Assembly: GCF_003261635.1 (NCBI RefSeq)
Contig: NZ_QFXK01000092.1
Span: 62,001-126,000 of the forward strand
DNA: 64,000 nucleotides
Source: Kribbella monticola
Lineage (GTDB): Bacteria; Actinomycetota; Actinomycetes; Propionibacteriales; Kribbellaceae
Reading direction: 5' to 3'
In this document: in pieces, positions 1 through 64,000 of the stretch
How positions within the stretch are numbered: the first letter of the stretch is position 1
Layout of the letters: each line of letters opens with the position of its first letter
Notes under the pieces: generated by a model
The model's input: the letters and a program-made list of their open reading frames with translations, nothing else
Database searches by the model: none
What the model was told of the DNA's origin: nothing
Made by a program: the position numbers and the translations under genes

Positions 1-812
1 GGCGTTCCGGGGATCGGTGTCAGCCGCAAGCTGTTCTGCGCCGGCAGCGAGGCCAGCAGCCCTTGGGTATAAGGATGATGGTTGCGGTAGAAGATGTCGC
101 GCCGGGGCGCCTTCTCCATCGCGGCCCCGGCGTACATCACGATCACCTCGTCGGCCATCTCGGCGACCACGCCGAGATCGTGGGTGATCAGGATGATCGC
201 CGTACCGAACTCCTCCTGGAGCCGGCGCATCACCGTCAGCACCTGTGCCTGCACGGTCACGTCCAGCGCGGTGGTCGGCTCGTCCGCGATCAGCAGCGCC
301 GGATCGAGCGCCATCGCCATCGCGATCATCACCCGTTGCCGCATCCCGCCGGAGAACTGGTGCGGATAGTCGTCCAGCCGCTCGGCGGCCCGCGGGATCC
401 CGACCAGCGTGAGCAGGTCGGCCGCCCGGCGGCGGGCCGCCTGCTTGGAGATCTGCCGGTCGTGTGCCTGGATCATCTCCACGATCTGCCAGCCGATCCG
501 GTAGTGCGGATGCAGGCTGGACAGCGGGTCCTGGAAGATCATCGCGATCTCGGCCCCGCGGAGCCGCCGCAAGGTGGCGGCGTCCGCGGTGATCAGGTCG
601 GTGCCCTCGAAGTACGCCGAACCGGTGATCGTCGCGCCGCGGGTCAGCCCGGTGATGGTCTGGGTGGCGACGCTCTTGCCGGAGCCGGACTCGCCCACCA
701 CGGCCAGGGTCCGGCCGGGTTCGACGCTGAACGACAGCCCCCGGACGGCGCGGACGATGCCGTCCGGGGTGTCGAAAGAGACCCGGAGGTCCCGGACTTC
801 CAGCAAGGCCAT
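1..812 (-). CDS. Oligopeptide ABC transporter ATP-binding protein, DppD/OppD-like (3' end cut by window)
   Basis: This ATPase powers import of peptides or similar solutes from the inner face of the membrane. The frame starts at ATG 812 and runs off the left edge after about 270 codons. It shows Walker A GESGSGKS at residues 40-47, a Q-loop FQDP near 93, the ABC signature FSGGMRQR near 153-160 and Walker B LLIADEPT near 173-180. The last visible residues (RLTPIPGT) match the C-terminal part typical of DppD/OppD proteins, so only a short tail is missing. It starts 3 bases after the stop of the binding-protein gene and is clearly the same operon. The permeases are not in the window and should lie to the left. 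The family call is firm; the substrate is not known. Confidence 0.93.
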   Translation of the reverse strand, partial: MALLEVRDLRVSFDTPDGIVRAVRGLSFSVEPGRTLAVVGESGSGKSVATQTITGLTRGATITGSAYFEGTDLITADAATLRRLRGAEIAMIFQDPLSSLHPHYRIGWQIVEMIQAHDRQISKQAARRRAADLLTLVGIPRAAERLDDYPHQFSGGMRQRVMIAMAMALDPALLIADEPTTALDVTVQAQVLTVMRRLQEEFGTAIILITHDLGVVAEMADEVIVMYAGAAMEKAPRRDIFYRNHHPYTQGLLASLPAQNSLRLTPIPGT

Positions 813-815
813 CCG

Positions 816-2609
816 TCAGCCCTGCTTGCCCTTGGCCAGCCAGACGTTCGTCGGATCGAACATCTGCAGCGACGGGACGTAGACCGCGTTGTTCACCTGC
901 TCGGCGTGGTAGTTCGCCTGCTTGGGGTTGCTGACCGGGTAGAACGCGGCCTGGTCCATCACCCGGGCGTCGGCCTTGGCCCAGATCGCTGCGGCGGCAT
1001 CGGTGGTCGGCGCGGCCAACGCCTGCTGGGTCAACGCGTTGGTCTGCGCGTCGTTGAAGAGCCCGAAGTTGCTGCCGATCGGCGGGAACGAGGACTCACC
1101 GGAGAACAGCGGCTTGAAGAAGGTCAGTGCGGCGTTGCCGTACCAGTCCGATCCCCAGCTCGCCAGGGACAGGTCCCACACGCCGCGCTTCGCGACCGTC
1201 GGCACCTGCAGGTACTTCACGTAGAAGTCCGCGTTCGGCGACGGTACGCCGACCACCGTGATCCCGACCTTGCTCAGGTCCTGCTGGATCGTCTGGAAGG
1301 TCTTGCTGCTGCCCTCCGAGGCGTTGCGGTAGAGGAACTTCAGGGTCAGGTTGGGGTGCCCGGCGGCGGCGAGCAACTGCTTGGCCTTCTCCGGGTTGTA
1401 CGGGTAGGGGTCGATCTGCTTGGAGCCGGTGATGACGTCGGGCAGGACGTGGGTCAGCGGCGGGTTGATGGTCGGTCCGCCGAGGACCTGGATGATGTGG
1501 TCGCGGTTGATCGCGTAGCTGATCGCCTGCCGGACCTGCGGGTTGTCCAGCGCCTTGTTGTTGTTCGGCGAAACCGTGTTGTAGATGACGTACGGGTTGG
1601 TCGACGAGGTGTCGCCGATGTTCAGCAGCTTGTCCTTCTTGGCGATCAGCGCGGGCAGCTGCGAGGGCGGCGGCGCCAGGTCCCAGCCGAGGTCGGCGTT
1701 CGGCGTACCGGTCTGCAGTTGCTGCTGGACGGAGTCCTGGCTGACCGTCTCGTTCACCACGATCTTGTCCACGTAGGCCTTGCGGACCGAGTCGGTGGCC
1801 GGGTCCCAGGCCGGGTTGCGCGAGTAGGTGATGGACTTGGTCGGCACCCACGAGTCGATCTTGTACGGCCCGTCGGAGGGGAAGTTGTTGCCCAGTTCGG
1901 TGCTGGCCGGCAGGTACTTGAGCGACTCCACCGGGGCCGGCGAGAAGGCCGACAGGGTGAGCATGTCGACGAAGTACGTGGCCGGCTGGGTGAGGTGGAA
2001 GACCACGGTGGTCTCGTCCTTGGCCTCGACACCCGGCAACGGCGTCTTCTCGATGTAGTCCTTGATCCCGGCCGGCGTCTTGGCGACCTTGCCGAAACCG
2101 TCGGCGAAGGCCTGGTAGCCGACGAGCAGGTCGGCGAAGTCGGGGATACCGCCGAACGGCTGTACCGGGTTGGCGGTCCGCTTGACGCCGCGGACCAGGT
2201 CGGCGGCGGTGATCTGGCGGGCCGGCGTGGTGTTCCATTTCGCGCCCGGCTTGATCTTGATCGTGTAGGTCTTGCCGTCGGCGCTGATCCCGCCGTTCTG
2301 GGCGGTCGGGATCTCGGTGGCCAGGTCCGCGACCGGCGTGGTGTTCTTCCCACCGGGTTCGGCCGGATAGGTGAACAGCTGGCGGCTCCACATCCGCAGG
2401 TTGAGGTAGCCCAGCGAGTAGTAGCTGATGTTCGGATCCATGTAGTCGACGTCGCCGCCCCCGAGCATGTTCAGGGTGCCCCCGCGGACCGCTTCACCCG
2501 CGTTGCCGGTGCCGGTGCCGCCGGGGGTGGTTCCGTTGCTGTTGCACGCCGCCAACGTGATCGCCATCGCCGCGACCAGGGATGCGGCCGCGAACCGCCT
2601 TGCTGCCAT
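816..2609 (-). CDS. Peptide/solute ABC transporter substrate-binding lipoprotein (SBP_bac_5)
   Basis: Extracytoplasmic binding protein that delivers peptides or related ligands to the transporter encoded just downstream. It is 597 residues long, normal for the family. A lipoprotein signal peptide covers residues 1-21, with lipobox LAAC and Cys22 as the lipidation site, so it should be anchored on the outer face of the membrane. The remainder fits the family 5 fold, including a DNPQVRQAISYAINRD segment in the middle. ATG 2609 is preceded by GGAGGAGG at good spacing. It is the first gene of its operon and is divergent from a two-component system, which might sense its ligand. The ligand cannot be told from sequence. 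Confidence 0.93.
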   Translation of the reverse strand: MAARRFAAASLVAAMAITLAACNSNGTTPGGTGTGNAGEAVRGGTLNMLGGGDVDYMDPNISYYSLGYLNLRMWSRQLFTYPAEPGGKNTTPVADLATEIPTAQNGGISADGKTYTIKIKPGAKWNTTPARQITAADLVRGVKRTANPVQPFGGIPDFADLLVGYQAFADGFGKVAKTPAGIKDYIEKTPLPGVEAKDETTVVFHLTQPATYFVDMLTLSAFSPAPVESLKYLPASTELGNNFPSDGPYKIDSWVPTKSITYSRNPAWDPATDSVRKAYVDKIVVNETVSQDSVQQQLQTGTPNADLGWDLAPPPSQLPALIAKKDKLLNIGDTSSTNPYVIYNTVSPNNNKALDNPQVRQAISYAINRDHIIQVLGGPTINPPLTHVLPDVITGSKQIDPYPYNPEKAKQLLAAAGHPNLTLKFLYRNASEGSSKTFQTIQQDLSKVGITVVGVPSPNADFYVKYLQVPTVAKRGVWDLSLASWGSDWYGNAALTFFKPLFSGESSFPPIGSNFGLFNDAQTNALTQQALAAPTTDAAAAIWAKADARVMDQAAFYPVSNPKQANYHAEQVNNAVYVPSLQMFDPTNVWLAKGKQG

Positions 2610-2714
2610 TGGTCCTCCTCCGAGACTCGATAGCTGCGAAAGTAGGACCGCGGGAGGAGAGCACGAGCGGGGTCACGCAAGCGTCAAGATCTTGTCATCC
2701 GGCGACTGCGCGAA

Positions 2715-2739
2715 CATGACGAAGTCATGACGGACGTCA
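2715..2739. promoter_or_regulatory. Palindromes in the divergent promoter region (candidate operator)
   Basis: The region between the peptide-binding protein and the response regulator holds CATGAC-GAA-GTCATG (2715-2729), overlapping TGAC-N4-GTCA (2728-2739). OmpR-type regulators usually bind direct repeats, so this may be the site of another factor. No protein is assigned. Confidence 0.35.
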
Positions 2740-2776
2740 CCTGACCGGTCGCCCCTTGGCGAGCGACACTGATGAC

Positions 2777-3460
2777 GTGGCACACAGCTTGCTGTTGGTG
2801 GACGACGAGCCCCGGATCCGGCGGGTCCTGCGCCTTGCCCTGGAGGACGAGGGGTACGACGTGGCCGAGGCGGCGAACGGACTGGATGCGCTGGCCGCCC
2901 TGCGCCGCGAGCCACCCGACGTGGTGCTGCTCGACCTGATGTTGCCGGACCGGGACGGCTTCACGGTCTGCCGCGAGATCCGCCGTACCAGTGACGTGCC
3001 GGTGATCATGGTGACCGCGCGGGCGGACAGCCACGACGTGGTCGCCGGGCTGGAGGCGGGCGCGGACGACTACGTGACGAAGCCGCTGGTCGCGAAGGAG
3101 CTGTCCGCGCGGATCAGGGCACTGCTCCGCCGGGTGGAGCCGGCCAGTACGCCGCAGTCCGATACCTTTCTGGTCGGCGACCTCGAGATCCATGTCGCGG
3201 CCGCCGAGGTGCTGCGCGACGGTGAGGTGCTGCCGTTGACCCGGACGGAGTTCAAGTTGCTGGTCGAGCTGGCCGGCGCCGAGGGCAAGGTGTGCAGCCG
3301 CGAGCACCTGCTGTCGAAGGTCTGGGGGTACGGGTACTTCGGCGACAGCCGGATCGTCGACGTCCACGTCCGCCGGCTGCGGCTGAAGATCGAACGGGAC
3401 CCGGCCGGCCCGAAACATCTCGTCACCGCGCGCGGTCTCGGCTATCGACTGGTGAGCTGA
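2777..3460 (+). CDS. Two-component response regulator, OmpR/PhoB family
   Basis: DNA-binding response regulator of about 227 residues. The receiver domain has the acidic pair DDE at 9-11, phospho-acceptor Asp53 in LLDLMLPD, and the conserved Lys102 in TKPL. A linker leads to an OmpR-type winged helix (residues about 130-225, ending GLGYRLVS). I chose GTG 2777, which places the receiver domain at the N-terminus; an in-frame TTG at 2756 would add seven residues. The sensor kinase begins 3 bases after its stop, so the two are co-transcribed. It is divergent from the peptide transporter, a plausible but unproven target. Confidence 0.93.
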   Translation: MAHSLLLVDDEPRIRRVLRLALEDEGYDVAEAANGLDALAALRREPPDVVLLDLMLPDRDGFTVCREIRRTSDVPVIMVTARADSHDVVAGLEAGADDYVTKPLVAKELSARIRALLRRVEPASTPQSDTFLVGDLEIHVAAAEVLRDGEVLPLTRTEFKLLVELAGAEGKVCSREHLLSKVWGYGYFGDSRIVDVHVRRLRLKIERDPAGPKHLVTARGLGYRLVS

Positions 3461-3462
3461 CC

Positions 3463-4872
3463 GTGCGACGGCGGTTCGGCCTGCGGGACCGGGTGATGCT
3501 CGCCTACGGACTGCTGGCGCTCGGGCTCTCGACGGTGCTCGCCCTGGTCACCTTCAACGTGGTCGCGAACTACCTCACCAACCAGCGCGAGTCGTCGGCG
3601 GTGGTCGAGACCGCGGACAACGCGGCCGCCCTGCACTACGGGTTGTTCAGCAGCGCCTCCCAGTGCCTGCCGAACCGGGACCGCAAATCCAACGAGTGCA
3701 GCGGTATCGCCCCACGGCCCAACGTGGACGTGCTGGATCTGCTGTATTCGTTGCCGTCCACCGACTCGGCGGCGTCGATGCTGTACTACGACGGCCAGTG
3801 GTTCTCGGCCACCGGGCGGCCCGAGGATCTCCCGGCGGACATGGCGACGGCGGTGCGGGCCGGCTCCGAGCAATACCGCCGGATGAAGGTCGGCGGCCAG
3901 CAGGTGCTCGCGGTCGGCGTACCGATGGCCCGGCCGGACGAGGCGTTCTTCGAGTGGCATCCGTTGTCGAACCTGGACAACACCCTGCGGACGTTGAAGA
4001 TCACCCTCGTCGTCGCCGCGATCCTGACCGCGCTGCTCGGCCTCGCCGTCGGCAAGCTGGCCAGCACGGTGGCGCTGCGGCCGCTGGCGAAGCTGACCCA
4101 GGTCGCGGCAGCGGTGGCCCGTGGACGGCTCGACGCCCGGTTGCAAGCCGAGGACGATCCCGATCTGGGCGGGCTGGCGCGATCGTTCAACCAGACGGCC
4201 GCGACGCTGGAGCAACGCGTGATCGCCGATGCCCGGTTCGCCGGCGACATCAGCCACGAGCTCCGGACGCCGTTGATGACGATGCTCAACTCCATGCAGC
4301 TGATCCAGAACCATTGCGGCGAACTGCCGCCAGCCGTGCGCGAACCGGTCGAGTTGCTCGGCGACGACCTGGAGCGGTTCCGCCGGCTGGTGCTCGACCT
4401 GCTGGAGATCTCCCGCGACGACGGCGGTGACCAGGGCAGTCGTGAGATCGTCCGGATCGCCGACCTGACCCGGGCCGCCGCGGATGCCGCGGCGGGGCGC
4501 GAGGTCACGACGGTCGCGCAGGACGCCGAAGGCCTCACCCTGCAGGCGGACAAGCGCCGGCTCGAACGGGTGATCGCCAATCTCGTCGAGAACGCCGAGT
4601 ATCACGCGGGTGGCTGCAAGGGCGTGCTGGTCCAGGCGGGCGGACTCGGCGTCATCATCTACGTCGACGACGCGGGGCCCGGCGTACCGGTCGCGGATCG
4701 GGAGCGCATCTTCGAGCGGTTCGGCCGCAGCGAGGACAACCGGCGGGGGATTGGGCTGGGGCTGGCGATCGTGGCCCGGCACGTCGAGTGGCACCACGGA
4801 ACCATCCGGGTCAAGGACCGCCCCGAAGGCGGCGCCCGCTTCATCGTCGAGCTGCCGGCGAAAACCAGCTGA
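3463..4872 (+). CDS. Two-component sensor histidine kinase (HAMP, HisKA, HATPase)
   Basis: Membrane sensor kinase of 469 residues that should phosphorylate the response regulator encoded immediately upstream. A transmembrane helix at about 13-35 and another at 180-198 bracket an extracellular sensor domain of roughly 140 residues with two cysteines (QCLPNRDRKSNEC) that might form a disulfide. A HAMP linker follows (200-253). The H box is DISHELRTP with His265, the N box NLVENAEYH, and the G boxes DDAGPGVP and GIGLGLAI. The GTG start at 3463 lies 3 bases after the regulator's stop. The signal sensed is unknown. A candidate -35 element for the next transcription unit overlaps its stop codon. 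Confidence 0.93.
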   Translation: MRRRFGLRDRVMLAYGLLALGLSTVLALVTFNVVANYLTNQRESSAVVETADNAAALHYGLFSSASQCLPNRDRKSNECSGIAPRPNVDVLDLLYSLPSTDSAASMLYYDGQWFSATGRPEDLPADMATAVRAGSEQYRRMKVGGQQVLAVGVPMARPDEAFFEWHPLSNLDNTLRTLKITLVVAAILTALLGLAVGKLASTVALRPLAKLTQVAAAVARGRLDARLQAEDDPDLGGLARSFNQTAATLEQRVIADARFAGDISHELRTPLMTMLNSMQLIQNHCGELPPAVREPVELLGDDLERFRRLVLDLLEISRDDGGDQGSREIVRIADLTRAAADAAAGREVTTVAQDAEGLTLQADKRRLERVIANLVENAEYHAGGCKGVLVQAGGLGVIIYVDDAGPGVPVADRERIFERFGRSEDNRRGIGLGLAIVARHVEWHHGTIRVKDRPEGGARFIVELPAKTS

Positions 4873-4898
4873 CTCGCCCGGCCCCTCCGCTCTACCCT
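4869..4898 (+). promoter_or_regulatory. Leaderless-type promoter for the ABC-F leader
   Basis: A -10 box TACCCT (4893-4898) lies 6 bases before an ATG at 4905, the spacing seen for leaderless actinobacterial transcripts that start on the start codon. A -35-like CTGACT (4869-4874) sits 18 bases upstream and overlaps the kinase stop codon. Confidence 0.5.
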
Positions 4899-4904
4899 GT
4901 CTGC

Positions 4905-4928
4905 ATGGCTACTTGCCTCTGTGTCTAG
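4905..4928 (+). CDS. Seven-residue leader peptide MATCLCV upstream of the ABC-F gene
   Basis: The frame ATG GCT ACT TGC CTC TGT GTC TAG encodes MATCLCV and ends 60 bases before the ABC-F start. The upstream -10 box places the probable transcript start on its ATG. Two cysteine codons in seven suggest a regulatory leader translated for its ribosome position rather than its product. Downstream, TAGCTG (4926-4931) can pair with CAGCTA (4965-4970). TTCCGTG (4942-4948) can pair with CACGGAG (4972-4978), which covers the GGAG ribosome-binding site. The two pairings are interlocked and so mutually exclusive. Translation-controlled expression of the ABC-F protein is inferred. Confidence 0.55.
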   Translation: MATCLCV

Positions 4929-4988
4929 CTGCGCGACCCGCTTCCGTGCCAGAAGTGCGTCCACCAGCTATCACGGAGAGTAACCATC

Positions 4989-6587
<1,599 letters not shown>

Positions 6588-6593
6588 GCTGTG

Positions 6594-6635
6594 CCGCGGC
6601 CCCTGCCTGGTGGTGGATTCCGGCAGGGGCCGCGG
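6594..6635. terminator. Bidirectional hairpin terminator
   Basis: Arms CCGCGGCCCCTGCC (6594-6607) and GGCAGGGGCCGCGG (6622-6635) form a perfect 14-bp stem between the convergent ABC-F and hydrolase genes. There is no long T tract, as is usual in high-GC actinobacteria. Confidence 0.8.
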
Positions 6636-6644
6636 GTTCTCGGG

Positions 6645-7466
6645 TCAGCGCAGACCGAGTTCCGTGCTCACCCAGGCGAGGCGGTCGTCCTTGGCGGGCT
6701 GGTCGAGGAAGTGGTCGGTGTTCTCGTACAAGCTCACCTTGGCCGACGGCTTGGCCGCGCTGAAAGCGGCCCGGACCTCAGGGGTGACGAATCTGTCCCG
6801 CCCAGCCCACTGGAAGTAGACGTCGTGGGCCTTGCCGACGTTGTCGACCGGATCGAGGCCGGTGAAAACCTTGCGGTAGGCAACGGCTTGGTCGGCCGGA
6901 AGGCCCAGCCAGAAGGTGTCGAACCAGTTGGCCCAGGTCGCGTCACCGGCCATGAAGACGAGGGCGTGCGCCCGCTTGCCGAGCAACGACGCGTACATCG
7001 CGCCGTAGTCGTGGCCGATCACCGCTGTCCGCCACGCATCGACGCCGTCCTGCCGGAGCAGCGTCCCGTACGCCGCTTCGACGGCCTTGAGCTGGTTCGT
7101 CACCTTGGTGCGGTCGGTCCGGTCGCCCACCGGGTCGCCCTCCCACGGGAAGGTGAGCTGGGGGAGGACAGCGACGGCGCCCCGACCGGCGAGCGCGATC
7201 GCCTCGGAGAGGAACTCGGTGCGGTTCTGCGTCGACGCCGGTGGCTCGAACCAGTGCAGATAAAGGGCTCCGGCGAGGTGCTTGTGGTGCTTCGCCGGCC
7301 GGACGAGGTACGCCGTGACGGGTGCCTGGCCGGCGACCGGGATCTGGATGTCGGTCACCACCACGGGCTCCGGGGCCTGCCTGGTCTGGACCGCGCTCGA
7401 CGCACCGGCCGCCGTGACGCCGAGGATCAGTGCCCCCGCGACCGTCGCGATCAGGAATCTCTTCAT
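6645..7466 (-). CDS. Secreted alpha/beta hydrolase with Asp-type nucleophile elbow
   Basis: Predicted exported hydrolase of 273 residues. MKRFLIATVAGALILG at the N-terminus is a signal peptide. The nucleophile elbow reads IGHDYGAMYAS, placing Asp153 where serine hydrolases have Ser. This resembles epoxide hydrolases and haloalkane dehalogenases. Asp224 (AGRDRFV) and His252 (TDHFLDQ) could complete the triad. ATG 7466 was chosen because AGGGGGTGGGCG precedes it and the signal peptide begins there; a longer frame to 7490 lacks this support. It is divergent from a CGNR regulator gene 100 bases away, which may control it. The substrate is unknown. Confidence 0.75.
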   Translation of the reverse strand: MKRFLIATVAGALILGVTAAGASSAVQTRQAPEPVVVTDIQIPVAGQAPVTAYLVRPAKHHKHLAGALYLHWFEPPASTQNRTEFLSEAIALAGRGAVAVLPQLTFPWEGDPVGDRTDRTKVTNQLKAVEAAYGTLLRQDGVDAWRTAVIGHDYGAMYASLLGKRAHALVFMAGDATWANWFDTFWLGLPADQAVAYRKVFTGLDPVDNVGKAHDVYFQWAGRDRFVTPEVRAAFSAAKPSAKVSLYENTDHFLDQPAKDDRLAWVSTELGLR

Positions 7467-7566
7467 CGCCCACCCCCTGGTTGCAGTCATCTACTAAAAT
7501 GCTTTAACAACTGATGACGGTAGAGCCGGCTGGGCCTGCCGGTCAAGACGGGGGAGGATGTGCGGG

Positions 7567-8097
7567 ATGAGCAAAGTGCCGGCCGCCGATCCCTTGCTGG
7601 GCTTCGTGCTCGACTTCTGCAACACCTACGACCTGCTCGAGGATCTGCCCGACCGGCTGAGCGTCCCGCTCGTCGACCGGATCGCCGCGCACCACGGTCT
7701 GCCCGCCTTCGGCCTCCGCGCCACCGACCTGGAGCCGGTCCGCGAGGTGCGCAACCACCTGTACGCCGTCTTCGCCGCGACCTCCGTCGAGGATCAGGTG
7801 GAGGTGCTCAACGAGCTCTTCAGCACCTACAACGCTGTACCCCGCCTGGTTCTCGACGATCCTGTGCGGATAGTTGCGACGGGTGGGGAAGGCGCGGTGG
7901 CGCGGCTCGCGGTGACGGCCGCCGGTGCGCTGGCCCGGGTGCTCGCCGACGGGTCCGCCGACCGGCTCCGGACGTGCGTGGGCGATCCGTGCCGCTGCGT
8001 CTACGTCGACCGGACCAAGGCGAACCGCCAGCGCTTCTGCTGCGAACTCTGCAACGACCGGATGGCCTCAGCCGCCTACCGCCGCCGCAACCGCTAG
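7567..8097 (+). CDS. CGNR zinc-finger transcriptional regulator (ABATE domain)
   Basis: Probable DNA-binding regulator of 176 residues. An N-terminal ABATE-like helical domain opens with [13 protein letters not shown]. The C-terminal CGNR-type zinc finger has Cys137, Cys142, Cys158/159 and Cys162, then [13 protein letters not shown] in place of the family consensus CGNR. The start at 7567 has GGGGGAGG about nine bases upstream; the nearby ATG at 7558 is too close to it. Stops of this gene and the next overlap tail to tail in the tetranucleotide CTAG. The divergent hydrolase gene is the obvious candidate target, which is inference. Confidence 0.85.
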
Positions 8098-8384
8098 CTC
8101 AGACGTTCCTGGAGATGGACCGTGACGGAGTCGCCGGCCTCCTTCGCCAGCAGGGCGCGAAGGTCGGCCTTGACCGGGAGTTTGTGCGTGCCGTCACCGA
8201 GTGCCATGAACGAACTCTCGAACGGGTGGCCGTCCATGGTGCCGCGGACCTTGACCAGCCCGCGGGTGCCGAAGAATTCGGCGGACCCGGGCAGCTGGAC
8301 ATAGGTCCAGCCGCCCTTCGCGGGGCTCTGCAGCAGGGGTGCGGTGAAGGTCTTGTCGAGCGGCCCGGCTTTGCTGTTCTTCAT
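8094..8384 (-). CDS. DUF1905 domain protein
   Basis: Small soluble protein of 96 residues matching the DUF1905 fold ([12 protein letters not shown] at the N-terminus, then [20 protein letters not shown] and [20 protein letters not shown]). Such proteins form small beta-barrel-like folds and often pair with a YdeI-type domain; their biochemical role is not established. ATG 8384 has an AAGGAG site seven bases upstream. It is monocistronic and convergent with the CGNR gene, sharing the overlapping stop. Confidence 0.82.
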
Positions 8385-8452
8385 CGGAGTCTCCTTCGAT
8401 CCAAGGATGCATTCACCCGGTACGTAGAAGCCACGACGAGGTTTTCGACACG

Positions 8453-9397
8453 TCAGGTCGGGATCGGGCGGTGCGAGGTGCCGTGCGCGTCGCTGCAGTG
8501 GACGGTCTGGTCGTCGGCCGAGGCGTGGTCGACCTGGAGCGTCGAGTGGGTCAGGTGATGCCGCTCCGCCAGCAGTGCCTCGATCTCGCTGCGGATCTGG
8601 TGGCAGTCCAGGCCCTCCTGAACCATGATGTGCGCTGAGGCGGCCGGCTCGCCCGACGTGATCTCCCAGACGTGCAGGTCGTGAATCTCGACCACGCCTG
8701 GTACTGCGCACAGCTCCGCGCCGAGCGCTTGTGGGTCGAAGCTCGCCGGCGCCGCCTCCAGGAAGATCCGGCCCGAGTCGCGAACCAGGCCGACGCCGGC
8801 CTTGAGCATCAGGACCGCTACGACGAGCGCGGCGATCGAGTCGGCGCGGGTGAAGCCGGTCAGCAGGACGACGAGGCCGGCGACTGCGGTGGCGACGAAG
8901 GCGAACAGGTCGTTCAGGATGTGCTGGAAGGCGCCCTCGACGTTGAGGCTGGTGCGGTTCGCCTTGCTGATCAGCCAGGTGGCGACCAGGTTGACCGCGA
9001 TACCGACGACGCCGGTGATCAGGACCAGGGCGCCCTCGACCTCAGGCGGGTGGATCATCCGGGCCACCGACTCGTACAGGAAGAAGGCCGCCAGGAGCAG
9101 CAGGGTGATCCCGTTCGCCTGTGCGGACAGGATCTCGACCCGCTTGAGTCCGTAGGTGAACCCGCCGGCCGGTGGCCGGGCCGACAAGCGGATCGCGACC
9201 AGCGCGAGCGCGATCGCGGCCGCGTCGGTGAGCATGTGCGCGGCGTCGGTGATCAAGGCGAGCGATCCGGCCGCGAAACCGACGATCACCTCGGCCGCCA
9301 TGAAGGCGAGGATCAGCGCGAGTGCGCCGCTCAGCAACCGCCGATCGGCAGCGGCATCGACCCCGTGGCCATGACCGTGCCCGTGCCCGGCGCCCAT
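8453..9397 (-). CDS. Cation diffusion facilitator metal exporter (CzcD/ZitB-like)
   Basis: Inner-membrane metal/proton antiporter of 314 residues that should export zinc, cobalt or cadmium. It begins with a histidine-glycine tail, [14 protein letters not shown], followed by six transmembrane segments. The metal-site motifs are in helix 2 ([11 protein letters not shown]) and helix 5 (HILNDLFAF), giving the HxxxD pattern of zinc-type members. The cytosolic C-terminal domain (from about residue 215) carries [14 protein letters not shown]. Its ATG overlaps the stop of the upstream ArsR gene by one base (TGATG), so the two are translationally coupled. Confidence 0.93.
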
Positions 9398-9477
9398 CAG
9401 TTCCGCTCCGGGTGACGGCGTTCCGCGTGACTGCGTTCCGAGTGACTGCGTTCCGGGTGGCTGCGTTCGGGGTGGAT
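9397..9477 (-). repeat. 15-bp tandem repeat encoding His-rich pentapeptides
   Basis: Five 15-base units related to CACCCGGAACGCAGC encode HPERS-type pentapeptides at the end of the ArsR protein. In-frame unit length means copy number can vary without breaking the gene. Four of the five units are near-identical. Confidence 0.8.
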
Positions 9478-9864
9478 GGCGTCGGTGTGCTCGGTGTGTG
9501 CGACGGCCCGGTCGACCAGCATCCGCACGTGCGCGTCGTCGAGCCGGTAGTACGCCATCCGGCCGTCGCGGCGGACCGAAACAACGCGATGGGCCCGCAG
9601 GAGCCGCAGTGCGTGCGAAGTCGCGGACTCGCTCATTCCGGTGACCGCGGCGAGGTCGCAGACGCAGAGTTCGCCGTCCAGGAGCGCGACCAGCAGCTTC
9701 AACCGCCGCGGATCGCCGAGCAGTCCGAACACGTCCGAGGTGTCGACCACGTCCTGCTCCGAAGGCATCCTGGCGTTGACGGCAGCCACCCGCTCGGGAT
9801 CGACCAGCCGCACGGTGCAGTCGTCGATCACCGCAGTAGCTTGCACATCTGCAGAACTCTTCAT
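9397..9864 (-). CDS. ArsR/SmtB-family metal-sensing repressor with His-rich tail
   Basis: Winged-helix repressor of 155 residues that should leave DNA when metal binds. It has ELCVCDLAAVTGMSESATSHAL, where the two cysteines resemble a CadC/CmtR-type metal site and the rest is the recognition helix. The segment DDAHVRMLVDRAVAHTEH resembles the alpha-5 zinc site of SmtB. An odd tail follows: HPERS-HPERS-HSERS-HAERR-HPERN (residues about 131-155), a five-residue repeat with one His per unit. It is transcribed with the CDF exporter and probably represses the pair. The upstream region is only about 120 bases, shared with the divergent patatin gene. Confidence 0.92.
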   Translation of the reverse strand: MKSSADVQATAVIDDCTVRLVDPERVAAVNARMPSEQDVVDTSDVFGLLGDPRRLKLLVALLDGELCVCDLAAVTGMSESATSHALRLLRAHRVVSVRRDGRMAYYRLDDAHVRMLVDRAVAHTEHTDAIHPERSHPERSHSERSHAERRHPERN

Positions 9865-9985
9865 ACGTCCACCCTAACCCCTCCGGCCGTCTCCCGCCCA
9901 CTCTGCGGGTCCGTCCCATACATCCACTCCACTACGGACTGTAACGGTCGCCGGGATGGGGCGATGTAACAGGCAGGGGGTCGCC

Positions 9986-12900
9986 ATGACCATTGCTGCG
10001 CCTGTCCAACCGGAGGTCGAGCCGCCGCCGGTGCCTGCGCCCGAGCCGGCCAACCTGCGGACGATCGGCGCCTTTCTCGCCGTCCTCCTGCTGCTTTGGC
10101 TGGCGATGAACGAGCTCAGCCTGTTGTCGGCCGGTTTCCTGGCCACCGACGGGACAGCGTGGTCCTTCAACGGGATGTCCGGCCCGAAGGACGGTCCCAG
10201 GATCGCGGAGTGGAACAGCATCCTGACCGCCGACCAGTTGCCCTACTGGAAGGAGTTGCTGCGCGACTACCTCGTTCTCGACTGCCTGTTCATCGCCACG
10301 TACACGATCGCCTTGTACCGCGTGGTCGCCGGCCGCCCCAAGCTGTGGAAGGCCGTCTTCGCCCTCCCAGCACTCGATCTCCTCGAGAACCTGCTCACCG
10401 CGGTACTGCGAAGCAAGCGCTGCGCCGATCGCGACTGCGTGCCCGACGGCCTGGTCCATGGGCTGAGCTGGCTGACAGCCTTGAAGTGGCTGGCGATCCT
10501 GGCTCTCGTCGTCCTTGGGCTGATCAAGCTCAAGGACCAGACGCTCCGGCGGATGCGGCGGGCCCTTTATATCCAGCGTTTCAGCCTCCTCGCGTTCCTG
10601 CCGATCGCGGCGATGAGCATCGTGCCGGGCAGCAATGTGCTCGACCAGTTGCCCGACGTACAACGCCGTTGGCTGGATCGAGGACCGGGCCTCGGCCACG
10701 CGGCGGCGGCCGCTGTTGTCTACCTGGTGCTCTTGATGCCGACGATCTTCGTGCTCGGCAGACTTCGCAGCGACTGGGCGCTCCGGCGGGTGCGCGGTCA
10801 AGGGCTGTGGCCGTTCTACGACGGGCCGGGGCAGGCGAACGAACGCCGCTACGACCGCAAGCTCTGGCTGGTCGGGCCGATCCTGCTGCCGATCCTCGCC
10901 GTGGTGACCTGGCTGACGGGCGGGGGCACAGTGTTCTTGGTGCGATTGGCGATCTTCTGTGCCATTCCCCTGCTGGTGGTGGGGCTTTCCCACTGGCTGC
11001 AGGACAAGCCTGGACGGCATCCGCGGCCCTTGCACGACGTCTATCCGGAGTACCCGAAGGACGTGATGGCCGCCGGGGACGCGATCGCTGTCGCCTCGCT
11101 GTCACTGGCCGGACTGGGCATGATCCGCGCGTTCTCCGCGGTGACCGCCCTTGATCTGGTCGACCTGGTTCCGCCTCCGCACGTACGGCCGTTGATCGCG
11201 CTGCTGGTCGGTGCCGTTCTGGCGGTCGCGCCGTGGTTCGCGGCCGGCCCGGCGCTGCGAACGATTGCCGACTGGGACAGCGCGAGTGGGATCCGCGGAT
11301 CGATCGGCCGTTTCCTGACGCCCGGCAAGAACACTCAACAGGACTCCGGGATCAACATCACCCCGCTGGCCCCGGTGCGGATCGGGTTGCTGTTGATCTC
11401 CGTGGCCACTTTTCTCTTGCTGGCCTGGAAACCTCGCCAGGTCGGCGACCTCTTCGGGGTGCTTGCGGCAGCGATTCTCGCTCTGAGTGTGCTGGTCACG
11501 ATGGTCGGCGTGATGGTGGTCTATGCGCAGGACCGGCAGCCGCCCGAGCTCTTCCAGTCCGGCCCCGAGTGGCTGCGAACGAGGTCGACTCCGATCATCA
11601 CGGTGCTGGTCATCGGGCTGGTGCTGACCAGTCTGGCCGGTGGGAAGAACGACATCCATCCGGTCACCGCCCGTGGAGTCGTGCCGGCGCGGCCGACGAT
11701 GCAGCAGGCGTTCGACGCCTGGCTGAAGCAGGACGCCGGGTGCAGCGTCCCGCTCACCGGTCATCCTGGGCTCTCGGTCCGGCCGATGTTGATGATCGCG
11801 GCCGAAGGTGGCGGCATCCGCGCGGCGTACTGGACGGCGGCGACGCTCGGGCGCATCAGTGCCGCGGGCGGTGGATGTGGCGGGCACTCCGCGCTGTTCT
11901 CGACGGGTGCGAGCGGCGGCGCACTCGGGTTGAGCCTGGGCCGGTTCACCACCGATCCGGCGGCCGCGGCCAAGTCCATCACGGGCCATCAGGCGCTCAG
12001 CGCCGCGATGATCTCGTTGCTGACCGGCGATCTGCTGGCCACCGGCACCGGGCTGCGGTTCGACGCCGATTCGCCGTACCGTGATCCACAACGTCAGCCA
12101 CTGGACCGGGCCGGGCTGATGGAGACCTCATGGGAAAACATCCTGCCGGGCATTCGTACGCCGTTCCTCGCAGCAGACAGCAGCACTGCGGCCGATGACG
12201 GCGCCAGAACCGTGACCGGCCAGCTCGTGCTCAACTCAACGGTCGTTCGCGACGGCTGCATCGCCCTGGTGAGTCAGGTGGATCTGTCCGCCGGAGCCCG
12301 GTCCGCGAACGGTACGCCGGTCTGCGGGTCCGAGGGAGCGGGTGCGCACAACTACGACTTCTTCGGCTTGTACGGCCGGCACACTGGCGACGCCGCGAAG
12401 GAGTGCGTCGGAGACCTTCCCGCCTTGTCCGCCACGATGCTCGCGAACCGCTTTCCCTATGTGACACCCTCCGGTACTGCGGCGCGCTGCCGCGGACTGG
12501 ATCCGGCCCAGTTGGTCGACGGTGGATACACCGACAACACCGGCCTGGGCACCATCGTCGACCTTGCGCCGCAGTGGATCACGCTGGTCAAGAACCACAA
12601 CGATCAGGTCGCCCAAGGAGGCGCCGGGCAGTTCGTCGTACCGATGGTCGTGTACGTCGAGAACGGGACGGGCCCTGACTTCAGCACCGGGCGCAGGGAA
12701 TCACTGCACGACAGCCGGGTGCCGGCCGGTACGGGTCGAGTCTGGCCGTCGGACTTTTTCTTGCTGCCGAGGGGAGCGGTGCCGCTCGTTCCTGAGGTGG
12801 TAGTGCCGTTGGTCACGAAGTTTGTGACTGCCAAGGGAGACAGCACCAGCAGCCCTGAGCTGCTTTCGGAGGTCGCGCGCAGGTTGCAGCCGGAATCGCT

Positions 12901-13153
12901 GTGTACGTCGTCGGCGCTCTGCGACCAGCTTCGGTCGCAGAAACTGCTGCCGAACAACGTTTTCGTGGTGCATCAAAGCAAGCAGCCGTCGCTGTCGGCG
13001 CCGCTCGGGTGGGTGTTGTCCGAGAGCAGCCAGAGCGATCTGAACGGTGACCTGACGATGCAGGCGGAGAAGGGTTGCCCGGCTCCCTGCGCCGCGTACC
13101 CGACCCTGCACGATCTCGTCGACATCCTCAGGCCACCGCCGCCGAAGCCCTAG
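9986..13153 (+). CDS. Large membrane protein with C-terminal patatin-like phospholipase domain
   Basis: A 1055-residue protein. The first ~580 residues hold many hydrophobic segments, with the first near 30-50, so this half is an integral membrane region. The second half carries patatin motifs: EGGGIRAAYWT (oxyanion loop), the elbow STGASGGALG with Ser643 as nucleophile, and LVDGGYTDN with Asp845 as the dyad partner. It should be a membrane-anchored lipid acyl hydrolase; its substrate and the catalytic side of the membrane are unknown. ATG 9986 follows AGGGGG. Its stop overlaps that of the convergent GH31 gene in CTAG. Fusion of a long multi-pass region to patatin is uncommon. Confidence 0.8.
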   Translation: MTIAAPVQPEVEPPPVPAPEPANLRTIGAFLAVLLLLWLAMNELSLLSAGFLATDGTAWSFNGMSGPKDGPRIAEWNSILTADQLPYWKELLRDYLVLDCLFIATYTIALYRVVAGRPKLWKAVFALPALDLLENLLTAVLRSKRCADRDCVPDGLVHGLSWLTALKWLAILALVVLGLIKLKDQTLRRMRRALYIQRFSLLAFLPIAAMSIVPGSNVLDQLPDVQRRWLDRGPGLGHAAAAAVVYLVLLMPTIFVLGRLRSDWALRRVRGQGLWPFYDGPGQANERRYDRKLWLVGPILLPILAVVTWLTGGGTVFLVRLAIFCAIPLLVVGLSHWLQDKPGRHPRPLHDVYPEYPKDVMAAGDAIAVASLSLAGLGMIRAFSAVTALDLVDLVPPPHVRPLIALLVGAVLAVAPWFAAGPALRTIADWDSASGIRGSIGRFLTPGKNTQQDSGINITPLAPVRIGLLLISVATFLLLAWKPRQVGDLFGVLAAAILALSVLVTMVGVMVVYAQDRQPPELFQSGPEWLRTRSTPIITVLVIGLVLTSLAGGKNDIHPVTARGVVPARPTMQQAFDAWLKQDAGCSVPLTGHPGLSVRPMLMIAAEGGGIRAAYWTAATLGRISAAGGGCGGHSALFSTGASGGALGLSLGRFTTDPAAAAKSITGHQALSAAMISLLTGDLLATGTGLRFDADSPYRDPQRQPLDRAGLMETSWENILPGIRTPFLAADSSTAADDGARTVTGQLVLNSTVVRDGCIALVSQVDLSAGARSANGTPVCGSEGAGAHNYDFFGLYGRHTGDAAKECVGDLPALSATMLANRFPYVTPSGTAARCRGLDPAQLVDGGYTDNTGLGTIVDLAPQWITLVKNHNDQVAQGGAGQFVVPMVVYVENGTGPDFSTGRRESLHDSRVPAGTGRVWPSDFFLLPRGAVPLVPEVVVPLVTKFVTAKGDSTSSPELLSEVARRLQPESLCTSSALCDQLRSQKLLPNNVFVVHQSKQPSLSAPLGWVLSESSQSDLNGDLTMQAEKGCPAPCAAYPTLHDLVDILRPPPPKP

Positions 13154-15324
13154 CGGAAGACGCCCGCCAGCTCGGGCCAACGTGCGGTCTTCGCGTAGAC
13201 AGGCACGACGTCGAGCGGGACCTCGCGAGTGACCTGGCCGGTGCCGACCGATTCGCCCGTCCAGACATCGGTCCAGTCGCCTGCTGGGAGGTATGTCGTC
13301 CAGGTGGTCGCGCCCGGCTCGAGGACCGGATTGACGAGCAGGTCGTCGCCGAGCAGGTACTGGTGTTGGTGATTCCAGACTTCGGGGTCGTCGCCGTGAT
13401 CGAAGAAGAGCGGACGCATCAGCGGGCGGTCGGTGCTGATCGTCTTGGCGGTCTGCTCGGTCAGGTAGGGGACGAGGCGTTCGCGGAGTTCGGCGTACCC
13501 GCGGAACAGGGGGACTACGCGCTCGTCTCCGGTCGTCTCCGCGACGTGCCACGGCGTACGGTCGCGCAGCGGGAGCTGGTGGTGGTTGAATTCCGAGTGG
13601 TACTGCATGATCGGCATGAAGACCGACGCGGCGGCCGCTCGCAGGTACAGCTCGGCGTCGGGGACCGGGCCGGAGAAGCCGGCCAGATCCCAGCCCCAGT
13701 AGACGATTCCGCACGACGCCGCGGTCAGGCCGGCAGTCACCGACGAGCGGAACGCCTCCCAGGTGGAGTCCTCGTCGCCCGCCCAGAAGATCCCGTGAGC
13801 CTGCGATCCGGTGAACCCGGAGCGGGAGAACGTCACCGGCGCCTTGCCGGCCGATCGGAGCAGGTCGCCGAACGTGCGGGCGTAGTGCACCGGGAACAAG
13901 TTGTTGCCCTCAGCACCGAGTCGCCCGTCGGCGTACCGGAGGTCGTGGCCCCACGCGTGCTCGCCGCCGTCGGTCTTGAAGCCGTCGACGTCGAGGTCCT
14001 CGACCAGGTAGCGGCGCTTCTCGGTCCACCAGTCGCGCGTGCGCTGGACCGACAGGTCGGGCATGAGCGCCTTCGGGAACCACCAGCCGCGGTTGTGGTA
14101 CGGCGTACCGTCGGACTCCAGTACTGCGTGGCCGTCGCGCACCATCGCCTCGGCGTCGGCCGCGACCTGGCCGGTGCTGAACTCCGTTTTCTGCAAGGGG
14201 ATCTGCCAGAGGATGACCTTGATGCCACGGGCGTGCAGCTCGTCGATCATCGCCTTCGGATCCGGCCAGGCGCCGTCCGCGCGGTACTCGAAGTCGGCCG
14301 CCTTGTGGGCACTTCCGTCGGCGGTCACCTCGTAGCGGGCATCGCGCCAGATGGTGATGCCCTCCTCGTCGCTCCAGGCCTCGATCACCACGGCGCCGAC
14401 CGGGATCGCCAGGTCGCGGTGCGCGTCCATCCGCGCCATCACCAGCTCCTGGGTGTTCCACTCGTTGCCTGAGGCCCACAATCGGAAGACCCAGTCGGGC
14501 AGCTCCTCGGCCCGGCCCACCTCGTCCAGGAACTGCTTCAGGACCGCGGTCGGATCACCTTCGTAGATCGCCAGGTCGACCACCGGCTCGTCGCCCAGCT
14601 CCACCTCGACCACCAGCTCGCGGTCGTCCGAGGAGTACCACGTACGCCGAGAGGTCCGAACGTGGAAACCCCATCCTTCCCCGTTCTCACCAACCACGTG
14701 CGCGAAGGGCATCGGCAAATACGTCCGCCCGTGCACCCCCTGCGACTTGTACTGCTCGAACACCACCGCATCCAGCTGCTTCCCCCGCTGGTCCAGTACG
14801 TCGTACCTCTCCCCAAACCCAACCAGGTGATCCCCACGCCGCAGCCCCAACCTGAACCGCGCCCTATGCACCCCGACCGCAGAGACCAGCCACTCAACCT
14901 CCCGCACCCGGTCCCCACCACCTCGCACTTCACCGCGCCCACCCACCCACTCAGCCGGCGCCACCTCGAACCACTCGGTCGAGGTGGTCTCACCTGCAAG
15001 GTGGTAGGCGCGGAAGCGGTAGCGGGTGGGGGTGGTGATGGGGGGTGTTGTCACGGACCAGGCGTGTTCGGCGCCCAAGGCGTTGGCTTGGGCTTCGCTG
15101 AGGTGGCCTTCGCCGCCGGCTAGGGCTGCAGCGTCGGCGGTGTTCGCCTTGGCCGGTTTGAGTTCAAGCTCGAGGTCGCCCCACTCGCACACCACTCGGG
15201 TTACGTCAGGGGACCCGACTACGCCCAGGCGGACCGGAGTACCGGTCAGCGGCAGGACTGGGACGCGTTGGTCGGGGGAGGTGGCGTAGGGGTGCTCTAT
15301 GCCGTGCGGGCGGTGGGTGATCAT
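13150..15324 (-). CDS. Cytosolic glycoside hydrolase family 31 (alpha-glucosidase/xylosidase-like)
   Basis: Retaining alpha-glycosidase of 724 residues with no signal peptide, so it acts in the cytosol. The nucleophile is Asp452 in DGFKTDGGE; FWAGDEDSTW holds a candidate acid/base Asp. Other family landmarks are GFGERYDVLDQRG and WASGNEWNTQ. The latter recurs almost exactly in the secreted GH31 at 26182-29490, so the two are paralogs from one subfamily. ATG 15324 overlaps the stop of the GH15-like gene by four bases (ATGA). It is the last gene of an operon with a sugar ABC importer and likely cuts imported alpha-linked oligosaccharides. The linkage is unknown. Confidence 0.88.
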   Translation of the reverse strand: MITHRPHGIEHPYATSPDQRVPVLPLTGTPVRLGVVGSPDVTRVVCEWGDLELELKPAKANTADAAALAGGEGHLSEAQANALGAEHAWSVTTPPITTPTRYRFRAYHLAGETTSTEWFEVAPAEWVGGRGEVRGGGDRVREVEWLVSAVGVHRARFRLGLRRGDHLVGFGERYDVLDQRGKQLDAVVFEQYKSQGVHGRTYLPMPFAHVVGENGEGWGFHVRTSRRTWYSSDDRELVVEVELGDEPVVDLAIYEGDPTAVLKQFLDEVGRAEELPDWVFRLWASGNEWNTQELVMARMDAHRDLAIPVGAVVIEAWSDEEGITIWRDARYEVTADGSAHKAADFEYRADGAWPDPKAMIDELHARGIKVILWQIPLQKTEFSTGQVAADAEAMVRDGHAVLESDGTPYHNRGWWFPKALMPDLSVQRTRDWWTEKRRYLVEDLDVDGFKTDGGEHAWGHDLRYADGRLGAEGNNLFPVHYARTFGDLLRSAGKAPVTFSRSGFTGSQAHGIFWAGDEDSTWEAFRSSVTAGLTAASCGIVYWGWDLAGFSGPVPDAELYLRAAAASVFMPIMQYHSEFNHHQLPLRDRTPWHVAETTGDERVVPLFRGYAELRERLVPYLTEQTAKTISTDRPLMRPLFFDHGDDPEVWNHQHQYLLGDDLLVNPVLEPGATTWTTYLPAGDWTDVWTGESVGTGQVTREVPLDVVPVYAKTARWPELAGVFR

Positions 15325-16457
15325 CGAGCGTCCTTCGTAGTGATGCCGAGTTCGTCGGCGAGGATCAGGTACATCCCGTGCGACCAGAGCAGCGGAGTCG
15401 CGACCGTGCCCCAGCGGGCGATCCATTCGTCACGGGATCCCGGGTGGAGGAGGTGATGCGGCACCTGCTCAGGTAGATCGCCGTGTTCATCCGCCTGGTC
15501 CGCGATCCAGCGAAGGTGCCGCAGCGCGCCGGCCGTATCGCCCGCGACAGCGAGGTTCCAGCCGAGCAGCGCGGACAGCAGGATCCACTGACCGCCGCCG
15601 TAGAACACATCCGCGGTGAACCGATGCACCCCGCCGTCGAAGTCGAGATCCTTCGCCACGGCAGCACGCGTCATCGCCGCCACATCGTCGTCGGGAGCAA
15701 CCAACCCGAACGGTACGACGCACGCCGGCAACGACCCGTCGACCGCAGAACTCCCGAGCCACTTCACCAGATGCCCGTCCACGATGCCCTCTGCCGTCAC
15801 CAGCGAACGGATGTCGGCGGCAACCTTCAACGCCGCCGCCGACCACGGCGCCGACCGCAACGCCTCACAGGTGCCGACGGCAACCAATCCGCCATGGATC
15901 GCCCCCAGCGTGGAGACATGCCGATGCTCGACATGCTCCTCCCACCAGTCGTAACAAGGCCGGTCCCAGAACGCCACCAGGTAGTCGACAGCGACGTCGA
16001 TCCCGTCCCGCCACGGCGACAGGTCCAGCCCGTGCCGCGTAGCGTGGGTGACCACCGACCAGAGCCACATCCCGTAGCCGTCGGTCTGGAAGTCCCACCA
16101 CGGATCGGATCCGTCGTTCCCGTCGAAGGTGAACCGGGTCGGCAGCATCGCCTCGTTCGGCGGCACCTCGCCCCGACCGAGCGCCGCGCGCAGAGAGTCC
16201 ACCTGCGCGCGGCGACGACGCAGTACGTCGTTCACCCAGTCGTGGAAGCGCCCCGCCGAGACCAGATCGCCGTACCGGGAGATGCCCTCGGCGGTGAACG
16301 AGCCGTCGCGCAGCCAGGCATAGCCCCGGTACGCCGAGAAGGTGGGCGCGGCGGGATAGGCGCCGCCCGCATCCTGGTGCTCGGTGATCACGGCGTGGCT
16401 GTGCTCGGCCAAGGAGCGCAGGCGACTGAGTTCGGACAGGTCCAGGGCGGCGATCAT
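15321..16457 (-). CDS. GH15-like (glucoamylase family) glycosidase
   Basis: Cytosolic enzyme of about 378 residues with an all-helical toroid pattern similar to GH15. Landmarks are YRGYAWLRDGSFTAEG, WWEEHVEHRHVSTLGA (WEE provides the expected general acid) and DLPEQVPHHL near the end (expected general base Glu). It would release sugar from the non-reducing end of imported alpha-glucosides. ATG 16457 has an ideal GAAGGA site. An alternative GTG at 16469 overlaps the previous stop as GTGA but has a weak site; it would add four residues. It is shorter than secreted glucoamylases because it lacks signal and starch-binding domains. Substrate is inferred from context. Confidence 0.75.
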   Translation of the reverse strand: MIAALDLSELSRLRSLAEHSHAVITEHQDAGGAYPAAPTFSAYRGYAWLRDGSFTAEGISRYGDLVSAGRFHDWVNDVLRRRRAQVDSLRAALGRGEVPPNEAMLPTRFTFDGNDGSDPWWDFQTDGYGMWLWSVVTHATRHGLDLSPWRDGIDVAVDYLVAFWDRPCYDWWEEHVEHRHVSTLGAIHGGLVAVGTCEALRSAPWSAAALKVAADIRSLVTAEGIVDGHLVKWLGSSAVDGSLPACVVPFGLVAPDDDVAAMTRAAVAKDLDFDGGVHRFTADVFYGGGQWILLSALLGWNLAVAGDTAGALRHLRWIADQADEHGDLPEQVPHHLLHPGSRDEWIARWGTVATPLLWSHGMYLILADELGITTKDAR

Positions 16458-16465
16458 CGATTCCT

Positions 16466-17722
16466 TCACTTCTTCAGCAGGCCGTTGACCTTGGTCTGGG
16501 CATCCGCGAGCGCCTTCTCCACCGGCTTACGGCCGGCCGCGGCGGAGGTGAGTTCCTGGGTGACCAGGTCCTGCATCTCCTGCTGACGCTCGATCACCGG
16601 CGGCAGGACGGTGTCCTCGAGCGCGGTGAAGACAGCCTTGCGGTTGGCCGGCTTCTTCTGGTCCAGGTACGGCGCAAGCTTCGCCTCGTCGGCGACCGGC
16701 GGCAGCTCCCACGAGGTGGCCAGCCGGGTCTTGGTGGTGTCGTCCGAGGACGCCAGGAAGGTGACCCACTTCTGCGCTGCCTCGGCGTTCTTGGACGCGG
16801 CCGAGACGACCAGGCCGTTCACGAACATCGCCGACGCCTTCTTGGTGTTACCCGGCTCGACCACGACGTCCCAGTCGAACGGCGCGTCGGTCATCGCGGA
16901 GAACATCCAGATCCCGGTGTGCCACATCGCGAGCTTGCCGGACTTGAACAGCTTCGAGTCGAAGTCCGGCGTACCGGCTCCGTCGGCCTCGGTCGGCATC
17001 GTCTTGCCGACCTTGTCGATCAGGAACTTGGCCGCCTCGACACCTTGCGGCGAGTTGAAGGTCGCCTCGGTCCGGTCGGCGTTCAAGAACTCGCCACCGT
17101 TCTGCGCGAGCACCTTGTAGAACTCGTTGTACGACACGGGCTGGTAGTCGCCCCAGGTCTTCGTCGCCTTGTTGGTCAGCTTGACCGCGGCGGCCTGCTC
17201 GTCCTTCCAGGTCCAGTCGGCGGTCGGCTCGGCGACCCCGGCCTTCTTGAAGAGCGCCTTGTTGTAGAACAGGACGACGTTGGAGAACGACTCCGGTACG
17301 CCGTACTGCTTGCCGCCGTCGTTGAACGCGTCCACCAGGGACTTCTTGTACGCCGCGGTGTCCACGTTCTTCAGCTCGGCCAGCGAACCGTTCTTCGCGT
17401 ACGTCACGAAGTTCTCGTAGTTCAGCTCGAACGCGTCGGCCGCGGTGCCACCAGCCACCGAGGTCTGCAGCTTCGTGAAGTAGTCCGCGTACGGCACTGT
17501 CTCGACCTGGACGGTGATGTTCGGGTTGGCGGTCTGGAAGGCGTTGACGATTGCCGTCAGGTCCTTCTCGTGGCCGTCGTTGGAGGAGAAGTTCATGTAG
17601 CGGACGACGCTCTTGCCTTCCGGCGCGGCGGCCTCCTTGGTCGCCGAGCCCTGGCCGCACGCGGTCAGGGTGAGTGCGAGCGCTGCGGTCAGGCCGAGGC
17701 CCACGGTCTTGAGGTGACGCAT
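16466..17722 (-). CDS. Sugar ABC transporter substrate-binding lipoprotein (family 1)
   Basis: Extracytoplasmic binding protein of 418 residues for a CUT1-type sugar importer. The signal peptide ends in lipobox LTAC with Cys22. Typical family 1 segments are YADYFTKLQTSVAGGTAADAFELN and KLAMWHTGIWM. ATG 17722 follows AGGAA. It lies 20 bases after the second permease gene and just before the GH15-like gene. The importer lacks its own ATPase, as is common when a shared MsiK-type ATPase serves several systems. Alpha-glucosides are likely ligands given the enzymes next to it. Confidence 0.92.
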   Translation of the reverse strand: MRHLKTVGLGLTAALALTLTACGQGSATKEAAAPEGKSVVRYMNFSSNDGHEKDLTAIVNAFQTANPNITVQVETVPYADYFTKLQTSVAGGTAADAFELNYENFVTYAKNGSLAELKNVDTAAYKKSLVDAFNDGGKQYGVPESFSNVVLFYNKALFKKAGVAEPTADWTWKDEQAAAVKLTNKATKTWGDYQPVSYNEFYKVLAQNGGEFLNADRTEATFNSPQGVEAAKFLIDKVGKTMPTEADGAGTPDFDSKLFKSGKLAMWHTGIWMFSAMTDAPFDWDVVVEPGNTKKASAMFVNGLVVSAASKNAEAAQKWVTFLASSDDTTKTRLATSWELPPVADEAKLAPYLDQKKPANRKAVFTALEDTVLPPVIERQQEMQDLVTQELTSAAAGRKPVEKALADAQTKVNGLLKK

Positions 17723-17742
17723 GGCGGTTCCTACTTTCTCTG

Positions 17743-18567
17743 TTACTTGATGCCTGTGTGGGCGACACCGGCGATGATGTGGCGCTGCGCGAGCAGGTAC
17801 ACGATGGCGATCGGCACGATCGAGACGACGGAGCCCGCCATCACGACGTCCCACTGGGTGGTGAACTGGCCCTGCAACGTGGACAGGCCCAGCGGAAGGG
17901 TCATGAACTCCGGCGACCGGATCACGACCAGCGGCCAGAGGAAGCTGTTCCAGCTGCCCATGAACGCGAACACCGCGACGGTGGCCAGGGCCGGCCGGAT
18001 CAGCGGCAACACGATGGTGGTGAAGATCCGCAGGTGGCCGGCGCCGTCGATGGTGGCGGCCTCGTCGAGTTCCGTCGGGACGCCGATGACGGCCTGGCGG
18101 AGCAGGAACACCCCGAACGCCGAGGCGATCGTGGGTGCCAGCAACGCGAAGTACGTGTCCTGCAGGTTCAGGGTCTTCATCTCGATGAACAGCGGGACGA
18201 CGAGCACCTGCAGCGGCACCATCAAGGTGGCCAGGTAGAACCCGAAGATCACGTTCTTCAGCGGGAAGTGCAACCGCGCGAAGCCGTACGCCGCCATCGA
18301 GCCGGTGACGAGTTGCAGCACCGTGGAGACCACCGCGACGCCGAGCGAGTTCAGGATGATCCGCCAGATCGGCATCGCGTCCAGCAGGGTGCGATAGGCG
18401 TTCAGCGTCGGGTTGTCGACGAAGACGGTCGGGCCGTCGGCCAGTGATCCTTCCGGCGTGATCGAGGTGATCACGGTCCACAGGAACGGGAAGAGCATGA
18501 TCGCCGCGCCGACCAGCACAGCGGCGTACAGGGCGAGCTTCGCCGGGAGAGACCTGCTGTCACGCAT
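17743..18567 (-). CDS. Sugar ABC transporter permease, MalG-like
   Basis: Inner-membrane permease of 274 residues with six predicted helices. The EAA loop that docks the ATPase reads ELDEAATIDGAGHLRIF. It begins eight bases inside the end of the first permease gene, so translation is coupled. With the MalF-like partner it forms the channel of a CUT1 sugar importer. Confidence 0.94.
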   Translation of the reverse strand: MRDSRSLPAKLALYAAVLVGAAIMLFPFLWTVITSITPEGSLADGPTVFVDNPTLNAYRTLLDAMPIWRIILNSLGVAVVSTVLQLVTGSMAAYGFARLHFPLKNVIFGFYLATLMVPLQVLVVPLFIEMKTLNLQDTYFALLAPTIASAFGVFLLRQAVIGVPTELDEAATIDGAGHLRIFTTIVLPLIRPALATVAVFAFMGSWNSFLWPLVVIRSPEFMTLPLGLSTLQGQFTTQWDVVMAGSVVSIVPIAIVYLLAQRHIIAGVAHTGIK

Positions 18568-19597
18568 AGTGCACCCACCGGCGCTGGCCGCGGATCTGGA
18601 AGACGGTGATGATGAGGATGACTGCGAAGAGGATCCAGGAGAGCGCGGATGCCTCGCCGGCGCGGCCGTAGCGGAAGGTGAGGTCGTAGATCTGGCCGAC
18701 CACGACCTGGCTCGAGCCGGCCGGGCCGCCGGCCGTCATCACGTACACCTGGTCGAAGACCTGGAAGCCGTTGATCAACGAGATCACCACCACGAAGAAG
18801 GTCGAGGGCGACAGCAGCGGCAGGGTGATCCGCCAGAACCGTTGCCAGGCGTTCGATCCGTCCACCTTCGCCGCTTCGTGGACGTCGGTCGGGATCGACT
18901 GCAGTCCCGCCAGCAGGATCACCATCACGAATCCGAGGTCCTTCCAGGCCGACGAGAGGATCACCGCCGGGAGCGCCCAGTGCGGGTCGGTCCACCAGCC
19001 CGGCTGGGGGAGACCCAGTCCACCGAGGAGCTGGTTGACCAACCCGTTTGTTGGATTGAGCAACCATTTCCAGACGAGAGCGACGACGACCCAGCTGGTG
19101 ACGACCGGGAGGAAGTAGGTCGCTCGCAGGAAGGAGCGTCCCTTCAGCTTCTGGTTGAGCGCGAGTGCGAGCAGCAGCCCACCGGCGTACACGATCGGCA
19201 GGTAGCCGACGACGTAGATCAGCGTGTGCAGGAAGACGCGTCGCGTCATCTCGTCGCCGAGCAGGTTGGTGTAGTTCTTGAGCCCGACCCACTCCATCGG
19301 CGAGATCAGATTCCACTTGTGCAAACTCACCCACAAGCTGGACACCATCGGCACCAACGTGAAGATGAAGAGCGGTATCGCACTGGGCAGCAGGAAGAAC
19401 AACACCCAGCCGAGCTTCTTCAGCTTCTGAGTTCTCGTACTGCGACGACGCGAGGTCGGCGCGTGGCCGCCGTCGCCTCCGCGCCTGCGGCTCGCGGTGA
19501 CTGAGCTGAGGGAAGGCGGTGTGGCGGAGGTGTCCGGCACTTGTTCGGTTACTGCACTCAGCGGTTGGCCAGCGGCTGTGCCGCCTCTGCGGCTCAT
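18560..19597 (-). CDS. Sugar ABC transporter permease, MalF-like
   Basis: Permease of 345 residues. A proline/serine/threonine- and arginine-rich N-terminal stretch of about 60 residues precedes the first helix ([19 protein letters not shown]); the EAA loop is [17 protein letters not shown]. The ATG at 19597 overlaps the stop of the ROK gene (ATGA), so importer translation is coupled to the regulator. Much longer upstream extensions in this frame run into the ROK gene and are not needed. Confidence 0.92.
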
Positions 19598-21042
19598 CCC
19601 GCGCCCAGCCGGGCTCGGACGAGGCGGCTTTGTTCGCCGCCGTTGCCGGCTGAGTCGAAGGGGCTGGACAGCACCAGCGAGGCGGCGCCGCGGGCCCACT
19701 GGACCTCCGTCCACGGCTCCACCACCACGGGTACCGCTTTGCGGGCCGGAAGCAACGATCGCCGGAACGACGGCTCGAACCCGGTCTCCCAGAACTCCCA
19801 CCCGTCCACTCCCTCACCCATCAACACCACCACCTCGGGATCCACCGTGTGAATCACCCCGGCCAACGCCCGCCCGAGCATCGAGCCCGCTTCTTCGAAG
19901 ATCTGCCGCGCGCCGGTATCCCCATTGATTGCCGCACGCAACAACGTCACCGCGGTACCGCGCGGCCCGATCACGCCCCGAGCCCGAGCCGTCCGCTGCA
20001 ACCCCGCGCTCCCGATATGCGCTTCGAGACACCCCGTGGACCCACAAGTGCACGGCGGCTCGCCTTCGGCGAGACCACCTGAGGTGGTGGGGGAGGAGAC
20101 GGCCGCGCCCCCGGAACTCCTGCCGGCTGCGCCGGCGGAGGCTGTGCCTGAGGAAGACGCATCGCCCCGGTTCCTGCCGGCTGCGGCGGCAGAGGCTGTG
20201 GCTGAGGGAGGCGCGTCGCCCCGGCTGCTGCCGGCTGGGCCGGCGGAGGCTGTGGCTGAGGAAGGCGCGTCGCCCCGGCTCCTGCCGGTTGCGCCGGCGG
20301 AGATGGTCGCCGTCGGCCAGACCGGGATGTGGCCGATTTCGCCGGCTCCGCCGTTGGCGCCTCGGTAGATGCCGCCGTCGACGACGATGCCGCAGCCGAT
20401 ACCGCGACCGATGGTGATCACCAGGTACGACGAATGGTCGCGCCCGATGCCGTAGAGACGCTCGGCGGCAGCAAGGGTGTTGACGTCATTGTCGACCAGA
20501 ACCGGCGTACCGATCGCGGCCCGTAGTACGGGCCCGACTCGTGCGGCCTGCCAACCCAGCGTCGGCGCATCGACGACACCCGATGCCTGCGAGTCCACCG
20601 CCCCCGGTACGCCGACGCCGACGCCGAGCAGTGTGTCGTCGAGCTCCGCGACCTGCTTGGCAAGGATCTGCCCGAGTCGCTCGATCGCGTCGCCGGCGGC
20701 CGGGTCGTACTCGATCTCCGTCGACGAGCGCACCGTCCCGTCCAACTCGACGGTCACCACCGCGACATGATCGGCCGTCACCTTGGCGCCGAGCGCGACC
20801 CCGGCGTCCCGCACCAACCCGAGCAACCGCGACGGCCGGCCGCCCTTCGACGGCACCGACTCCAGCTCCTCGACCAGCCCGCGCGCGATCAGGTCCTTGG
20901 TCACCTGCGTGACGGTCGCCGGACTCAACCCGAGCGCTCGCGCAATATCGGTCCGCGCCGTAGGTCCCTGTGTCCCCAGCAACCCGACGATGCCCGACGG
21001 CACCAGGTCGCCCCGGGGAACAGGCCCTTGCAGGTTCACCAC
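19594..21042 (-). CDS. ROK-family transcriptional regulator with an internal repeat insertion
   Basis: Sugar-responsive regulator of 482 residues, about 75 longer than usual. An N-terminal winged helix ([20 protein letters not shown], about 32-51) precedes a ROK sugar-kinase-like domain with [12 protein letters not shown] and [12 protein letters not shown]. The zinc motif [14 protein letters not shown] normally follows GEIGH closely. Here about 75 residues of low-complexity Ala/Ser/Gly repeats with RGD motifs (about 245-318) lie between. The start is one of two adjacent GTG codons (21042 or 21039). It is the first gene of the alpha-glucoside operon and has a ROK-type operator just upstream, so autoregulation is likely. 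The inserted loop is surface-facing by inference. Confidence 0.9.
20119..20300 (-). repeat. 54-bp tandem repeat inside the ROK gene (about 3.5 copies)
   Basis: On the + strand the word CTGCCGG recurs at 20120, 20174, 20228 and 20282, exactly 54 bases apart, with the intervening sequence largely conserved. Each unit encodes 18 residues related to [18 protein letters not shown]. The unit is divisible by three, so copy change keeps the frame. Confidence 0.9.
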
Positions 21043-21056
21043 AGCGACGCTCCCGA

Positions 21057-21090
21057 CTTAGTTTGGCACTAAATTTAGCCAAAAACTAAG
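21057..21090. promoter_or_regulatory. Double ROK-type operator upstream of the alpha-glucoside operon
   Basis: Two tandem palindromes, TTAGT-TTGGC-ACTAA (21058-21072) and TTTAGCCAAAAACTAA (21074-21089), lie 15-50 bases before the ROK start codon. TTAGT/ACTAA-type dyads are typical of NagC/XylR-like ROK repressors. The AT-rich patch stands out in this GC-rich region. Confidence 0.7.
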
Positions 21091-21121
21091 CCGATCCAGA
21101 ACGGCTGTCAAGACCTCGGAC

Positions 21122-22423
21122 TCAGGCGACGTGGCTGGCGGGAGCCTCCGTGCGGGCGAAGAGCCGGTCGAAGACCGCAACCCGGTCGAACTGCAACGCG
21201 TACGCTCGTGCGCGCTGTTCGGCTGCCGCCCGCTGCTCGGAGGACCAGTCGCACACCACTTCGTCGAGCACTGTCCGTAGCCTGGCCGGGTCGCGTTGCG
21301 GCACCAGCAGGGCCGTATCGCCGACCGCCTCGGGTACGCCGCCGGTCGCGCACGTGATGATCGGTCCACCACCCGCGAGAGCCTTCTCGACCAGCGCGAT
21401 CCCGAACGTCTCGACGAACTCCGGCTGCTCACGGGTCGGCAGCACGAACGCGGCGCTCCCGGCCATCAGAGCAGGCTTCTCCGCGTCGTCCACGTCGGTC
21501 AGCACCCGCACCCGATCGCCCAGGCCCGCTGCCGCCACCCGCGCCACCACCTCGGCCTCTTGCGGCCCGCGACCCGCGAGGACCAGTTGCACCCGCTCGG
21601 CCGACCTCGACCCGGCGTACGCGTCGATCAGGTCGTCGATCCCCTTCGCCGAGGCAATCCTCGACAGGAACAGCACGTACCCGTCCCGCTGAAGTCCACG
21701 TCTGGCAAGGGTTTCGGCGATCCTGTCATCGGTGAGCGACAGGTACGACCAGGAATCGACCGCCGGGTAGGAGATCGCGATGCGCTCGCGGCACCGCTGG
21801 GCGAACGTCGTACCGTGCAATCCGTCGAGTGTGGCCGCAGAGGCGACGATCAGCTCCTTGGTGTACTCCGAGACTGCCACGCAGTGGTCGGCTGCCAAGT
21901 AAACCGACAGGATGTGCGCGGCTGCTCCGAACCGGCCGGTGTTCACGCACTCGCGCACCACGTTGGTGATGTCGGACCCCACCGCCTCGGCGATCGTCGT
22001 GACCCGTGCGGGGCCGAGTTGGCGCGCCACCTGAACGGCCTCCTGTACGGCGATGGCGTGTGGGCTCAGGTACAGCGACATCGCCACCGTCGGCACGCCG
22101 TCGCTGAACAGCTCGACCAGCCGTCCGATCAGCCCGGACAGGTAGCGCCCGTCCGGAACCCGGTAGTCGCCAACGGGCTCGGGTCGCTCCACGGTGATAC
22201 CAGGGCTGTACGGCAGCACGCCGTCGAGCGGCTTCAACGGCAGGCCGGCCGCCTCCAGCGCATCCAACGGCCAGGTCACGATCCGCACGTCGTCGAAGCC
22301 GCGAGTGAGCGCTACCTCCGCGAGGCACCTGGCCTCACCTGAGTGCCCGCAGATCACCGGGTCGGCGCGGACGACCAGGACAAGCCGGCGGTCGGGCTCC
22401 GACGGATCATCGTTGATGCTCAT
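21122..22423 (-). CDS. Glycosyltransferase, GT4-like
   Basis: Retaining, nucleotide-sugar-dependent glycosyltransferase of 433 residues with GT-B fold features. The C-terminal half has VLFLSRIASAKGIDDLIDAY, LVLAGRGPQE and the donor-site motif EKALAGGGPIITCATGGVPEAVG. No membrane segment or signal is seen. ATG 22423 follows GGGAGG and overlaps the stop of the GH92 gene (ATGA). Pairing a transferase with a mannosidase is unusual; mannoside remodelling is only a guess. Confidence 0.82.
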   Translation of the reverse strand: MSINDDPSEPDRRLVLVVRADPVICGHSGEARCLAEVALTRGFDDVRIVTWPLDALEAAGLPLKPLDGVLPYSPGITVERPEPVGDYRVPDGRYLSGLIGRLVELFSDGVPTVAMSLYLSPHAIAVQEAVQVARQLGPARVTTIAEAVGSDITNVVRECVNTGRFGAAAHILSVYLAADHCVAVSEYTKELIVASAATLDGLHGTTFAQRCRERIAISYPAVDSWSYLSLTDDRIAETLARRGLQRDGYVLFLSRIASAKGIDDLIDAYAGSRSAERVQLVLAGRGPQEAEVVARVAAAGLGDRVRVLTDVDDAEKPALMAGSAAFVLPTREQPEFVETFGIALVEKALAGGGPIITCATGGVPEAVGDTALLVPQRDPARLRTVLDEVVCDWSSEQRAAAEQRARAYALQFDRVAVFDRLFARTEAPASHVA

Positions 22424-24636
22424 GCATCACCTCCCGTGGCGGGCAGTGGGTCGGACGTGGACGGTGGCCTGATCCGGGTGCCCCAGCCGGAGGGCTGAGG
22501 GCCGAGCTCGATGTGCAGGTTGCGGATGTGCCGCAGCTCCCGGCCGGAGATCCACGGGCGTTCGAGTGCCTTGCCGTTGACCGCGACGGACTGGACGTAG
22601 GAAACCGGTCCGCCTGCCTCGACCGGCTCGAGTCCTGTGGTGGTGATCGACAGGTCGCCGTCGGGTAGCTGGATCGTGGACTCCGCCACGGCCGGCGCGC
22701 TGACCAGGAACAGGTTCTGCCCGGCCACCGGGAACAGCCCGAGCGTCGCCAACACGTACCACGCGGACAGCCCGCCCGAATCGTCGTTCCCTGGCAGCCC
22801 GCCCCGGCCGGTGCCGAACTGGTTGGCGACGACGGCATGCACGACCTCTGCGGTTCGGTCCGGTCGGCCCGCGTAGTGGTACGACCACGGCGCCTCGTAG
22901 TCCGGTTCGTTGTTCAGTCCCTCGAACCGGCACAGGGCGTATCCCGCGTCCATCTCGGCCACGCTCGGCGCGACCCCTGGCTGGGTGACCGGCGCGGCGT
23001 CGTACCCGAAGAACCGGTCGAGCAGTGCCACGAATGCCTCGTCGCCGCCGGCGAGCGCGATCCGGGCGCGCATGTCGTGCAGCAGCCGGAAGGAGTAGTT
23101 CCACCGGCCACCCTCGTAGAACGTCGAGTCGCGCAACAGACCCGTCCCCGGGTCGTACGCCGCCCGCCAGCCATGGGCGAGGTCGCTCAACTGCTGGGCC
23201 AGGGGCCGGTCGCGCAGCTTCCGGGCGACCGCCGCGGTGCAGTGGTAGGCATAAGCCAGGTCGAGGGTGTGGCTGATCGGGTGCGCCACGCCATGCACCA
23301 GATAGTCCTCGCCGTACGTCCGACGCAGGTCCATCTCCAGGTGCACCATGGCCCAGTCCCAATCGATCCCCGGCAGATCCAGTTGGCACAGGTCGGCCAG
23401 GAAGGTGTGCGCGAGCGCGCTGCCCTGCCGCGAGAACCGGTCGGCGCCCTTGGCCATCCGGTAGCCGATCGGCAGATTGCCCTCCTGCTCGCAGATCGAC
23501 AGCATCGAGTTGGCCAGGGCGACCGAGCGTTCTGGGAACAGTGTCGTCATCAGCGGAAGCTGAGTGCGGTAGATGTCCCACATGGTGCAGATGTCGAAGG
23601 CGTAGGGGCCGCTGGTCGTCCACGGACTCTCGTCCGGGGCGAAGCACGGCTTGACCAGTGAGTGGTAGAGCGCGGTACCGAAAACCGTTGCCTGGTCATC
23701 GGATCCGGCCTTGATCTGGATTTTGCCGAGGTGTTCGCGCCAGGTGGCCGCAGTGCTGACGCGCCGCTCGGCGAAGGTGGCCTGGCTGCGGCCGACGTCC
23801 GTGTGCAGGTTGTCGCGGGCAGCCTCGCAACCGCGCAACGAAAACCCCAGCCGTACTTCGATGGTCTGCTCGGCGCGCGACGGGCCCATGAACATCAGCC
23901 CGAACGGCCGCAACGTGGTCGGCCGGATGTAGTCGAAGTCGAGCCGGGTACCGCCGGGCATCAGCCGCCGGTCGTACCACAGCAGCTGCCGCCAGCCCGG
24001 CGCATCGACCTCCAAGTGCACGGCCAGCGGGACACCCTCGACATGGATCTCCCCTTGAGCCACTCCCGGCTCCAGCATCGCCAGATGCGCCTTCAGCGGC
24101 ACAGTCCGCCCGTGCGGGATGGCCAGCCCACCGGTCGAGGCGTCGATGACGATCCGCGCGGCGTCATGCGCCGGAAAGGTGTACCGATGAACGGCCGACT
24201 TCGGCCCCACCGTCACCTCACAACGCACCCCCGAACTCAACGTCGCCGCGTAGTACCCAGGCTCGGCCACCTCGTCCAACAGCTCCCACGTAGTACCCAG
24301 CTCATCAAGCGGCCCCAGCATCGGCGTGACCCGAAAGTAGTTGTAATACTTGCGAATCGCCCCAGTACCGGACTGCTGGAAGTGCGTGAACCCCGAGGCG
24401 ACCGGCCGGTCGTACAGCAGCCCCGGCACCCCCTCGGTGTTGAAGTCGTACAACCCGTACCCCGTCGGATAGGCCCCCGAATACGCACACGCCGACACCA
24501 TCCCGAACGGATGCACAGCCCCCGGATGCGTATTCCCAACCTGAGGCTTAGGCCACCACCACCGCGCAGCCAACCCCACCGGCGCCGGCAACTCAGTAGC
24601 CCCGCTCCCCACAAACGGGTCCACGTGCTCGTACAT
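22420..24636 (-). CDS. Glycoside hydrolase family 92 (alpha-mannosidase type)
   Basis: Calcium-dependent exo-alpha-mannosidase family enzyme of 738 residues. Signatures include DPFVGSG and HPGAVHPFGMVS near the N-terminus, CTMWDIYRTQLPL in the middle, EGLNNEPDYEAPWSYHY, and GNDDSGGLSAWYVLATLGLFP near the C-terminus. Most GH92 enzymes are secreted, but no signal peptide is seen here, so it may act in the cytosol. It is the first gene of a two-gene unit with the glycosyltransferase. Linkage specificity within the family cannot be deduced. Confidence 0.9.
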   Translation of the reverse strand: MYEHVDPFVGSGATELPAPVGLAARWWWPKPQVGNTHPGAVHPFGMVSACAYSGAYPTGYGLYDFNTEGVPGLLYDRPVASGFTHFQQSGTGAIRKYYNYFRVTPMLGPLDELGTTWELLDEVAEPGYYAATLSSGVRCEVTVGPKSAVHRYTFPAHDAARIVIDASTGGLAIPHGRTVPLKAHLAMLEPGVAQGEIHVEGVPLAVHLEVDAPGWRQLLWYDRRLMPGGTRLDFDYIRPTTLRPFGLMFMGPSRAEQTIEVRLGFSLRGCEAARDNLHTDVGRSQATFAERRVSTAATWREHLGKIQIKAGSDDQATVFGTALYHSLVKPCFAPDESPWTTSGPYAFDICTMWDIYRTQLPLMTTLFPERSVALANSMLSICEQEGNLPIGYRMAKGADRFSRQGSALAHTFLADLCQLDLPGIDWDWAMVHLEMDLRRTYGEDYLVHGVAHPISHTLDLAYAYHCTAAVARKLRDRPLAQQLSDLAHGWRAAYDPGTGLLRDSTFYEGGRWNYSFRLLHDMRARIALAGGDEAFVALLDRFFGYDAAPVTQPGVAPSVAEMDAGYALCRFEGLNNEPDYEAPWSYHYAGRPDRTAEVVHAVVANQFGTGRGGLPGNDDSGGLSAWYVLATLGLFPVAGQNLFLVSAPAVAESTIQLPDGDLSITTTGLEPVEAGGPVSYVQSVAVNGKALERPWISGRELRHIRNLHIELGPQPSGWGTRIRPPSTSDPLPATGGDA

Positions 24637-24815
24637 GAGCTCACCGCCTCACGCGCCCGACAGGAACCCTCAAGGTAAGAAGCCCATGTTTCGGCTGGAT
24701 GGACCGCAGGAGACGCGCAGGTTACGGGAACCAGGGGGCTGAACTGTTGACCAGCCGCCTGTGCTGGGGTTAGCGTCCGGGGGACTTCCTTCGGTGACCT
24801 TAGTAAGGGGTGGGG

Positions 24816-25997
24816 ATGCAGCCGGTGCGGGTGGGGAGCAAGGAGTTGATCCGGGAGATCAACTCTTCGCTGGTGCTCGGGGAGCTTCGGGGTGGGTTGG
24901 TTTCCCGGACCGAGTTGGCCAGGCGGACCGGGTTGAGCCTGCCTACTGTGTCCGAGATTGTTGGGGAGTTGCTTGGCAACGGGGTGATCGAAGAGAGGGA
25001 GACCGCGAGTTCTGGGGGTGGGCGGCGGCCGGTGTTGCTCGGGCTGAAGGCTGATGCGGGGTATGTGATCGGCATCAAGCTGACCGAGACGCGGGTGATC
25101 GCAGTACTGACCGATCTCAACGCGGGAATCGTTGAGCGGGCCACGGCCGAGGTCGCGACTAGCGACGTCGGCACCGTAGTACGGACTGTTGCCAAGACCG
25201 TGCGGTCGCTTAAAGGCGGCAGGCTCGTGTACGGCGTGGGCGTCGGCGTGGCCGGCGTGATCGACCGGGCCGGCGGGGTGGTCCGGCACGGGACGTACTC
25301 CGACTGGCACGACGTGGAGCTTGCGGCGTTGCTGGAGAAGAAGCTCGGGCTGCCGGTGGTGGTGGACAACGACGTCAACACCCTGGTGGCGAACGAGCAA
25401 TGGTTCGGGGCCGGGCGGGGTGTGTCCGACGTCGCGGTGGTCAGTATCGGCCGCGGTATCGGCCTCGGCATGGTTCTGGACGGCAGGCTGTACCGCGGTG
25501 CCGGTGGCGGCGCGGGGGAGTTCGGCCATACCAAAGTCGTTGCCGACGGCCCCTTGTGTGACTGCGGCGGCAGCGGCTGCCTGGAGGCGCTGATCGGTGA
25601 GCCGGCGATCTGCGCCCGGGCCGGGACCGCCACGATCGAGGAAGCGATCGACAAAGCCCGTCAAGGCGATGAGACGACGGTAAAGATCTTCGACCAAGTC
25701 GGCCGAACCCTGGGGACGGCCGTCGGCAACCTGGTGAATCTTCTCAATCCGAAGCTGATCGTCCTCGCCGGGGAAGGCACCCGCGCCGCGGACCTGTTCC
25801 TGCCCGGCTTCGACGACGCACTGCGCAGCACCGTCTTCGACGGCCTCCAGCGAGACCTGGAGATCGTCGTGGACGACTGGGACGACGAGGCCTGGGCGCA
25901 AGGCGCCGCGGGTCTCTTCCTGGGCGAGCTGTTCCAGCCGAACCTGCGACCGGACGAGGCCGGCAGGCCCTCGCTCACCGCCAGATCGGCGAGCTGA
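24816..25997 (+). CDS. ROK-family transcriptional regulator (second copy)
   Basis: Regulator of 393 residues: winged helix (SRTELARRTGLSLPTVSEIV) and a ROK domain with [13 protein letters not shown] and GGGAGEFGHTKV. The zinc motif CDCGGSGCLEALIG follows closely with no insertion, in contrast to the copy at 19594-21042. ATG 24816 follows TAAGGGGTGGGG. It is divergent from GH92 and lies 184 bases before the secreted GH31 pair, which it probably controls. The inducing sugar is unknown. Confidence 0.92.
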   Translation: MQPVRVGSKELIREINSSLVLGELRGGLVSRTELARRTGLSLPTVSEIVGELLGNGVIEERETASSGGGRRPVLLGLKADAGYVIGIKLTETRVIAVLTDLNAGIVERATAEVATSDVGTVVRTVAKTVRSLKGGRLVYGVGVGVAGVIDRAGGVVRHGTYSDWHDVELAALLEKKLGLPVVVDNDVNTLVANEQWFGAGRGVSDVAVVSIGRGIGLGMVLDGRLYRGAGGGAGEFGHTKVVADGPLCDCGGSGCLEALIGEPAICARAGTATIEEAIDKARQGDETTVKIFDQVGRTLGTAVGNLVNLLNPKLIVLAGEGTRAADLFLPGFDDALRSTVFDGLQRDLEIVVDDWDDEAWAQGAAGLFLGELFQPNLRPDEAGRPSLTARSAS

Positions 25998-26013
25998 CAC
26001 CCGCCCCCGACAA

Positions 26014-26105
26014 CCCATCCCCGGCCCACCCGAGGCCGGTGCGACCAAGCAAGTCCACCCATCCCGGCCCGGGCCACCCGGGGCCGGCGCGACCAGCAAC
26101 TCCAC
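26014..26105 (+). repeat. 44-48 bp direct repeat before the secreted GH31 genes
   Basis: Two adjacent copies, starting CCCATCC at 26014 and 26058, share the words GGCC-CACCCG, GGCCGG, GCGACCA and TCCACC. They fill much of the gap between the ROK gene and the first secreted GH31 gene. Regulatory meaning is unclear. Confidence 0.55.
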
Positions 26106-26181
26106 CCGGCCGGCTTGCCCAGCCGCCGGCGACACACCACACCCACGTCCGGTCGCCGACCGGAGAGAAGTGAGGCCGTAG

Positions 26182-29100
26182 ATGAGGCATGCCGTCACGC
26201 CGCGAAGGCGGTGGACCGCTGCGTTCCTGGTGCTCGCAGCGCTGATCTTCCAATTCACCCCGGCCCCCGCCTGGGCCGGCACGCTGACCGGCGTCTTCCA
26301 CGCGCCGTACGGCGCCGACGAGTTGTACAACACCACTGCCACCGAGCGGGCGCCGCGCGACCCGATGGCCGGCGAGGCGGTGCAGATCAAGGCCACCACC
26401 TGGCCGATCTCGCCCGGGCAGACGGTCTGGATCACCTGGACGAAGAACGGCGTGAACCAGACGCCGATCGGGGCGTCGTTCGACTACAACAGTGGCAACA
26501 ACACGTACTGGAAGGTCGGTCTCGGCACCTTCGCGCGCGGCGACCAGATCACCTACACGGTGAACGCCGACGTGGACGGCGCGAACCAGAAGACCACCGG
26601 CCCGTTCTCGTTCGCGGTGACGTCGTACTCCGGTACCGGCAACGTCTCCGGCTTCGTCAACAACGGCACCAGCGTCGACGTGACCACCGGCGACACCGCG
26701 GGCAGCTTCACGCCGAAGGTGCGCTTCGCGTTCCCCGCGATCGACCGGTTCCATGTCCAGGTCGCTCCGACCGGGAGCGGTCTCAACATCACCGGCTCCT
26801 CGGCGTACACGGTGACCGACAGCGCGGGCACCCTCCAGATCGCCACCACGAAGGTGGTCCTCAAGATCCAGAAGTCGCCCTATCGGGTAGCCGTCTACAA
26901 GGGCGACGGTACGACGCTGATCGCCCGGCAGTACGACCCGGCCACCTTCCGCAACACCGGCTGGGCCAGCGACGGCAGTACGACGGTCACCAAGGTCGAG
27001 GACCACTGGCTGTCCCCGACCACCGAGCGCTTCGAAGGCCTCGGCGAGCGGTACGACGCGTTGAACCAGCGCGGTAAAGACGTCAGCAACTACGTCTACA
27101 ACCAGTACCAGGACCAGGGCCCGACCGCGCGCACGTACCTCAGCGTCCCGTTCGTGACCAACTCGGCCGGCTACGGCATCTACGTCCCGAGCACCCGGTA
27201 CTCCGTGTTCAACCTCGGCACGCATTTCAGCGATATGGCGGGCTTCACCGTCGACACGGGCGGCGCGCTCAACTCGACCGTCGACTACTACTTCTTCACC
27301 GGTACGCGGGCCGAGATCCTCGACCAGTACACCGCGACCACCGCGCGGCCCAAGCTGCCGCCGAAGTGGTCGTTCGGGCTCTGGGGTTCCGCGAACGAGT
27401 GGAACACCCAGGCGGAGGTCAACGCCGAACTCGCCAACATGACCTCGAACCAGATCCCGCACACCGCGATGGTGCTCGAGCAGTGGAGCGACGAGGCGAC
27501 CTTCTACCTGTGGCACGGCGCGACCTACACCCCGAAGCCGGGGAACCAGGCGCTCACCTACGCGGACCTGACCTTCCCGGCCGGTGGTGAGTGGACCGAT
27601 CCCAAGGCGATGGTGACGGCCGCGCACAACCAGGGCGTGAAGATGGTGCTTTGGCAGATCCCGGTCCTGAAACAGGACTTCGACACCAACCCGTCGACAC
27701 CGCCGCAGCAGCACATCAACGACCGCGACTATGCCGTTGCCCAGGGCTACGTTCTCGGCGACGGTGCCGGTGGTCCGTACCGGATCCCGGCCGGCCAGTG
27801 GTTCGGCAACAGCACGGTGCCGGACTTCACCAACACCGCGGCGACGAACTGGTGGATGAGCAAGCGCTCCTACCTGTTCGACGACATCGGCATCGACGGA
27901 CTCAAGACGGACGGCAGCGAGGCGGTCTTCGGCCGCAACGTGACGAGCAACTCGGGCCGCAAGGGCGACGAACTGCACAACGGCTACCCGAACGAGTACA
28001 CCAGGGCCTACAACGACTTCGTCACCACGAAGAAGGGTGCCCAGGGCACCTTGTTCAGCCGCGGCGGTACGTCGGGCGCGCAGGCGAATTCGATCTTCTG
28101 GGCCGGTGACCAGGCATCCACCTTCGACGCCTTCCAGCAGGCCGTCCGGGCCGGTCAGAGCGCCGGGGCGAGTGGCATCCCGTTCTGGTCCTGGGACCTC
28201 GGCGGCTTCACCGGGACGTTCCCGAGCAGCGAGCTCTACCTGCGGGCCGCCGCGCAGGCGACCTTCGCGCCGATCATGCAGTACCACTCGGAGAAGTCGA
28301 ACCCGGCGGTCTCCGAAGCCCGTACGCCGTGGAACGTGCAGGCCCGCTCGGGTGACTCGACCGTGGTGCCGAAGTTCCGCAAGTTCGCCAACACCCGGAT
28401 GAACCTGATTCCCTACCTCTACACGGAAGCCAAGAACGCTTCCACCACAGGGCTTCCGATGATGCAGGCGATGAGCATCGCCTACCCGAACGACGCGACC
28501 GCGGCCGCGCAGGATCAGCAGTACATGTTCGGCCGTCAGTTGCTGGTGGCACCGATCACCACGCAGGGCGCGACCAGTAAGAACGTCTACCTGCCGGCCG
28601 GCGAGTGGTACGACTTCTGGAACGGCGGCCGCGCTCAAGGCGCCGGAACCAAGGTCTACAACGCCGACACCGGCACCATCCCCGTCTACGCCAAGGCCGG
28701 CGCGATCGTCCCGCTCAACTTGAACGCGAACTACGACCTCGGCGGCAACATCGGCAACAGCGTCGACAACTACACCAACCTGGCGTTCCGCATCTACCCG
28801 TCCGGTACGACGAGCTACGGGTACTTCGAGGACTCGGCGAACCAGACCCGCACGGTCACCTCGACCGAGAACTTCGCCGCTCACCAGGTCACCGTCAGCG
28901 TGCCGCCGCTGGCCACGAAGAGCACGTTGCAGGTCGCGTCGTCGAAGCCGACGAGCGTGACGAAGGACGGTACGACGATGACCGCGCACGCGACTCTCGC
29001 CGCTCTGCAAGGTGCGACCGAGGGGTGGTACTGGGACCCGGTCCAGCAGCTCACGCTGATCAAGACCGCGTCGAGCGCAAGCGCGCGGAGCGTAGTACTG

Positions 29101-29490
29101 AACGGCGTGGACAAGGCCGGCTACGAGGCCGAGTTCGGTACGAACACCGGTACGACGACGAACACGGATCACCCGGGCTACACCGGAACGGGTTTCGTAG
29201 ACGGCTTCGAGACTGCTGGTGACAACGTCTCGATCGACGCGAACGCCGACGTCACTGGCAGCCACGTGATCAAGCTGCGCTACTCCAACGGCGCGGCGAC
29301 CACCGCAATCCGCACGATCCAGATCGACGGCGTGAGCGTCGGCACGGTCAATCTGCCGAGCACCGGTAACTGGGACACGTGGGGAACGGCAACGCTGACA
29401 ACCAGCCTCACCGCCGGTAAACGCGTGGTCAAAGTGTTGTACGGCTCAGGCGGTATCAACCTCGACAACGTGACGGTGGCACGCCCATGA
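26182..29490 (+). CDS. Secreted glycoside hydrolase family 31 with C-terminal CBM35/CBM6-like module
   Basis: Exported enzyme of 1102 residues with a signal peptide (RRRWTAAFLVLAALIFQF, cleavage near AWA-G). A beta-sandwich N-terminal region leads to a GH31 barrel with GLGERYDALNQRG, SANEWNTQAEV and nucleophile Asp577 in DGLKTDGSEAVFG. The last ~120 residues (from HPGYTGTGFVDGFE to GINLDNVTVARP) form a CBM35/CBM6-type sugar-binding sandwich. It is a secreted paralog of the cytosolic GH31 at 13150-15324. The next GH31 gene starts within its stop (ATGA). Tandem secreted GH31 pairs are known from cyclic alpha-glucan systems; that assignment here is inference. Confidence 0.92.
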   Translation: MRHAVTPRRRWTAAFLVLAALIFQFTPAPAWAGTLTGVFHAPYGADELYNTTATERAPRDPMAGEAVQIKATTWPISPGQTVWITWTKNGVNQTPIGASFDYNSGNNTYWKVGLGTFARGDQITYTVNADVDGANQKTTGPFSFAVTSYSGTGNVSGFVNNGTSVDVTTGDTAGSFTPKVRFAFPAIDRFHVQVAPTGSGLNITGSSAYTVTDSAGTLQIATTKVVLKIQKSPYRVAVYKGDGTTLIARQYDPATFRNTGWASDGSTTVTKVEDHWLSPTTERFEGLGERYDALNQRGKDVSNYVYNQYQDQGPTARTYLSVPFVTNSAGYGIYVPSTRYSVFNLGTHFSDMAGFTVDTGGALNSTVDYYFFTGTRAEILDQYTATTARPKLPPKWSFGLWGSANEWNTQAEVNAELANMTSNQIPHTAMVLEQWSDEATFYLWHGATYTPKPGNQALTYADLTFPAGGEWTDPKAMVTAAHNQGVKMVLWQIPVLKQDFDTNPSTPPQQHINDRDYAVAQGYVLGDGAGGPYRIPAGQWFGNSTVPDFTNTAATNWWMSKRSYLFDDIGIDGLKTDGSEAVFGRNVTSNSGRKGDELHNGYPNEYTRAYNDFVTTKKGAQGTLFSRGGTSGAQANSIFWAGDQASTFDAFQQAVRAGQSAGASGIPFWSWDLGGFTGTFPSSELYLRAAAQATFAPIMQYHSEKSNPAVSEARTPWNVQARSGDSTVVPKFRKFANTRMNLIPYLYTEAKNASTTGLPMMQAMSIAYPNDATAAAQDQQYMFGRQLLVAPITTQGATSKNVYLPAGEWYDFWNGGRAQGAGTKVYNADTGTIPVYAKAGAIVPLNLNANYDLGGNIGNSVDNYTNLAFRIYPSGTTSYGYFEDSANQTRTVTSTENFAAHQVTVSVPPLATKSTLQVASSKPTSVTKDGTTMTAHATLAALQGATEGWYWDPVQQLTLIKTASSASARSVVLNGVDKAGYEAEFGTNTGTTTNTDHPGYTGTGFVDGFETAGDNVSIDANADVTGSHVIKLRYSNGAATTAIRTIQIDGVSVGTVNLPSTGNWDTWGTATLTTSLTAGKRVVKVLYGSGGINLDNVTVARP

Positions 29491-32333
29491 AGCGTTTAGC
29501 AGCTTTCCTGTTACTGATTCCATTGCTGGTAGTCCTGCCGACTCAAACTGCGCAGGCCGCGGTACAAAGAGTTCAGTTCACTGCCGGAGGCAACTATCTG
29601 GTGGTGGAGTTCCTCGACGACGATCTCGTGCATTTCGAGCTGGGAGCGGGAGCTGGCCCGGGGAGTGGTTCGCCGATCTTCACGACCGACCAGATCGCCA
29701 AGACCAACTACACCGGCCCGACCACCTTCAATCAGACCGGGAACACCTTGACGACGGCCGGGCTCAAGGTGGACGTCAACGCGACCACGCTCTGTGCGAC
29801 CGTCACCGACATCACCCGGTCGCCGCAGCTGTTGCTCAACACGACGTGTCCGCGAAACCTCAGCCAGGCGTGGAAAGGGCTGAGTTTCACGAAGTCGTCG
29901 ATGCAGAACGCGTACGGGCTCGGTGAGCAGTTCTTCATGGGTGGCAGTGCCGACGGCGACTGGGTCGGCCGGCAGCGCACGAGTGGTCCCTACGGCAACG
30001 CGATGCTCTACGACACCGACAACGGCCCGGTCGGCAACGCACAGATCCCGGTACTGTTCGCGGTCGGTGCGAACACCACCAACTACGGGATGTTCGTCGA
30101 CCAGGTCTACAAGCAGGACTGGAACCTGACCGGCGATCCCTGGACGATGGACACGTACGGCGATCAGCTCCGCTGGTACGTGATGAGCGGCCCGGATCTG
30201 CCCGACCTGCGCAAGGACTATCTCGAGCTGACCGGTCGCCCGCCGGTGCCGCCGAAGAAGGCGTTCGGGTTGTGGATGTCGGAGTACGGCTACGACAACT
30301 GGAACGAGATCGACACGACGCTGAGCGGGCTGCGGGCGAACAACTTCCCGACCGACGGCGTGATGCTGGACGTGAACTGGTTCGGCGGTGTCACGGCCGG
30401 CTCCGACAACACCCGGATGGGCACGCTGGACTGGGATCCGGTGAACTTCCCGAACGCGGCGGCCAAGCTGGCGACGTACAAGAACACCAACGGCGTCGGC
30501 GTGATGACGATCGAGGAGTCGTACGTCGGCAAGAACCTGCCCGAGCACACCGACATGGCGAATTCCGGCTACCTGATCAGAGCCGGCTGCTCGAGTTGCA
30601 GCCCGTCGTACCTGACCGGGAACGACTGGTGGGGCCGCGGCGGCATGATCGACTGGACCCAGCCCGCCGCCAGCGCGCACTGGCACACCACCCAGCGGCA
30701 GCCGTTGATCAACGACGGCGTGATGGGTCACTGGCTCGACCTCGGCGAGCCGGAGATGTACGACTCGAACGACTGGACGTCGGGAGTCCTGGCCGGCAAG
30801 CACGCGCACTCCGACTACCACAACCTCTACAACCTGGAGTGGGCCAAGGGGATCGCGAAAGGCTATACGGACAACGCGGTCCAGCAGCGACCGTTCATGC
30901 TCGCGCGCTCCGCGGCCGGCGGCATCCAGCGCACCGGTACGGCGATGTGGTCCGGCGACATCGGCTCGAAGCTGACCGCGCTCGCGGACCAGCAGAACGT
31001 CCAGATGCAGATGTCGATGTCCGGGATCGACTACTTCGGCTCCGACATCGGTGGCTTCCGCCGGGAGATGCTCAACTCCGACCTGAACGAGCTCTACACC
31101 CAGTGGTTCGCGAACTCGTCCTGGTTCGACGTACCGATCCGGCCGCACACCGAGAACCTCTGCAACTGCGCGGAGACCTCGCCGGACTCGATCGGCGACG
31201 TACCGAGCAACCTGGCGAACCTGCGGCAGCGCTACGAGCTCACGCCGTACTACTACTCCCTGGCCCACAAGGCCTACACGACCGGCGAACCGCTGATGCC
31301 GCCGCTGGTCTACCAGTACCAGAACGACCCGAACGTGCGGGAGACCGGTCACGAGAAGCTGATCGGCAAGGACCTGCTCGTCGGTGTCGCGGCGGGCGCG
31401 AACCAGCGCAAGCGGGACGTCTACCTGCCGGCCGGGACCTGGTACGACTACTACACCAACACCAAGACGGTGAGCACCGGACAGAACCTGACCGACGTAC
31501 CGCTGTGGCGCAACGGCAAGTTCCAGCTCCCCGCCTACGCCAGAGCAGGCGCGATCATCCCGAAGATGTACGTCGACGACCAGACCATGAACGTGCTGGG
31601 CAAGCGCGCCGACGGTACGACGCGCAACGAACTGGTGGCCCGGGTGTACTCCGACCCGACCGCGTCGTCGTTCACGCTCGCCGAGGACGACGGCTCCACC
31701 ATCGGCTACCAGACCGGCTCCAAGCGGACCACCGACCTGACCCAGTCGCGATCAGGCAGTACTGCGACCGTCGGCATCGCGGCCGCCTCGGGCACCTACA
31801 CCGGAGCACCGAGCAGCCGCTCGAACGTGGTCGAACTGGTGGCCGACACCCAGGCCTCGGCCGTGACGCTCAACGGGTCGGCGCTCACGCAGTACGCGAA
31901 CAAGGCAGCCTTCGACGCGGCCGCCAGCGGCTGGTACAACGCCGGCGGCAACCTCGTCGTCGCCAAGTCGGCCTCGCTGGCAGTGAGTACGGCGAAGTCG
32001 TTCGTCTTCACCCTCGGCCAGGCGGTCGTCTCCAAGACGTTCAGCTGCAGCAACGGGACCACGACGACCGGCCAGTCCGTGTACGTCGTCGGCAGCGTGC
32101 CGCAGCTCGGCGCCTGGTCGGTCGCGAGCGCGGTGAAGCTGGCGCCGACCAGCTACCCGACCTGGACCGGCACGATCAGCAACCTGCCGCCGAACACCTC
32201 GGTGGAATGGAAGTGCATCAAGCGGCAGGAGGCGAACTACCCGGCCACGGCAGACCTATGGGGGCCGGACCCGAACATCACCTTCACCACGCCGGCGACA
32301 GGCAGTGGTGGAACTACTACTGGCGGGTTCTGA
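29487..32333 (+). CDS. Secreted glycoside hydrolase family 31 with C-terminal CBM20 starch-binding module
   Basis: Exported enzyme of 948 residues; MKRLAAFLLLIPLLVVL is the signal peptide. The GH31 barrel has AYGLGEQFFMG, a WMSEYGYDNW segment and nucleophile Asp418 in WLDLGEPEMYD. SGDIGSKLTAL and FGSDIGGF follow in the barrel. The last ~95 residues (about 850-948) form a CBM20 module, with GQSVYVVGSVPQLGAWS and VEWKCIKRQE, so it should bind starch or other alpha-glucan. It is translationally coupled to the preceding GH31 but belongs to a different subgroup. Hydrolase or transglycosylase activity are both possible. Confidence 0.92.
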   Translation: MKRLAAFLLLIPLLVVLPTQTAQAAVQRVQFTAGGNYLVVEFLDDDLVHFELGAGAGPGSGSPIFTTDQIAKTNYTGPTTFNQTGNTLTTAGLKVDVNATTLCATVTDITRSPQLLLNTTCPRNLSQAWKGLSFTKSSMQNAYGLGEQFFMGGSADGDWVGRQRTSGPYGNAMLYDTDNGPVGNAQIPVLFAVGANTTNYGMFVDQVYKQDWNLTGDPWTMDTYGDQLRWYVMSGPDLPDLRKDYLELTGRPPVPPKKAFGLWMSEYGYDNWNEIDTTLSGLRANNFPTDGVMLDVNWFGGVTAGSDNTRMGTLDWDPVNFPNAAAKLATYKNTNGVGVMTIEESYVGKNLPEHTDMANSGYLIRAGCSSCSPSYLTGNDWWGRGGMIDWTQPAASAHWHTTQRQPLINDGVMGHWLDLGEPEMYDSNDWTSGVLAGKHAHSDYHNLYNLEWAKGIAKGYTDNAVQQRPFMLARSAAGGIQRTGTAMWSGDIGSKLTALADQQNVQMQMSMSGIDYFGSDIGGFRREMLNSDLNELYTQWFANSSWFDVPIRPHTENLCNCAETSPDSIGDVPSNLANLRQRYELTPYYYSLAHKAYTTGEPLMPPLVYQYQNDPNVRETGHEKLIGKDLLVGVAAGANQRKRDVYLPAGTWYDYYTNTKTVSTGQNLTDVPLWRNGKFQLPAYARAGAIIPKMYVDDQTMNVLGKRADGTTRNELVARVYSDPTASSFTLAEDDGSTIGYQTGSKRTTDLTQSRSGSTATVGIAAASGTYTGAPSSRSNVVELVADTQASAVTLNGSALTQYANKAAFDAAASGWYNAGGNLVVAKSASLAVSTAKSFVFTLGQAVVSKTFSCSNGTTTTGQSVYVVGSVPQLGAWSVASAVKLAPTSYPTWTGTISNLPPNTSVEWKCIKRQEANYPATADLWGPDPNITFTTPATGSGGTTTGGF

Positions 32334-32349
32334 CTTCTCTCACCGATCA

Positions 32350-32387
32350 GCGGGCTGTGGCACAGCGATGCCAGTGTCACAGCCCGC
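32350..32387 (+). terminator. Hairpin terminator after the secreted GH31 pair
   Basis: GCGGGCTGTG (32350-32359) pairs perfectly with CACAGCCCGC (32378-32387) across an 18-base loop, 17 bases after the stop of the second GH31 gene. Confidence 0.65.
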
Positions 32388-32596
32388 GACGGCGTCTGAG
32401 ACCCTGGTAACGGCCTTCCATGTCCTGAGTAAGGACTTAGTGAAGATTGGCTGCTGACGGCTCTGCCGAGGTGGATCCGCGGGGTGGCCGCCGTAAGTTC
32501 GGAGAGGTGTCAGTCGAAGTCAGGAGTGAGCGAAGTGCAACGGGGCAGTCAGGCCGTGCCGTCGGCATGCCTGCAGAGATCGGCGTCGGCGCCGTC

Positions 32597-32857
32597 ATGA
32601 CGACGCTGAACAAGATTCTGGCGATCGCCGGAGTGGCACTGCTGCTCGGCGGGCTGGCACTGGGTTTCCGCTCGGTCTCCGCTGATTCGACCAACTGCGG
32701 CTCGGTGTTTCAGCCCGCCCGCGGCATCACCCCGATGGCCTGCGACGGGCGGCTGAACAACTCGGCCACCCTGGTCACGGTGCTGATGGTCGTCGGCGGC
32801 CTCGCCGTGGCGGCCGCCATCACGCTGAAGGTCGTCCGCGACCGCGTCGACGCCTGA
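32597..32857 (+). CDS. Small membrane protein, unrecognised
   Basis: Predicted protein of 86 residues with two hydrophobic helices (ILAIAGVALLLGGLALGF and LVTVLMVVGGLAVAAAITL) joined by an external loop holding Cys pairs (TNCGSVFQP, ACDGRLN). I do not recognise a named family. Start is uncertain: ATG 32597 fits the first helix, while ATG 32567 or further upstream would extend the N-terminus; none has a clear ribosome-binding site. The topology and cysteines suggest a small envelope protein. Confidence 0.6.
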   Translation: MTTLNKILAIAGVALLLGGLALGFRSVSADSTNCGSVFQPARGITPMACDGRLNNSATLVTVLMVVGGLAVAAAITLKVVRDRVDA

Positions 32858-32939
32858 CCTCCGCTGCACGACGCTCGATGGTCAGGGCCCGATGAGCAGA
32901 GCGGTCCCGCCCAGGGCCGGATGAGCAGAGCGGTGCCGC

Positions 32940-33890
32940 TCAGGGCCGGATGATCAGTTTGCCGGTGGTGCGGCGAGCCAGCAGGTCCTCGTGGGCCTGC
33001 CTGGACTCCTCGAGTGCGTACTCGCCCCCGAGGATCGGGCTGATCGTGCCGCTCGCGGTAAGGCGCAGCAACTCCGCCAGCGGTTCGGCATAGCCGCCTG
33101 GATACTCCAGCGCCGGCACCAGCCAGAACGCCGCGGCCGACTGGTTGCCTTCGGCAAGCACCCCGATGTCGACCAGCGGCCGCCCCTCCCGGGCGGCATT
33201 CCCGTACGACACCAGCCGGCCGAATCCGGCCAGCACCTCCAGACCGGCCAGCAGCGTCTTGCCACCGGTCGCGTCGAGGATCACGTCGACGGGCCGGCCG
33301 TCGTTGGCGGCCAGCACCTGGTCGGCGTACGAGTCGAGGGAGCTGTTCACGGCGACGTCCGCCCCGAGGTTGATCGCGAGTTCGCGCTTGTCCGGTCGTG
33401 AGGCGACGGCGATCACCCGGCCCGCGCCGAAGAACTTCGCCAGCTGGATCGCGAGCGTCCCGACGCCGCCCGCGGCCGCGTTCACGACCACCGTCTCGCC
33501 GGGTGCCAGGCGCGCGGAGTTACGCAGTACGTGCCAAGCGGTCAGCCCCTGCACCAGCAGCGCGAGCGCCTGGCCGTCGCTGACCTCGTCCGGTACCTCC
33601 ACCGCGCGGGCCGCCGGGATCACAGCCTCCTCGGCATAGCCGCCGCCCGAGAAGATCGGGGCGAGCAGCCGCCGGCCGTCAGCGGCCCGGCCGACCACCT
33701 CGACGCCGGGGACGAACGGAAGCAGTGAGCCGCCGCGATACGACCCGTCGGTGCGATGGGTATCGGCATAGTTCACGCCGGCCGCGCTGACCTCCACCAG
33801 GAGCTGGTCCGGGGCGGGGACCGGCGTGGGGAGCTCGGTGGGGACGAGGACCTCTGGTCCGCCGTACCGGCTGACCTGGATGGCGCGCAT
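32940..33890 (-). CDS. Quinone oxidoreductase-like NADPH dehydrogenase (MDR superfamily)
   Basis: Zinc-independent medium-chain reductase of 316 residues. It opens with MRAIQVSRYGGPEVL and has the nucleotide-binding loop NAAAGGVGTLAIQLAKFFGA. No structural zinc cysteines are present, which fits quinone oxidoreductases (QOR). ATG 33890 was chosen because the conserved N-terminus starts there; a longer frame to 33986 runs through the operator region. It is divergent from a LysR regulator, the usual arrangement for a regulated reductase. Confidence 0.9.
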   Translation of the reverse strand: MRAIQVSRYGGPEVLVPTELPTPVPAPDQLLVEVSAAGVNYADTHRTDGSYRGGSLLPFVPGVEVVGRAADGRRLLAPIFSGGGYAEEAVIPAARAVEVPDEVSDGQALALLVQGLTAWHVLRNSARLAPGETVVVNAAAGGVGTLAIQLAKFFGAGRVIAVASRPDKRELAINLGADVAVNSSLDSYADQVLAANDGRPVDVILDATGGKTLLAGLEVLAGFGRLVSYGNAAREGRPLVDIGVLAEGNQSAAAFWLVPALEYPGGYAEPLAELLRLTASGTISPILGGEYALEESRQAHEDLLARRTTGKLIIRP

Positions 33891-33981
33891 GGCTGGTTCC
33901 GTTCCGTCGACGACTTGTGCGGCAAAGGTAGATACGGCTCGAACCGGCCGAACAGTTGTCGTCGTCGATGGAAACTCGTTG

Positions 33982-34009
33982 TCCATGAGAGGCGCTCATG
34001 GATGAGCGC
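33982..34009. promoter_or_regulatory. Two overlapping palindromes between LysR and the oxidoreductase
   Basis: TCCATGAG-AGGCG-CTCATGGA (33982-34002) overlaps GCGCTCAT-GG-ATGAGCGC (33992-34009). The shared CTCAT half can pair with either side. The site lies 13 bases from the LysR start and 92 bases upstream of the oxidoreductase, as expected for an autoregulated LysR operator. Confidence 0.65.
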
Positions 34010-34021
34010 TAGCCTGGTGAG

Positions 34022-34891
34022 GTGCTGGACGATCTCACCGCAGCCGAGCTGCGCATTCTGGATGCCGTCGATGCCGAAGGCAGCTTCTCCGCGGCCGCGG
34101 CCAGACTCGGGCTGACGCAGTCCGCCGTCTCACACTCGGTCCGGGGCACGGAGCGGAAGGTCGGCGCGGTCCTGTTCGACCGGGGCCGGCATGGGGCCCG
34201 GCCGACCGCCGCCGGGCTGAGTGCGATCAAGCACGGCCGCGGCGTCCTACGGCTGATGACCGTGCTCCAGCAGGATGTGCGGGCCGCTTCGGGCGAACAA
34301 CTGACCGACCGCCTCCGGATCGCCGCGTTCCGCAGCGCAGCCGCCCAGTTGTTGCCACCGGCCCTCACCAGACTCCGGTCCCGCCACCCGAACCTGGTGT
34401 ACGACGTATCGATCGTGCGCGACGTCGGCGGCGGTACTGCGAACGAGGTGGTCGCCGGGCGGGCCGATGTCGCGATCGTCAATCTGCCGCACCGGCTCCC
34501 CGCCGAGGCCGGCCTGGTCGGCGGCACACTGCTGGAGGAGCCGTACGTACTGATTCACCCGTCCGGCCACCCGGATCCGCGCTCGCTGCCGGTGATCGAC
34601 TGGACGGAGAACTGCTCGGCCGCCACCAAGGAGTGGTTCGCCACCCAGGAATGGTTGCCGACGGCCACGATCAACGTCGCCGACGACACCGTGCTGTTGT
34701 CGATGGTGGCGCACGGGCTGGGGATGGCGGTGGTGCCGCGCTCGACGGCGGCGGATCGCCCGGCGAACGTCGTACTGGCCGAGCTCGGTACCGACGCGCC
34801 CCGGCGTACGGTCGGCTATGTCGCGGCACCCGAGCTGGCGCGCAGTACGGCGGTCCGGGAACTGGTGCGCGAACTACGGTCATTATCGTGA
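34022..34891 (+). CDS. LysR-family transcriptional regulator
   Basis: Regulator of 289 residues. The N-terminal winged helix has FSAAAARLGLTQSAVSHSVRGTE (about 21-43), and an effector-binding periplasmic-type fold follows. GTG 34022 is chosen, with a GGTGAG site directly upstream. It is divergent from the quinone oxidoreductase with overlapping palindromes between them, so it probably controls that gene and itself. The DUF2461 gene follows after four bases and may be co-transcribed. Confidence 0.92.
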   Translation: MLDDLTAAELRILDAVDAEGSFSAAAARLGLTQSAVSHSVRGTERKVGAVLFDRGRHGARPTAAGLSAIKHGRGVLRLMTVLQQDVRAASGEQLTDRLRIAAFRSAAAQLLPPALTRLRSRHPNLVYDVSIVRDVGGGTANEVVAGRADVAIVNLPHRLPAEAGLVGGTLLEEPYVLIHPSGHPDPRSLPVIDWTENCSAATKEWFATQEWLPTATINVADDTVLLSMVAHGLGMAVVPRSTAADRPANVVLAELGTDAPRRTVGYVAAPELARSTAVRELVRELRSLS

Positions 34892-34895
34892 GGCC

Positions 34896-35522
34896 ATGAG
34901 TTTCACCGGGTTCCCGACCGCCGCGCTCGACTTCTACGACGACCTGGAGATGGACAACACCAAGACGTTCTGGAACGAGCACAAGCACGTCTACGAGGAG
35001 TCGGTGAAGGCGCCGATGGCCGCGCTGCTCGCCGAACTCGAGGCGGAGTTCGGGGCGGCCAAACTCTTCCGGCCCTATCGCGACGTCCGGTTCGCCAAGG
35101 ACAAGACGCCGTACAAGACCCACCAGGGCGCCTTCATCGATCTCGGCCCGTCGACCGGCTGGTACGTGCAGCTGTCGGCGCCCGGCGTCCGGGTCGGGGC
35201 CGGCTTCTACGAGGCCTCGGCCGACCGGCTGGCGCGCATCCGGGCCGCGATCGACGACGACCGGCGCGGCAAGGAACTCGAGAAGCTGCTCGGCAAGCTG
35301 CAGAAGGCCGGCTGGACGCTCGGTGGGGAGAAACTCAAGACGAGCCCGCGCGGCTGGGACGCCGACCACCCGAGGATCGAACTCCTCCGGCACAAGTCGA
35401 TGACGCTCGGCAAGTCGTACGGATTCGAGCCGATCATCCACACCCCCGACCTGGCTGACCAGATCCGCCACGACTGGCGAGCCACCCGCCCCTTCCTCGA
35501 CTGGCTCACCACCAACGGCTGA
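34896..35522 (+). CDS. DUF2461 (TIGR02453) family protein
   Basis: Soluble protein of 208 residues matching the DUF2461 family: FPTAALDFYDDLEMDNTKTF near the N-terminus, then FRPYRDVRFAKDKTPYKTHQG and GAGFYEASADRLARIR. The family has no established activity. It starts four bases after the LysR stop, so it is likely in that operon. Confidence 0.9.
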   Translation: MSFTGFPTAALDFYDDLEMDNTKTFWNEHKHVYEESVKAPMAALLAELEAEFGAAKLFRPYRDVRFAKDKTPYKTHQGAFIDLGPSTGWYVQLSAPGVRVGAGFYEASADRLARIRAAIDDDRRGKELEKLLGKLQKAGWTLGGEKLKTSPRGWDADHPRIELLRHKSMTLGKSYGFEPIIHTPDLADQIRHDWRATRPFLDWLTTNG

Positions 35523-35549
35523 CCGGTCCTCGCTGGGCGAGCACGGACG

Positions 35550-36425
35550 TCAGTCGTCGAAGTCCTTGAGGATCCGGTACAGGTGGTCGCGGGTTTTGTT
35601 CGGTGGGGGAGCGGCGACACAGAGGGCTTCCATGGTCGCCGTGTACTGGTCGAGGTCCTCGAGCTTGTCCAGGTAGAGCGCGCTGGTGAGGTGCTCGATG
35701 TAGACGATGTCGGGCAGGTCCTGCTCCGGGAAACGGAGAATGCTGTACGCACCGCCGGTGGCCGCGTGGCCGCCGGACTCGAACGGCATCACCTGGAGCG
35801 TCACGTTCGGCATGTGGGTTGCTTCGAGCAGCGCCTCGAGCTGGATCCGCATCGCCTTCACGCCGCCGATGGGACGGCGCAGGACGGATTCGTCGACGAC
35901 GGCCCAGAGCCGGACCGGGGTCGGCGTACGGTGCAGCACCTCCTGGCGACTGACCCGCAGCGCTACCCGGCGCTCGACCTCTTCGGCGGGGATCAGCCCG
36001 CGACCGAGCTGGACGACCGCCCGCACGTACTCCGGGGTCTGCAGCAGGCCGGGGACGAACTGCAGCTCGTAGGTACGAATCAGTTGAGCGGCCGCTTCGA
36101 GGCCGAGGTAGGAGTGGAACCAGCTCGGCAGTACGTCGCCGAAGCGGTGCCACCAGCCCGGGTTGTTCGCGTCCCGGGCGAGGGCCATCAGCCGCTCGCG
36201 CTCCTCGCCGTCGTCCAGGCCGTACAGCGTGAGCAGGTCGCCGACGTCGCGTTCCTTGAACCCGACCCGGCCCAGCTCCATCCGGCTGACCTTGGACTCC
36301 GATGAGCGGATCTCCCAGCCGGCGTCCGACCGGCTGATACCGGCCGCCTCCCGCATCCGGCGGAGATGCGCTCCGAGAATGATTCGCAGCGCTGTCGGTC
36401 CGCTCTGCGCGCCCGACTCAGTCAC
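35550..36425 (-). CDS. XRE-type HTH regulator with DUF5753 (WhiJ-like)
   Basis: Regulator of about 291 residues. An N-terminal HTH_31-type domain (LGAHLRRMREAAGISRSDAG and SESKVSRMELGR, about 15-52) is followed by a DUF5753 domain with LEAAAQLIRTYELQFVPGLL and a characteristic LWAVVDESVLRRPIGG. GTG 36425 is chosen because GGAGG lies 5 bases upstream; a GTG at 36443 lacks such a site. In actinomycetes these regulators cluster with small DUF397 proteins and influence development. The same island carries two coupled small genes, a DUF397 gene and a DUF574 methyltransferase. Confidence 0.92.
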   Translation of the reverse strand: MTESGAQSGPTALRIILGAHLRRMREAAGISRSDAGWEIRSSESKVSRMELGRVGFKERDVGDLLTLYGLDDGEERERLMALARDANNPGWWHRFGDVLPSWFHSYLGLEAAAQLIRTYELQFVPGLLQTPEYVRAVVQLGRGLIPAEEVERRVALRVSRQEVLHRTPTPVRLWAVVDESVLRRPIGGVKAMRIQLEALLEATHMPNVTLQVMPFESGGHAATGGAYSILRFPEQDLPDIVYIEHLTSALYLDKLEDLDQYTATMEALCVAAPPPNKTRDHLYRILKDFDD

Positions 36426-36727
36426 GCTCACCTCCGACGACACCCCAGCTGCCCCGTAGCGGACGGTCTGCCCACCCCGACCAAATCATCGCACGTCCTC
36501 GCACCGAACTGTCGAAGTTCTTACACAAGAGTCGCCTCGAGTGGCCGCCGTCTGGCCTCCGGTCACAGAGTGTCATCGTAGCCGGTTGCGGCATCGATGC
36601 CAGTTTCCGGCCATGTTCTGACAAACTTCGGCCGTTTCGGGCCCGATTTCCGGCCCGTCGAGGGGTCCGGAAGGCCGATCCACGCCTGAAAACGGCCTCA
36701 AAACGGTCACAACTCAAAAACGTGCGG
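36426..36727. other. Intergenic region upstream of the XRE gene
   Basis: No coding frame here is convincing. It must hold the XRE promoter on the minus strand. Near its right end AAAACGG occurs at about 36689 and 36700, followed by CAAAAACG, just before the ATGCACGTGCAT motif. Nothing else is recognised. Confidence 0.5.
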
Positions 36728-36758
36728 ATGCACGTGCATTGGGCGCTTGCATTCGTAC
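36728..36758 (+). promoter_or_regulatory. Shared operator, copy 1: ATGCACGTGCAT plus TTGCATT
   Basis: A perfect 12-bp palindrome ATGCACGTGCAT (36728-36739) is followed after 7 bases by TTGCATT (36747-36753) and CGTAC (36754-36758). The same array recurs at 37910-37944. It lies about 135 bases before the first small-protein gene. Confidence 0.75.
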
Positions 36759-36893
36759 TGTGCGACCGCCATGATTACTTCATGCACAGAAGGTGAGCTG
36801 AATCTCGCAACCAGTGACATCGCGTGATTCGGCAGGCCGGTCCATTGATCGTCGGCGGGGACGCCGGCACGACTGGTTGGGGAACCCGAGTCG

Positions 36894-37085
36894 ATGAGCA
36901 ACCACGACATCGAGGCAGCCGGCAACGGCGCGGACACCAGCGGTGGCCGGGCGCCCGAGGAGCTGACCGAACGGGAGATCCAGGAACTCGTCGCACGCTG
37001 CCCCGAGCAGCAGCGATGGGCCTTCGAAGGCTGGCTTCGCGGCGTCCGTCAACTCGACGGGGATCCGATCGTGAGCCTGGGATGA
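36894..37085 (+). CDS. Small acidic protein of the WhiJ-like island, unrecognised
   Basis: Predicted soluble protein of 63 residues with an acidic N-terminal half and an amphipathic helical C-terminal half (TEREIQELVARCPEQQRWAFEGWLRGVRQL). I do not recognise a family. Its stop overlaps the start of the next gene (ATGA), supporting real translation. It follows the first copy of the ATGCACGTGCAT operator, so it is probably controlled with the DUF397 gene. Confidence 0.65.
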   Translation: MSNHDIEAAGNGADTSGGRAPEELTEREIQELVARCPEQQRWAFEGWLRGVRQLDGDPIVSLG

Positions 37086-37297
37086 ACAGCGACCGAGCAG
37101 GAGGCTGGAAGATGGTGCGGATCTGGTTGGGTGATCACCTGATCGCCGAGTACGTCGCGGAGCCCGACCGTGCGTCGCGGTACCAGCGAGTCATGACGCC
37201 CAAGTTCACCGGACTGCGAATCACTGTGGACGGAGCGGCGACCGCGGGAGCCTCGGAGCTTCCGAGCGAGCAGCTCTGGCCGCTCACCGTGCAGTGA
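37082..37297 (+). CDS. Small protein, second of the coupled pair, unrecognised
   Basis: Predicted soluble protein of 71 residues that looks beta-rich (MVRIWLGDHLIAEYVAEPDR, then FTGLRITVDGAAT). The family is not recognised. ATG 37082 overlaps the stop of the 63-residue gene by four bases. A strong terminator follows 70 bases downstream, so the two form a complete bicistronic unit. Confidence 0.65.
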   Translation: MNSDRAGGWKMVRIWLGDHLIAEYVAEPDRASRYQRVMTPKFTGLRITVDGAATAGASELPSEQLWPLTVQ

Positions 37298-37367
37298 AGC
37301 AGTAACCACCTCTCCTCGACGACGGCCACCTCGGTGGCCGCGCCGCGGCAAGCCACCGCCGCGGTAC

Positions 37368-37402
37368 AAGAAGGCCGATCTTCACTGAAGATCGGCCTTC
37401 TT
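37368..37402 (+). terminator. Strong hairpin terminator after the small-protein pair
   Basis: AAGAAGGCCGATCTTCA (37368-37384) pairs perfectly with TGAAGATCGGCCTTCTT (37386-37402), giving a 17-bp stem. A shorter hairpin, CGGCCACC-TC-GGTGGCCG, sits just upstream (37323-37340). Confidence 0.85.
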
Positions 37403-37421
37403 GTCGTGCTGCCGGTGGCTG

Positions 37422-37556
37422 CTCTGTTGTCTGCACCTGCTCGGCTCTGTTGTCTGCACCCGGGCTCGACTCTGCTGTCTAACGCCCGGGGCTCGACTCT
37501 GCTGTCTGCACCGGGGCTCGACTCTGCTGTCTACGCCCGGGCTCTGCTGTCTACGC
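37422..37556. repeat. Degenerate intergenic tandem repeat, six copies of 20-27 bases
   Basis: The core CTCTG(T/C)TGTCT recurs at 37422, 37445, 37470, 37497, 37522 and 37542, usually separated by GCACC-CGGGGCTCGA-like sequence. It fills the gap between two terminators. Spacings of 23, 25, 27, 25 and 20 bases do not keep a reading frame, so it is non-coding. Confidence 0.85.
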
Positions 37557-37590
37557 CGACTCGGTCGGCGCCAGTGCCGGCCGGAACGTC

Positions 37591-37629
37591 AGAGGCCCCC
37601 TCACCACTCGCCTGGTGAAGGGGCCTCTT
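37591..37629. terminator. Hairpin terminator downstream of the DUF397 gene
   Basis: AGAGGCCCC with TCACCA (37591-37606) pairs with TGGTGA and GGGGCCTCT (37613-37628), with one internal mismatch and a 6-base loop. It lies just past the stop of the minus-strand DUF397 gene. Confidence 0.8.
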
Positions 37630-37646
37630 GCTTGTGCTGGTCTAGG

Positions 37647-37880
37647 TCAGACGAGATCGTCGAACTCCCCGTCGTGGACTCCGCCGAGGAATGCCTCGAT
37701 CTCAGCCTTGGTGAACACCAGCGCCGGTCCGGACGTGAAACGCGAGTTCCGCATCGCCACGCCACCATCCGCCAGCTTCGCCACCTCTACGCAGTTGCCG
37801 TTGGGGCCGCTGCGCTGACTCTTCCGCCAGGTCAGCTCGCTCGTCGCGTCCCCGGGCATGCCGTTGTAGATAGCAGTCAT
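37647..37880 (-). CDS. DUF397 protein
   Basis: Small protein of 77 residues with the DUF397 signature: LTWRKSQRSGPNGNCVEVA, then VAMRNSRFTSGPALVFTKAE and an acidic C-terminus. DUF397 proteins are encoded beside XRE/DUF5753 regulators in actinomycetes and are thought to act with them, perhaps as partners. ATG 37880 was chosen because the typical short N-terminal lead begins there. The second copy of the ATGCACGTGCAT operator lies 30-64 bases upstream. Confidence 0.9.
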   Translation of the reverse strand: MTAIYNGMPGDATSELTWRKSQRSGPNGNCVEVAKLADGGVAMRNSRFTSGPALVFTKAEIEAFLGGVHDGEFDDLV

Positions 37881-37909
37881 CAGCTGCACCTTCCGTACGT
37901 CTTTGGCAT

Positions 37910-37944
37910 ATGCACGTGCATTTGGGCTTGCATTTGCATCGTAC
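37910..37944. promoter_or_regulatory. Shared operator, copy 2: ATGCACGTGCAT plus TTGCATT
   Basis: ATGCACGTGCAT (37910-37921), then TTGCATT (37928-37934), TGCAT (37935-37939) and CGTAC (37940-37944). It is the counterpart of 36728-36758 and lies upstream of the minus-strand DUF397 gene, where it would cover the promoter. Confidence 0.75.
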
Positions 37945-38352
37945 ACGTTCCAGGCCTCTGTGTCCGGTCGATTACCCAGCGTTTAACTCGCGTGCCGACT
38001 CCCCGGCGCGGCGGTCGCTCACGGTGAGTAGAAATTGCCTCCACGCCGCACAAAAGCCTGCTCCCCGCCGTACGAACTGCCCGGCGCAGAGGGGATGGAT
38101 CGAGCGGCAGTAGGACGGCCCCGAGGCCGAGTCGCGGCTGAATGGCGGTCGGGCACGGCGTCACTCAGCTGAAGGATGTGAGCGACCCGCGTGAAGTGAA
38201 AAGCGACCTCTTTGGTTGAGGGATCAGGTAGATCGGGGCGGGACCTGGAATCCTTGCCAGAAACACTCGCGGGAGGGGTGATCCACCCTTCCACTGGTCT
38301 GCAGATGCACTAGGCTGACCGAGACGAATCCCCCCACACGAAGGCTCCGCCG
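37945..38352. other. Intergenic region between DUF397 and methyltransferase genes
   Basis: About 400 bases with no convincing gene. It holds GGGTG-ATC-CACCC near 38276 and a candidate -10 TAGGCT near 38310 for the methyltransferase. Nothing else is recognised. Confidence 0.45.
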
Positions 38353-39180
38353 ATGGCGACTCCCGACGGCCCGGACGCGACTCCCGGCTTCGACACCTCC
38401 CAGCCGACCATCGCGCGCGTGTACGACGCGCTGCTCGGTGGCAAGGACAACTTCGCCGCCGACCGCGAGGGCGCGGCGACCTATCTGAAGTACGTTCCGG
38501 ACGCCGGTCGCTGCGCGATCGAGAACCGGGCTGCCCTGGTCAAGGGCGTTCAGTACCTCGCGCGCACGGCGGGTATCGACCAGTTCCTCGACATCGGCAG
38601 CGGCCTGCCGACGCAGAAGAACACCCACCAGGCGGCGCAGGAGGTCAACCCGCGGGCGAAGGTCGTGTACGTCGACGTCGACCCGATCGTGCTCGCGCAC
38701 GGCCGCGCGCTGCTGGCCACCGACGACAGCACCATCGTCGTGACCGCGGACCTGCGCGACCCGCAGGGCATTCTGGACAACAAGGAGATCACCGACCACC
38801 TGGACTTCACCCGTCCGGTCGCGTTGATGATCGTCGGCATTCACATGCACTTCCACGACGACGAGAAGCCGGACGAGTGGGTCCGCACGCTGATGAACGC
38901 GCTGCCCTCCGGTAGCTACTTGTTCATCACGGACTTCGTCGACACCGGTGAGCCGTTGCAGAAGGCGATGGAGCAGGCCGGCCTGGAGAGCCTGGGCAAC
39001 GGCTGGATCCGGACGCCGGAGCGGATCGAGCAGCACTTCCTTGGCCTCCCGCTGGTGCCGCCCGGACTGGACTTCCTGGCCCGCTGGTTCCCGGAGGACC
39101 CCGACGCCGAGGTACCGGCAGCCGAGGACCTTCAGCCGTACCAGCGCATCCTGATGGCAGGAATCGCCAAGAAGAACTGA
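38353..39180 (+). CDS. SAM-dependent methyltransferase, DUF574/Methyltransf_19 family
   Basis: Methyltransferase of 275 residues. Family landmarks are TIARVYDALLGGKDNFAADR near the N-terminus, the SAM-binding FLDIGSGLPTQKNTHQAA, VVYVDVDPIVLAHGRALL, and a C-terminal RWFPEDPDAEVPA-like acidic segment. The family is abundant in actinomycetes near XRE and DUF397 genes; its substrate is unknown. ATG 38353 has GAAGG upstream. A 19-bp-stem terminator follows. Confidence 0.92.
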   Translation: MATPDGPDATPGFDTSQPTIARVYDALLGGKDNFAADREGAATYLKYVPDAGRCAIENRAALVKGVQYLARTAGIDQFLDIGSGLPTQKNTHQAAQEVNPRAKVVYVDVDPIVLAHGRALLATDDSTIVVTADLRDPQGILDNKEITDHLDFTRPVALMIVGIHMHFHDDEKPDEWVRTLMNALPSGSYLFITDFVDTGEPLQKAMEQAGLESLGNGWIRTPERIEQHFLGLPLVPPGLDFLARWFPEDPDAEVPAAEDLQPYQRILMAGIAKKN

Positions 39181-39193
39181 CCCACACAGCACC

Positions 39194-39232
39194 CTGAAGG
39201 CGCGCGACCAGCAGCTGGTCGCGCGCCTTCAG
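39194..39232 (+). terminator. Very strong hairpin terminator
   Basis: CTGAAGGCGCGCGACCAGC (39194-39212) pairs perfectly with its complement at 39214-39232, a 19-bp stem with almost no loop. It lies 14 bases after the methyltransferase stop. Confidence 0.85.
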
Positions 39233-39335
39233 CATGTCCGCGACGCATACCCCTTCGATCGTGGTGTGCCGATTGTGACGCTGGGTGTCGGGTACCGGCA
39301 GAATGGGGCCGACAGCTTCTATTGATGGGGACCCT

Positions 39336-40106
39336 GTGCACTACCGGATGATCAGGACGGTGCCCGCCGACGCGGTCGCCATCGTGCGGGCGTATCCGCC
39401 GATGGTGATCTGCTTCGCCGCGGCCCTCGCCGGTACTGCGGTGGTCTTCGACGTGTTCTACCTGGTCGCCAGTCCCGGTCTGACGCTCGCGATGGTGTAC
39501 ACGATTCCCGTGCTGGCAGGCCTGATCGCCGGCCTGGTCGCGGCGTCGGACGAGGTCGGGCTGGAGCGGAAGGTGCTCGGCTGGACCACGGCCGCGACGA
39601 TCTCCGTGGCGATCACCAATGTCGTGGTGGTCGCGATGATCGCCGCGATGCGCCGGACGGGTCCGTCGAACTGGGCCGCCGGTTTCCGCTCGATCCTGCT
39701 GGCCGGCTGCAGCGTGCTGTCCGTTGCCGTCACCATCGTTGTCGTCGGCAACCTGATCCCGCAACTGGGGATCGAGCTCAGAACCAAGCTGCCGAAGAAG
39801 AAGGTCAAGGTCTACGTGCCCCCGGCGCCGATCGCGGCACCGAAGCCGCGGGCGAGCAAAGAGGCCGCTGCCCGGGCGAAGCCGGCGCGCGTCGAGGTCG
39901 AGCCCGAGCCGGTCGAAGAGCCGTACGCCGAGCCGACATATGTTCCCCCGGCGCCGAAGGTCGTCGACCTGGACGAACCACGCGAAGTCGTACTGCGCTC
40001 CGAAGGCACCGGCCACGCCGATCGACTCGTCCCCCGCCCACGCCGTACGCCGTCCGTCCCTCCCTCCCGCCGCTCCCACCGCCCAGGCCGCCGCCCCGAG
40101 CGCTGA
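39336..40106 (+). CDS. Integral membrane protein with proline/acid-rich cytosolic tail, unrecognised
   Basis: Protein of about 256 residues. Four hydrophobic helices (about 22-45, 51-70, 80-103 and 116-138) are followed by KKKVKVY and a long low-complexity tail rich in Pro, Ala, Glu and Arg (PPAPIAAPKPRASKEAAARA), ending RRSHRPGRRPER. I do not recognise a family. GTG 39336 has GGGGACC upstream; ATG 39348 is an alternative. It is convergent with the secreted propeller gene with a 15-base gap. Confidence 0.65.
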   Translation: MHYRMIRTVPADAVAIVRAYPPMVICFAAALAGTAVVFDVFYLVASPGLTLAMVYTIPVLAGLIAGLVAASDEVGLERKVLGWTTAATISVAITNVVVVAMIAAMRRTGPSNWAAGFRSILLAGCSVLSVAVTIVVVGNLIPQLGIELRTKLPKKKVKVYVPPAPIAAPKPRASKEAAARAKPARVEVEPEPVEEPYAEPTYVPPAPKVVDLDEPREVVLRSEGTGHADRLVPRPRRTPSVPPSRRSHRPGRRPER

Positions 40107-40121
40107 CCCAGCCCAGGGCGG

Positions 40122-41765
40122 TCAGAGAGGGACGAGGTGCCAGGGGCCGGTCCCGGGGGCGTGTTGCCAGCCCTGGATCAGCGTGGCATTGGTGCTGACG
40201 GCAACGAACACCAGCTTGCCCGCTGAGTCGAGATAGACGGCGGGGTCGGCGGCGAGGTTGGGGAGCTGGTCGGTGGTGGCGTCGCGGATGATTGTCGAGT
40301 GCCAGGGGTCTGAGCCAGGCGTCTGCTGCCAGCCGTGGAGCAGGCGACCGTCTGTCGTGCGGATGAAGTAGGTGAGCTTGGCGCCGTTGTCGAGGGAGAT
40401 GACCGGTTCGCCGGCGAGCTGGACGGTTTCGACGCCGTCGGTGTCGGTGGTCGGCTGGATCGTGGTCGACTGCCAGGTATCCGCGCCGGCTGAGGTCTGC
40501 CAGCCGTGGAAGAGCTTCCCGTCGACGGTGCGGGCGAAGTAGACGAGCTTGCCGGAGACGTCCACCGCGACCGACGGGTCACCGGCCAGCGGCGAGGTCG
40601 CGATGGTGGCGGTCTTCCAGGGACCGGTACCCGGTGCCGCCTGCCGCCCGTAGAGAAGGTTGCCGTCGGCCTTGCGGGTGAGGAACGCGATCCGTCCAAG
40701 GTTGTCCTGGGCAACGACCGGCCGCGACGTGATGCTGAGCTGCTGGTTGGTCACCGAGTCGCGGATGATCGTGGCATGCCACAGCGAGCTGCCCGGTGCG
40801 TCCTGCCAGCCGTGGAAGAGCCGGCCGTCCGTGGTGCGGGCGAAGTACGTGAGTTTGCCCCGGGCATCGATCGAGGCGGCAGGATCGCCGGTCAGGTGGA
40901 CGGTCTCGACGCCGTCGAGGTCGGTGGTCGGCTCGATCGTGCCCGAGACCCATTGCGCCGCGCCGGGAGTGGTCTCGTAGCCGGCCCGGAGTTTCCCGTC
41001 GGGGGTGATGGCGAAATAGTACGCCCGGCCGATCGAGTCGAGCGTGGTGGCGATCCGGCTGTCGACGGCGACGCTGCCCGGCGGTTCGATCACGGTCGAC
41101 TGCCAGGTCTGCGCCGCCGGGGCGGTCTGTGCGGCGAGCTGGACGGATCCGTCCGCGGTGGCGGCGAACGAGATCAGCCGTCCGGCCACATCCTGCCCCA
41201 TCCACGAGCCGGGGCTCGCCGTCGCACCGGCGACCTTGTTGTAGCGGTACGGCGTGAACGTCTTCAGATACGAGTTGGTCCAGGTCCGTTCCTCGGCGAC
41301 GTGCCCGTAGTCGTACTCCTCACGCACGGTCGGCCGCGTCCGTGCGACGTCGGCCCAGCGGACGAACAGCGCGATGTGGTTGACGCCGCCCGACGTACGG
41401 TGCAGAGCGTCGCCCGGCTGCAGGTCGTCGTACGTGATGGCGTGCATGACGCTCGGCAGGGAAGCCGTGGTGAGCGAACTGCCGAGGTGCCACGCCATCG
41501 AGAGGAAGCCGGAGCAGTCCCGGCGATAGCTGCCGTACTCGTTCACGTGCGGGCTGGCGTTGTCCTGGCTGTAGGGCACCTGGTCGCGGATCCAGGAGGC
41601 GGATCGCAGCAGCATCTCCTGGCGCGAGATCGCCCCGTTCGCGACGCTGGCCGGCTGCATCGTGGTCTGGCTGGTTTCCGTGACCGCTGTTGCCGGCACG
41701 GCCGCGACGCCACCCAGCAGGGTGAGGGCGGCGGAAGTCAGTACTACGAGCTTGCGGAGCCTCAC
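40122..41765 (-). CDS. Secreted NlpC/P60-like protein with seven propeller-type repeats
   Basis: Exported protein of 547 residues; LVVLTSAALTLLGGVAAVPA is the signal core. An NlpC/P60-like domain follows (about 45-190) with Cys84 in YRRDCSGFLSMAW and His130 in GGVNHIALFVRW, suggesting a cysteine peptidase or amidase. From about 200 to the end there are seven repeats of 45-55 residues, for example GKLTYFARTTDGRLFHGWQ followed by PGSSLWHATII. Seven W-containing repeats suggest a seven-bladed beta-propeller like PLL-type lectins. GTG 41765 follows an AGGAGA site. It may bind and cut cell-wall or glycan material; activity is inferred. Confidence 0.8.
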   Translation of the reverse strand: MRLRKLVVLTSAALTLLGGVAAVPATAVTETSQTTMQPASVANGAISRQEMLLRSASWIRDQVPYSQDNASPHVNEYGSYRRDCSGFLSMAWHLGSSLTTASLPSVMHAITYDDLQPGDALHRTSGGVNHIALFVRWADVARTRPTVREEYDYGHVAEERTWTNSYLKTFTPYRYNKVAGATASPGSWMGQDVAGRLISFAATADGSVQLAAQTAPAAQTWQSTVIEPPGSVAVDSRIATTLDSIGRAYYFAITPDGKLRAGYETTPGAAQWVSGTIEPTTDLDGVETVHLTGDPAASIDARGKLTYFARTTDGRLFHGWQDAPGSSLWHATIIRDSVTNQQLSITSRPVVAQDNLGRIAFLTRKADGNLLYGRQAAPGTGPWKTATIATSPLAGDPSVAVDVSGKLVYFARTVDGKLFHGWQTSAGADTWQSTTIQPTTDTDGVETVQLAGEPVISLDNGAKLTYFIRTTDGRLLHGWQQTPGSDPWHSTIIRDATTDQLPNLAADPAVYLDSAGKLVFVAVSTNATLIQGWQHAPGTGPWHLVPL

Positions 41766-41872
41766 CGGGATGTCTCCTGTCGTCCGTGACCTGGGCACTC
41801 TGATCCTGACCTGCGCCCGGCAACCGCCCAACCTGTTCGATCAGCATGCAAACTGGATCCAGGGAGGTGCCG

Positions 41873-42991
41873 GTGAAGCTGGTCTGGGATTTGGTCGTGG
41901 TGGGCGCGGGACCGGCCGGTGCGGCAACGGCTCTCGGCGCGCTGACGGAGAACCCGTCGCTATCGGTTCTCCTTCTCGACCGGGACGACTTCCCACGCGA
42001 CAAAGCCTGCGGCGACGGCATCGCGCCCCACGTGCTCGACCTGCTCGCGTCAGTCGGCGTAACCGGCCTGCTGACCGACCGTACGCCGGTACGCCGCCTC
42101 GCCTTGCGCCGTGGGGATCTCGAGGTCGCCCGGGACATGGCCCGACCTGCCTGGGTCGTACCGCGCAAGGTGTTCGACCAGCGCCTCGTGGAAGCGGCGC
42201 GAGCGGCCGGGGCTCACCTTCTACGCCACCGGGTCAGAACGATCGACGTACGCCGTGACGCCGTCCAGGTGGACCACCTCGCGGCTGCCGTCGTGGTCGG
42301 CGCGGACGGCGCGAATTCCGTCGTACGCCGGTCCGTCGGCGGCCCGAAGAGCCAGGCCGGACCCGTGGCGTTGGCGATTCGGGGCTATGCGCCGACGCCG
42401 CCCCAGCGGGCTGCCCGGCAGGAGATCGTGTTCGGCCTCGGCCGCCAACCGTCGTATGCGTGGTCCTTCGATCGCGGTGACGGCCTCTCCAATGTCGGCT
42501 ACGGCGAACAACTGCTCCCGAGTCGCCCGCATCCGACGCGACGCGACCTGCTCGACCGGCTGGAGGAACTGCTCCCCGGAGCGGGCGAAGGCGGGACCGA
42601 TTGGCGAGGGCACCATCTCCCGCTGTCGTCTTGGTCGTGGCGGCCTCGCGGCGGGCGCGTCCTGCTCGCGGGAGACGCGGCCGGGCTGATCAATCCGATG
42701 ACCGGTGAGGGCATCTACTACGCCGTCGCCACCGGCCTGCTCGCCGGCCTGGCTGCAGGGGGTGCACTGCGATCGGGCGACGCGGGTACGGCGTACCGGC
42801 GTACGGCTGGACGTTTGCTCGGACGGCACTTGCGGCACACCGCGTTGACCGCGCAGCTGTGCAGGTCAGGACACGTGCTGGACCGCGGCATCCGTGCTTC
42901 GGCCGCCAGTCAAGAGGTCTTCGACGATCTCGTGGAGATCGGCCTGGCCAACGGCCACATCACACCGCGGCTGGTGCGCGCACTGCTCTAG
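41873..42991 (+). CDS. FAD-dependent geranylgeranyl reductase-like oxidoreductase
   Basis: Flavoprotein of 372 residues. The dinucleotide fold starts at once (LVWDLVVVGAGPAGAATALG); the family motifs ACGDGIAPHVLDLL and AGLINPMTGEGIYYAVATGL match geranylgeranyl reductases. Members reduce isoprenoid chains, for example of menaquinone or lipids; related ones act in antibiotic pathways. GTG 41873 was chosen for its AGGGAGG site. Its 3' end overlaps the convergent HTH gene by 32 bases. Confidence 0.88.
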   Translation: MKLVWDLVVVGAGPAGAATALGALTENPSLSVLLLDRDDFPRDKACGDGIAPHVLDLLASVGVTGLLTDRTPVRRLALRRGDLEVARDMARPAWVVPRKVFDQRLVEAARAAGAHLLRHRVRTIDVRRDAVQVDHLAAAVVVGADGANSVVRRSVGGPKSQAGPVALAIRGYAPTPPQRAARQEIVFGLGRQPSYAWSFDRGDGLSNVGYGEQLLPSRPHPTRRDLLDRLEELLPGAGEGGTDWRGHHLPLSSWSWRPRGGRVLLAGDAAGLINPMTGEGIYYAVATGLLAGLAAGGALRSGDAGTAYRRTAGRLLGRHLRHTALTAQLCRSGHVLDRGIRASAASQEVFDDLVEIGLANGHITPRLVRALL

Positions 42992-43913
42992 CCAGCGCCT
43001 TCCGTTGAGCCGCGGTCAAGCGGGCCGGTTTGGCGGTGATCCCGTAGGTGTCGTCGGTGCGATGCTCGATGACGACCGGGTCGGTGAAGTAGGCATAGGT
43101 CTCGGCGGTTGCGAGGGCTTCCTCGACGCGGGGGAGGGGCCAGGACAGGGCGGTGCTCAGCTGGGACGCGGTGAGCGGTGCGCCGGCGTGGACCAGAGCG
43201 GCGAGAATCGTCATGACGTCTTCTGCGGCAAGGGCAGTGGGGCCGCCGTTCATGTCGGTGCTGAGTTGTGCGAAGAAGTGGCCCATCTTGTCCAGCCTCG
43301 AGCCGGCCGGGGTCTCCGGGCCGAAGAGCTTGGCGCCGTACTGCGCGGCTTCGGCCCAGCTCGCGTTCGTCCGGGCGCTCGTCATCCACGCCCGGAGCCA
43401 GACGTCGTCCTCGATCACGTAGTACTCATGGCGTCTGCCCGGCTCGCGGCGTCGCTCGACCATCTCGACCTTCTCCAGGTACGCGATCGCCTTCGAGACC
43501 GAGGCGGGGCTGACGCGGAGCTGGCGGACCAGGTCGGCGGCGGTCAGGCTGCGCGAATCCGTGGTGTACAGGCGGGCCAGGACGCGCGCGACCATCCGGG
43601 GGAGACCGGCCTCGACCATCAGGCCGGCGAACTGCTCGGCGTACTCGCGGACCGCGCCCGGATCGCGCCCGTAGCCGTCGGTCTCGATCGGTTGCTCGCG
43701 TGGTGGCGGTTTCGGCCGGCGGGCCCGGCTCTCGGTGGCGTAGTGCGCGTGGTCGGCGCGGTAGCCGGCCGGGCCGCCGTTGCGGGCGACCTCGCGGCTG
43801 ATCGTGGACGTCGGCCGGTCCAGTTGACGGGCGATCTCGGCATAACCCAGACCGTCGGCGAGGCCGGCCGCGATGGCCTGGCGATCGATGTGGCGCAGCC
43901 TGCCGCCTGGCAT
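42960..43913 (-). CDS. Transcriptional regulator: HTH_38-like plus GbsR/MarR-like winged helix
   Basis: Protein of about 317 residues with two DNA-binding parts. Residues ~8-60 resemble the HTH_38 domain of IS30-type transposases (RQAIAAGLADGLGYAEIARQ, then STISREVARNGG), but no DDE catalytic domain follows. Residues ~85-200 form a GbsR/MarR-like winged helix (SLTAADLVRQLRVSPASVSK), followed by a helical domain. ATG 43913 has a GGGAGGA site; ATG 43934 is an alternative. It is divergent from an ABC-2 exporter, with inverted TTGCAACGG elements between. Confidence 0.85.
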   Translation of the reverse strand: MPGGRLRHIDRQAIAAGLADGLGYAEIARQLDRPTSTISREVARNGGPAGYRADHAHYATESRARRPKPPPREQPIETDGYGRDPGAVREYAEQFAGLMVEAGLPRMVARVLARLYTTDSRSLTAADLVRQLRVSPASVSKAIAYLEKVEMVERRREPGRRHEYYVIEDDVWLRAWMTSARTNASWAEAAQYGAKLFGPETPAGSRLDKMGHFFAQLSTDMNGGPTALAAEDVMTILAALVHAGAPLTASQLSTALSWPLPRVEEALATAETYAYFTDPVVIEHRTDDTYGITAKPARLTAAQRKALARAVRAPAAV

Positions 43914-43944
43914 CCGTCCTCCCGATGCGTTCATTGTCTGGTCA

Positions 43945-44066
43945 TTGCAACGGCACTTGGGGAACCTTTGCATTCACCGTCATTTCCGTTGCAACAATAG
44001 CTGATTCCAGTACATGAAGTCCCCTTCAAGGCCGTCATAGTCGTTGCCGGATGATCAAACGCAACG
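43945..44066. promoter_or_regulatory. Inverted GTTGCAA-type half-sites between regulator and ABC exporter
   Basis: TTGCAACGG (43945-43953) and its exact complement CCGTTGCAA (43986-43994) are 41 bases apart centre to centre, about four helical turns. A second pair, CGTTGC (44042-44047) and GCAACG (44061-44066), lies closer to the exporter. Repeated half-sites fit cooperative control by the divergent regulator. Confidence 0.65.
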
Positions 44067-44098
44067 TAGCTTCCTGGGCAGAACCGAGGGAGCTGGGG

Positions 44099-44863
44099 AT
44101 GAAGAACGAGATGGTGCTGGCCGTCGACGGGCTGCGAATGCGGTACGGCACGACAGACGTGCTGCAGGATGTGACGTTCCAGGCGAGACAGGGCGAAACG
44201 CTGGTGCTGCTCGGCCCGAACGGGGCGGGCAAGACCACGACGATCGAGATTCTCGAGGGTTTTCGGAGCAGATCCGCCGGCGACGTGTCGGTGCTCGGCT
44301 GCGACCCGGCGAGCGGTGACGAGCGATGGCGGTCGCGGCTCGGCGTGGTACTGCAGTCGTGGCGGGACCACGGCAACTGGCGAGTGCAGGAACTCCTCGC
44401 GCATCTGGGCACGTACTACGCGCCGTACGCGACCGCCGAGATGTCACGACCGTGGGATGCGGCCGAGCTGATCGAGACCGTCGGCCTGACCGGGCAGGCT
44501 CGGCAGAAGATCAAGACCTTGTCCGGCGGGCAGCGGCGCCGGCTCGACGTGGCGATCGGGATCGTCGGACGCCCTGAGGTGCTGTTCCTGGACGAACCGA
44601 CCGTGGGTTTCGATCCGGTCGCGCGGTACGAGTTTCATCAACTCCTGCAGGGACTTGGCGAGCGGACGACGGTGCTGCTCACCACGCACGATCTGGACGA
44701 GGCGGGCAAGCTGGCCGATCGCATCCTGGTCCTGGCCGGCGGACGCATCATCGCGGCCGGTACGCCGGCCGAGCTGACCCGGCAGATCGCGGGCTCCGAC
44801 GAGTCGCGCCCGGCGTCGCTCGAGGACGCCTATCGCCAGCTCGTTCGTGGGGCCGCGTTGTGA
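44099..44863 (+). CDS. ABC-2 type exporter ATP-binding protein (DrrA-like)
   Basis: ATPase of 254 residues for a drug- or lipid-type exporter. Walker A is GPNGAGKT, the signature TLSGGQRRRLDVA, and Walker B EVLFLDEPTVGFDP, all typical of DrrA/CcmA-like proteins. ATG 44099 has GAGGGAG upstream; an upstream ATG at 44051 lies inside the half-site region. The permease start overlaps its stop (GTGA). The substrate is unknown; the divergent regulator probably controls it. Confidence 0.92.
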   Translation: MKNEMVLAVDGLRMRYGTTDVLQDVTFQARQGETLVLLGPNGAGKTTTIEILEGFRSRSAGDVSVLGCDPASGDERWRSRLGVVLQSWRDHGNWRVQELLAHLGTYYAPYATAEMSRPWDAAELIETVGLTGQARQKIKTLSGGQRRRLDVAIGIVGRPEVLFLDEPTVGFDPVARYEFHQLLQGLGERTTVLLTTHDLDEAGKLADRILVLAGGRIIAAGTPAELTRQIAGSDESRPASLEDAYRQLVRGAAL

Positions 44864-45696
44864 GCGCGCGGAAGGCGGCGGTTCGCAGCGGGCTGGGTCA
44901 AGGGTGGATCGAGCTGCGGCAGTCGTTCACCAATCCCGCCGAGTTGACCAGCCATTTCCTCTGGCCCGTGCTGCTGTTGATCGCGTTGTTCTTCTTGCGG
45001 GACAGGACTTTCGACGGGTTCCGGCTCGGCGTACTGGTGCTGCCGAGCATGGTCGGGATGAACGCCGCGATGGGTATGGTCAGCATGAGTCAGCTGCTCA
45101 CGGCCGACCGCGAGGACGGGACTCTGCTGCGGGCAAAGGCCACACCGAACGGGATGCTCGGTTACCTCGTCGGCAAGGTCGTCTCGGTAGCGGCCGGCCT
45201 GGTGGTGGATCTGGCGATCCTGCTGATCCCCGGACTGCTGCTGGTCGACGGGCTGACAGTCGGCGGTTCGTGGGTCACCTTGTTCTGGGTGCTTCTGCTC
45301 GGGCTGGTCGCGACGCTGCCACTCGGTGCTGTGCTGGGCTCGGTGTTCACGACCACGCGGGCGCAAGGTTTGATCCAGTTGCCGGTGCTCGGGCTGATCG
45401 CGATCTCGGGGATCTTCTATCCGATCACCGCCTTGCCGGGCTGGGTGCAGGCAATCGGGCAGGTGTTCCCCATCTATTGGCTGGGTCTCGGGATGCGGTC
45501 GGCGTTCCTGCCGGATTCCTTTGCGAGCGTGGAGATCGGCGATTCCTGGCGTCACCTGGAGACGGTCGGTGTCCTGGGCGCCTGGGCAGTCTTCGGGTTG
45601 CTGGTGGCCCCCGTAGTACTGCGGCGGATGGCGCGGCGGGAGTCCGGATCAGCGGTGGCGGGCCGGCGTGAGCGGGCACTGCGGCGAATTGGGTGA
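44860..45696 (+). CDS. ABC-2 type exporter permease
   Basis: Membrane permease of 278 residues with six hydrophobic segments and the ABC-2 pattern near the C-terminal third (GLIAISGIFYPITALPGW). It forms an exporter with the ATPase encoded upstream, coupled by GTGA overlap. Confidence 0.92.
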   Translation: MSARKAAVRSGLGQGWIELRQSFTNPAELTSHFLWPVLLLIALFFLRDRTFDGFRLGVLVLPSMVGMNAAMGMVSMSQLLTADREDGTLLRAKATPNGMLGYLVGKVVSVAAGLVVDLAILLIPGLLLVDGLTVGGSWVTLFWVLLLGLVATLPLGAVLGSVFTTTRAQGLIQLPVLGLIAISGIFYPITALPGWVQAIGQVFPIYWLGLGMRSAFLPDSFASVEIGDSWRHLETVGVLGAWAVFGLLVAPVVLRRMARRESGSAVAGRRERALRRIG

Positions 45697-45763
45697 CGAG
45701 CGATTCCTTTTGGGCGGCCGTCCGGTCTGTCTGTTGACAGGTTCGCGACGAAGGGATCGTTCG

Positions 45764-46702
45764 ATGAAGTTCAGTGTGTTTCTGCCGACCGGGTTCGGTG
45801 GAGATCTGGCCGGGTTCACCGATCCGGCGGCAGCGGCCGACCTGGTGCTCGAGCTGGCAGTGACGGCGGAGGAGAGTGGGTACCACGGTGTCTGGCTGCC
45901 GGATCATTTCCAGACGATCCCGCCGTCGGCGTCGTACGTGTTCGAGTCGTGGTCGTTGCTCGCGGCACTGACCGGGCGGACCAGCCGGATCAGGATGGGC
46001 CAGCTGGTCAGCGGGAACGGGTACCGCAATCCGGCCTTGCAGGCGAAGATCGCCTCGACGGTCGACGTGCTGTCCAAGGGCCGGCTGACGTTCGGGATCG
46101 GGGCGGGCTGGTACGAACGGGACTACCAGGCGTTCGGCTACCCGTTCCTGCCCGCACCCGAGCGCCTGCGGCAACTCCGCGAGGCCGTCGAGATCATCCG
46201 GTCGCTCTGGACGAACGACGTGACGACGTACGACGGCGAGTACTACCAGCTCGTCGACGCGGTGAATCAGCCGCGCGGGATCCAGCAGCCGATCCCGTTG
46301 ATGATCGCAGGCGGTGGCGAGAAGGTGACCCTGAAGATCGCCGCGCAGTACGCCGACCTCTGCAACGTGATGGTGTCCCCGGCGGAGGCGGAGCGGAAGT
46401 TCGCGATCCTGCGGGACCACGCGACCGCGGCCGGCCGCGACTTCGGTGAGATCACCCGGACCGTGACGACGACCTGCCTGATCGCTGACACGGACGAAGA
46501 GGCCGCCGCGCAACTGCATCCGTCGATGGGCGCCTTCTACCCGGGCGACTTCGCCTCCTACCTGCTCTACGGCTCGCTCGACACGGTCCGCCGGCGCATC
46601 GAGGCCTACCGGGCGGCCGGCGTACAGGAGTTGATCGTCGGCTTCCACAACTCCACCGATCCCGAGGCTGTCCGGCTGTTCGCCAAGGAGTTCGTCAGCT
46701 GA
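45764..46702 (+). CDS. LLM-class F420-dependent oxidoreductase
   Basis: Luciferase-like TIM-barrel enzyme of 312 residues. It opens with MKFSVFLPTGFGGDL and has GVWLPDHFQTIP, RIRMGQLVSGNGYRNPA, LTFGIGAGWYERDYQAFG and PLMIAGGGEKVTLK, matching F420-dependent members. The reaction is unknown. ATG 45764 follows GAAGGG. It ends in an 8-base convergent overlap with the sigma-factor gene. Confidence 0.9.
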   Translation: MKFSVFLPTGFGGDLAGFTDPAAAADLVLELAVTAEESGYHGVWLPDHFQTIPPSASYVFESWSLLAALTGRTSRIRMGQLVSGNGYRNPALQAKIASTVDVLSKGRLTFGIGAGWYERDYQAFGYPFLPAPERLRQLREAVEIIRSLWTNDVTTYDGEYYQLVDAVNQPRGIQQPIPLMIAGGGEKVTLKIAAQYADLCNVMVSPAEAERKFAILRDHATAAGRDFGEITRTVTTTCLIADTDEEAAAQLHPSMGAFYPGDFASYLLYGSLDTVRRRIEAYRAAGVQELIVGFHNSTDPEAVRLFAKEFVS

Positions 46703-47684
46703 TAGGACCCAGCGCGGGCGGCAGGCCGAAGAGCGCGAAGGCGTTCGAGTCGATGAAGGAGGTGACGGCAGCGATCTTGCCGGCCCGCACGGTGAGCACC
46801 TCGATGGACCATGGCAGATGGTCGCTGTGTGCCGAGGCGCCGAGATAGGAGGCGATGGCGGGTTGCCCGTTCGCCGTGATCGGGAGGTGCTGCCAGCTCG
46901 GGCACCTGGTCAACGGGATCGCGACGGCGAAGTCGGTGACGGCGGCGATTCCGGCGTACCAGTGCCGCAGTGGTGGCATCGACCAGGTGACGTCCTCGGT
47001 CAGCAGGGCGATGAGCGAGTCGGCATCGCCTTGCTCGAGGGCGGTCGAGTACTGCCTGACGATGTCCCGCACCCGGGCGTCGCCGAGCTCGCGCAGGCTC
47101 TGCTGCCGGCTGTGGTCGGGCACCTTGTCGCTCACGATCCGCCGGGCGCGTTGCAGCGCGCTGTTCACCGAGGCGACCGAGGTGTCCATCATCTCGGCGA
47201 TCTCGGCGGCGCTGAAGTCCAGTACTTCGAACAGCAGCAGGGCCGCCCGCTGGTTCCCCGGGAGATGCTGCAGCGCCGCCACGAAGGCGAGCTGGACCGA
47301 CTCGCGTTGCTCATAGCTGTCGCCCGGCTGATCGGGGTACGGTCCGAGCCAGCTGATCTCGGTGAGTGGCGGATTGTCCAGTACGGCGCGGTCGCTGGCC
47401 GGCCCGAGATCCATCGGCAGCGCCCGCCGGCCGCGTTGCTCGGCCACGTCCAGGCAGGTGCGGGTGGCCACCGTGTAGAGCCACGAACGCACCGAGCTGC
47501 GCCCCTCGAACTTGGCCAGCCCGCGCCAGGCCCGCAGCAAGGCGTCCTGGAGCGCATCGTCGGCGTCGTACGAGGAGCCGAGCATCCGGTAGCAGTGCGC
47601 GTGCAACTCCCGTCGCAACGGACCGACCAGCCGGTCGAACGCCTCGTCGTCGCCGGCCCGCGCCAGCTCCAGATCAGCCGTCAC
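46695..47684 (-). CDS. ECF sigma factor with SnoaL-like C-terminal domain (SigG/SigX5-like)
   Basis: Sigma factor of 329 residues. Region 2 has DALQDALLRAWRGLAKFEGRSS and SWLYTVATRTCLD; region 4 has LPGNQRAALLLFEVLDFSAAEI and SVASVNSALQRARR. The last ~120 residues form a SnoaL-like domain (ALEQGDADSLIALLTEDVTW), which in such ECF groups replaces a separate anti-sigma factor as the control element. GTG 47684 follows GGAGG. It is 12 bases after the UBP zinc-finger gene and probably co-transcribed. Confidence 0.9.
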   Translation of the reverse strand: MTADLELARAGDDEAFDRLVGPLRRELHAHCYRMLGSSYDADDALQDALLRAWRGLAKFEGRSSVRSWLYTVATRTCLDVAEQRGRRALPMDLGPASDRAVLDNPPLTEISWLGPYPDQPGDSYEQRESVQLAFVAALQHLPGNQRAALLLFEVLDFSAAEIAEMMDTSVASVNSALQRARRIVSDKVPDHSRQQSLRELGDARVRDIVRQYSTALEQGDADSLIALLTEDVTWSMPPLRHWYAGIAAVTDFAVAIPLTRCPSWQHLPITANGQPAIASYLGASAHSDHLPWSIEVLTVRAGKIAAVTSFIDSNAFALFGLPPALGPIS

Positions 47685-47696
47685 CCCAGACCTCCG

Positions 47697-48041
47697 CTAC
47701 TGGCGGACGTGATCGACCCAATCGGGCGGCACGGTCCCACCGGGCACCGGCTGGCTGACAGGGTGACTGTCCGGTGCCGCGAGCTCCGGACCGTCGACGA
47801 ACTGCTCGGTCGTGTAGTTCCAGAACCAGTCTTCACCCGGCTCGAAGGACCGAATGATCGGGTGCCCCGCCTCGGCAGCATGCTTGCTCGCGTGCTGCTC
47901 CGGGGAACTGTCACAGCAACCGACGTGCCCGCACTCGGCACATCGCCGCAGGTGGAACCACCAGCCGCCCCCGTCCAGGCACTCCACACACCCGTTCCCG
48001 GACGGACCAACCTCCGGCCGGATCCCGGCGATCTCGGTCAT
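47697..48041 (-). CDS. UBP-type zinc-finger protein
   Basis: Protein of 114 residues with a UBP-type zinc finger: CVECLDGGGWWFHLRRCAEC, then HVGCCDSSPEQHASKHAAEAGHPI. The cysteines and histidines match zf-UBP ligands. Bacterial members are small stand-alone proteins of unknown role. It sits directly before the ECF sigma gene, so it may act in the same response. Confidence 0.88.
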   Translation of the reverse strand: MTEIAGIRPEVGPSGNGCVECLDGGGWWFHLRRCAECGHVGCCDSSPEQHASKHAAEAGHPIIRSFEPGEDWFWNYTTEQFVDGPELAAPDSHPVSQPVPGGTVPPDWVDHVRQ

Positions 48042-48150
48042 CCACACTCCTCTCACCACACCCCGGAGCCCGCCGTAGAGCGGCTCCCTTGCATTCCACC
48101 ACCCTGACACAAGCATCCGGTCCCGCGGCACCCGCGCACCACCTGGACGC

Positions 48151-49731
48151 CTAACGCAGGTTGTAGGTGCGCCAGCTGCCGAAGCTCGTGATGTCCCGGC
48201 CCGGATCAGCCGCGTCGGCGGTGCAGACGAAGCCGAGCACCTGTCGGCCGTCGACGAGTTCCACCGGACCGATCGCCAGCGGAGCAAGGATCGTCGCGAG
48301 GAAGCCGGCCAGTTCGGCGCTGGGCAGCGCCCAGACCTCGACTTCGATACCCGGTCCATCACTCGGCGTGAGAGTGCGGGTGACGCCGGGGCGAGGTACT
48401 GGGCCGTCCACCAAGAACATCCTGTAGTCGCGCGCCATGCGGCTCTCGAAGGCCAACCGGGCGCCTCGCAGTACGAGGTCGTCGTTGAGCGGCTGACCGG
48501 ACAGGTGAGCACCCGCCACCGCGAGGAGGATCTCGTCGGTGGACGGGGCGCGCGGCGGTACCGGCTCGCCGCACCACGCAGCAGCCAGGTCGATGATCAG
48601 CTCGTCGTGCCCGGCCGGCGCCAGCAGCTGTACGCCGAACGGCAGGCCGTCGTCGCGAGCGGGACCGGGGAAGGCGACGGCGCACAGGTCGAGCAGGTTG
48701 ACCATGTTCGTGAACCTGCCCATCCGGCTGTTCACCCCGACCGGATCGGCCGCCACCTCCGCCAGCGTCGGATGCGACTCGGTCACCGGCAGCAGCAACG
48801 CGTCGATCCGGGTCCACAACGGCTCCGCCTGCCGGGTCAGCGAGGCCAGCCGGTCGAATCCGGCGAACGTCTCCGCCGCGGTCAGCCCGGCGCCGCGTCG
48901 TACGATCGATCGGACCGTCGGGTCCACCGCGGGGTCGTCGTCGAGCTTGTCGCCGAAGGCGAGCCAGCGTTCGGCCAGCCACGGCCCGGAGTACAGCAGG
49001 TCGGCGGTTTCGAGCAGCACGCTGACGTCGACCGGTACGACGATGCCGAGCTTGGCCGCCTGGTCGACCGCCTCCGCCCAGGCGCGCTCGTGCAACGGGT
49101 CCATCCCGAGTGGACGATCCGGTACGCCGATCAGCGGAGCTCCGGTCGACGCGGCCGGCCGGGGCAACTGGCGCGAGTACGGATCGGCCGGGTCGTAGAC
49201 GGCCATCACCTCGAAGGCCCGGCGAGCGGTGGAGACCGTGCGGGCGAAGACCGTCACGCAGTCGAGCGACCGGCAAGCCGGAATCACCCCGGACGTGGAG
49301 ACCAGCCCTTTGCTCGGTTTGATCCCGACGATCCCGTTGAAGGCGGCCGGCACCCGCCCGCTGCCCGCGGTGTCCGTCCCGAGCGCGAAATCGACCTCGC
49401 CCGACGCCACCGCGACAGCACTGCCCGCACTCGACCCGCCGGAGATGTGCTGCTCGGAGAAGACCGAGTGACAGGCCCCGTACGGCGAACGCGTGCCGAC
49501 CAGCCCGGTCGCGTACTGGTCGAGGTTGGTCTTACCCAGCGCTGTCGCGCCGGCCTCGATCAGCCGCTCGACCACGAAGGCGTTGGCAACGGCAGGCGTC
49601 GTACTGCGCGGGTCGGCGGCCGTGGTCGGCACGCCGGCCAGGTCGATGTTGTCCTTGATCGCCATCGTCAACCCGTGCAAGGGACCGGGCTTCGGCTCGG
49701 CGGGCGGAACGCGCGTGATCCAGACCGTCAT
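48151..49731 (-). CDS. atzF: Allophanate hydrolase (amidase signature family)
   Basis: Hydrolyses allophanate to ammonia and CO2, the last step of urea or guanidine carboxylation pathways. It is 526 residues long, short of the ~600 typical of AtzF. The amidase triad is present: Lys26 in AIKDN, the cis-Ser in GGSSAGSA near 100, and nucleophile Ser124 in GTDTAGSGR. A C-terminal domain of about 90 residues (from about 440) fits the family's accessory domain. ATG 49731 overlaps the stop of the carboxyltransferase gene (ATGA). As part of a riboswitch-led operon its substrate should come from carboxyguanidine deamination. Confidence 0.9.
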   Translation of the reverse strand: MTVWITRVPPAEPKPGPLHGLTMAIKDNIDLAGVPTTAADPRSTTPAVANAFVVERLIEAGATALGKTNLDQYATGLVGTRSPYGACHSVFSEQHISGGSSAGSAVAVASGEVDFALGTDTAGSGRVPAAFNGIVGIKPSKGLVSTSGVIPACRSLDCVTVFARTVSTARRAFEVMAVYDPADPYSRQLPRPAASTGAPLIGVPDRPLGMDPLHERAWAEAVDQAAKLGIVVPVDVSVLLETADLLYSGPWLAERWLAFGDKLDDDPAVDPTVRSIVRRGAGLTAAETFAGFDRLASLTRQAEPLWTRIDALLLPVTESHPTLAEVAADPVGVNSRMGRFTNMVNLLDLCAVAFPGPARDDGLPFGVQLLAPAGHDELIIDLAAAWCGEPVPPRAPSTDEILLAVAGAHLSGQPLNDDLVLRGARLAFESRMARDYRMFLVDGPVPRPGVTRTLTPSDGPGIEVEVWALPSAELAGFLATILAPLAIGPVELVDGRQVLGFVCTADAADPGRDITSFGSWRTYNLR

Positions 49732-51677
49732 GCTCCCCACCTCGCCCGCTCGGCGTCGAAGGCGGCGCGCCTCTTGGCGCGAAGGGTGACGATGTCCATC
49801 GGTGCCTCCTGCTCGATGCGGCGGACGTCGGCGATCGAGAACGTCGCGGGTCTCACGTCCAGGTCTGCGCCGGCCTTGATCTGTTCCCGTCGGTCGGCAA
49901 GTTCGTGCGGACTGACGGGGGTGAAGCGGATCCGGTCGAACTGCCTGAGCAACCAGGGCTGTTCGTCGTTGTCCGAGATCCGCCAGACCGGCACGGTCCT
50001 GCCGACGAGCTGATAGCCGCCAGGCCCTTCCATGCCGTAGATGCACAGGTAGATCCCGCCGATTCCGACGGCATTCTGCGGCGTCCAGGTCCGGGCCGGG
50101 TTGTACTTCGTGGTGACGAGCCGGTGGCGTGGGTCGAGCGGTACGGCCACCGGTGCGCCGAGATACACATCGCCCATGCCGACCACCAGATAGGTGGCCG
50201 CGGCAACGATGTCGAACACCTCGGCACGATCGTCGAGGTCGTTCACGCGGCGGATGAACTCCACGTTGTCCGGACCCCAGGGCGCGTCCGGGCGGACCGA
50301 GGTCTGGTAGCGCTGCATCGCCTCGTGGGCGAGCGGATGGTCGAACGCGATCGGCAGGATCACCTCGCGGGCCGGCAGGATCACCGCCGCCGGGTCCGCG
50401 AGTTCGCCGGCCAGCCTCGCCAGTTGTTTCGCAAGTTCGTCCAGACCGAGGCGGGCGGAGTCGATTGCCACCAGCACCGACCGGACTCCCTCGACGATCT
50501 CGACGACGCCGTCGGGTCGGTCCCCGCGCAACGCTTCAGCCAACAGGTGAACCCAGACCCGGACGGTCAGGTCGAGTTCGGTAGGTCCCGCTTCCACCAG
50601 CAGATGACGGTCGCCGGACCGCCTGATCGTGTACGCCGGTACGGAACCCGCCCCGCCTTCCTGGTGAAGGACTTCCGGTCGCTCCGGGCCACACCCGATG
50701 GGCGTCACGGGTGGTGGGTCCTGGCGAAGATCGGCCAACCACGTACGGCGTACTCGCATGGCCTCCGCTGCGTTGTCCGGTGACACCGGGTGGAGCTGGA
50801 CGGCGTCGCCTGGCCGGAGCTGGCCGAGCATCCAGCGATCGGCCTCGATCACCACCGCCGGTACGACGAACCCTCCGAGCGACGGGCCGTCCTTGCCGAC
50901 GATGACCGGGGTGTCGCCGGAGAGCATGATGCCGCCGACCGGGTAGGCGGAGTCGTGCAGGTTCGAGGGGTGCAGGCCGGCCTCACCGCCGTCGTCGCGG
51001 GCCCAGCCTGGTGTGGGGCCGACCAGGCGGACGCCCGTGCGGTCTGAGCGATGGTCGACCAGCCAGGTCGTGGCGAAGAACTCCTCGACACCTTCGTCGG
51101 TGAGGTGGTCGGGCGCGCCGTGAGGCCCAGGAATGACCCGCAGCATCCAGTTGCCGGTCAGTTCGGGGAGCGTGATCGGTGCCGGCGTGAGGAGATTCTC
51201 CTTCCTGGCCAGGGGAATCTCGTCACCGTGCTGGAGCGGGCGGCCTTCTTGGCCGCCGAAACCGCCGAGGGTGAAGGTGGAGCGGCTGCCGAGGACGCGG
51301 GGAACGTCGAGGCCGCCCTCGATCGCGACGTACCCACGCATGCCGGGGCCGTCGAGCGGGCCGACGTCGAGCGTTGCGCCGGCCGACAGCTTGGCGACCT
51401 TGCCTGCCTCGAGCCTTCGTCCGTCGATGGTGGCCTGCGTTGCCGCACCGCCTACGCAGACCAGCCGGTCTTCGTCGGCCGTGATGGTCGGCCCGGTCAC
51501 GACGCATTCCAGGCCGGCTGCGTTGTCCGGGTTGCCGACGGCCGCGTTGAGGAGGGCGAAGGTGAGTTCGTCGACCGCGCCCGAAGGCGGTACGCCGACA
51601 TCCCAGAGACCTTGCCGACCGGCCAGGTCCTGGATCGTGGTCTGCATTCCCGGCCGGACGACGGTGAGTCGAGCCAT
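49728..51677 (-). CDS. Urea/guanidine carboxylase carboxyltransferase part only (no biotin carboxylase or carrier)
   Basis: Protein of 649 residues. Residues ~1-300 are the AHS2/CT_A_B part (TIQDLAGRQGLWDVGVPPSG). Residues ~310-600 are the AHS1/CT_C_D part, with SDAPW-like RPDAPWGPDNVEFIRRVN and VTTKYNPARTWTPQNAVGIG, which are strongly conserved in urea and guanidine carboxylases. Full-length enzymes have about 1200 residues: an ATP-grasp biotin carboxylase first and a biotin carrier with an MKM-type lysine motif last. Both are missing; the protein stops where the carrier linker would begin. Genes on both sides overlap it by 1-4 bases, so this is not an assembly break. It may use carrier parts encoded elsewhere. 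Confidence 0.88.
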   Translation of the reverse strand: MARLTVVRPGMQTTIQDLAGRQGLWDVGVPPSGAVDELTFALLNAAVGNPDNAAGLECVVTGPTITADEDRLVCVGGAATQATIDGRRLEAGKVAKLSAGATLDVGPLDGPGMRGYVAIEGGLDVPRVLGSRSTFTLGGFGGQEGRPLQHGDEIPLARKENLLTPAPITLPELTGNWMLRVIPGPHGAPDHLTDEGVEEFFATTWLVDHRSDRTGVRLVGPTPGWARDDGGEAGLHPSNLHDSAYPVGGIMLSGDTPVIVGKDGPSLGGFVVPAVVIEADRWMLGQLRPGDAVQLHPVSPDNAAEAMRVRRTWLADLRQDPPPVTPIGCGPERPEVLHQEGGAGSVPAYTIRRSGDRHLLVEAGPTELDLTVRVWVHLLAEALRGDRPDGVVEIVEGVRSVLVAIDSARLGLDELAKQLARLAGELADPAAVILPAREVILPIAFDHPLAHEAMQRYQTSVRPDAPWGPDNVEFIRRVNDLDDRAEVFDIVAAATYLVVGMGDVYLGAPVAVPLDPRHRLVTTKYNPARTWTPQNAVGIGGIYLCIYGMEGPGGYQLVGRTVPVWRISDNDEQPWLLRQFDRIRFTPVSPHELADRREQIKAGADLDVRPATFSIADVRRIEQEAPMDIVTLRAKRRAAFDAERARWGA

Positions 51678-52294
51678 CAGTGCCACCAGCCGAGGAGCTG
51701 TACGGGAGTGGGGTTCCAGCCGTTGCAGGGGTTGTTCAGCTGGGGGCAGTTGCTGATCAGGACGAGTAGATCGCGAGACGCCGTGAGTTCGACGTACTTG
51801 CCTGGGGCCGAGAGGCCGTCGGCGAAGGACAGGTTGCCGCCCGGATCGACGGGGACGTTCATGAAGAAGTTGAGGTTGTGGCCGAGGTTGCGTTGGCCGA
51901 TGCCGGCCTGCGCGCCGTACCGGAGGAAGGTCTGGCGACAGGCGTGCTGGTGACGCGTCGCCTCGCCGTACCGGATGACGTTGCTCTCCTGCGAGCAGGC
52001 GCCGCCGATCGTGTCGTGCCGGCCGCAGGTGTCGCCCGTGATGACCGCGAGCTCGTCGAGGCGGGTCGAAAGTAGGCGGGATCCGGTGGTGAGGAAGACC
52101 GCTCGCTGTTCGCGGACGGTGTCGAACGCGGAGTACCGGTTGTCGAGGTCATGGGCGTCGTAGAGCAAGGTGTCGACAGCCTGGTTGCCGTGCAGGTCGA
52201 CGATGCGGAGCCGGCCGCCTGCCGGTACGGCGATCAGGGCACCGTCGCCCGCAGCGATGGTGGTGTCCAGGGTCGACTCGAGGATGGTCGTCAT
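51677..52294 (-). CDS. Urea-carboxylase-associated protein UAAP2 (DUF1989; carboxyguanidine deiminase subunit)
   Basis: Protein of 205 residues of the DUF1989 family. Landmarks are LHGNQAVDTLLYDA, TGDTCGRHDTIGGACSQESN, NINFF-like NLNFFMNVPVD and LLISNCPQLNNPCNGWNPTP. Conserved Cys and His residues in GRHD and GACS likely bind metal. UAAP1/UAAP2 pairs form carboxyguanidine deiminase in guanidine-degrading bacteria, converting carboxyguanidine to allophanate. It overlaps UAAP1 (ATGA) and the carboxyltransferase gene (TGATG). Confidence 0.9.
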   Translation of the reverse strand: MTTILESTLDTTIAAGDGALIAVPAGGRLRIVDLHGNQAVDTLLYDAHDLDNRYSAFDTVREQRAVFLTTGSRLLSTRLDELAVITGDTCGRHDTIGGACSQESNVIRYGEATRHQHACRQTFLRYGAQAGIGQRNLGHNLNFFMNVPVDPGGNLSFADGLSAPGKYVELTASRDLLVLISNCPQLNNPCNGWNPTPVQLLGWWH

Positions 52295-52893
52295 ACCAGC
52301 GTCCTCCTCGACATCTCGAGAGCGCGGGCCGCCTCGTCCCGTTGGGGTCGATGGAGTTCTGTCGCGGGTGTCACCTCGACACGGACGGAGGCGGGGTCGT
52401 GGTAGGAGAGCGGGTGTGGGGCAGTCGAGATGACGACGAGGACGTCCTGCTCGGTGCGGAGATCGACGGTGTCGCCTGCTGCCGCGTGGCCGGGGCTGTA
52501 GGCCAGCCTCGTGTCGTCGGCGATGGCGACCTTCGAGAAGAAGTTGATGCTGGCGTGCAGGTCGGCCTCACCGAGACCGTGCTTCGCCAGTTCGGTGCAG
52601 AGGAGTTGGTCCTGCCGGAAACCGGTGAGGCAGTCGTGCCAGTCGAGAGTGGAGGCGGTCACGGACGCGAGCGCCAGGCCGCGATCCGACATGAGGACCA
52701 TCGGGGGCCGGATGCACGCCGACATCTGCGCCTTCAACGTGTCCGGGACATTGAGACGGTCGAGACGGTCGGGGCCGAACAACAGCATGGTCGCGTTCGC
52801 GTCGGGGCCCAGGGCGGTCAATCTGATCAGGCGCCCGGCACGGACGGGGAACGACCAAGCGGTGCCGCCTGGGAGCTCGTGCTGGTAGCTCAC
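52291..52893 (-). CDS. Urea-carboxylase-associated protein UAAP1 (DUF1989; carboxyguanidine deiminase subunit)
   Basis: Partner of UAAP2, 200 residues. It has ELPGGTAWSFPVRAGRLIRL, LNVPDTLKAQ, VLMSDRGLALASVTASTLDW and HDCLTGF, matching UAAP1. With UAAP2 it should release ammonia from carboxyguanidine. GTG 52893 follows AGGTGAACGC and overlaps the permease stop (GTGA). Confidence 0.9.
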   Translation of the reverse strand: MSYQHELPGGTAWSFPVRAGRLIRLTALGPDANATMLLFGPDRLDRLNVPDTLKAQMSACIRPPMVLMSDRGLALASVTASTLDWHDCLTGFRQDQLLCTELAKHGLGEADLHASINFFSKVAIADDTRLAYSPGHAAAGDTVDLRTEQDVLVVISTAPHPLSYHDPASVRVEVTPATELHRPQRDEAARALEMSRRTLV

Positions 52894-54452
52894 GCGTTCA
52901 CCTCCGCCACCTGGGGCGCCCGGCCGATGGACGCGTGGTACGGCGTGCGCTGGTACCGATAGGCCAGTACGCCGCCGATCGCGGTGACTGCCAGCGTGAT
53001 CAGCGGGAGGTAGTGGAGGTACCAGCCGTCGCCGGCCGGGTCGTAAACAGCTGCTCGCGGCCAGCCGAGGTTGATCGCCATCGCGAGTCCGTAGACCACC
53101 GCGACGCCGTTGATCAGCAGACCGAATCGGCCCAGGGAGAAGAGTTTCCGACCGTCCTCGTCGACACCGTCCGGCAACGGATCGCCCTTGAGCCGCTGGA
53201 CGAACAACGGCACGGTGACGAGCAGATAGGCGATGTAGAGCAGCGTGATGCACACGCTCGCGAGGCCGAGGAACAGGCCCGCGTTTCCGACGTTGACCAC
53301 GAGGCAGAGGGCGGCCCCGATACCCGGTACGACGGTCGCGAGTACCGGCGTACCGGTTCGTGGTGAGACGCGGCGGAGCTGGCTGGAGAACGGGAGGACG
53401 TTGTCGCGGGCCATCGAGAAGATCATCCGTGCCGCGGCGGTCTGGATCGCCAGCGTACAAACGCAAACCGCGAAGGCGACGTCGAGCAGGAGGAGTTTGC
53501 CGGTGGTGGTTCCGAGGCTGCTGGTGAGCACATACGGCAGCCCGCCGAGCGCGAGTTTGCCGTCGGTGACCGACGGCGCCGCCATCAGTGCGGCGACGAT
53601 GAGGAACGCGCCACCGATGCCCGAGGCAACGACCGCGCGGAAGATGGTGCGCGGCGTGGTGGCCCGCGGCTTGTGCGTTTCCTCGGCCAGTTCGCCTGCG
53701 CTGTCGAAGCCGACGAGAACGTACGCTGCCATCAACGCGGAGATCAGCAGCGGTACGACGTACCCGGTGGTGTGGTCCAGGTTGGTCGTGTGCAGCACCA
53801 CCGAAGGGCCGCGCTTGGAGTGAGTGACCAGCAGGACGACGAGCAGGACCACGCCGATGAGCTCGCACGTGACACCGACGGAGTTGACGATCGCGGTGAC
53901 ACGAACGCTGACCGCGTTGAGTGTGGTGGTCACCACGAGCAGGAGGCAGCCGAGCAGTACGGCGTTGGCCGCGCCGTCGCGGGACGCCAGCGAGGGATCG
54001 GTGCCGATCAGTTGGAAGCCGGTCCAGACGGCTGGAAGCACCACCTGCAAGGCGATCGCGGCCGCCGCGACGGTGATGATCTGTGCGATCACCATCGTCC
54101 AGCCTGCGAACCAGCCGACCACCGCGCCACCGAGCCGTCGAGACCACTGGTAGATAGCGCCCGACAGCGGATAGCGGGCGGAGAGTTCGGCGAAGCAGAG
54201 GGCCACTGTCAACTGGCCCGCGAGAACGGCCGGCCAGGTCCAGAAGAACGCCGTACCGCCGAACCCGAAGCCCAGCCCGAACAGCTGGAACACCGTGGTC
54301 AGGATCGAGACGAACGAGAAGCCGGCCGCGAACGACGCGTAGCGCCCGACCCGCCGATGCAGTTGCTGCTCATAGCCGAAGCCGCCGAGCTCGGCCGCGC
54401 TGACACCGTCCGGCGTACCGGCCACCGCGGTGTGATCGAGGGTTGCTGACAT
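52890..54452 (-). CDS. APC-superfamily permease, probable guanidine/urea-type nitrogen uptake
   Basis: Inner-membrane transporter of 520 residues with about 12 helices and amino-acid-permease landmarks (FSFVSILTTVFQLFGLGF, FAELSARYPLSGAIYQWSRR, FDSAGELAEETHKPRATTPR). It is the first gene after a guanidine-I riboswitch and overlaps UAAP1, so guanidine or a related guanidinium compound is the likely substrate. ATG 54452 has GGGAGG at good spacing, 55 bases downstream of the aptamer. Confidence 0.88.
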   Translation of the reverse strand: MSATLDHTAVAGTPDGVSAAELGGFGYEQQLHRRVGRYASFAAGFSFVSILTTVFQLFGLGFGFGGTAFFWTWPAVLAGQLTVALCFAELSARYPLSGAIYQWSRRLGGAVVGWFAGWTMVIAQIITVAAAAIALQVVLPAVWTGFQLIGTDPSLASRDGAANAVLLGCLLLVVTTTLNAVSVRVTAIVNSVGVTCELIGVVLLVVLLVTHSKRGPSVVLHTTNLDHTTGYVVPLLISALMAAYVLVGFDSAGELAEETHKPRATTPRTIFRAVVASGIGGAFLIVAALMAAPSVTDGKLALGGLPYVLTSSLGTTTGKLLLLDVAFAVCVCTLAIQTAAARMIFSMARDNVLPFSSQLRRVSPRTGTPVLATVVPGIGAALCLVVNVGNAGLFLGLASVCITLLYIAYLLVTVPLFVQRLKGDPLPDGVDEDGRKLFSLGRFGLLINGVAVVYGLAMAINLGWPRAAVYDPAGDGWYLHYLPLITLAVTAIGGVLAYRYQRTPYHASIGRAPQVAEVNA

Positions 54453-54507
54453 TCGGGCCTCCCGCATCGTCGGCCCGGAACCCACACGGCAACCCGGGCC
54501 ATCAAGG

Positions 54508-54618
54508 CCTCCCGGGCTTTTGTCCCGCCGTGGAACGGACCCGGCGACAGCACCCGGTCCGTCTCCCCTCTCGGACCAGCCCTCCCGTCACCGGAAGCGG
54601 AACCCTAGGGGCGCCCCA
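54508..54618 (-). ncRNA. Guanidine-I (ykkC) riboswitch aptamer
   Basis: On the minus strand, read 5' to 3', the consensus blocks appear in order. They are CTAGGGTTCCG (54608-54598), GGCTGGTCCGAGAG (54581-54568), then ACGGCGGGACAAAAG with CCCGGGAGG (54531-54508). These are the hallmark ykkC motifs. A variable hairpin, GACGGACCGGG-N-CCCGGGTCCGTT-like, fills the middle. After the aptamer, CCCGGG near 54493-54498 can compete with the aptamer's last strand, and GGCCCGG/CCGGGCC can form a hairpin before the permease RBS. This suggests guanidine-dependent control of the operon. Confidence 0.9.
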
Positions 54619-54746
54619 CCACTCCGGCGGGTCCCCCTCAGTCCACCCCCCACGTGTTACCCCCCACCCCCTCCCCTGTAACACCCCCATGAACACACCC
54701 TCACACCCCCAGCCCCATCCCAACCGACACCTGTGAGGTCAGAAGC

Positions 54747-54818
54747 GGGTCCACTTCCCTTCGGAGGGTTACCCCACTGTCCTAGCAATGGGGTAACCCC
54801 TCGAAGGGGAGTGGACCC
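54747..54818. repeat. 72-base near-perfect inverted repeat (30-bp arms, 12-base loop)
   Basis: The left arm (54747-54776) begins GGGTCCACTTCCCTTCG and the right arm (54789-54818) ends CGAAGGGGAGTGGACCC. The arms match at 27 of 30 positions. It lies between divergent operons, where no terminator is needed. It may be a small RNA or a non-autonomous element. Confidence 0.85.
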
Positions 54819-54881
54819 GTCTCTTCGGGCGTAGTACGGGGTGATGGGTTGCGCTACGGGTGGGGGTGGGTTTACGGTCCC

Positions 54882-54933
54882 GGTTAACGTTTAAGTGAGC
54901 GTTGGTGAGTGATTTGAGCAAGATTAGATCACT
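54882..54933 (+). promoter_or_regulatory. Candidate LacI-type operators before the second sugar operon
   Basis: GGTTAACGTTTAAG (54882-54895) has the central CG typical of LacI-family operators. AGTGAT (54908-54913) and ATCACT (54928-54933) form a second dyad. Both precede the binding-protein gene; the operon's LacI regulator is the likely binder. Confidence 0.45.
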
Positions 54934-54962
54934 AACGGTCAGCGATGGGAGTGAGGTCAGCG

Positions 54963-56612
54963 ATGTCTACGGAGAGTCACGTCAGCAGGCGGCGGTTTCT
55001 GCAGTTGACCGGCGGGGCGCTGGGGGCGGCTGCGCTCGGGCCCACCTTGGCGGGGTGTGGGGACGGCGGGACGGCGGACGGTGGGGCGAAGGCCTCGGGT
55101 GAGCTGAAGCTGCCGACGTACAAGGCGTTCGAAGGAGTGCAGCCGGATCTGCCCGGGGCCGAGTCGGGGCTGGAGCCGGGCTTCCTGCGGTTCCCGGAGA
55201 ACGCGATCGCGAGTGTGCAGACCGCGCCGCTGAAGAACGCGGTGACCGCGCTGACCGAGACGTTCGCGACGCCGCCACCGCCGATGGGCAGCAACCAGAT
55301 GTGGCAGGCGCTGAACCGGGCGCTCGGCGCGGACCTGAAGCTCACCATCGGTACCGACCCGGGCTACCCGGAGAAGTTCGCCACGCTGCTGGCCAGTGAC
55401 TCGCTGCCGGACCTGATGTGGCTGCCGCCGAACCAGGGCATCCCGAACGTCGGTCCGATGCTCGAAGCCAAGTTCCAGGACCTCACCAAGTACCTGTCCG
55501 GCGACGCCGTACTGGAGTACCCGAACCTCGCCGCGCTCAAGCCCGCCTCATGGCGGACCGCGGTGGTGAACGGCAAGATCTGGGGCGCCCCGATCCCGTC
55601 CACGCCGTTCGGCCAGGTGATGATGGGCAACCCGAAGACGTGGGCCAAGGTCGGCGGCCTGCAGTGCTCGACGGCCGACGAGTTCTTCGCCAAGTGCAAG
55701 GAACTCACCAACGGCACCAACTACGCCCTCGAGCCGGCGATCATCAACATGCTGCACATGTTCGGCGAGTGGTTCGGCGCCCCGAACAGCTGGCGGGTCA
55801 ACACCGACCGGTCGCTCACCCACCTGTACGAGACGGACAACTACAAGGCTGCCGTCGAGTACGCCGCGAAGCTGTGGGCCGCCAAGGTTTTCTACCCCGA
55901 CCTCAACCTCGCCGACGCCACCCCGAAGACGGTCAACGGCCAGATCGCCGCCCAGGTCGTCGTCGGGCCGCGAGCGACCGCGGACTTCCGCGCGATCGAC
56001 CCGACCTTGTTCGTCGAGACGATGATCCCGTTCGGCCACGACGGCAAGGCCAAGCCGGTCTACGACATGGGCTACGGCACCGTCGGTTTCACCCCGTTCA
56101 AGAAGACCGACGAGGGCCGGATCCGCGAACTCCTTGCCCTGATCAACTATCTCTCGGCGCCCTTCGGCACCAAGGAGTACCTGCAGAAGAACTTCGGTAC
56201 GGCGGGTCAGCAGTACAACCTCGACGCCAACAAGAACCCGGTGCTCACCCAGGCCGGCAACCAGCAGGCACCGGGCCTGGTCAGCGCGCTGCAGATCATG
56301 ACCTCGCCGGAGAGCGTGATCTTCAACCCCGCGTTCCCCGAGGACACCAAGAAAGTCCATGCCACCGAGCAGAAACTGCTCGAGCACGCGATGCGCAACC
56401 CGACCGCGGGCACGTACTCCGACACCAGCAGCAAGGTCGGGCCGAAGCTGACCGCGGCGTTCCGCGACACGATCGTCGACATCGTCACCGGACGGCAGAA
56501 GATCGGTGCGTACGACGAGGCGCTGAAGCGGTGGAAGAGCGGTGGCGGCGACAAGATGCGCGGCGAGTTCGAGGCCGTGCTGCCGTCGAGCGTCCCGGTC
56601 ACCCAGTCCTGA
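54963..56612 (+). CDS. Extracellular solute-binding lipoprotein (Tat-type signal) of a sugar ABC transporter
   Basis: Binding protein of 549 residues. The N-terminus has a twin-arginine signal (SRRRFLQLTGG) and lipobox LAGC with Cys32, so it may be exported folded and lipid-anchored. The body resembles LipO/YtcQ-type family 1 proteins of about 540 residues that serve LplB/YtcP-type permeases. ATG 54963 follows GTGAGG. Ligands of this group are often plant or host oligosaccharides; none can be assigned here. Confidence 0.9.
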   Translation: MSTESHVSRRRFLQLTGGALGAAALGPTLAGCGDGGTADGGAKASGELKLPTYKAFEGVQPDLPGAESGLEPGFLRFPENAIASVQTAPLKNAVTALTETFATPPPPMGSNQMWQALNRALGADLKLTIGTDPGYPEKFATLLASDSLPDLMWLPPNQGIPNVGPMLEAKFQDLTKYLSGDAVLEYPNLAALKPASWRTAVVNGKIWGAPIPSTPFGQVMMGNPKTWAKVGGLQCSTADEFFAKCKELTNGTNYALEPAIINMLHMFGEWFGAPNSWRVNTDRSLTHLYETDNYKAAVEYAAKLWAAKVFYPDLNLADATPKTVNGQIAAQVVVGPRATADFRAIDPTLFVETMIPFGHDGKAKPVYDMGYGTVGFTPFKKTDEGRIRELLALINYLSAPFGTKEYLQKNFGTAGQQYNLDANKNPVLTQAGNQQAPGLVSALQIMTSPESVIFNPAFPEDTKKVHATEQKLLEHAMRNPTAGTYSDTSSKVGPKLTAAFRDTIVDIVTGRQKIGAYDEALKRWKSGGGDKMRGEFEAVLPSSVPVTQS

Positions 56613-56620
56613 GTCCGCCG

Positions 56621-57691
56621 ATGGAGACCAGCACGCCGATGGATGCCAAGAGCACCAGCACGACAACGGAACCCAGCACGCTGACGACCAGCGCGACAGC
56701 CGCCCCGCCGCGCGGCACCGAGCCCACGCCACACGGCGCCGGCGCACGCAGTACGAGACGGGTGAAGGCGAAGTTGCCGTTCGGCGTCCGCTGGCGCCGA
56801 GACTGGCAGATGGTGCTGATGATGGTGCCCGGCGTGCTGTTCCTCATCGTCTTCTTCTACCTCCCGGTGCTCGGCAACGTCGTCGCGTTCCAGGACTTCC
56901 AGCCGTACCTCGGAATCATGCACAGCGAGTGGAACGGCCTGCAGAACTTCGTCAACCTCTACGCCAACCCGGACTTCTGGGACGCGCTGAGAAACACGAT
57001 GATCCTGGCCGGCGTCCAGTTGCTGCTGTTCTTCCCGGTGCCGCTGGCGATGGCGCTGATCGTGGATTCGCTGGTGAGCAACAGGATCCGGCGCGCGTTC
57101 CAGACGATCGCGTACCTGCCGCACTTCCTCTCCTGGGTGCTGGTGATCGCGTTGTTCCAGCAGTCGCTGGGCGGTGCCGGGTTCGTCAACAACCTGCTCC
57201 GGCAGGCCGGCCTCGATCCGATCCCGTTCATGACGAACCCGGACACCTTCCCGCTGCTGGTCGTCGGACAGCTGATCTGGAAGGACGCCGGGTGGGCGAT
57301 GATCATCTTCCTCGCCGCGCTGTCCGCCGTCGACGTCTCCCTGTACGAGGCGGCCGCAGCGGATGGTGCCGGCCGGTGGCGCCGGTTGTGGCACATCACC
57401 CTGCCGTCGATGCGAACCGTCATCGTCCTGCTGCTGATCCTGCGCATCGGCGACATCCTCAGCGTCGGCTTCGAGCAGTTCATCCTGCAACGCGACTCGG
57501 TCGGCCCGGGCGCAGCCGAAGTCCTCGACACCTTCACGTACTACGCAGGCGTGGTCGGCGGCGACTGGAGCAGCGGAGCAGCGGCCGGGTTGGCCAAGGG
57601 GGTCGTCGGTGCTCTGTTGCTGTGGGGCGCGAACTCGATCGCCCATCGCCTCGGTGAACCCGGCATCTTCCAGAAGCGGAGTGGATCATGA
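56621..57691 (+). CDS. ABC transporter permease, LplB-like
   Basis: Permease of about 356 residues. A Thr/Ser/Pro-rich cytosolic tail of roughly 60 residues precedes the first helix (QMVLMMVPGVLFLIVFFYL); the EAA loop is LYEAAAADGAGRWRRLWH. ATG 56621 is 9 bases after the binding-protein stop; ATG 56639 is an alternative, and neither has a strong site. It is coupled to the next permease by ATGA. Confidence 0.88.
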   Translation: METSTPMDAKSTSTTTEPSTLTTSATAAPPRGTEPTPHGAGARSTRRVKAKLPFGVRWRRDWQMVLMMVPGVLFLIVFFYLPVLGNVVAFQDFQPYLGIMHSEWNGLQNFVNLYANPDFWDALRNTMILAGVQLLLFFPVPLAMALIVDSLVSNRIRRAFQTIAYLPHFLSWVLVIALFQQSLGGAGFVNNLLRQAGLDPIPFMTNPDTFPLLVVGQLIWKDAGWAMIIFLAALSAVDVSLYEAAAADGAGRWRRLWHITLPSMRTVIVLLLILRIGDILSVGFEQFILQRDSVGPGAAEVLDTFTYYAGVVGGDWSSGAAAGLAKGVVGALLLWGANSIAHRLGEPGIFQKRSGS

Positions 57692-58590
57692 CGACGCAGG
57701 TCTTCCGGGCGGCGGCCCGGCCAATCTGGAAGGAGCGCCCGGCACCGGCGTACCAGTCGATCAAGGCGCTCGTCCTCGGCGGGTTCGCGATCGCGATCAT
57801 CGTCCCGATCCTGGTCGTGATCTCGACGTCGCTGGCCAGTGACAAGGACATCATCGAGGCCGGCGGCTACGTGCTCTGGCCGAAGCACCCGACGGTGAAG
57901 GCGTACGAGACGCTGTTCTCCGGCGGACTGATGGGCCGGGCGATCATGGTCAGCGTCTTCGTCACGCTGGTCGGTACGGCGTTGGCGCTGGTCACCACGA
58001 TCTCATTGGCCTACGCGACCTCGCGGCCCGTGCTGTTCGGCCGGCCCGTGTTGTTGCTGGTGCTGTTCACGCTGTTGTTTGCCCCGGGCATCATTCCGAT
58101 GTTCCTGATCGTCAAGCAGTTGGGGCTGATCGACAGCTTGTGGTCGCTGATCCTGCCCGGAGCGCTAGGCGCCTTCAACTTCGTGGTGATGCGCACGTTC
58201 TTCATGAACGTGCCGCAGGAGTTGCTGGAGAGCGCCCGGATCGACGGCGCCAGCGACTTCACCATCCTGCGCCGGATCGTGATGCCGCTGTCGAAGGCGG
58301 TGATCGCGGTGGTCGGGCTGTTCTACGCGGTCGGGTTCTGGAACGCGTTCTTCAACGCGTTGCTGTATCTCAACGACACGTCGAAGTGGCCGGTCCAGGT
58401 GATCCTGCGGACGTACGTGCTGCAGGGCAAGTCGCTGTCGGCCGATCAGCTCGGAGTGACCCCGCCGCCGCAGCCGCAGTCGCTGCAGATGGCGGTCGTG
58501 GTGGTCGCTCTGGTGCCGATCGCGATGGTCTACCCGTTCCTGCAGCGGCACTTCACCAAGGGAGTCATCACCGGCGCCGTCAAGGGCTGA
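57688..58590 (+). CDS. ABC transporter permease, YtcP-like
   Basis: Permease of 300 residues with six helices and EAA-type loop LLESARIDGASDFTILRRI. It pairs with the LplB-like permease. The operon has no ATPase, so a shared ATPase encoded elsewhere is expected. The LacI gene follows after 29 bases. Confidence 0.92.
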   Translation: MTTQVFRAAARPIWKERPAPAYQSIKALVLGGFAIAIIVPILVVISTSLASDKDIIEAGGYVLWPKHPTVKAYETLFSGGLMGRAIMVSVFVTLVGTALALVTTISLAYATSRPVLFGRPVLLLVLFTLLFAPGIIPMFLIVKQLGLIDSLWSLILPGALGAFNFVVMRTFFMNVPQELLESARIDGASDFTILRRIVMPLSKAVIAVVGLFYAVGFWNAFFNALLYLNDTSKWPVQVILRTYVLQGKSLSADQLGVTPPPQPQSLQMAVVVVALVPIAMVYPFLQRHFTKGVITGAVKG

Positions 58591-58619
58591 GTTTCACCAC
58601 CTCTGAGAGAATCGATGTC

Positions 58620-59636
58620 ATGTCCACGGGGATGACCGACAAGCCGACACTCCGGACGGTCGCCGCGGCGGCGGGAGTGTCGATCGCGACCGTCTCCTAC
58701 GTGCTGTCCGGGCACCCGCGCAGCCAGGCGATCTCCGAAACGACCGCGCGCCGGGTCCGGGACACCGCGAACCGGCTCGGGTATCGCCGCAACGACGCGG
58801 CCAGGGCGATCCGGACCGGCAAGTCCGACCTCGTCCTGCTGTCGCTCAGCGTGCTGGCCGACCCGTGGGCCCAGGCGGTCGCGGCCGAGATCAGCGCGGC
58901 GGTGACCCCGCTGGGCAAGACCGCTCTGATCGTCGCCGACGGTGACTGGCGCACAGTGTTGTCGAACCGGACGCCGGACGTCATCTTCATCGACCACGTG
59001 CCGCCCGACCCGGACCTGGTCGCCGATCTGCAGGCGTTCGCGGCCCGCGGCGTACAGATCGTCGCCTTCAGTGAGACTCTCGAGCCGCGCGGCTTCGACG
59101 TGATCCGGTCGGGCGCCGAGCCGCGCTGCCATCTGGCCGTCGAGCACCTGCTGGAGCGGCACACCCGGATCGGCGCGCTCACCTCGAAGACCGAGGGATC
59201 ACCCCGCTTCGACGCCTACCGGAACACGATGGCCGCGGCCGGCCTCCCGCTGGGACCGGTGGCGACCTTCGAGCCGCATCCGGAGGGTGCCTACCGCGCC
59301 GCACGGGCGTTGTTGACCGAGACCGACCGGCCGACCGCGCTCTATTGCACGACTGACTTCGCGGCGATCGCCGCGATCCGGGTCGCCCACCGCTTGCACC
59401 TCGACGTACCGGGGGATCTCGCCGTCATCGGCGTCGGCAACACCCCGGAGGGCGAGCGCTACGACCCGTCCCTGTCGACCGTCGGTCCGGTCGGTTTCAA
59501 CGAGGCTCTCAGCCAGATCATGGTCGACCGCCTGACCACCCGCGAGGGCGCGCCCGGCAAGGTCTTCGACTTCCCGTGGCAACTGATCGTCCGCGACTCG
59601 ACCTCACCAGCCGCGGGCGCGCCAAGCCTGCAGTGA
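58620..59636 (+). CDS. LacI-family transcriptional regulator
   Basis: Regulator of 338 residues. The N-terminal HTH and hinge have TLRTVAAAAGVSIATVSYVL and RRVRDTANRLGYRRNDAARA; the ligand domain follows the periplasmic sugar-binding fold. ATG 58620 is used; ATG 58632 is a possible alternative. It is probably the last gene of the sugar ABC operon and its local repressor. It ends in a 33-base convergent overlap with the MBL-fold gene. Confidence 0.92.
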   Translation: MSTGMTDKPTLRTVAAAAGVSIATVSYVLSGHPRSQAISETTARRVRDTANRLGYRRNDAARAIRTGKSDLVLLSLSVLADPWAQAVAAEISAAVTPLGKTALIVADGDWRTVLSNRTPDVIFIDHVPPDPDLVADLQAFAARGVQIVAFSETLEPRGFDVIRSGAEPRCHLAVEHLLERHTRIGALTSKTEGSPRFDAYRNTMAAAGLPLGPVATFEPHPEGAYRAARALLTETDRPTALYCTTDFAAIAAIRVAHRLHLDVPGDLAVIGVGNTPEGERYDPSLSTVGPVGFNEALSQIMVDRLTTREGAPGKVFDFPWQLIVRDSTSPAAGAPSLQ

Positions 59637-60305
59637 CGGGGCTTCGGCTCCGACCGTGGTGGAGTCGCCGTGCCCAGGATGGATGCCGACAGCAACGTCG
59701 TACGCCGTGAGCAGGTGCTCGACCGAGGTCATGATCGTGTCGAAGTCCGACAACGGCCAGCCGGTCAAACCCGGACCGCCGGGGAACAACGTGTCCCCGG
59801 TGAGCAAGTGACCAGGCATCGCGAGCGTCACCCCGTCCGGCGTGTGCCCGGGGGTGTGCACGACCTGTACTACGAGTCCGCCGACGACCAACTCCTGCCC
59901 GTCAGCGAGCTCGCCGTCGATCCGGGCATCCCAGAGGCGTAGTCCGGGATCGAACTCGAGGAGACCGGTGGGCAGCAGCTCGCCCGTCGCCGTACCGGCA
60001 TCCCAATGGCCTTGTTTTCTTGCCTGTTCGAGCTCATGTGCCCACACCTCGGTCGCCGCCCGATGGGCGAGTACCGGCGCGTCCACAAGCTCCGCGAGCA
60101 ACGGCAATGCGAGAACGTGATCGAAATGCGCATGCGTCAGCACGATGCCCTGGATCCGGAGATCCTGTACTTCGGTGGCGAGCCGCTCCGGATCGTCGCC
60201 CGGATCCACCAGCAACGCGTCCCGGCTGCCCGCCGCGTGGACTACCCAGGTGTTCGTGTCCAGCACGCCGGCGACAGACCGCCGCAGTACGACGCTGTCG
60301 GTCAT
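59604..60305 (-). CDS. MBL-fold metallo-hydrolase (glyoxalase II-like)
   Basis: Metal-dependent hydrolase of 233 residues. The metal motif THAHFDHV is present, followed by HTPGHTPDG, LTGDTLFPGG and a late GHGDST, typical of glyoxalase II-like enzymes. ATG 60305 overlaps the stop of the DsbA-like gene (ATGA). It is the last gene of a three-gene unit under paired palindromes. Confidence 0.9.
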   Translation of the reverse strand: MTDSVVLRRSVAGVLDTNTWVVHAAGSRDALLVDPGDDPERLATEVQDLRIQGIVLTHAHFDHVLALPLLAELVDAPVLAHRAATEVWAHELEQARKQGHWDAGTATGELLPTGLLEFDPGLRLWDARIDGELADGQELVVGGLVVQVVHTPGHTPDGVTLAMPGHLLTGDTLFPGGPGLTGWPLSDFDTIMTSVEHLLTAYDVAVGIHPGHGDSTTVGAEAPSLQAWRARGW

Positions 60306-60991
60306 CTTCGCGCCGCACGCCGGAGGATGTCCTCGAAGACCTCCGGCCGATCGCTGTCGACGACCGGAAAGCCGGCCGCCCACGGACCTTCCCAATGCAC
60401 GGTGATACCGGGGTTGTGCTCGGACGTACCGTCAGCCAGGAAAAGGTGCGGACTGCCCTTCACCTCGTCGCCCTGGCTGATCGCGAAGTCGTCCATCAGC
60501 GCACGCCGGTAGCTGCCGTTGTCGAGGTCCTCGGTCAACCGGGCCAGGTCGAGGTCGAGACCGCTCGCGATCCCGAGGATCACGCTGCGATGGCTGATCG
60601 ACTTGCTCTCCAGCCAGAACCCGACCCGCAGCGCCCGGTCGAGCAGTTCACTCGCGCGCAGGCTCTGCGCCTTGGCGGCAAGAACGGCCTCGGCAGCCAG
60701 CAGGACCGTGTGGGGATAGAGATCGTCCGCGTGAGCCCAGACCCGGAAGCCGGCTTCCGGAGCGATCTGGCCGAGCCCGACCGCCTCGGTGTCGGTACCG
60801 CGCCGAGGGTGCGGCCCGTCGAACAGTTCGAGTGGGAACACATGATGGTCGAAGCCGACCACGTCCTCCAGGCCCAGCTTCGCCCGCGTCTCCCAGAGCC
60901 GATGGACGGCGACATGCGCGAACGGGCAGAGCAAGTCCGACCAGACCTGGACCGTCCGGGCCGCGACGGCCGGCCGCTGGATGCTGTTCAT
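60302..60991 (-). CDS. DsbA-family protein with CPFA in place of CPxC
   Basis: Thioredoxin-fold protein of 229 residues. After a beta strand it has WSDLLCPFAH; Cys22 is present but the second active-site Cys is Ala25. The insertion is helical, and GSPHLFLADGT contains the cis-Pro loop near the C-terminus. Single-cysteine members resemble FrnE or 2-hydroxychromene-2-carboxylate isomerases, so classic disulfide formation is unlikely. No signal peptide is seen. It is coupled on both sides by ATGA. Confidence 0.85.
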   Translation of the reverse strand: MNSIQRPAVAARTVQVWSDLLCPFAHVAVHRLWETRAKLGLEDVVGFDHHVFPLELFDGPHPRRGTDTEAVGLGQIAPEAGFRVWAHADDLYPHTVLLAAEAVLAAKAQSLRASELLDRALRVGFWLESKSISHRSVILGIASGLDLDLARLTEDLDNGSYRRALMDDFAISQGDEVKGSPHLFLADGTSEHNPGITVHWEGPWAAGFPVVDSDRPEVFEDILRRAARR

Positions 60992-61473
60992 CCGTGCTCC
61001 TGATGCTCGGTCCCGGCCGGATTCGTGCGGAAGCGCCGTGGCGACAGCAGCACGGCCGTACGCCGCTCGCTCGCCATCACCCGGTCGTACTCGTCGAGGT
61101 CGTCGTGCTGCCCACCCGCGGCAAGGTAGATGTCGCGCAGCAGTTTCCTCAGGCCCTCCGTGTCGAGCCCGTCCAGTGGGTCGTCCGGTCCGGCGAGAGT
61201 GACCTCCCCTTCGACGGAGACCCACTCCCATCCGGCCCGGAACACCAACGTGGCTTGCGGATGCCGACGCAGGTACCGCGTTTTCGCAGTGTTGCCCCGG
61301 GCAACAAAAGCAACCACCTCGGCACCGGTGACCGGGTGCCGGACGATCCCGCTGTTCACCACACTGACGGCAGGCTCGCCCGACTCCCGCAACGTCACCA
61401 GTACTGCGAGCCAGCTGTCCGCGGCCCCGTACTTCCGAACCAGCCCGAGCCCATCGCTCGTCGTCAACGCCAT
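60988..61473 (-). CDS. Pyridoxamine 5'-phosphate oxidase-like (F420/FMN) protein
   Basis: Split-barrel flavin- or F420-binding protein of 161 residues. It has AVSVVNSGIVRHPVTG and VVAFVARGNTAKTRYLRRHPQATLVF, and ends with a DEYDRVMASERRTAVLLSP segment typical of actinobacterial F420-type members. ATG 61473 is used. It is the first gene of the unit with the DsbA-like and MBL genes and is preceded by the 61495-61541 palindromes. Confidence 0.85.
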   Translation of the reverse strand: MALTTSDGLGLVRKYGAADSWLAVLVTLRESGEPAVSVVNSGIVRHPVTGAEVVAFVARGNTAKTRYLRRHPQATLVFRAGWEWVSVEGEVTLAGPDDPLDGLDTEGLRKLLRDIYLAAGGQHDDLDEYDRVMASERRTAVLLSPRRFRTNPAGTEHQEHG

Positions 61474-61494
61474 CCCGGCAACCCCTCCCACATC

Positions 61495-61541
61495 GTCAAT
61501 CGGACCATGGTCCGGTTGACGATGTTACGGACCGCGGTCCG
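61495..61541. promoter_or_regulatory. Paired palindromes CGGACC-NN-GGTCCG (TetR-like operator pair)
   Basis: A 26-base palindrome (61495-61520; 12 of 13 pairs match) has core CGGACCATGGTCCG. A second core CGGACCGCGGTCCG lies at 61528-61541, its centre 27 bases from the first. Both lie within 70 bases upstream of the PPOX gene. No TetR gene is in the window. Confidence 0.75.
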
Positions 61542-61579
61542 CTATGGCAAGCCTGCGCTGACGGGTGGCGCCGGCTGCC

Positions 61580-62110
61580 TCAGCCGATGGCTTTGACGAG
61601 GGCCTCGTTGAACGCAGGCAGGTCGTCCGGCTTGCGGCTGGTGATGAGGTTGCCGTCGGTCACGAGTTCCTGGTCGACCCAGGTCGCGCCCGCGTTGCGC
61701 AGGTCGGTCTGCAGGCTGGGCCAGGACGTGACGGTCTTGCCCTGCACGACGCCGGCCTCGATCAACGTCCACGGCGCGTGGCAGATCGCCGCCACCGGCT
61801 TGCCCGAGTCCACGAACGCCTTCACGAAGCTCACCGCAGCGTCATCGGTACGAAGTGCGTCGGGGTTGGCCACGCCGCCAGGAAGGACCAGCGCCGCGAA
61901 GTCGTCGACCGACGCGTCGCCGACGGCCTGGTCGACCGGGCGCTTCTCGGCCGCGGTCAGGTGGTCGAAGGTCTGCACCTCGCCGGTCTTCGGGCTGAGC
62001 AGCACCGGCTGGTGACCGGCCTTCGAGACAGCCTCCCAGGGGTCGGTCAGCTCCACCCGCTCGATCCCCTCGGCGGCCACCAGGAACGCGACCTTCTTGC
62101 TGTCTGCCAT
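61580..62110 (-). CDS. DJ-1/PfpI-family protein
   Basis: Soluble protein of 176 residues. The nucleophile elbow is PVAAICHAPWTLIEAG, with the reactive Cys followed by His, and GIERVELTDPWEAVSKAGH near the N-terminus matches PfpI/YraA types. Members act as general stress proteins, deglycases or chaperones, and the exact activity is debated. It appears to be monocistronic. Confidence 0.92.
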   Translation of the reverse strand: MADSKKVAFLVAAEGIERVELTDPWEAVSKAGHQPVLLSPKTGEVQTFDHLTAAEKRPVDQAVGDASVDDFAALVLPGGVANPDALRTDDAAVSFVKAFVDSGKPVAAICHAPWTLIEAGVVQGKTVTSWPSLQTDLRNAGATWVDQELVTDGNLITSRKPDDLPAFNEALVKAIG

Positions 62111-62159
62111 ATCCGTTCACCCTCTCGCTGTGTGATGTCGCGCCCCCTGTACCCGGTCG

Positions 62160-63170
62160 TCAGGATTTGAAGAGGGCGCTGTACGCATTCAGGGCGAGTT
62201 GGCCACCGAGGTGGGCGTAGAGGACGTTCGACGTCCGCGGGATGTCGCCCGAGCTGACCAGGTCGATCAGGCCGGCCATCGATTTGCCTTCGTAGACCGG
62301 ATCGAGAATGACGCCTTCGAGGCTGCCGGTGAGCCGGATCGCGTCGAGCGTCGAGGCGACCGGGATCCCGTAGTACTCGCCGGCCCAGCCTGCCAGCACG
62401 GTGATCTCGTCGTCGCGGAGTTCCCGGCCGAGGCCGATCAGTTCCGCCGTACTACGGGCGATCCGCTCGACCTGGGCCCGGGTCTGCTCGATCTTGGCCG
62501 ACGCGTCGATCCCGATCACCCGGCGCGGGCGGTCCTGGCCGGCGAACCCGGCGATCATCCCGGCGTGGGTCGACCCGGTGACCGAGCAGACCACGATCGT
62601 GTCGAAGAAGACGCCGAGTTCGGCCTCCTGTCGCTGGACCTCGTCGGCCCAGTTGGCGAACCCGAGGCCACCCAGGCGATGGTCGGAGGCGCCGGCCGGA
62701 ATCGGGTACGGAACACCGCCCGCCGACCTGATGTCCTCCAGCGCGTTCTCCCAGCTCTCCTTGAAGCCGATGCCGAAGCCGGCGTCGACCAGCTCCACCT
62801 GGGCACCCATGATCCGCGACAGCAGGATGTTCCCGACGCGATCGTTGACGGAGTCGGGCCAGTCCACCCAGCTCTCCTGGACCAGGCGTGCCTTGAGCCC
62901 GAGTGAGGCGGCCACGGCGGCGACCTGGCGGGTGTGGTTCGACTGCACTCCGCCGATCGTGACCAGATGGGTGGCGCCTTGAGCGAGGGCCTCCGGTACG
63001 AGGTACTCGAGCTTGCGGGTCTTGTTACCGCCGAACGCGAGGCCGGAGTTGCAGTCCTCGCGCTTCGCCCAGATCGCCGCGCCGCCGAGGTGAGCGGAGA
63101 GTCGCTTGAGCGGGTGGACCGGGCTCGGACCGAACGTCAGCGGGTACCGCGGGAAGTCGCTCAGGCTCAT
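62160..63170 (-). CDS. acdS: 1-aminocyclopropane-1-carboxylate deaminase
   Basis: PLP enzyme of 336 residues (family about 338) that cleaves the ethylene precursor ACC to 2-oxobutyrate and ammonia. The N-terminus [20 protein letters not shown] and [19 protein letters not shown] are classic, with Lys50 binding [16 protein letters not shown] has the Glu that separates true ACC deaminases from D-cysteine desulfhydrases, and [11 protein letters not shown] has the expected Leu. It is coupled to a GntR regulator by ATGA. Plant-associated bacteria use this enzyme to lower plant ethylene. Confidence 0.95.
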
Positions 63171-63838
63171 TGGTCGCGCTCCGATTCCATCGTCAGCAAG
63201 GGTTCCAAGGTCTGCCAGTTCTCCCGGGCCGCGAGTCCGGCGGCGGTCGCGTCGCCGGCCGCTGCCAGGGTGATGATCCGCTCGTGCATCGCTACCGACG
63301 ACCGGCCGGACAGGGACGAGAACTGGACGCGCTCGATCCGGCGCAGCATGGGCGTGACCTGCTCCAGTACTGCGCGCAGCATCGGGTTCGCGCTGGCGAC
63401 GACGGCGACATCGTGGAAGTCGTCGTCGGCTTGGAGTGCGGCGTCGACATCGTTGGCCCGCAACGCCTTGGCGAACCGGTCGTTCGCCTCGCGCATCGCC
63501 GTGAGCTCGTGTTCCGACATGAGCGGAACGGCTTCCCGTACGGCGAGTTCGTGCATCGCCGCCGCGACGAGCTGGGCCGATCGTGTCTGGCGGAGATCGA
63601 GCGGACTCACGATGGTGAACCTGCCGGGCTTGGTCTGCACCAGACCGGCCTGTTCGAGTCGGGCGAGCGCCTCGCGGATCGGCGTACGGCTGATGCCGAG
63701 CCAGGCAACCAGTTCGGGGTCGCTCAGCCGCTCGCCAGGAGCAAGCGTGCCGTCGACGATCGCGTCCCGGATCGCACGGTAGGCGTCGTCGCGCAGCAGG
63801 GATCGGGCGACGAGACCTTGGGTCTGGGGGATCGGCAT
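63167..63838 (-). CDS. GntR-family (FCD) regulator of acdS
   Basis: Regulator of 223 residues. The winged helix has DELVAWLG-like [21 protein letters not shown]. The FCD helical ligand domain follows, with [14 protein letters not shown] and [13 protein letters not shown] containing likely metal-binding residues. ATG 63838 lies inside the TGCAATATATTGCA palindrome, so the protein probably represses its own two-gene operon. A GntR rather than an Lrp-type regulator for acdS is known in some actinomycetes. Confidence 0.92.
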
Positions 63839-63851
63839 GCAATATATTGCA
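63838..63851. promoter_or_regulatory. Perfect 14-bp palindrome at the GntR start codon
   Basis: TGCAATATATTGCA (63838-63851) is a perfect palindrome whose left edge contains part of the GntR start codon. It is an AT-rich island in this GC-rich region and fits an FCD GntR operator. Confidence 0.75.
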
Positions 63852-63918
63852 CGCGAGATGCTGGGCGGTGTCAACTGAGAGGGTTGGGAAGAGGACGGAA
63901 AGCGTCTGGATCCGGTTC

Positions 63919-63924
63919 TACGAT
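63919..63924 (+). promoter_or_regulatory. -10 box for a leaderless gene at the window end
   Basis: TACGAT (63919-63924) lies 7 bases before ATG 63932, the spacing expected for a leaderless transcript. Confidence 0.4.
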
Positions 63925-63931
63925 GACGCGC

Positions 63932-64000
63932 ATGGAAGCTCAGTACGGCCCGCATCGGTTCTCCGGTGGCGGCGACGAGACCACGCAGTACCGGGGCGCG
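63932..64000 (+). CDS. Start of an unidentified gene (cut by window end)
   Basis: An open frame from ATG 63932 (an in-frame ATG at 63923 is also possible) reads MEAQYGPHRFSGGGDETTQ and on to the window edge. A -10 box at 63919 fits leaderless start at 63932. Only 23 residues are visible, so no family can be assigned. Confidence 0.4.
   Translation, partial: MEAQYGPHRFSGGGDETTQYRGA

Follow-up and report, generated by a model that had tools for sequence, protein, structure and literature searches.

To our knowledge, every guanidine or urea carboxylase known so far unites its biotin machinery, a biotin carboxylase (BC) and a biotin carrier (BCCP), with the carboxyltransferase (CT) in a single chain. 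Among the open-access papers listed in our literature searches, none is described as reporting a guanidine carboxylase without BC and BCCP. PxpB and PxpC (YbgJ/YbgK; MSMEG_0435-0436), distant relatives of the CT, are AHS1/AHS2 homologs that stand alone, with neither BC nor BCCP, and these 5-oxoprolinase proteins are not known to need biotin. In actinobacterial acyl-CoA carboxylases, one BC-BCCP polypeptide, AccA3, serves several CTs, which is the principle that we propose below; their CTs are of the PF01039 type and are unrelated to the CT described here. Mycobacterial AccA3 is described as common to three acyl-CoA carboxylase complexes (PMC11001197) and in pull-down experiments associates with AccD4 and AccD5 (PMC4347857), and Lombard and Moreira (2011) considered that urea carboxylase (UC)-type CTs may collaborate with other BCs (PMC3199775). 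Mycobacterium smegmatis MSMEG_2187, described as a GlnR/AmtR-regulated 'urea amidolyase' (PMC3662644, PMC4222082, PMC4617892), is at most a putative link.

The window analysed here, a 64-kb stretch of the genome of the soil bacterium Kribbella monticola, contains an operon headed by a Guanidine-I (ykkC) riboswitch (Table 1). Behind the aptamer, the genes run in the order permease-UAAP1-UAAP2-CT-allophanate hydrolase (AH), which is everything expected of a Guanidine-I operon, except that the carboxylase is represented by the CT alone. This confirms the initial annotation, which had recognized a riboswitch-led guanidine operon. The aptamer is the sole Guanidine-I match in the genome among the 150 of 231 first-look candidates that were scored; other guanidine riboswitch classes were sought within the 64-kb window only. 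Successive genes meet at GTGA (permease/UAAP1), ATGA (UAAP1/UAAP2), TGATG (UAAP2/CT) and ATGA (CT/AH). The CT gene overlaps both its neighbours, and the operon therefore has no room for a BC or BCCP; as the initial annotation stated, no other gene in it supplies them.

Table 1. Features of the guanidine operon (positions in the window)
Feature	Position	Strand	Evidence
Guanidine-I (ykkC) riboswitch aptamer	54507..54619	-	Rfam RF00442, 74.2 bits (gathering 63)
APC-type permease, urea carboxylase system type	52890..54485	-	PF13520; TIGR03428, 690.8 bits (below cut-off 740.45)
UAAP1 (DUF1989), predicted carboxyguanidine deiminase subunit	52291..52893	-	PF09347; TIGR03425, 160.7 bits (below cut-off 205.95), in ORF 52291-54147
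UAAP2 (DUF1989), predicted carboxyguanidine deiminase subunit	51677..52294	-	TIGR03424, 288.2 bits (above cut-off 284.7)
Stand-alone carboxyltransferase (CT; AHS2-AHS1 / CT_A_B-CT_C_D), 649 aa	49728..51677	-	Pfam/NCBIfam scans
Allophanate hydrolase (AH; amidase + AH_C)	48151..49731	-	TIGR02713, 619.2 bits (above cut-off 511.05); PF01425, PF21986

The open frame of the CT gene spans 49728-51686 on the minus strand, with the ATG at 51677 as its likely start. Pfam recognizes CT_A_B (E 9.8e-83) and CT_C_D (3.1e-37) in the protein and nothing else; Pfam and NCBIfam scans detected neither an N-terminal BC domain nor a C-terminal BCCP domain, and the Pfam scan found no PF01039 (Carboxyl_trans), the acyl-CoA carboxylase beta type. 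The gene is thus of the guanidine/urea carboxylase type and encodes only the CT, as first described. The full-length model TIGR02712 (uca) aligns over positions 448-1106 of 1201 with 774.9 bits, below its cut-off of 1303.85, compared with 1669-1774 bits for three full-length relatives. Models of PxpB and PxpC score lower than their cut-offs as well (TIGR00370, 44.1 bits against 145.55; NF045499, 161.8 bits against 500). A predicted structure superimposes on K. lactis urea carboxylase (3va7/5i8i) with 37% identity and a TMq of 0.88-0.89. The CT resembles the TIGR02712 enzymes in the order of its CT domains, their fold and the catalytic lysine block, and it shares with them the operon partners UAAP1, UAAP2 and AH; it differs in having no BC or BCCP and in carrying Met in place of Asp or Asn in the substrate site. 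From PxpB/PxpC it differs in being one gene rather than two, in possessing the DPRHRLVTTKY block and in having no Gln at residue 251 (four pairs aligned).

The stand-alone form is present in 24 of 38 Kribbella genomes, the other 14 being without a CT gene, and at 51 named loci from many actinomycete genera; the two sets share some genomes. It is therefore no effect of chance or of assembly. At all 51 named loci UAAP1 and UAAP2 adjoin the CT, so that the occurrence of this two-domain form beside DUF1989 genes in other actinomycetes, which the initial annotation had suggested looking for, is borne out. Guanidine-I RNA is found at 49 of them, the remaining two contigs stopping inside the operon, and AH and the permease are found at 42 and 43, respectively, some contigs ending early. 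Among the 15 families most conserved in the flanks, the commonest, with 31 to 45 loci each, correspond by position to the permease, UAAP1/UAAP2, CT and AH; the next ones (17 loci or fewer) mostly overlap operon genes on the other strand and look like antisense frames.

This conservation contradicts the possibility, named at the outset as one that would refute the observation, that the gene is what decay has left of a full-length guanidine carboxylase and is dispensable. Two of the three functional parts are indeed gone, and the absence of the gene from 14 Kribbella genomes would fit decay. However, dN/dS in four pairs of CT genes is 0.106, 0.153, 0.149 and 0.212, the catalytic block is intact, the UAAP pair is retained at all 51 named loci, and one group of 45 rows in the tree has a support of 100/100. 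We consider decay very improbable.

The DPRHRLVTTKY block contains Lys524, which aligns with KlUA Lys1605, which has been called the likely general base (PMC5770610). The lysine is kept at all 46 named loci that reach this position and, in alignment rows that include duplicates, in 70/70 Met-type (Met at residue 251), 12/12 Asp-type CT-only, 2/2 Ile-type and 28/28 full-length sequences. The block is missing from all four aligned PxpB sequences. These observations bear on the idea that the CT needs no carboxybiotin and instead catalyses, for instance, an ATP-dependent or carboxyphosphate-using reaction. Such a chemistry would be consistent with the lack of BC and BCCP matches in or near the operon at 51/51 loci, with the existence of biotin-free AHS1/AHS2 homologs and with the altered substrate pocket (Met251, Glu396; see below). 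Nevertheless, the CT has kept the block with its general base, unlike the four PxpB sequences, and urea carboxylase is by far its closer relative when compared with PxpC (774.9 versus 161.8 bits). We regard a different chemistry as improbable, and as less likely than a carrier encoded elsewhere, which of the two options offered by the initial annotation is the best explanation.

By analogy with the acyl-CoA carboxylases, we therefore think it probable that the guanidine carboxylase is split (modular), with the CT as its carboxyltransferase subunit and a shared AccA3-type BC-BCCP serving this subunit in trans. Guanidine would induce the operon through the riboswitch and would be imported by the permease. 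A BC-carrier polypeptide made elsewhere, most likely the AccA3-type protein of 604 aa, would use ATP and CO2 to charge its biotin and would offer carboxybiotin to the stand-alone CT for the carboxylation of guanidine. UAAP1/UAAP2 would then deiminate carboxyguanidine to allophanate, from which AH would release ammonia and CO2. That guanidine is the substrate, carboxybiotin the donor and AccA3 the partner we infer, as we do the later steps, for which the protein families are our guide. A precedent for an AccA3 partnership is PDB entry 9yx5, which by its title is the M. smegmatis long-chain acyl-CoA carboxylase complex with the AHS-type, CT-like MSMEG_0435-MSMEG_0436 bound, and whose chain list includes AccA3 chains. 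Its AHS proteins are of the PxpB/C type and lie outside the clade of the window CT.

The search for a partner is compatible with this proposal. No BC or BCCP was found at any of the 51 named loci, 4.6-14 kb each (blastp, E<=1e-6), and the longest CT frames (L133, L135, L138 and L144) contain the two CT domains and nothing further (Pfam, E<=0.01). The genome search advocated in the initial annotation did return housekeeping BC and BCCP genes, but a dedicated BC-carrier gene, as far as sequence models can tell, was found neither in the genome itself (TIGR02712, PF02785, PF00364), nor in the 38 Kribbella genomes (AccA3 search, 34 candidates scored in each), nor in the flanks. The K. monticola genome has three BC genes: the AccA3-type gene, the only intact unfused BC-BCCP found there; a second, MccA-like gene that is broken into two frames; and a third that encodes an 1833-aa fusion protein including a CT of its own. 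The AccA3 search, in which a genome gave up to 63 first-look candidates, found AccA3 in 38/38 Kribbella genomes, and all 38 have the same housekeeping BC genes. Since every genome of the genus thus has AccA3, finding it does not set carriers of the CT apart from non-carriers. In the same survey (34 of up to 63 candidates per genome), two genomes (G015 and G031), both CT carriers, had a fourth BC gene that occurred in none of the 14 non-carriers; it was also absent from the other 22 carriers, and for this reason we did not take it as the partner.

The same modular enzyme could instead use another carrier, either the MccA-like alpha subunit or a 73-aa stand-alone biotin/lipoyl protein (BLP) that a housekeeping BC would charge. 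Of the BCCPs in the genome, BLP matches the urea carboxylase model best, at 49.3 bits against 49.2 for the MccA-like protein and 45.6 for AccA3, although these gaps are trivial. It occurs in 35 of 38 Kribbella genomes and was not found (E<=1e-12) in three: G003, which has no CT gene, and the CT carriers G015 and G022, both fragmented assemblies. As an obligatory carrier it is weakened by these absences (2/24 carriers and 1/14 non-carriers at E<=1e-12). The MccA-like gene is in two frames in the present assembly, its product contains a BT domain of MCC type, and the genes around it resemble, by eye, those of leucine-type catabolism. A carrier other than AccA3 thus seems unlikely.

Two things count against the shared-AccA3 guanidine carboxylase that we favour: AH and the permease were not found at every locus, and the substrate site differs. 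Residue 251 is Met in the window CT and at 51/51 named loci, as against Asp or Asn in 28/28 full-length rows (duplicates included); the four PxpC sequences have Gln. Judging by the Asp/Asn split, we take this column to be the reported position that discriminates guanidine from urea; at the loci checked, Asp co-occurs with UAAP genes and Asn occurs without them. The mark of guanidine carboxylases, Asp where urea carboxylases have Asn, is replaced by Met251 in the window CT, and on sequence grounds the Asp/Asn rule fails to cover the Met-type clade. Residue 396 is Glu at all 48 named loci that reach it and Pro in 28/28 full-length rows (duplicates included); Glu396 could stand in for the carboxylate lost at 251. 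Because Met replaces the residues that separate guanidine from urea enzymes, the CT might carboxylate something besides free guanidine, such as a substituted guanidine, and the invariance of Met251 is in keeping with this. Arguing for guanidine are the retention of the Guanidine-I riboswitch and the UAAP pair, the presence of AH at most loci (42/51) and the candidate replacement carboxylate at 396. We judge another substrate to be unlikely.

The wording of the initial annotation, that the enzyme had been reduced to its CT half, is not supported. In a PxpBC-rooted tree, the Met-type and Ile-type stand-alone lineages fall outside all sampled full-length enzymes, subject to a long-branch caveat: the outgroup is separated by 2.5 changes per column to either side of the root, and one of its rows is very long. 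The root falls within or beside the Met-type rows, which 32% of the bootstrap trees recover as a single group. With the same caveat, an ancestral stand-alone form is compatible with this rooting. A second stand-alone lineage (f7, Asp-type), also CT only and with UAAP1 and UAAP2 adjacent, is nested inside the full-length clade and is therefore a secondary split. It differs from the window CT in keeping Asp at 251 and in lacking Guanidine-I matches (0/12 loci). Its loci, 11-16 kb long, have no BC match in 11 of 12 cases; the twelfth has, at a distance of some 3 kb from its CT gene, an 1134-aa frame with a BC domain that is probably a pyruvate carboxylase.

Taken jointly, these data admit a history that we put forward tentatively, as possible rather than probable. 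Guanidine carboxylase would first have been a free CT working on a shared acyl-CoA carboxylase alpha subunit; the one-chain enzyme would be a later fusion, which the Asp-type lineage split again, and in the riboswitch lineage the carboxylate that holds guanidine would have moved, with Met in place of Asp251 and Glu in place of Pro396. If this is true, nitrogen scavenging was tied to the fatty-acid hub. This conserved, riboswitch-controlled CT makes it possible to test whether nitrogen assimilation, too, draws on the BC-carrier subunits used in fatty-acid metabolism, and it offers a natural case for the question, raised in 2011, whether UC-type CTs use other BCs (PMC3199775). The locus also illustrates that a complete-looking operon can hide an incomplete enzyme.

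Finally, Asp212 is present in the window CT, at 51/51 named loci and in 84/85 CT-only rows, as against 1/28 full-length rows (duplicates included). It fails as a strict mark of CT-only forms: one full-length row (L162) has it and one CT-only frame (L161) does not. In the alignment, Asp212 is also present in one of four PxpC sequences and in the M. smegmatis chain of 9yx5; it may therefore be old rather than a docking mark, and we treat it as a lead only.

The carboxylase gene of the operon encodes only carboxyltransferase (CT) parts, as the initial annotation had claimed. Its 649-aa product contains two Pfam domains, CT_A_B and CT_C_D. On the full-length NCBIfam model it spans positions 448-1106 of 1201 and reaches 774.9 bits, below the cut-off of 1303.85; the scores of three full-length relatives are 1669-1774 bits. 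Behind the riboswitch, on the minus strand, come a permease, UAAP1 and UAAP2 (DUF1989 proteins, predicted carboxyguanidine deiminase subunits), the CT gene and allophanate hydrolase, with all four junctions overlapping by 1-4 bases (GTGA, ATGA, TGATG, ATGA). We favor the view that the CT protein is a subunit of a split guanidine carboxylase and would receive its carboxybiotin in trans, most probably from AccA3, the acyl-CoA carboxylase alpha subunit that joins biotin carboxylase (BC) to biotin carrier (BCCP). Substrate, donor and partner are inferred; the sequence facts that follow are observed. Our search of open-access papers found no description of such a split guanidine carboxylase. Downstream lies a frame with a zinc finger domain that takes its name from ubiquitin hydrolases.

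Features of the operon, of the genome's BC genes and of loci used for comparison
Feature	Location	Strand	Description
Guanidine-I riboswitch	window 54507-54619	-	heads five-gene operon
CT gene	window 49728-51677	-	stand-alone carboxyltransferase
Downstream frame	window 47697-48512	-	UBP-type zinc finger PF02148, E 8.8e-13
BC gene 1			unfused BC-BCCP, AccA3 type, 604 aa
BC gene 2	L085 (contig C80) 6119-8508		MccA-like BC-BCCP, split over two frames; neighbors leucine-type catabolic genes by eye
BC gene 3			fusion with own CT, 1833 aa
Guanidine-I-like RNA	L141 1001-1112		far upstream
Guanidine-I-like RNA	L141 4594-4694		just before UAAP1
CT-only homolog	L161 (genome G556) 7263-9443		Arg replaces catalytic Lys; Ala at 251
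Urea carboxylase gene	L169 (Rhizobium ruizarguesonis plasmid pRlX3) 4001-7539		two overlapping frames

The CT gene occurs in 24 of 38 genomes of the genus Kribbella, counting G033, where two fragments of a single frame were recovered. In an even, class-wide sample of 394 genomes, 49 genomes have a match at E<=1e-80. Judged by frame length and residues, five of these (G000, G177, G111, G118 and G254, the last two cut by contig ends) are of the window's type, called Met-type after its residue 251; 12 are CT-only with Asp, and the remaining 32 are full-length or cut by contig ends (such as G132), the frames of low scorers having been read less closely. Scanning a named genome collection with eight Met-type sequences yielded 51 loci, sharing some genomes with the other samples, from Kribbella, Nocardioides, Actinokineospora, Pseudonocardia, Amycolatopsis, Kutzneria, Blastococcus, Goekera, Planosporangium, Yinghuangia, Actinospica and several MAGs. 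UAAP1 and UAAP2 are present in all 51; permease (43) and allophanate hydrolase (42; on the opposite strand in L127) are counted on contigs several of which end early. UAAP2 lies close upstream of CT in all loci but L133, which has about 1.2 kb between UAAP2 and the CT match; neither this stretch nor three other long frames contained further Pfam domains. Against four relatives, dN/dS of the CT gene was 0.106, 0.153, 0.149 and 0.212, with dS near 1 in three. By these comparisons the gene is conserved and under selection, and decay is highly improbable.

A covariance model built from nine riboswitches was used to scan the loci. Guanidine-I-like RNA was found in 49 of the 51 loci, and the other two contigs stop inside the operon. 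At E<=1 it was found in none of 12 Asp-type stand-alone loci and none of five full-length loci of the class, and it was absent from both Ile-type loci scanned. Within the phylum sample, therefore, the riboswitch tracks the Met type. Beyond the phylum, such an RNA was found in three of seven plasmid loci whose enzymes are full-length (one of them broken). Locus L141 has two.

The best solved relatives of the CT protein are entries for K. lactis urea carboxylase (KlUA), which its predicted structure (35 sequences; mean pLDDT 81.4, pTM 0.85; confidence is low in several conserved loops) matches with TMq 0.88-0.89. Lys524 aligns with KlUA Lys1605, the likely general base according to an extract of PMC5770610. 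This lysine is retained in all 46 loci long enough to include it, and its surrounding block is absent from all four aligned sequences of the 5-oxoprolinase subunit PxpB. These features favor a genuine carboxyltransferase over a subunit of 5-oxoprolinase. That the protein performs a different chemistry is quite improbable.

Residue 251 aligns with KlUA Asn1330, which we take to be the active-site position that is Asp or Asn in this family. A review, as extracted, describes one such position as Asp in guanidine carboxylases and Asn in urea carboxylases (PMC12186494). All 28 full-length enzymes have one or the other (21 Asp, 7 Asn). UAAP genes accompany Asp251 in L092, L093, L095 and L096 (the four widely flanked loci of the class), in L162 and in plasmid loci L163-L167; L094 and L168, a plasmid locus linked to urt, have Asn251 and no UAAP genes. 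The window's clade has Met251 in 51/51 loci and Glu396 in all 48 reaching that far, a position that is Pro in all 28 full-length enzymes. Both residues hold in 70/70 rows of a larger set, which counts some genomes twice from two collections and leaves out eight rows below 450 aa and two from the broken L169. Met at this position is an argument for a substrate other than guanidine, but with UAAP genes at every locus that reading seems unlikely. In a different class of the same phylum, two stand-alone CTs (family f84; L159, L160) have Ile251 and adjoin UAAP1/UAAP2 and allophanate hydrolase.

The assembly (8.03 Mb, 90 contigs) holds three BC genes. The MccA-like one is split in a Gly/Ala-rich low-complexity stretch, either by assembly error or in reality. 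By blastp (E<=1e-6), none of the 51 loci, 4.6-14 kb each, matched AccA3, a 73-aa stand-alone biotin/lipoyl protein, or either the BC or the BCCP portion of a full-length enzyme. For each of the 38 genomes of the genus, 34 candidates were scored from a first look that gave up to 63. The three BC kinds are present regardless of the CT gene (AccA3 is cut over two contigs in G017), two CT carriers (G015, G031) have one additional BC gene each, and among the candidates scored no BC was found that is common to carriers as a group but absent from non-carriers. An AccA3-type subunit would therefore be the simplest source of carboxybiotin; service by another carrier is improbable. Mycobacterial AccA3 is common to three acyl-CoA carboxylases, according to extracts of PMC11001197 (see also PMC4347857). 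An entry released in November 2025, PDB 9yx5, has a title that names the M. smegmatis long-chain acyl-CoA carboxylase complex and, bound to it, MSMEG_0435-MSMEG_0436; its chain list contains AccA3 and AHS-type chains. The AHS-type chains are nearer our genome's PxpC (E 2.1e-76) than its CT gene (E 9.4e-29); by analogy, the entry suggests that proteins sharing the CT fold can dock onto a complex containing AccA3. By its title, it also ties AHS proteins of PxpB/PxpC type to fatty-acid carboxylases.

In both trees without outgroup, Met-type sequences form one group (100/100) and Asp-type stand-alone sequences a separate group nested among actinobacterial full-length enzymes, implying at least two distinct histories for stand-alone forms; the Ile-type pair falls on the Met-type side in one (97/90). 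Rooting with PxpC and PxpB places full-length and nested Asp-type enzymes in one group (96/95), Ile-type outside it and Met-type at the base. Read literally, this topology makes the stand-alone form the older one, an order that is only a lead because the outgroup branch is very long. The stand-alone form of the supposedly "reduced" enzyme is real; the trees neither bear out nor contradict its derivation from a full-length gene. The Asp-type loci (family f7, L064-L075; for example L037, L041) are a second, separately derived stand-alone lineage with UAAP1/UAAP2 neighbors and no Guanidine-I match. Genomes G126 and G429 carry both an Asp-type CT-only gene and a full-length gene, of Asn type in G126 (L094). 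The CT-only homolog in L161, with no UAAP, allophanate hydrolase or permease match in its surroundings, possibly has another function or is a decayed copy. The urea carboxylase gene broken in L169 is intact in L163, on a Rhizobium etli plasmid.
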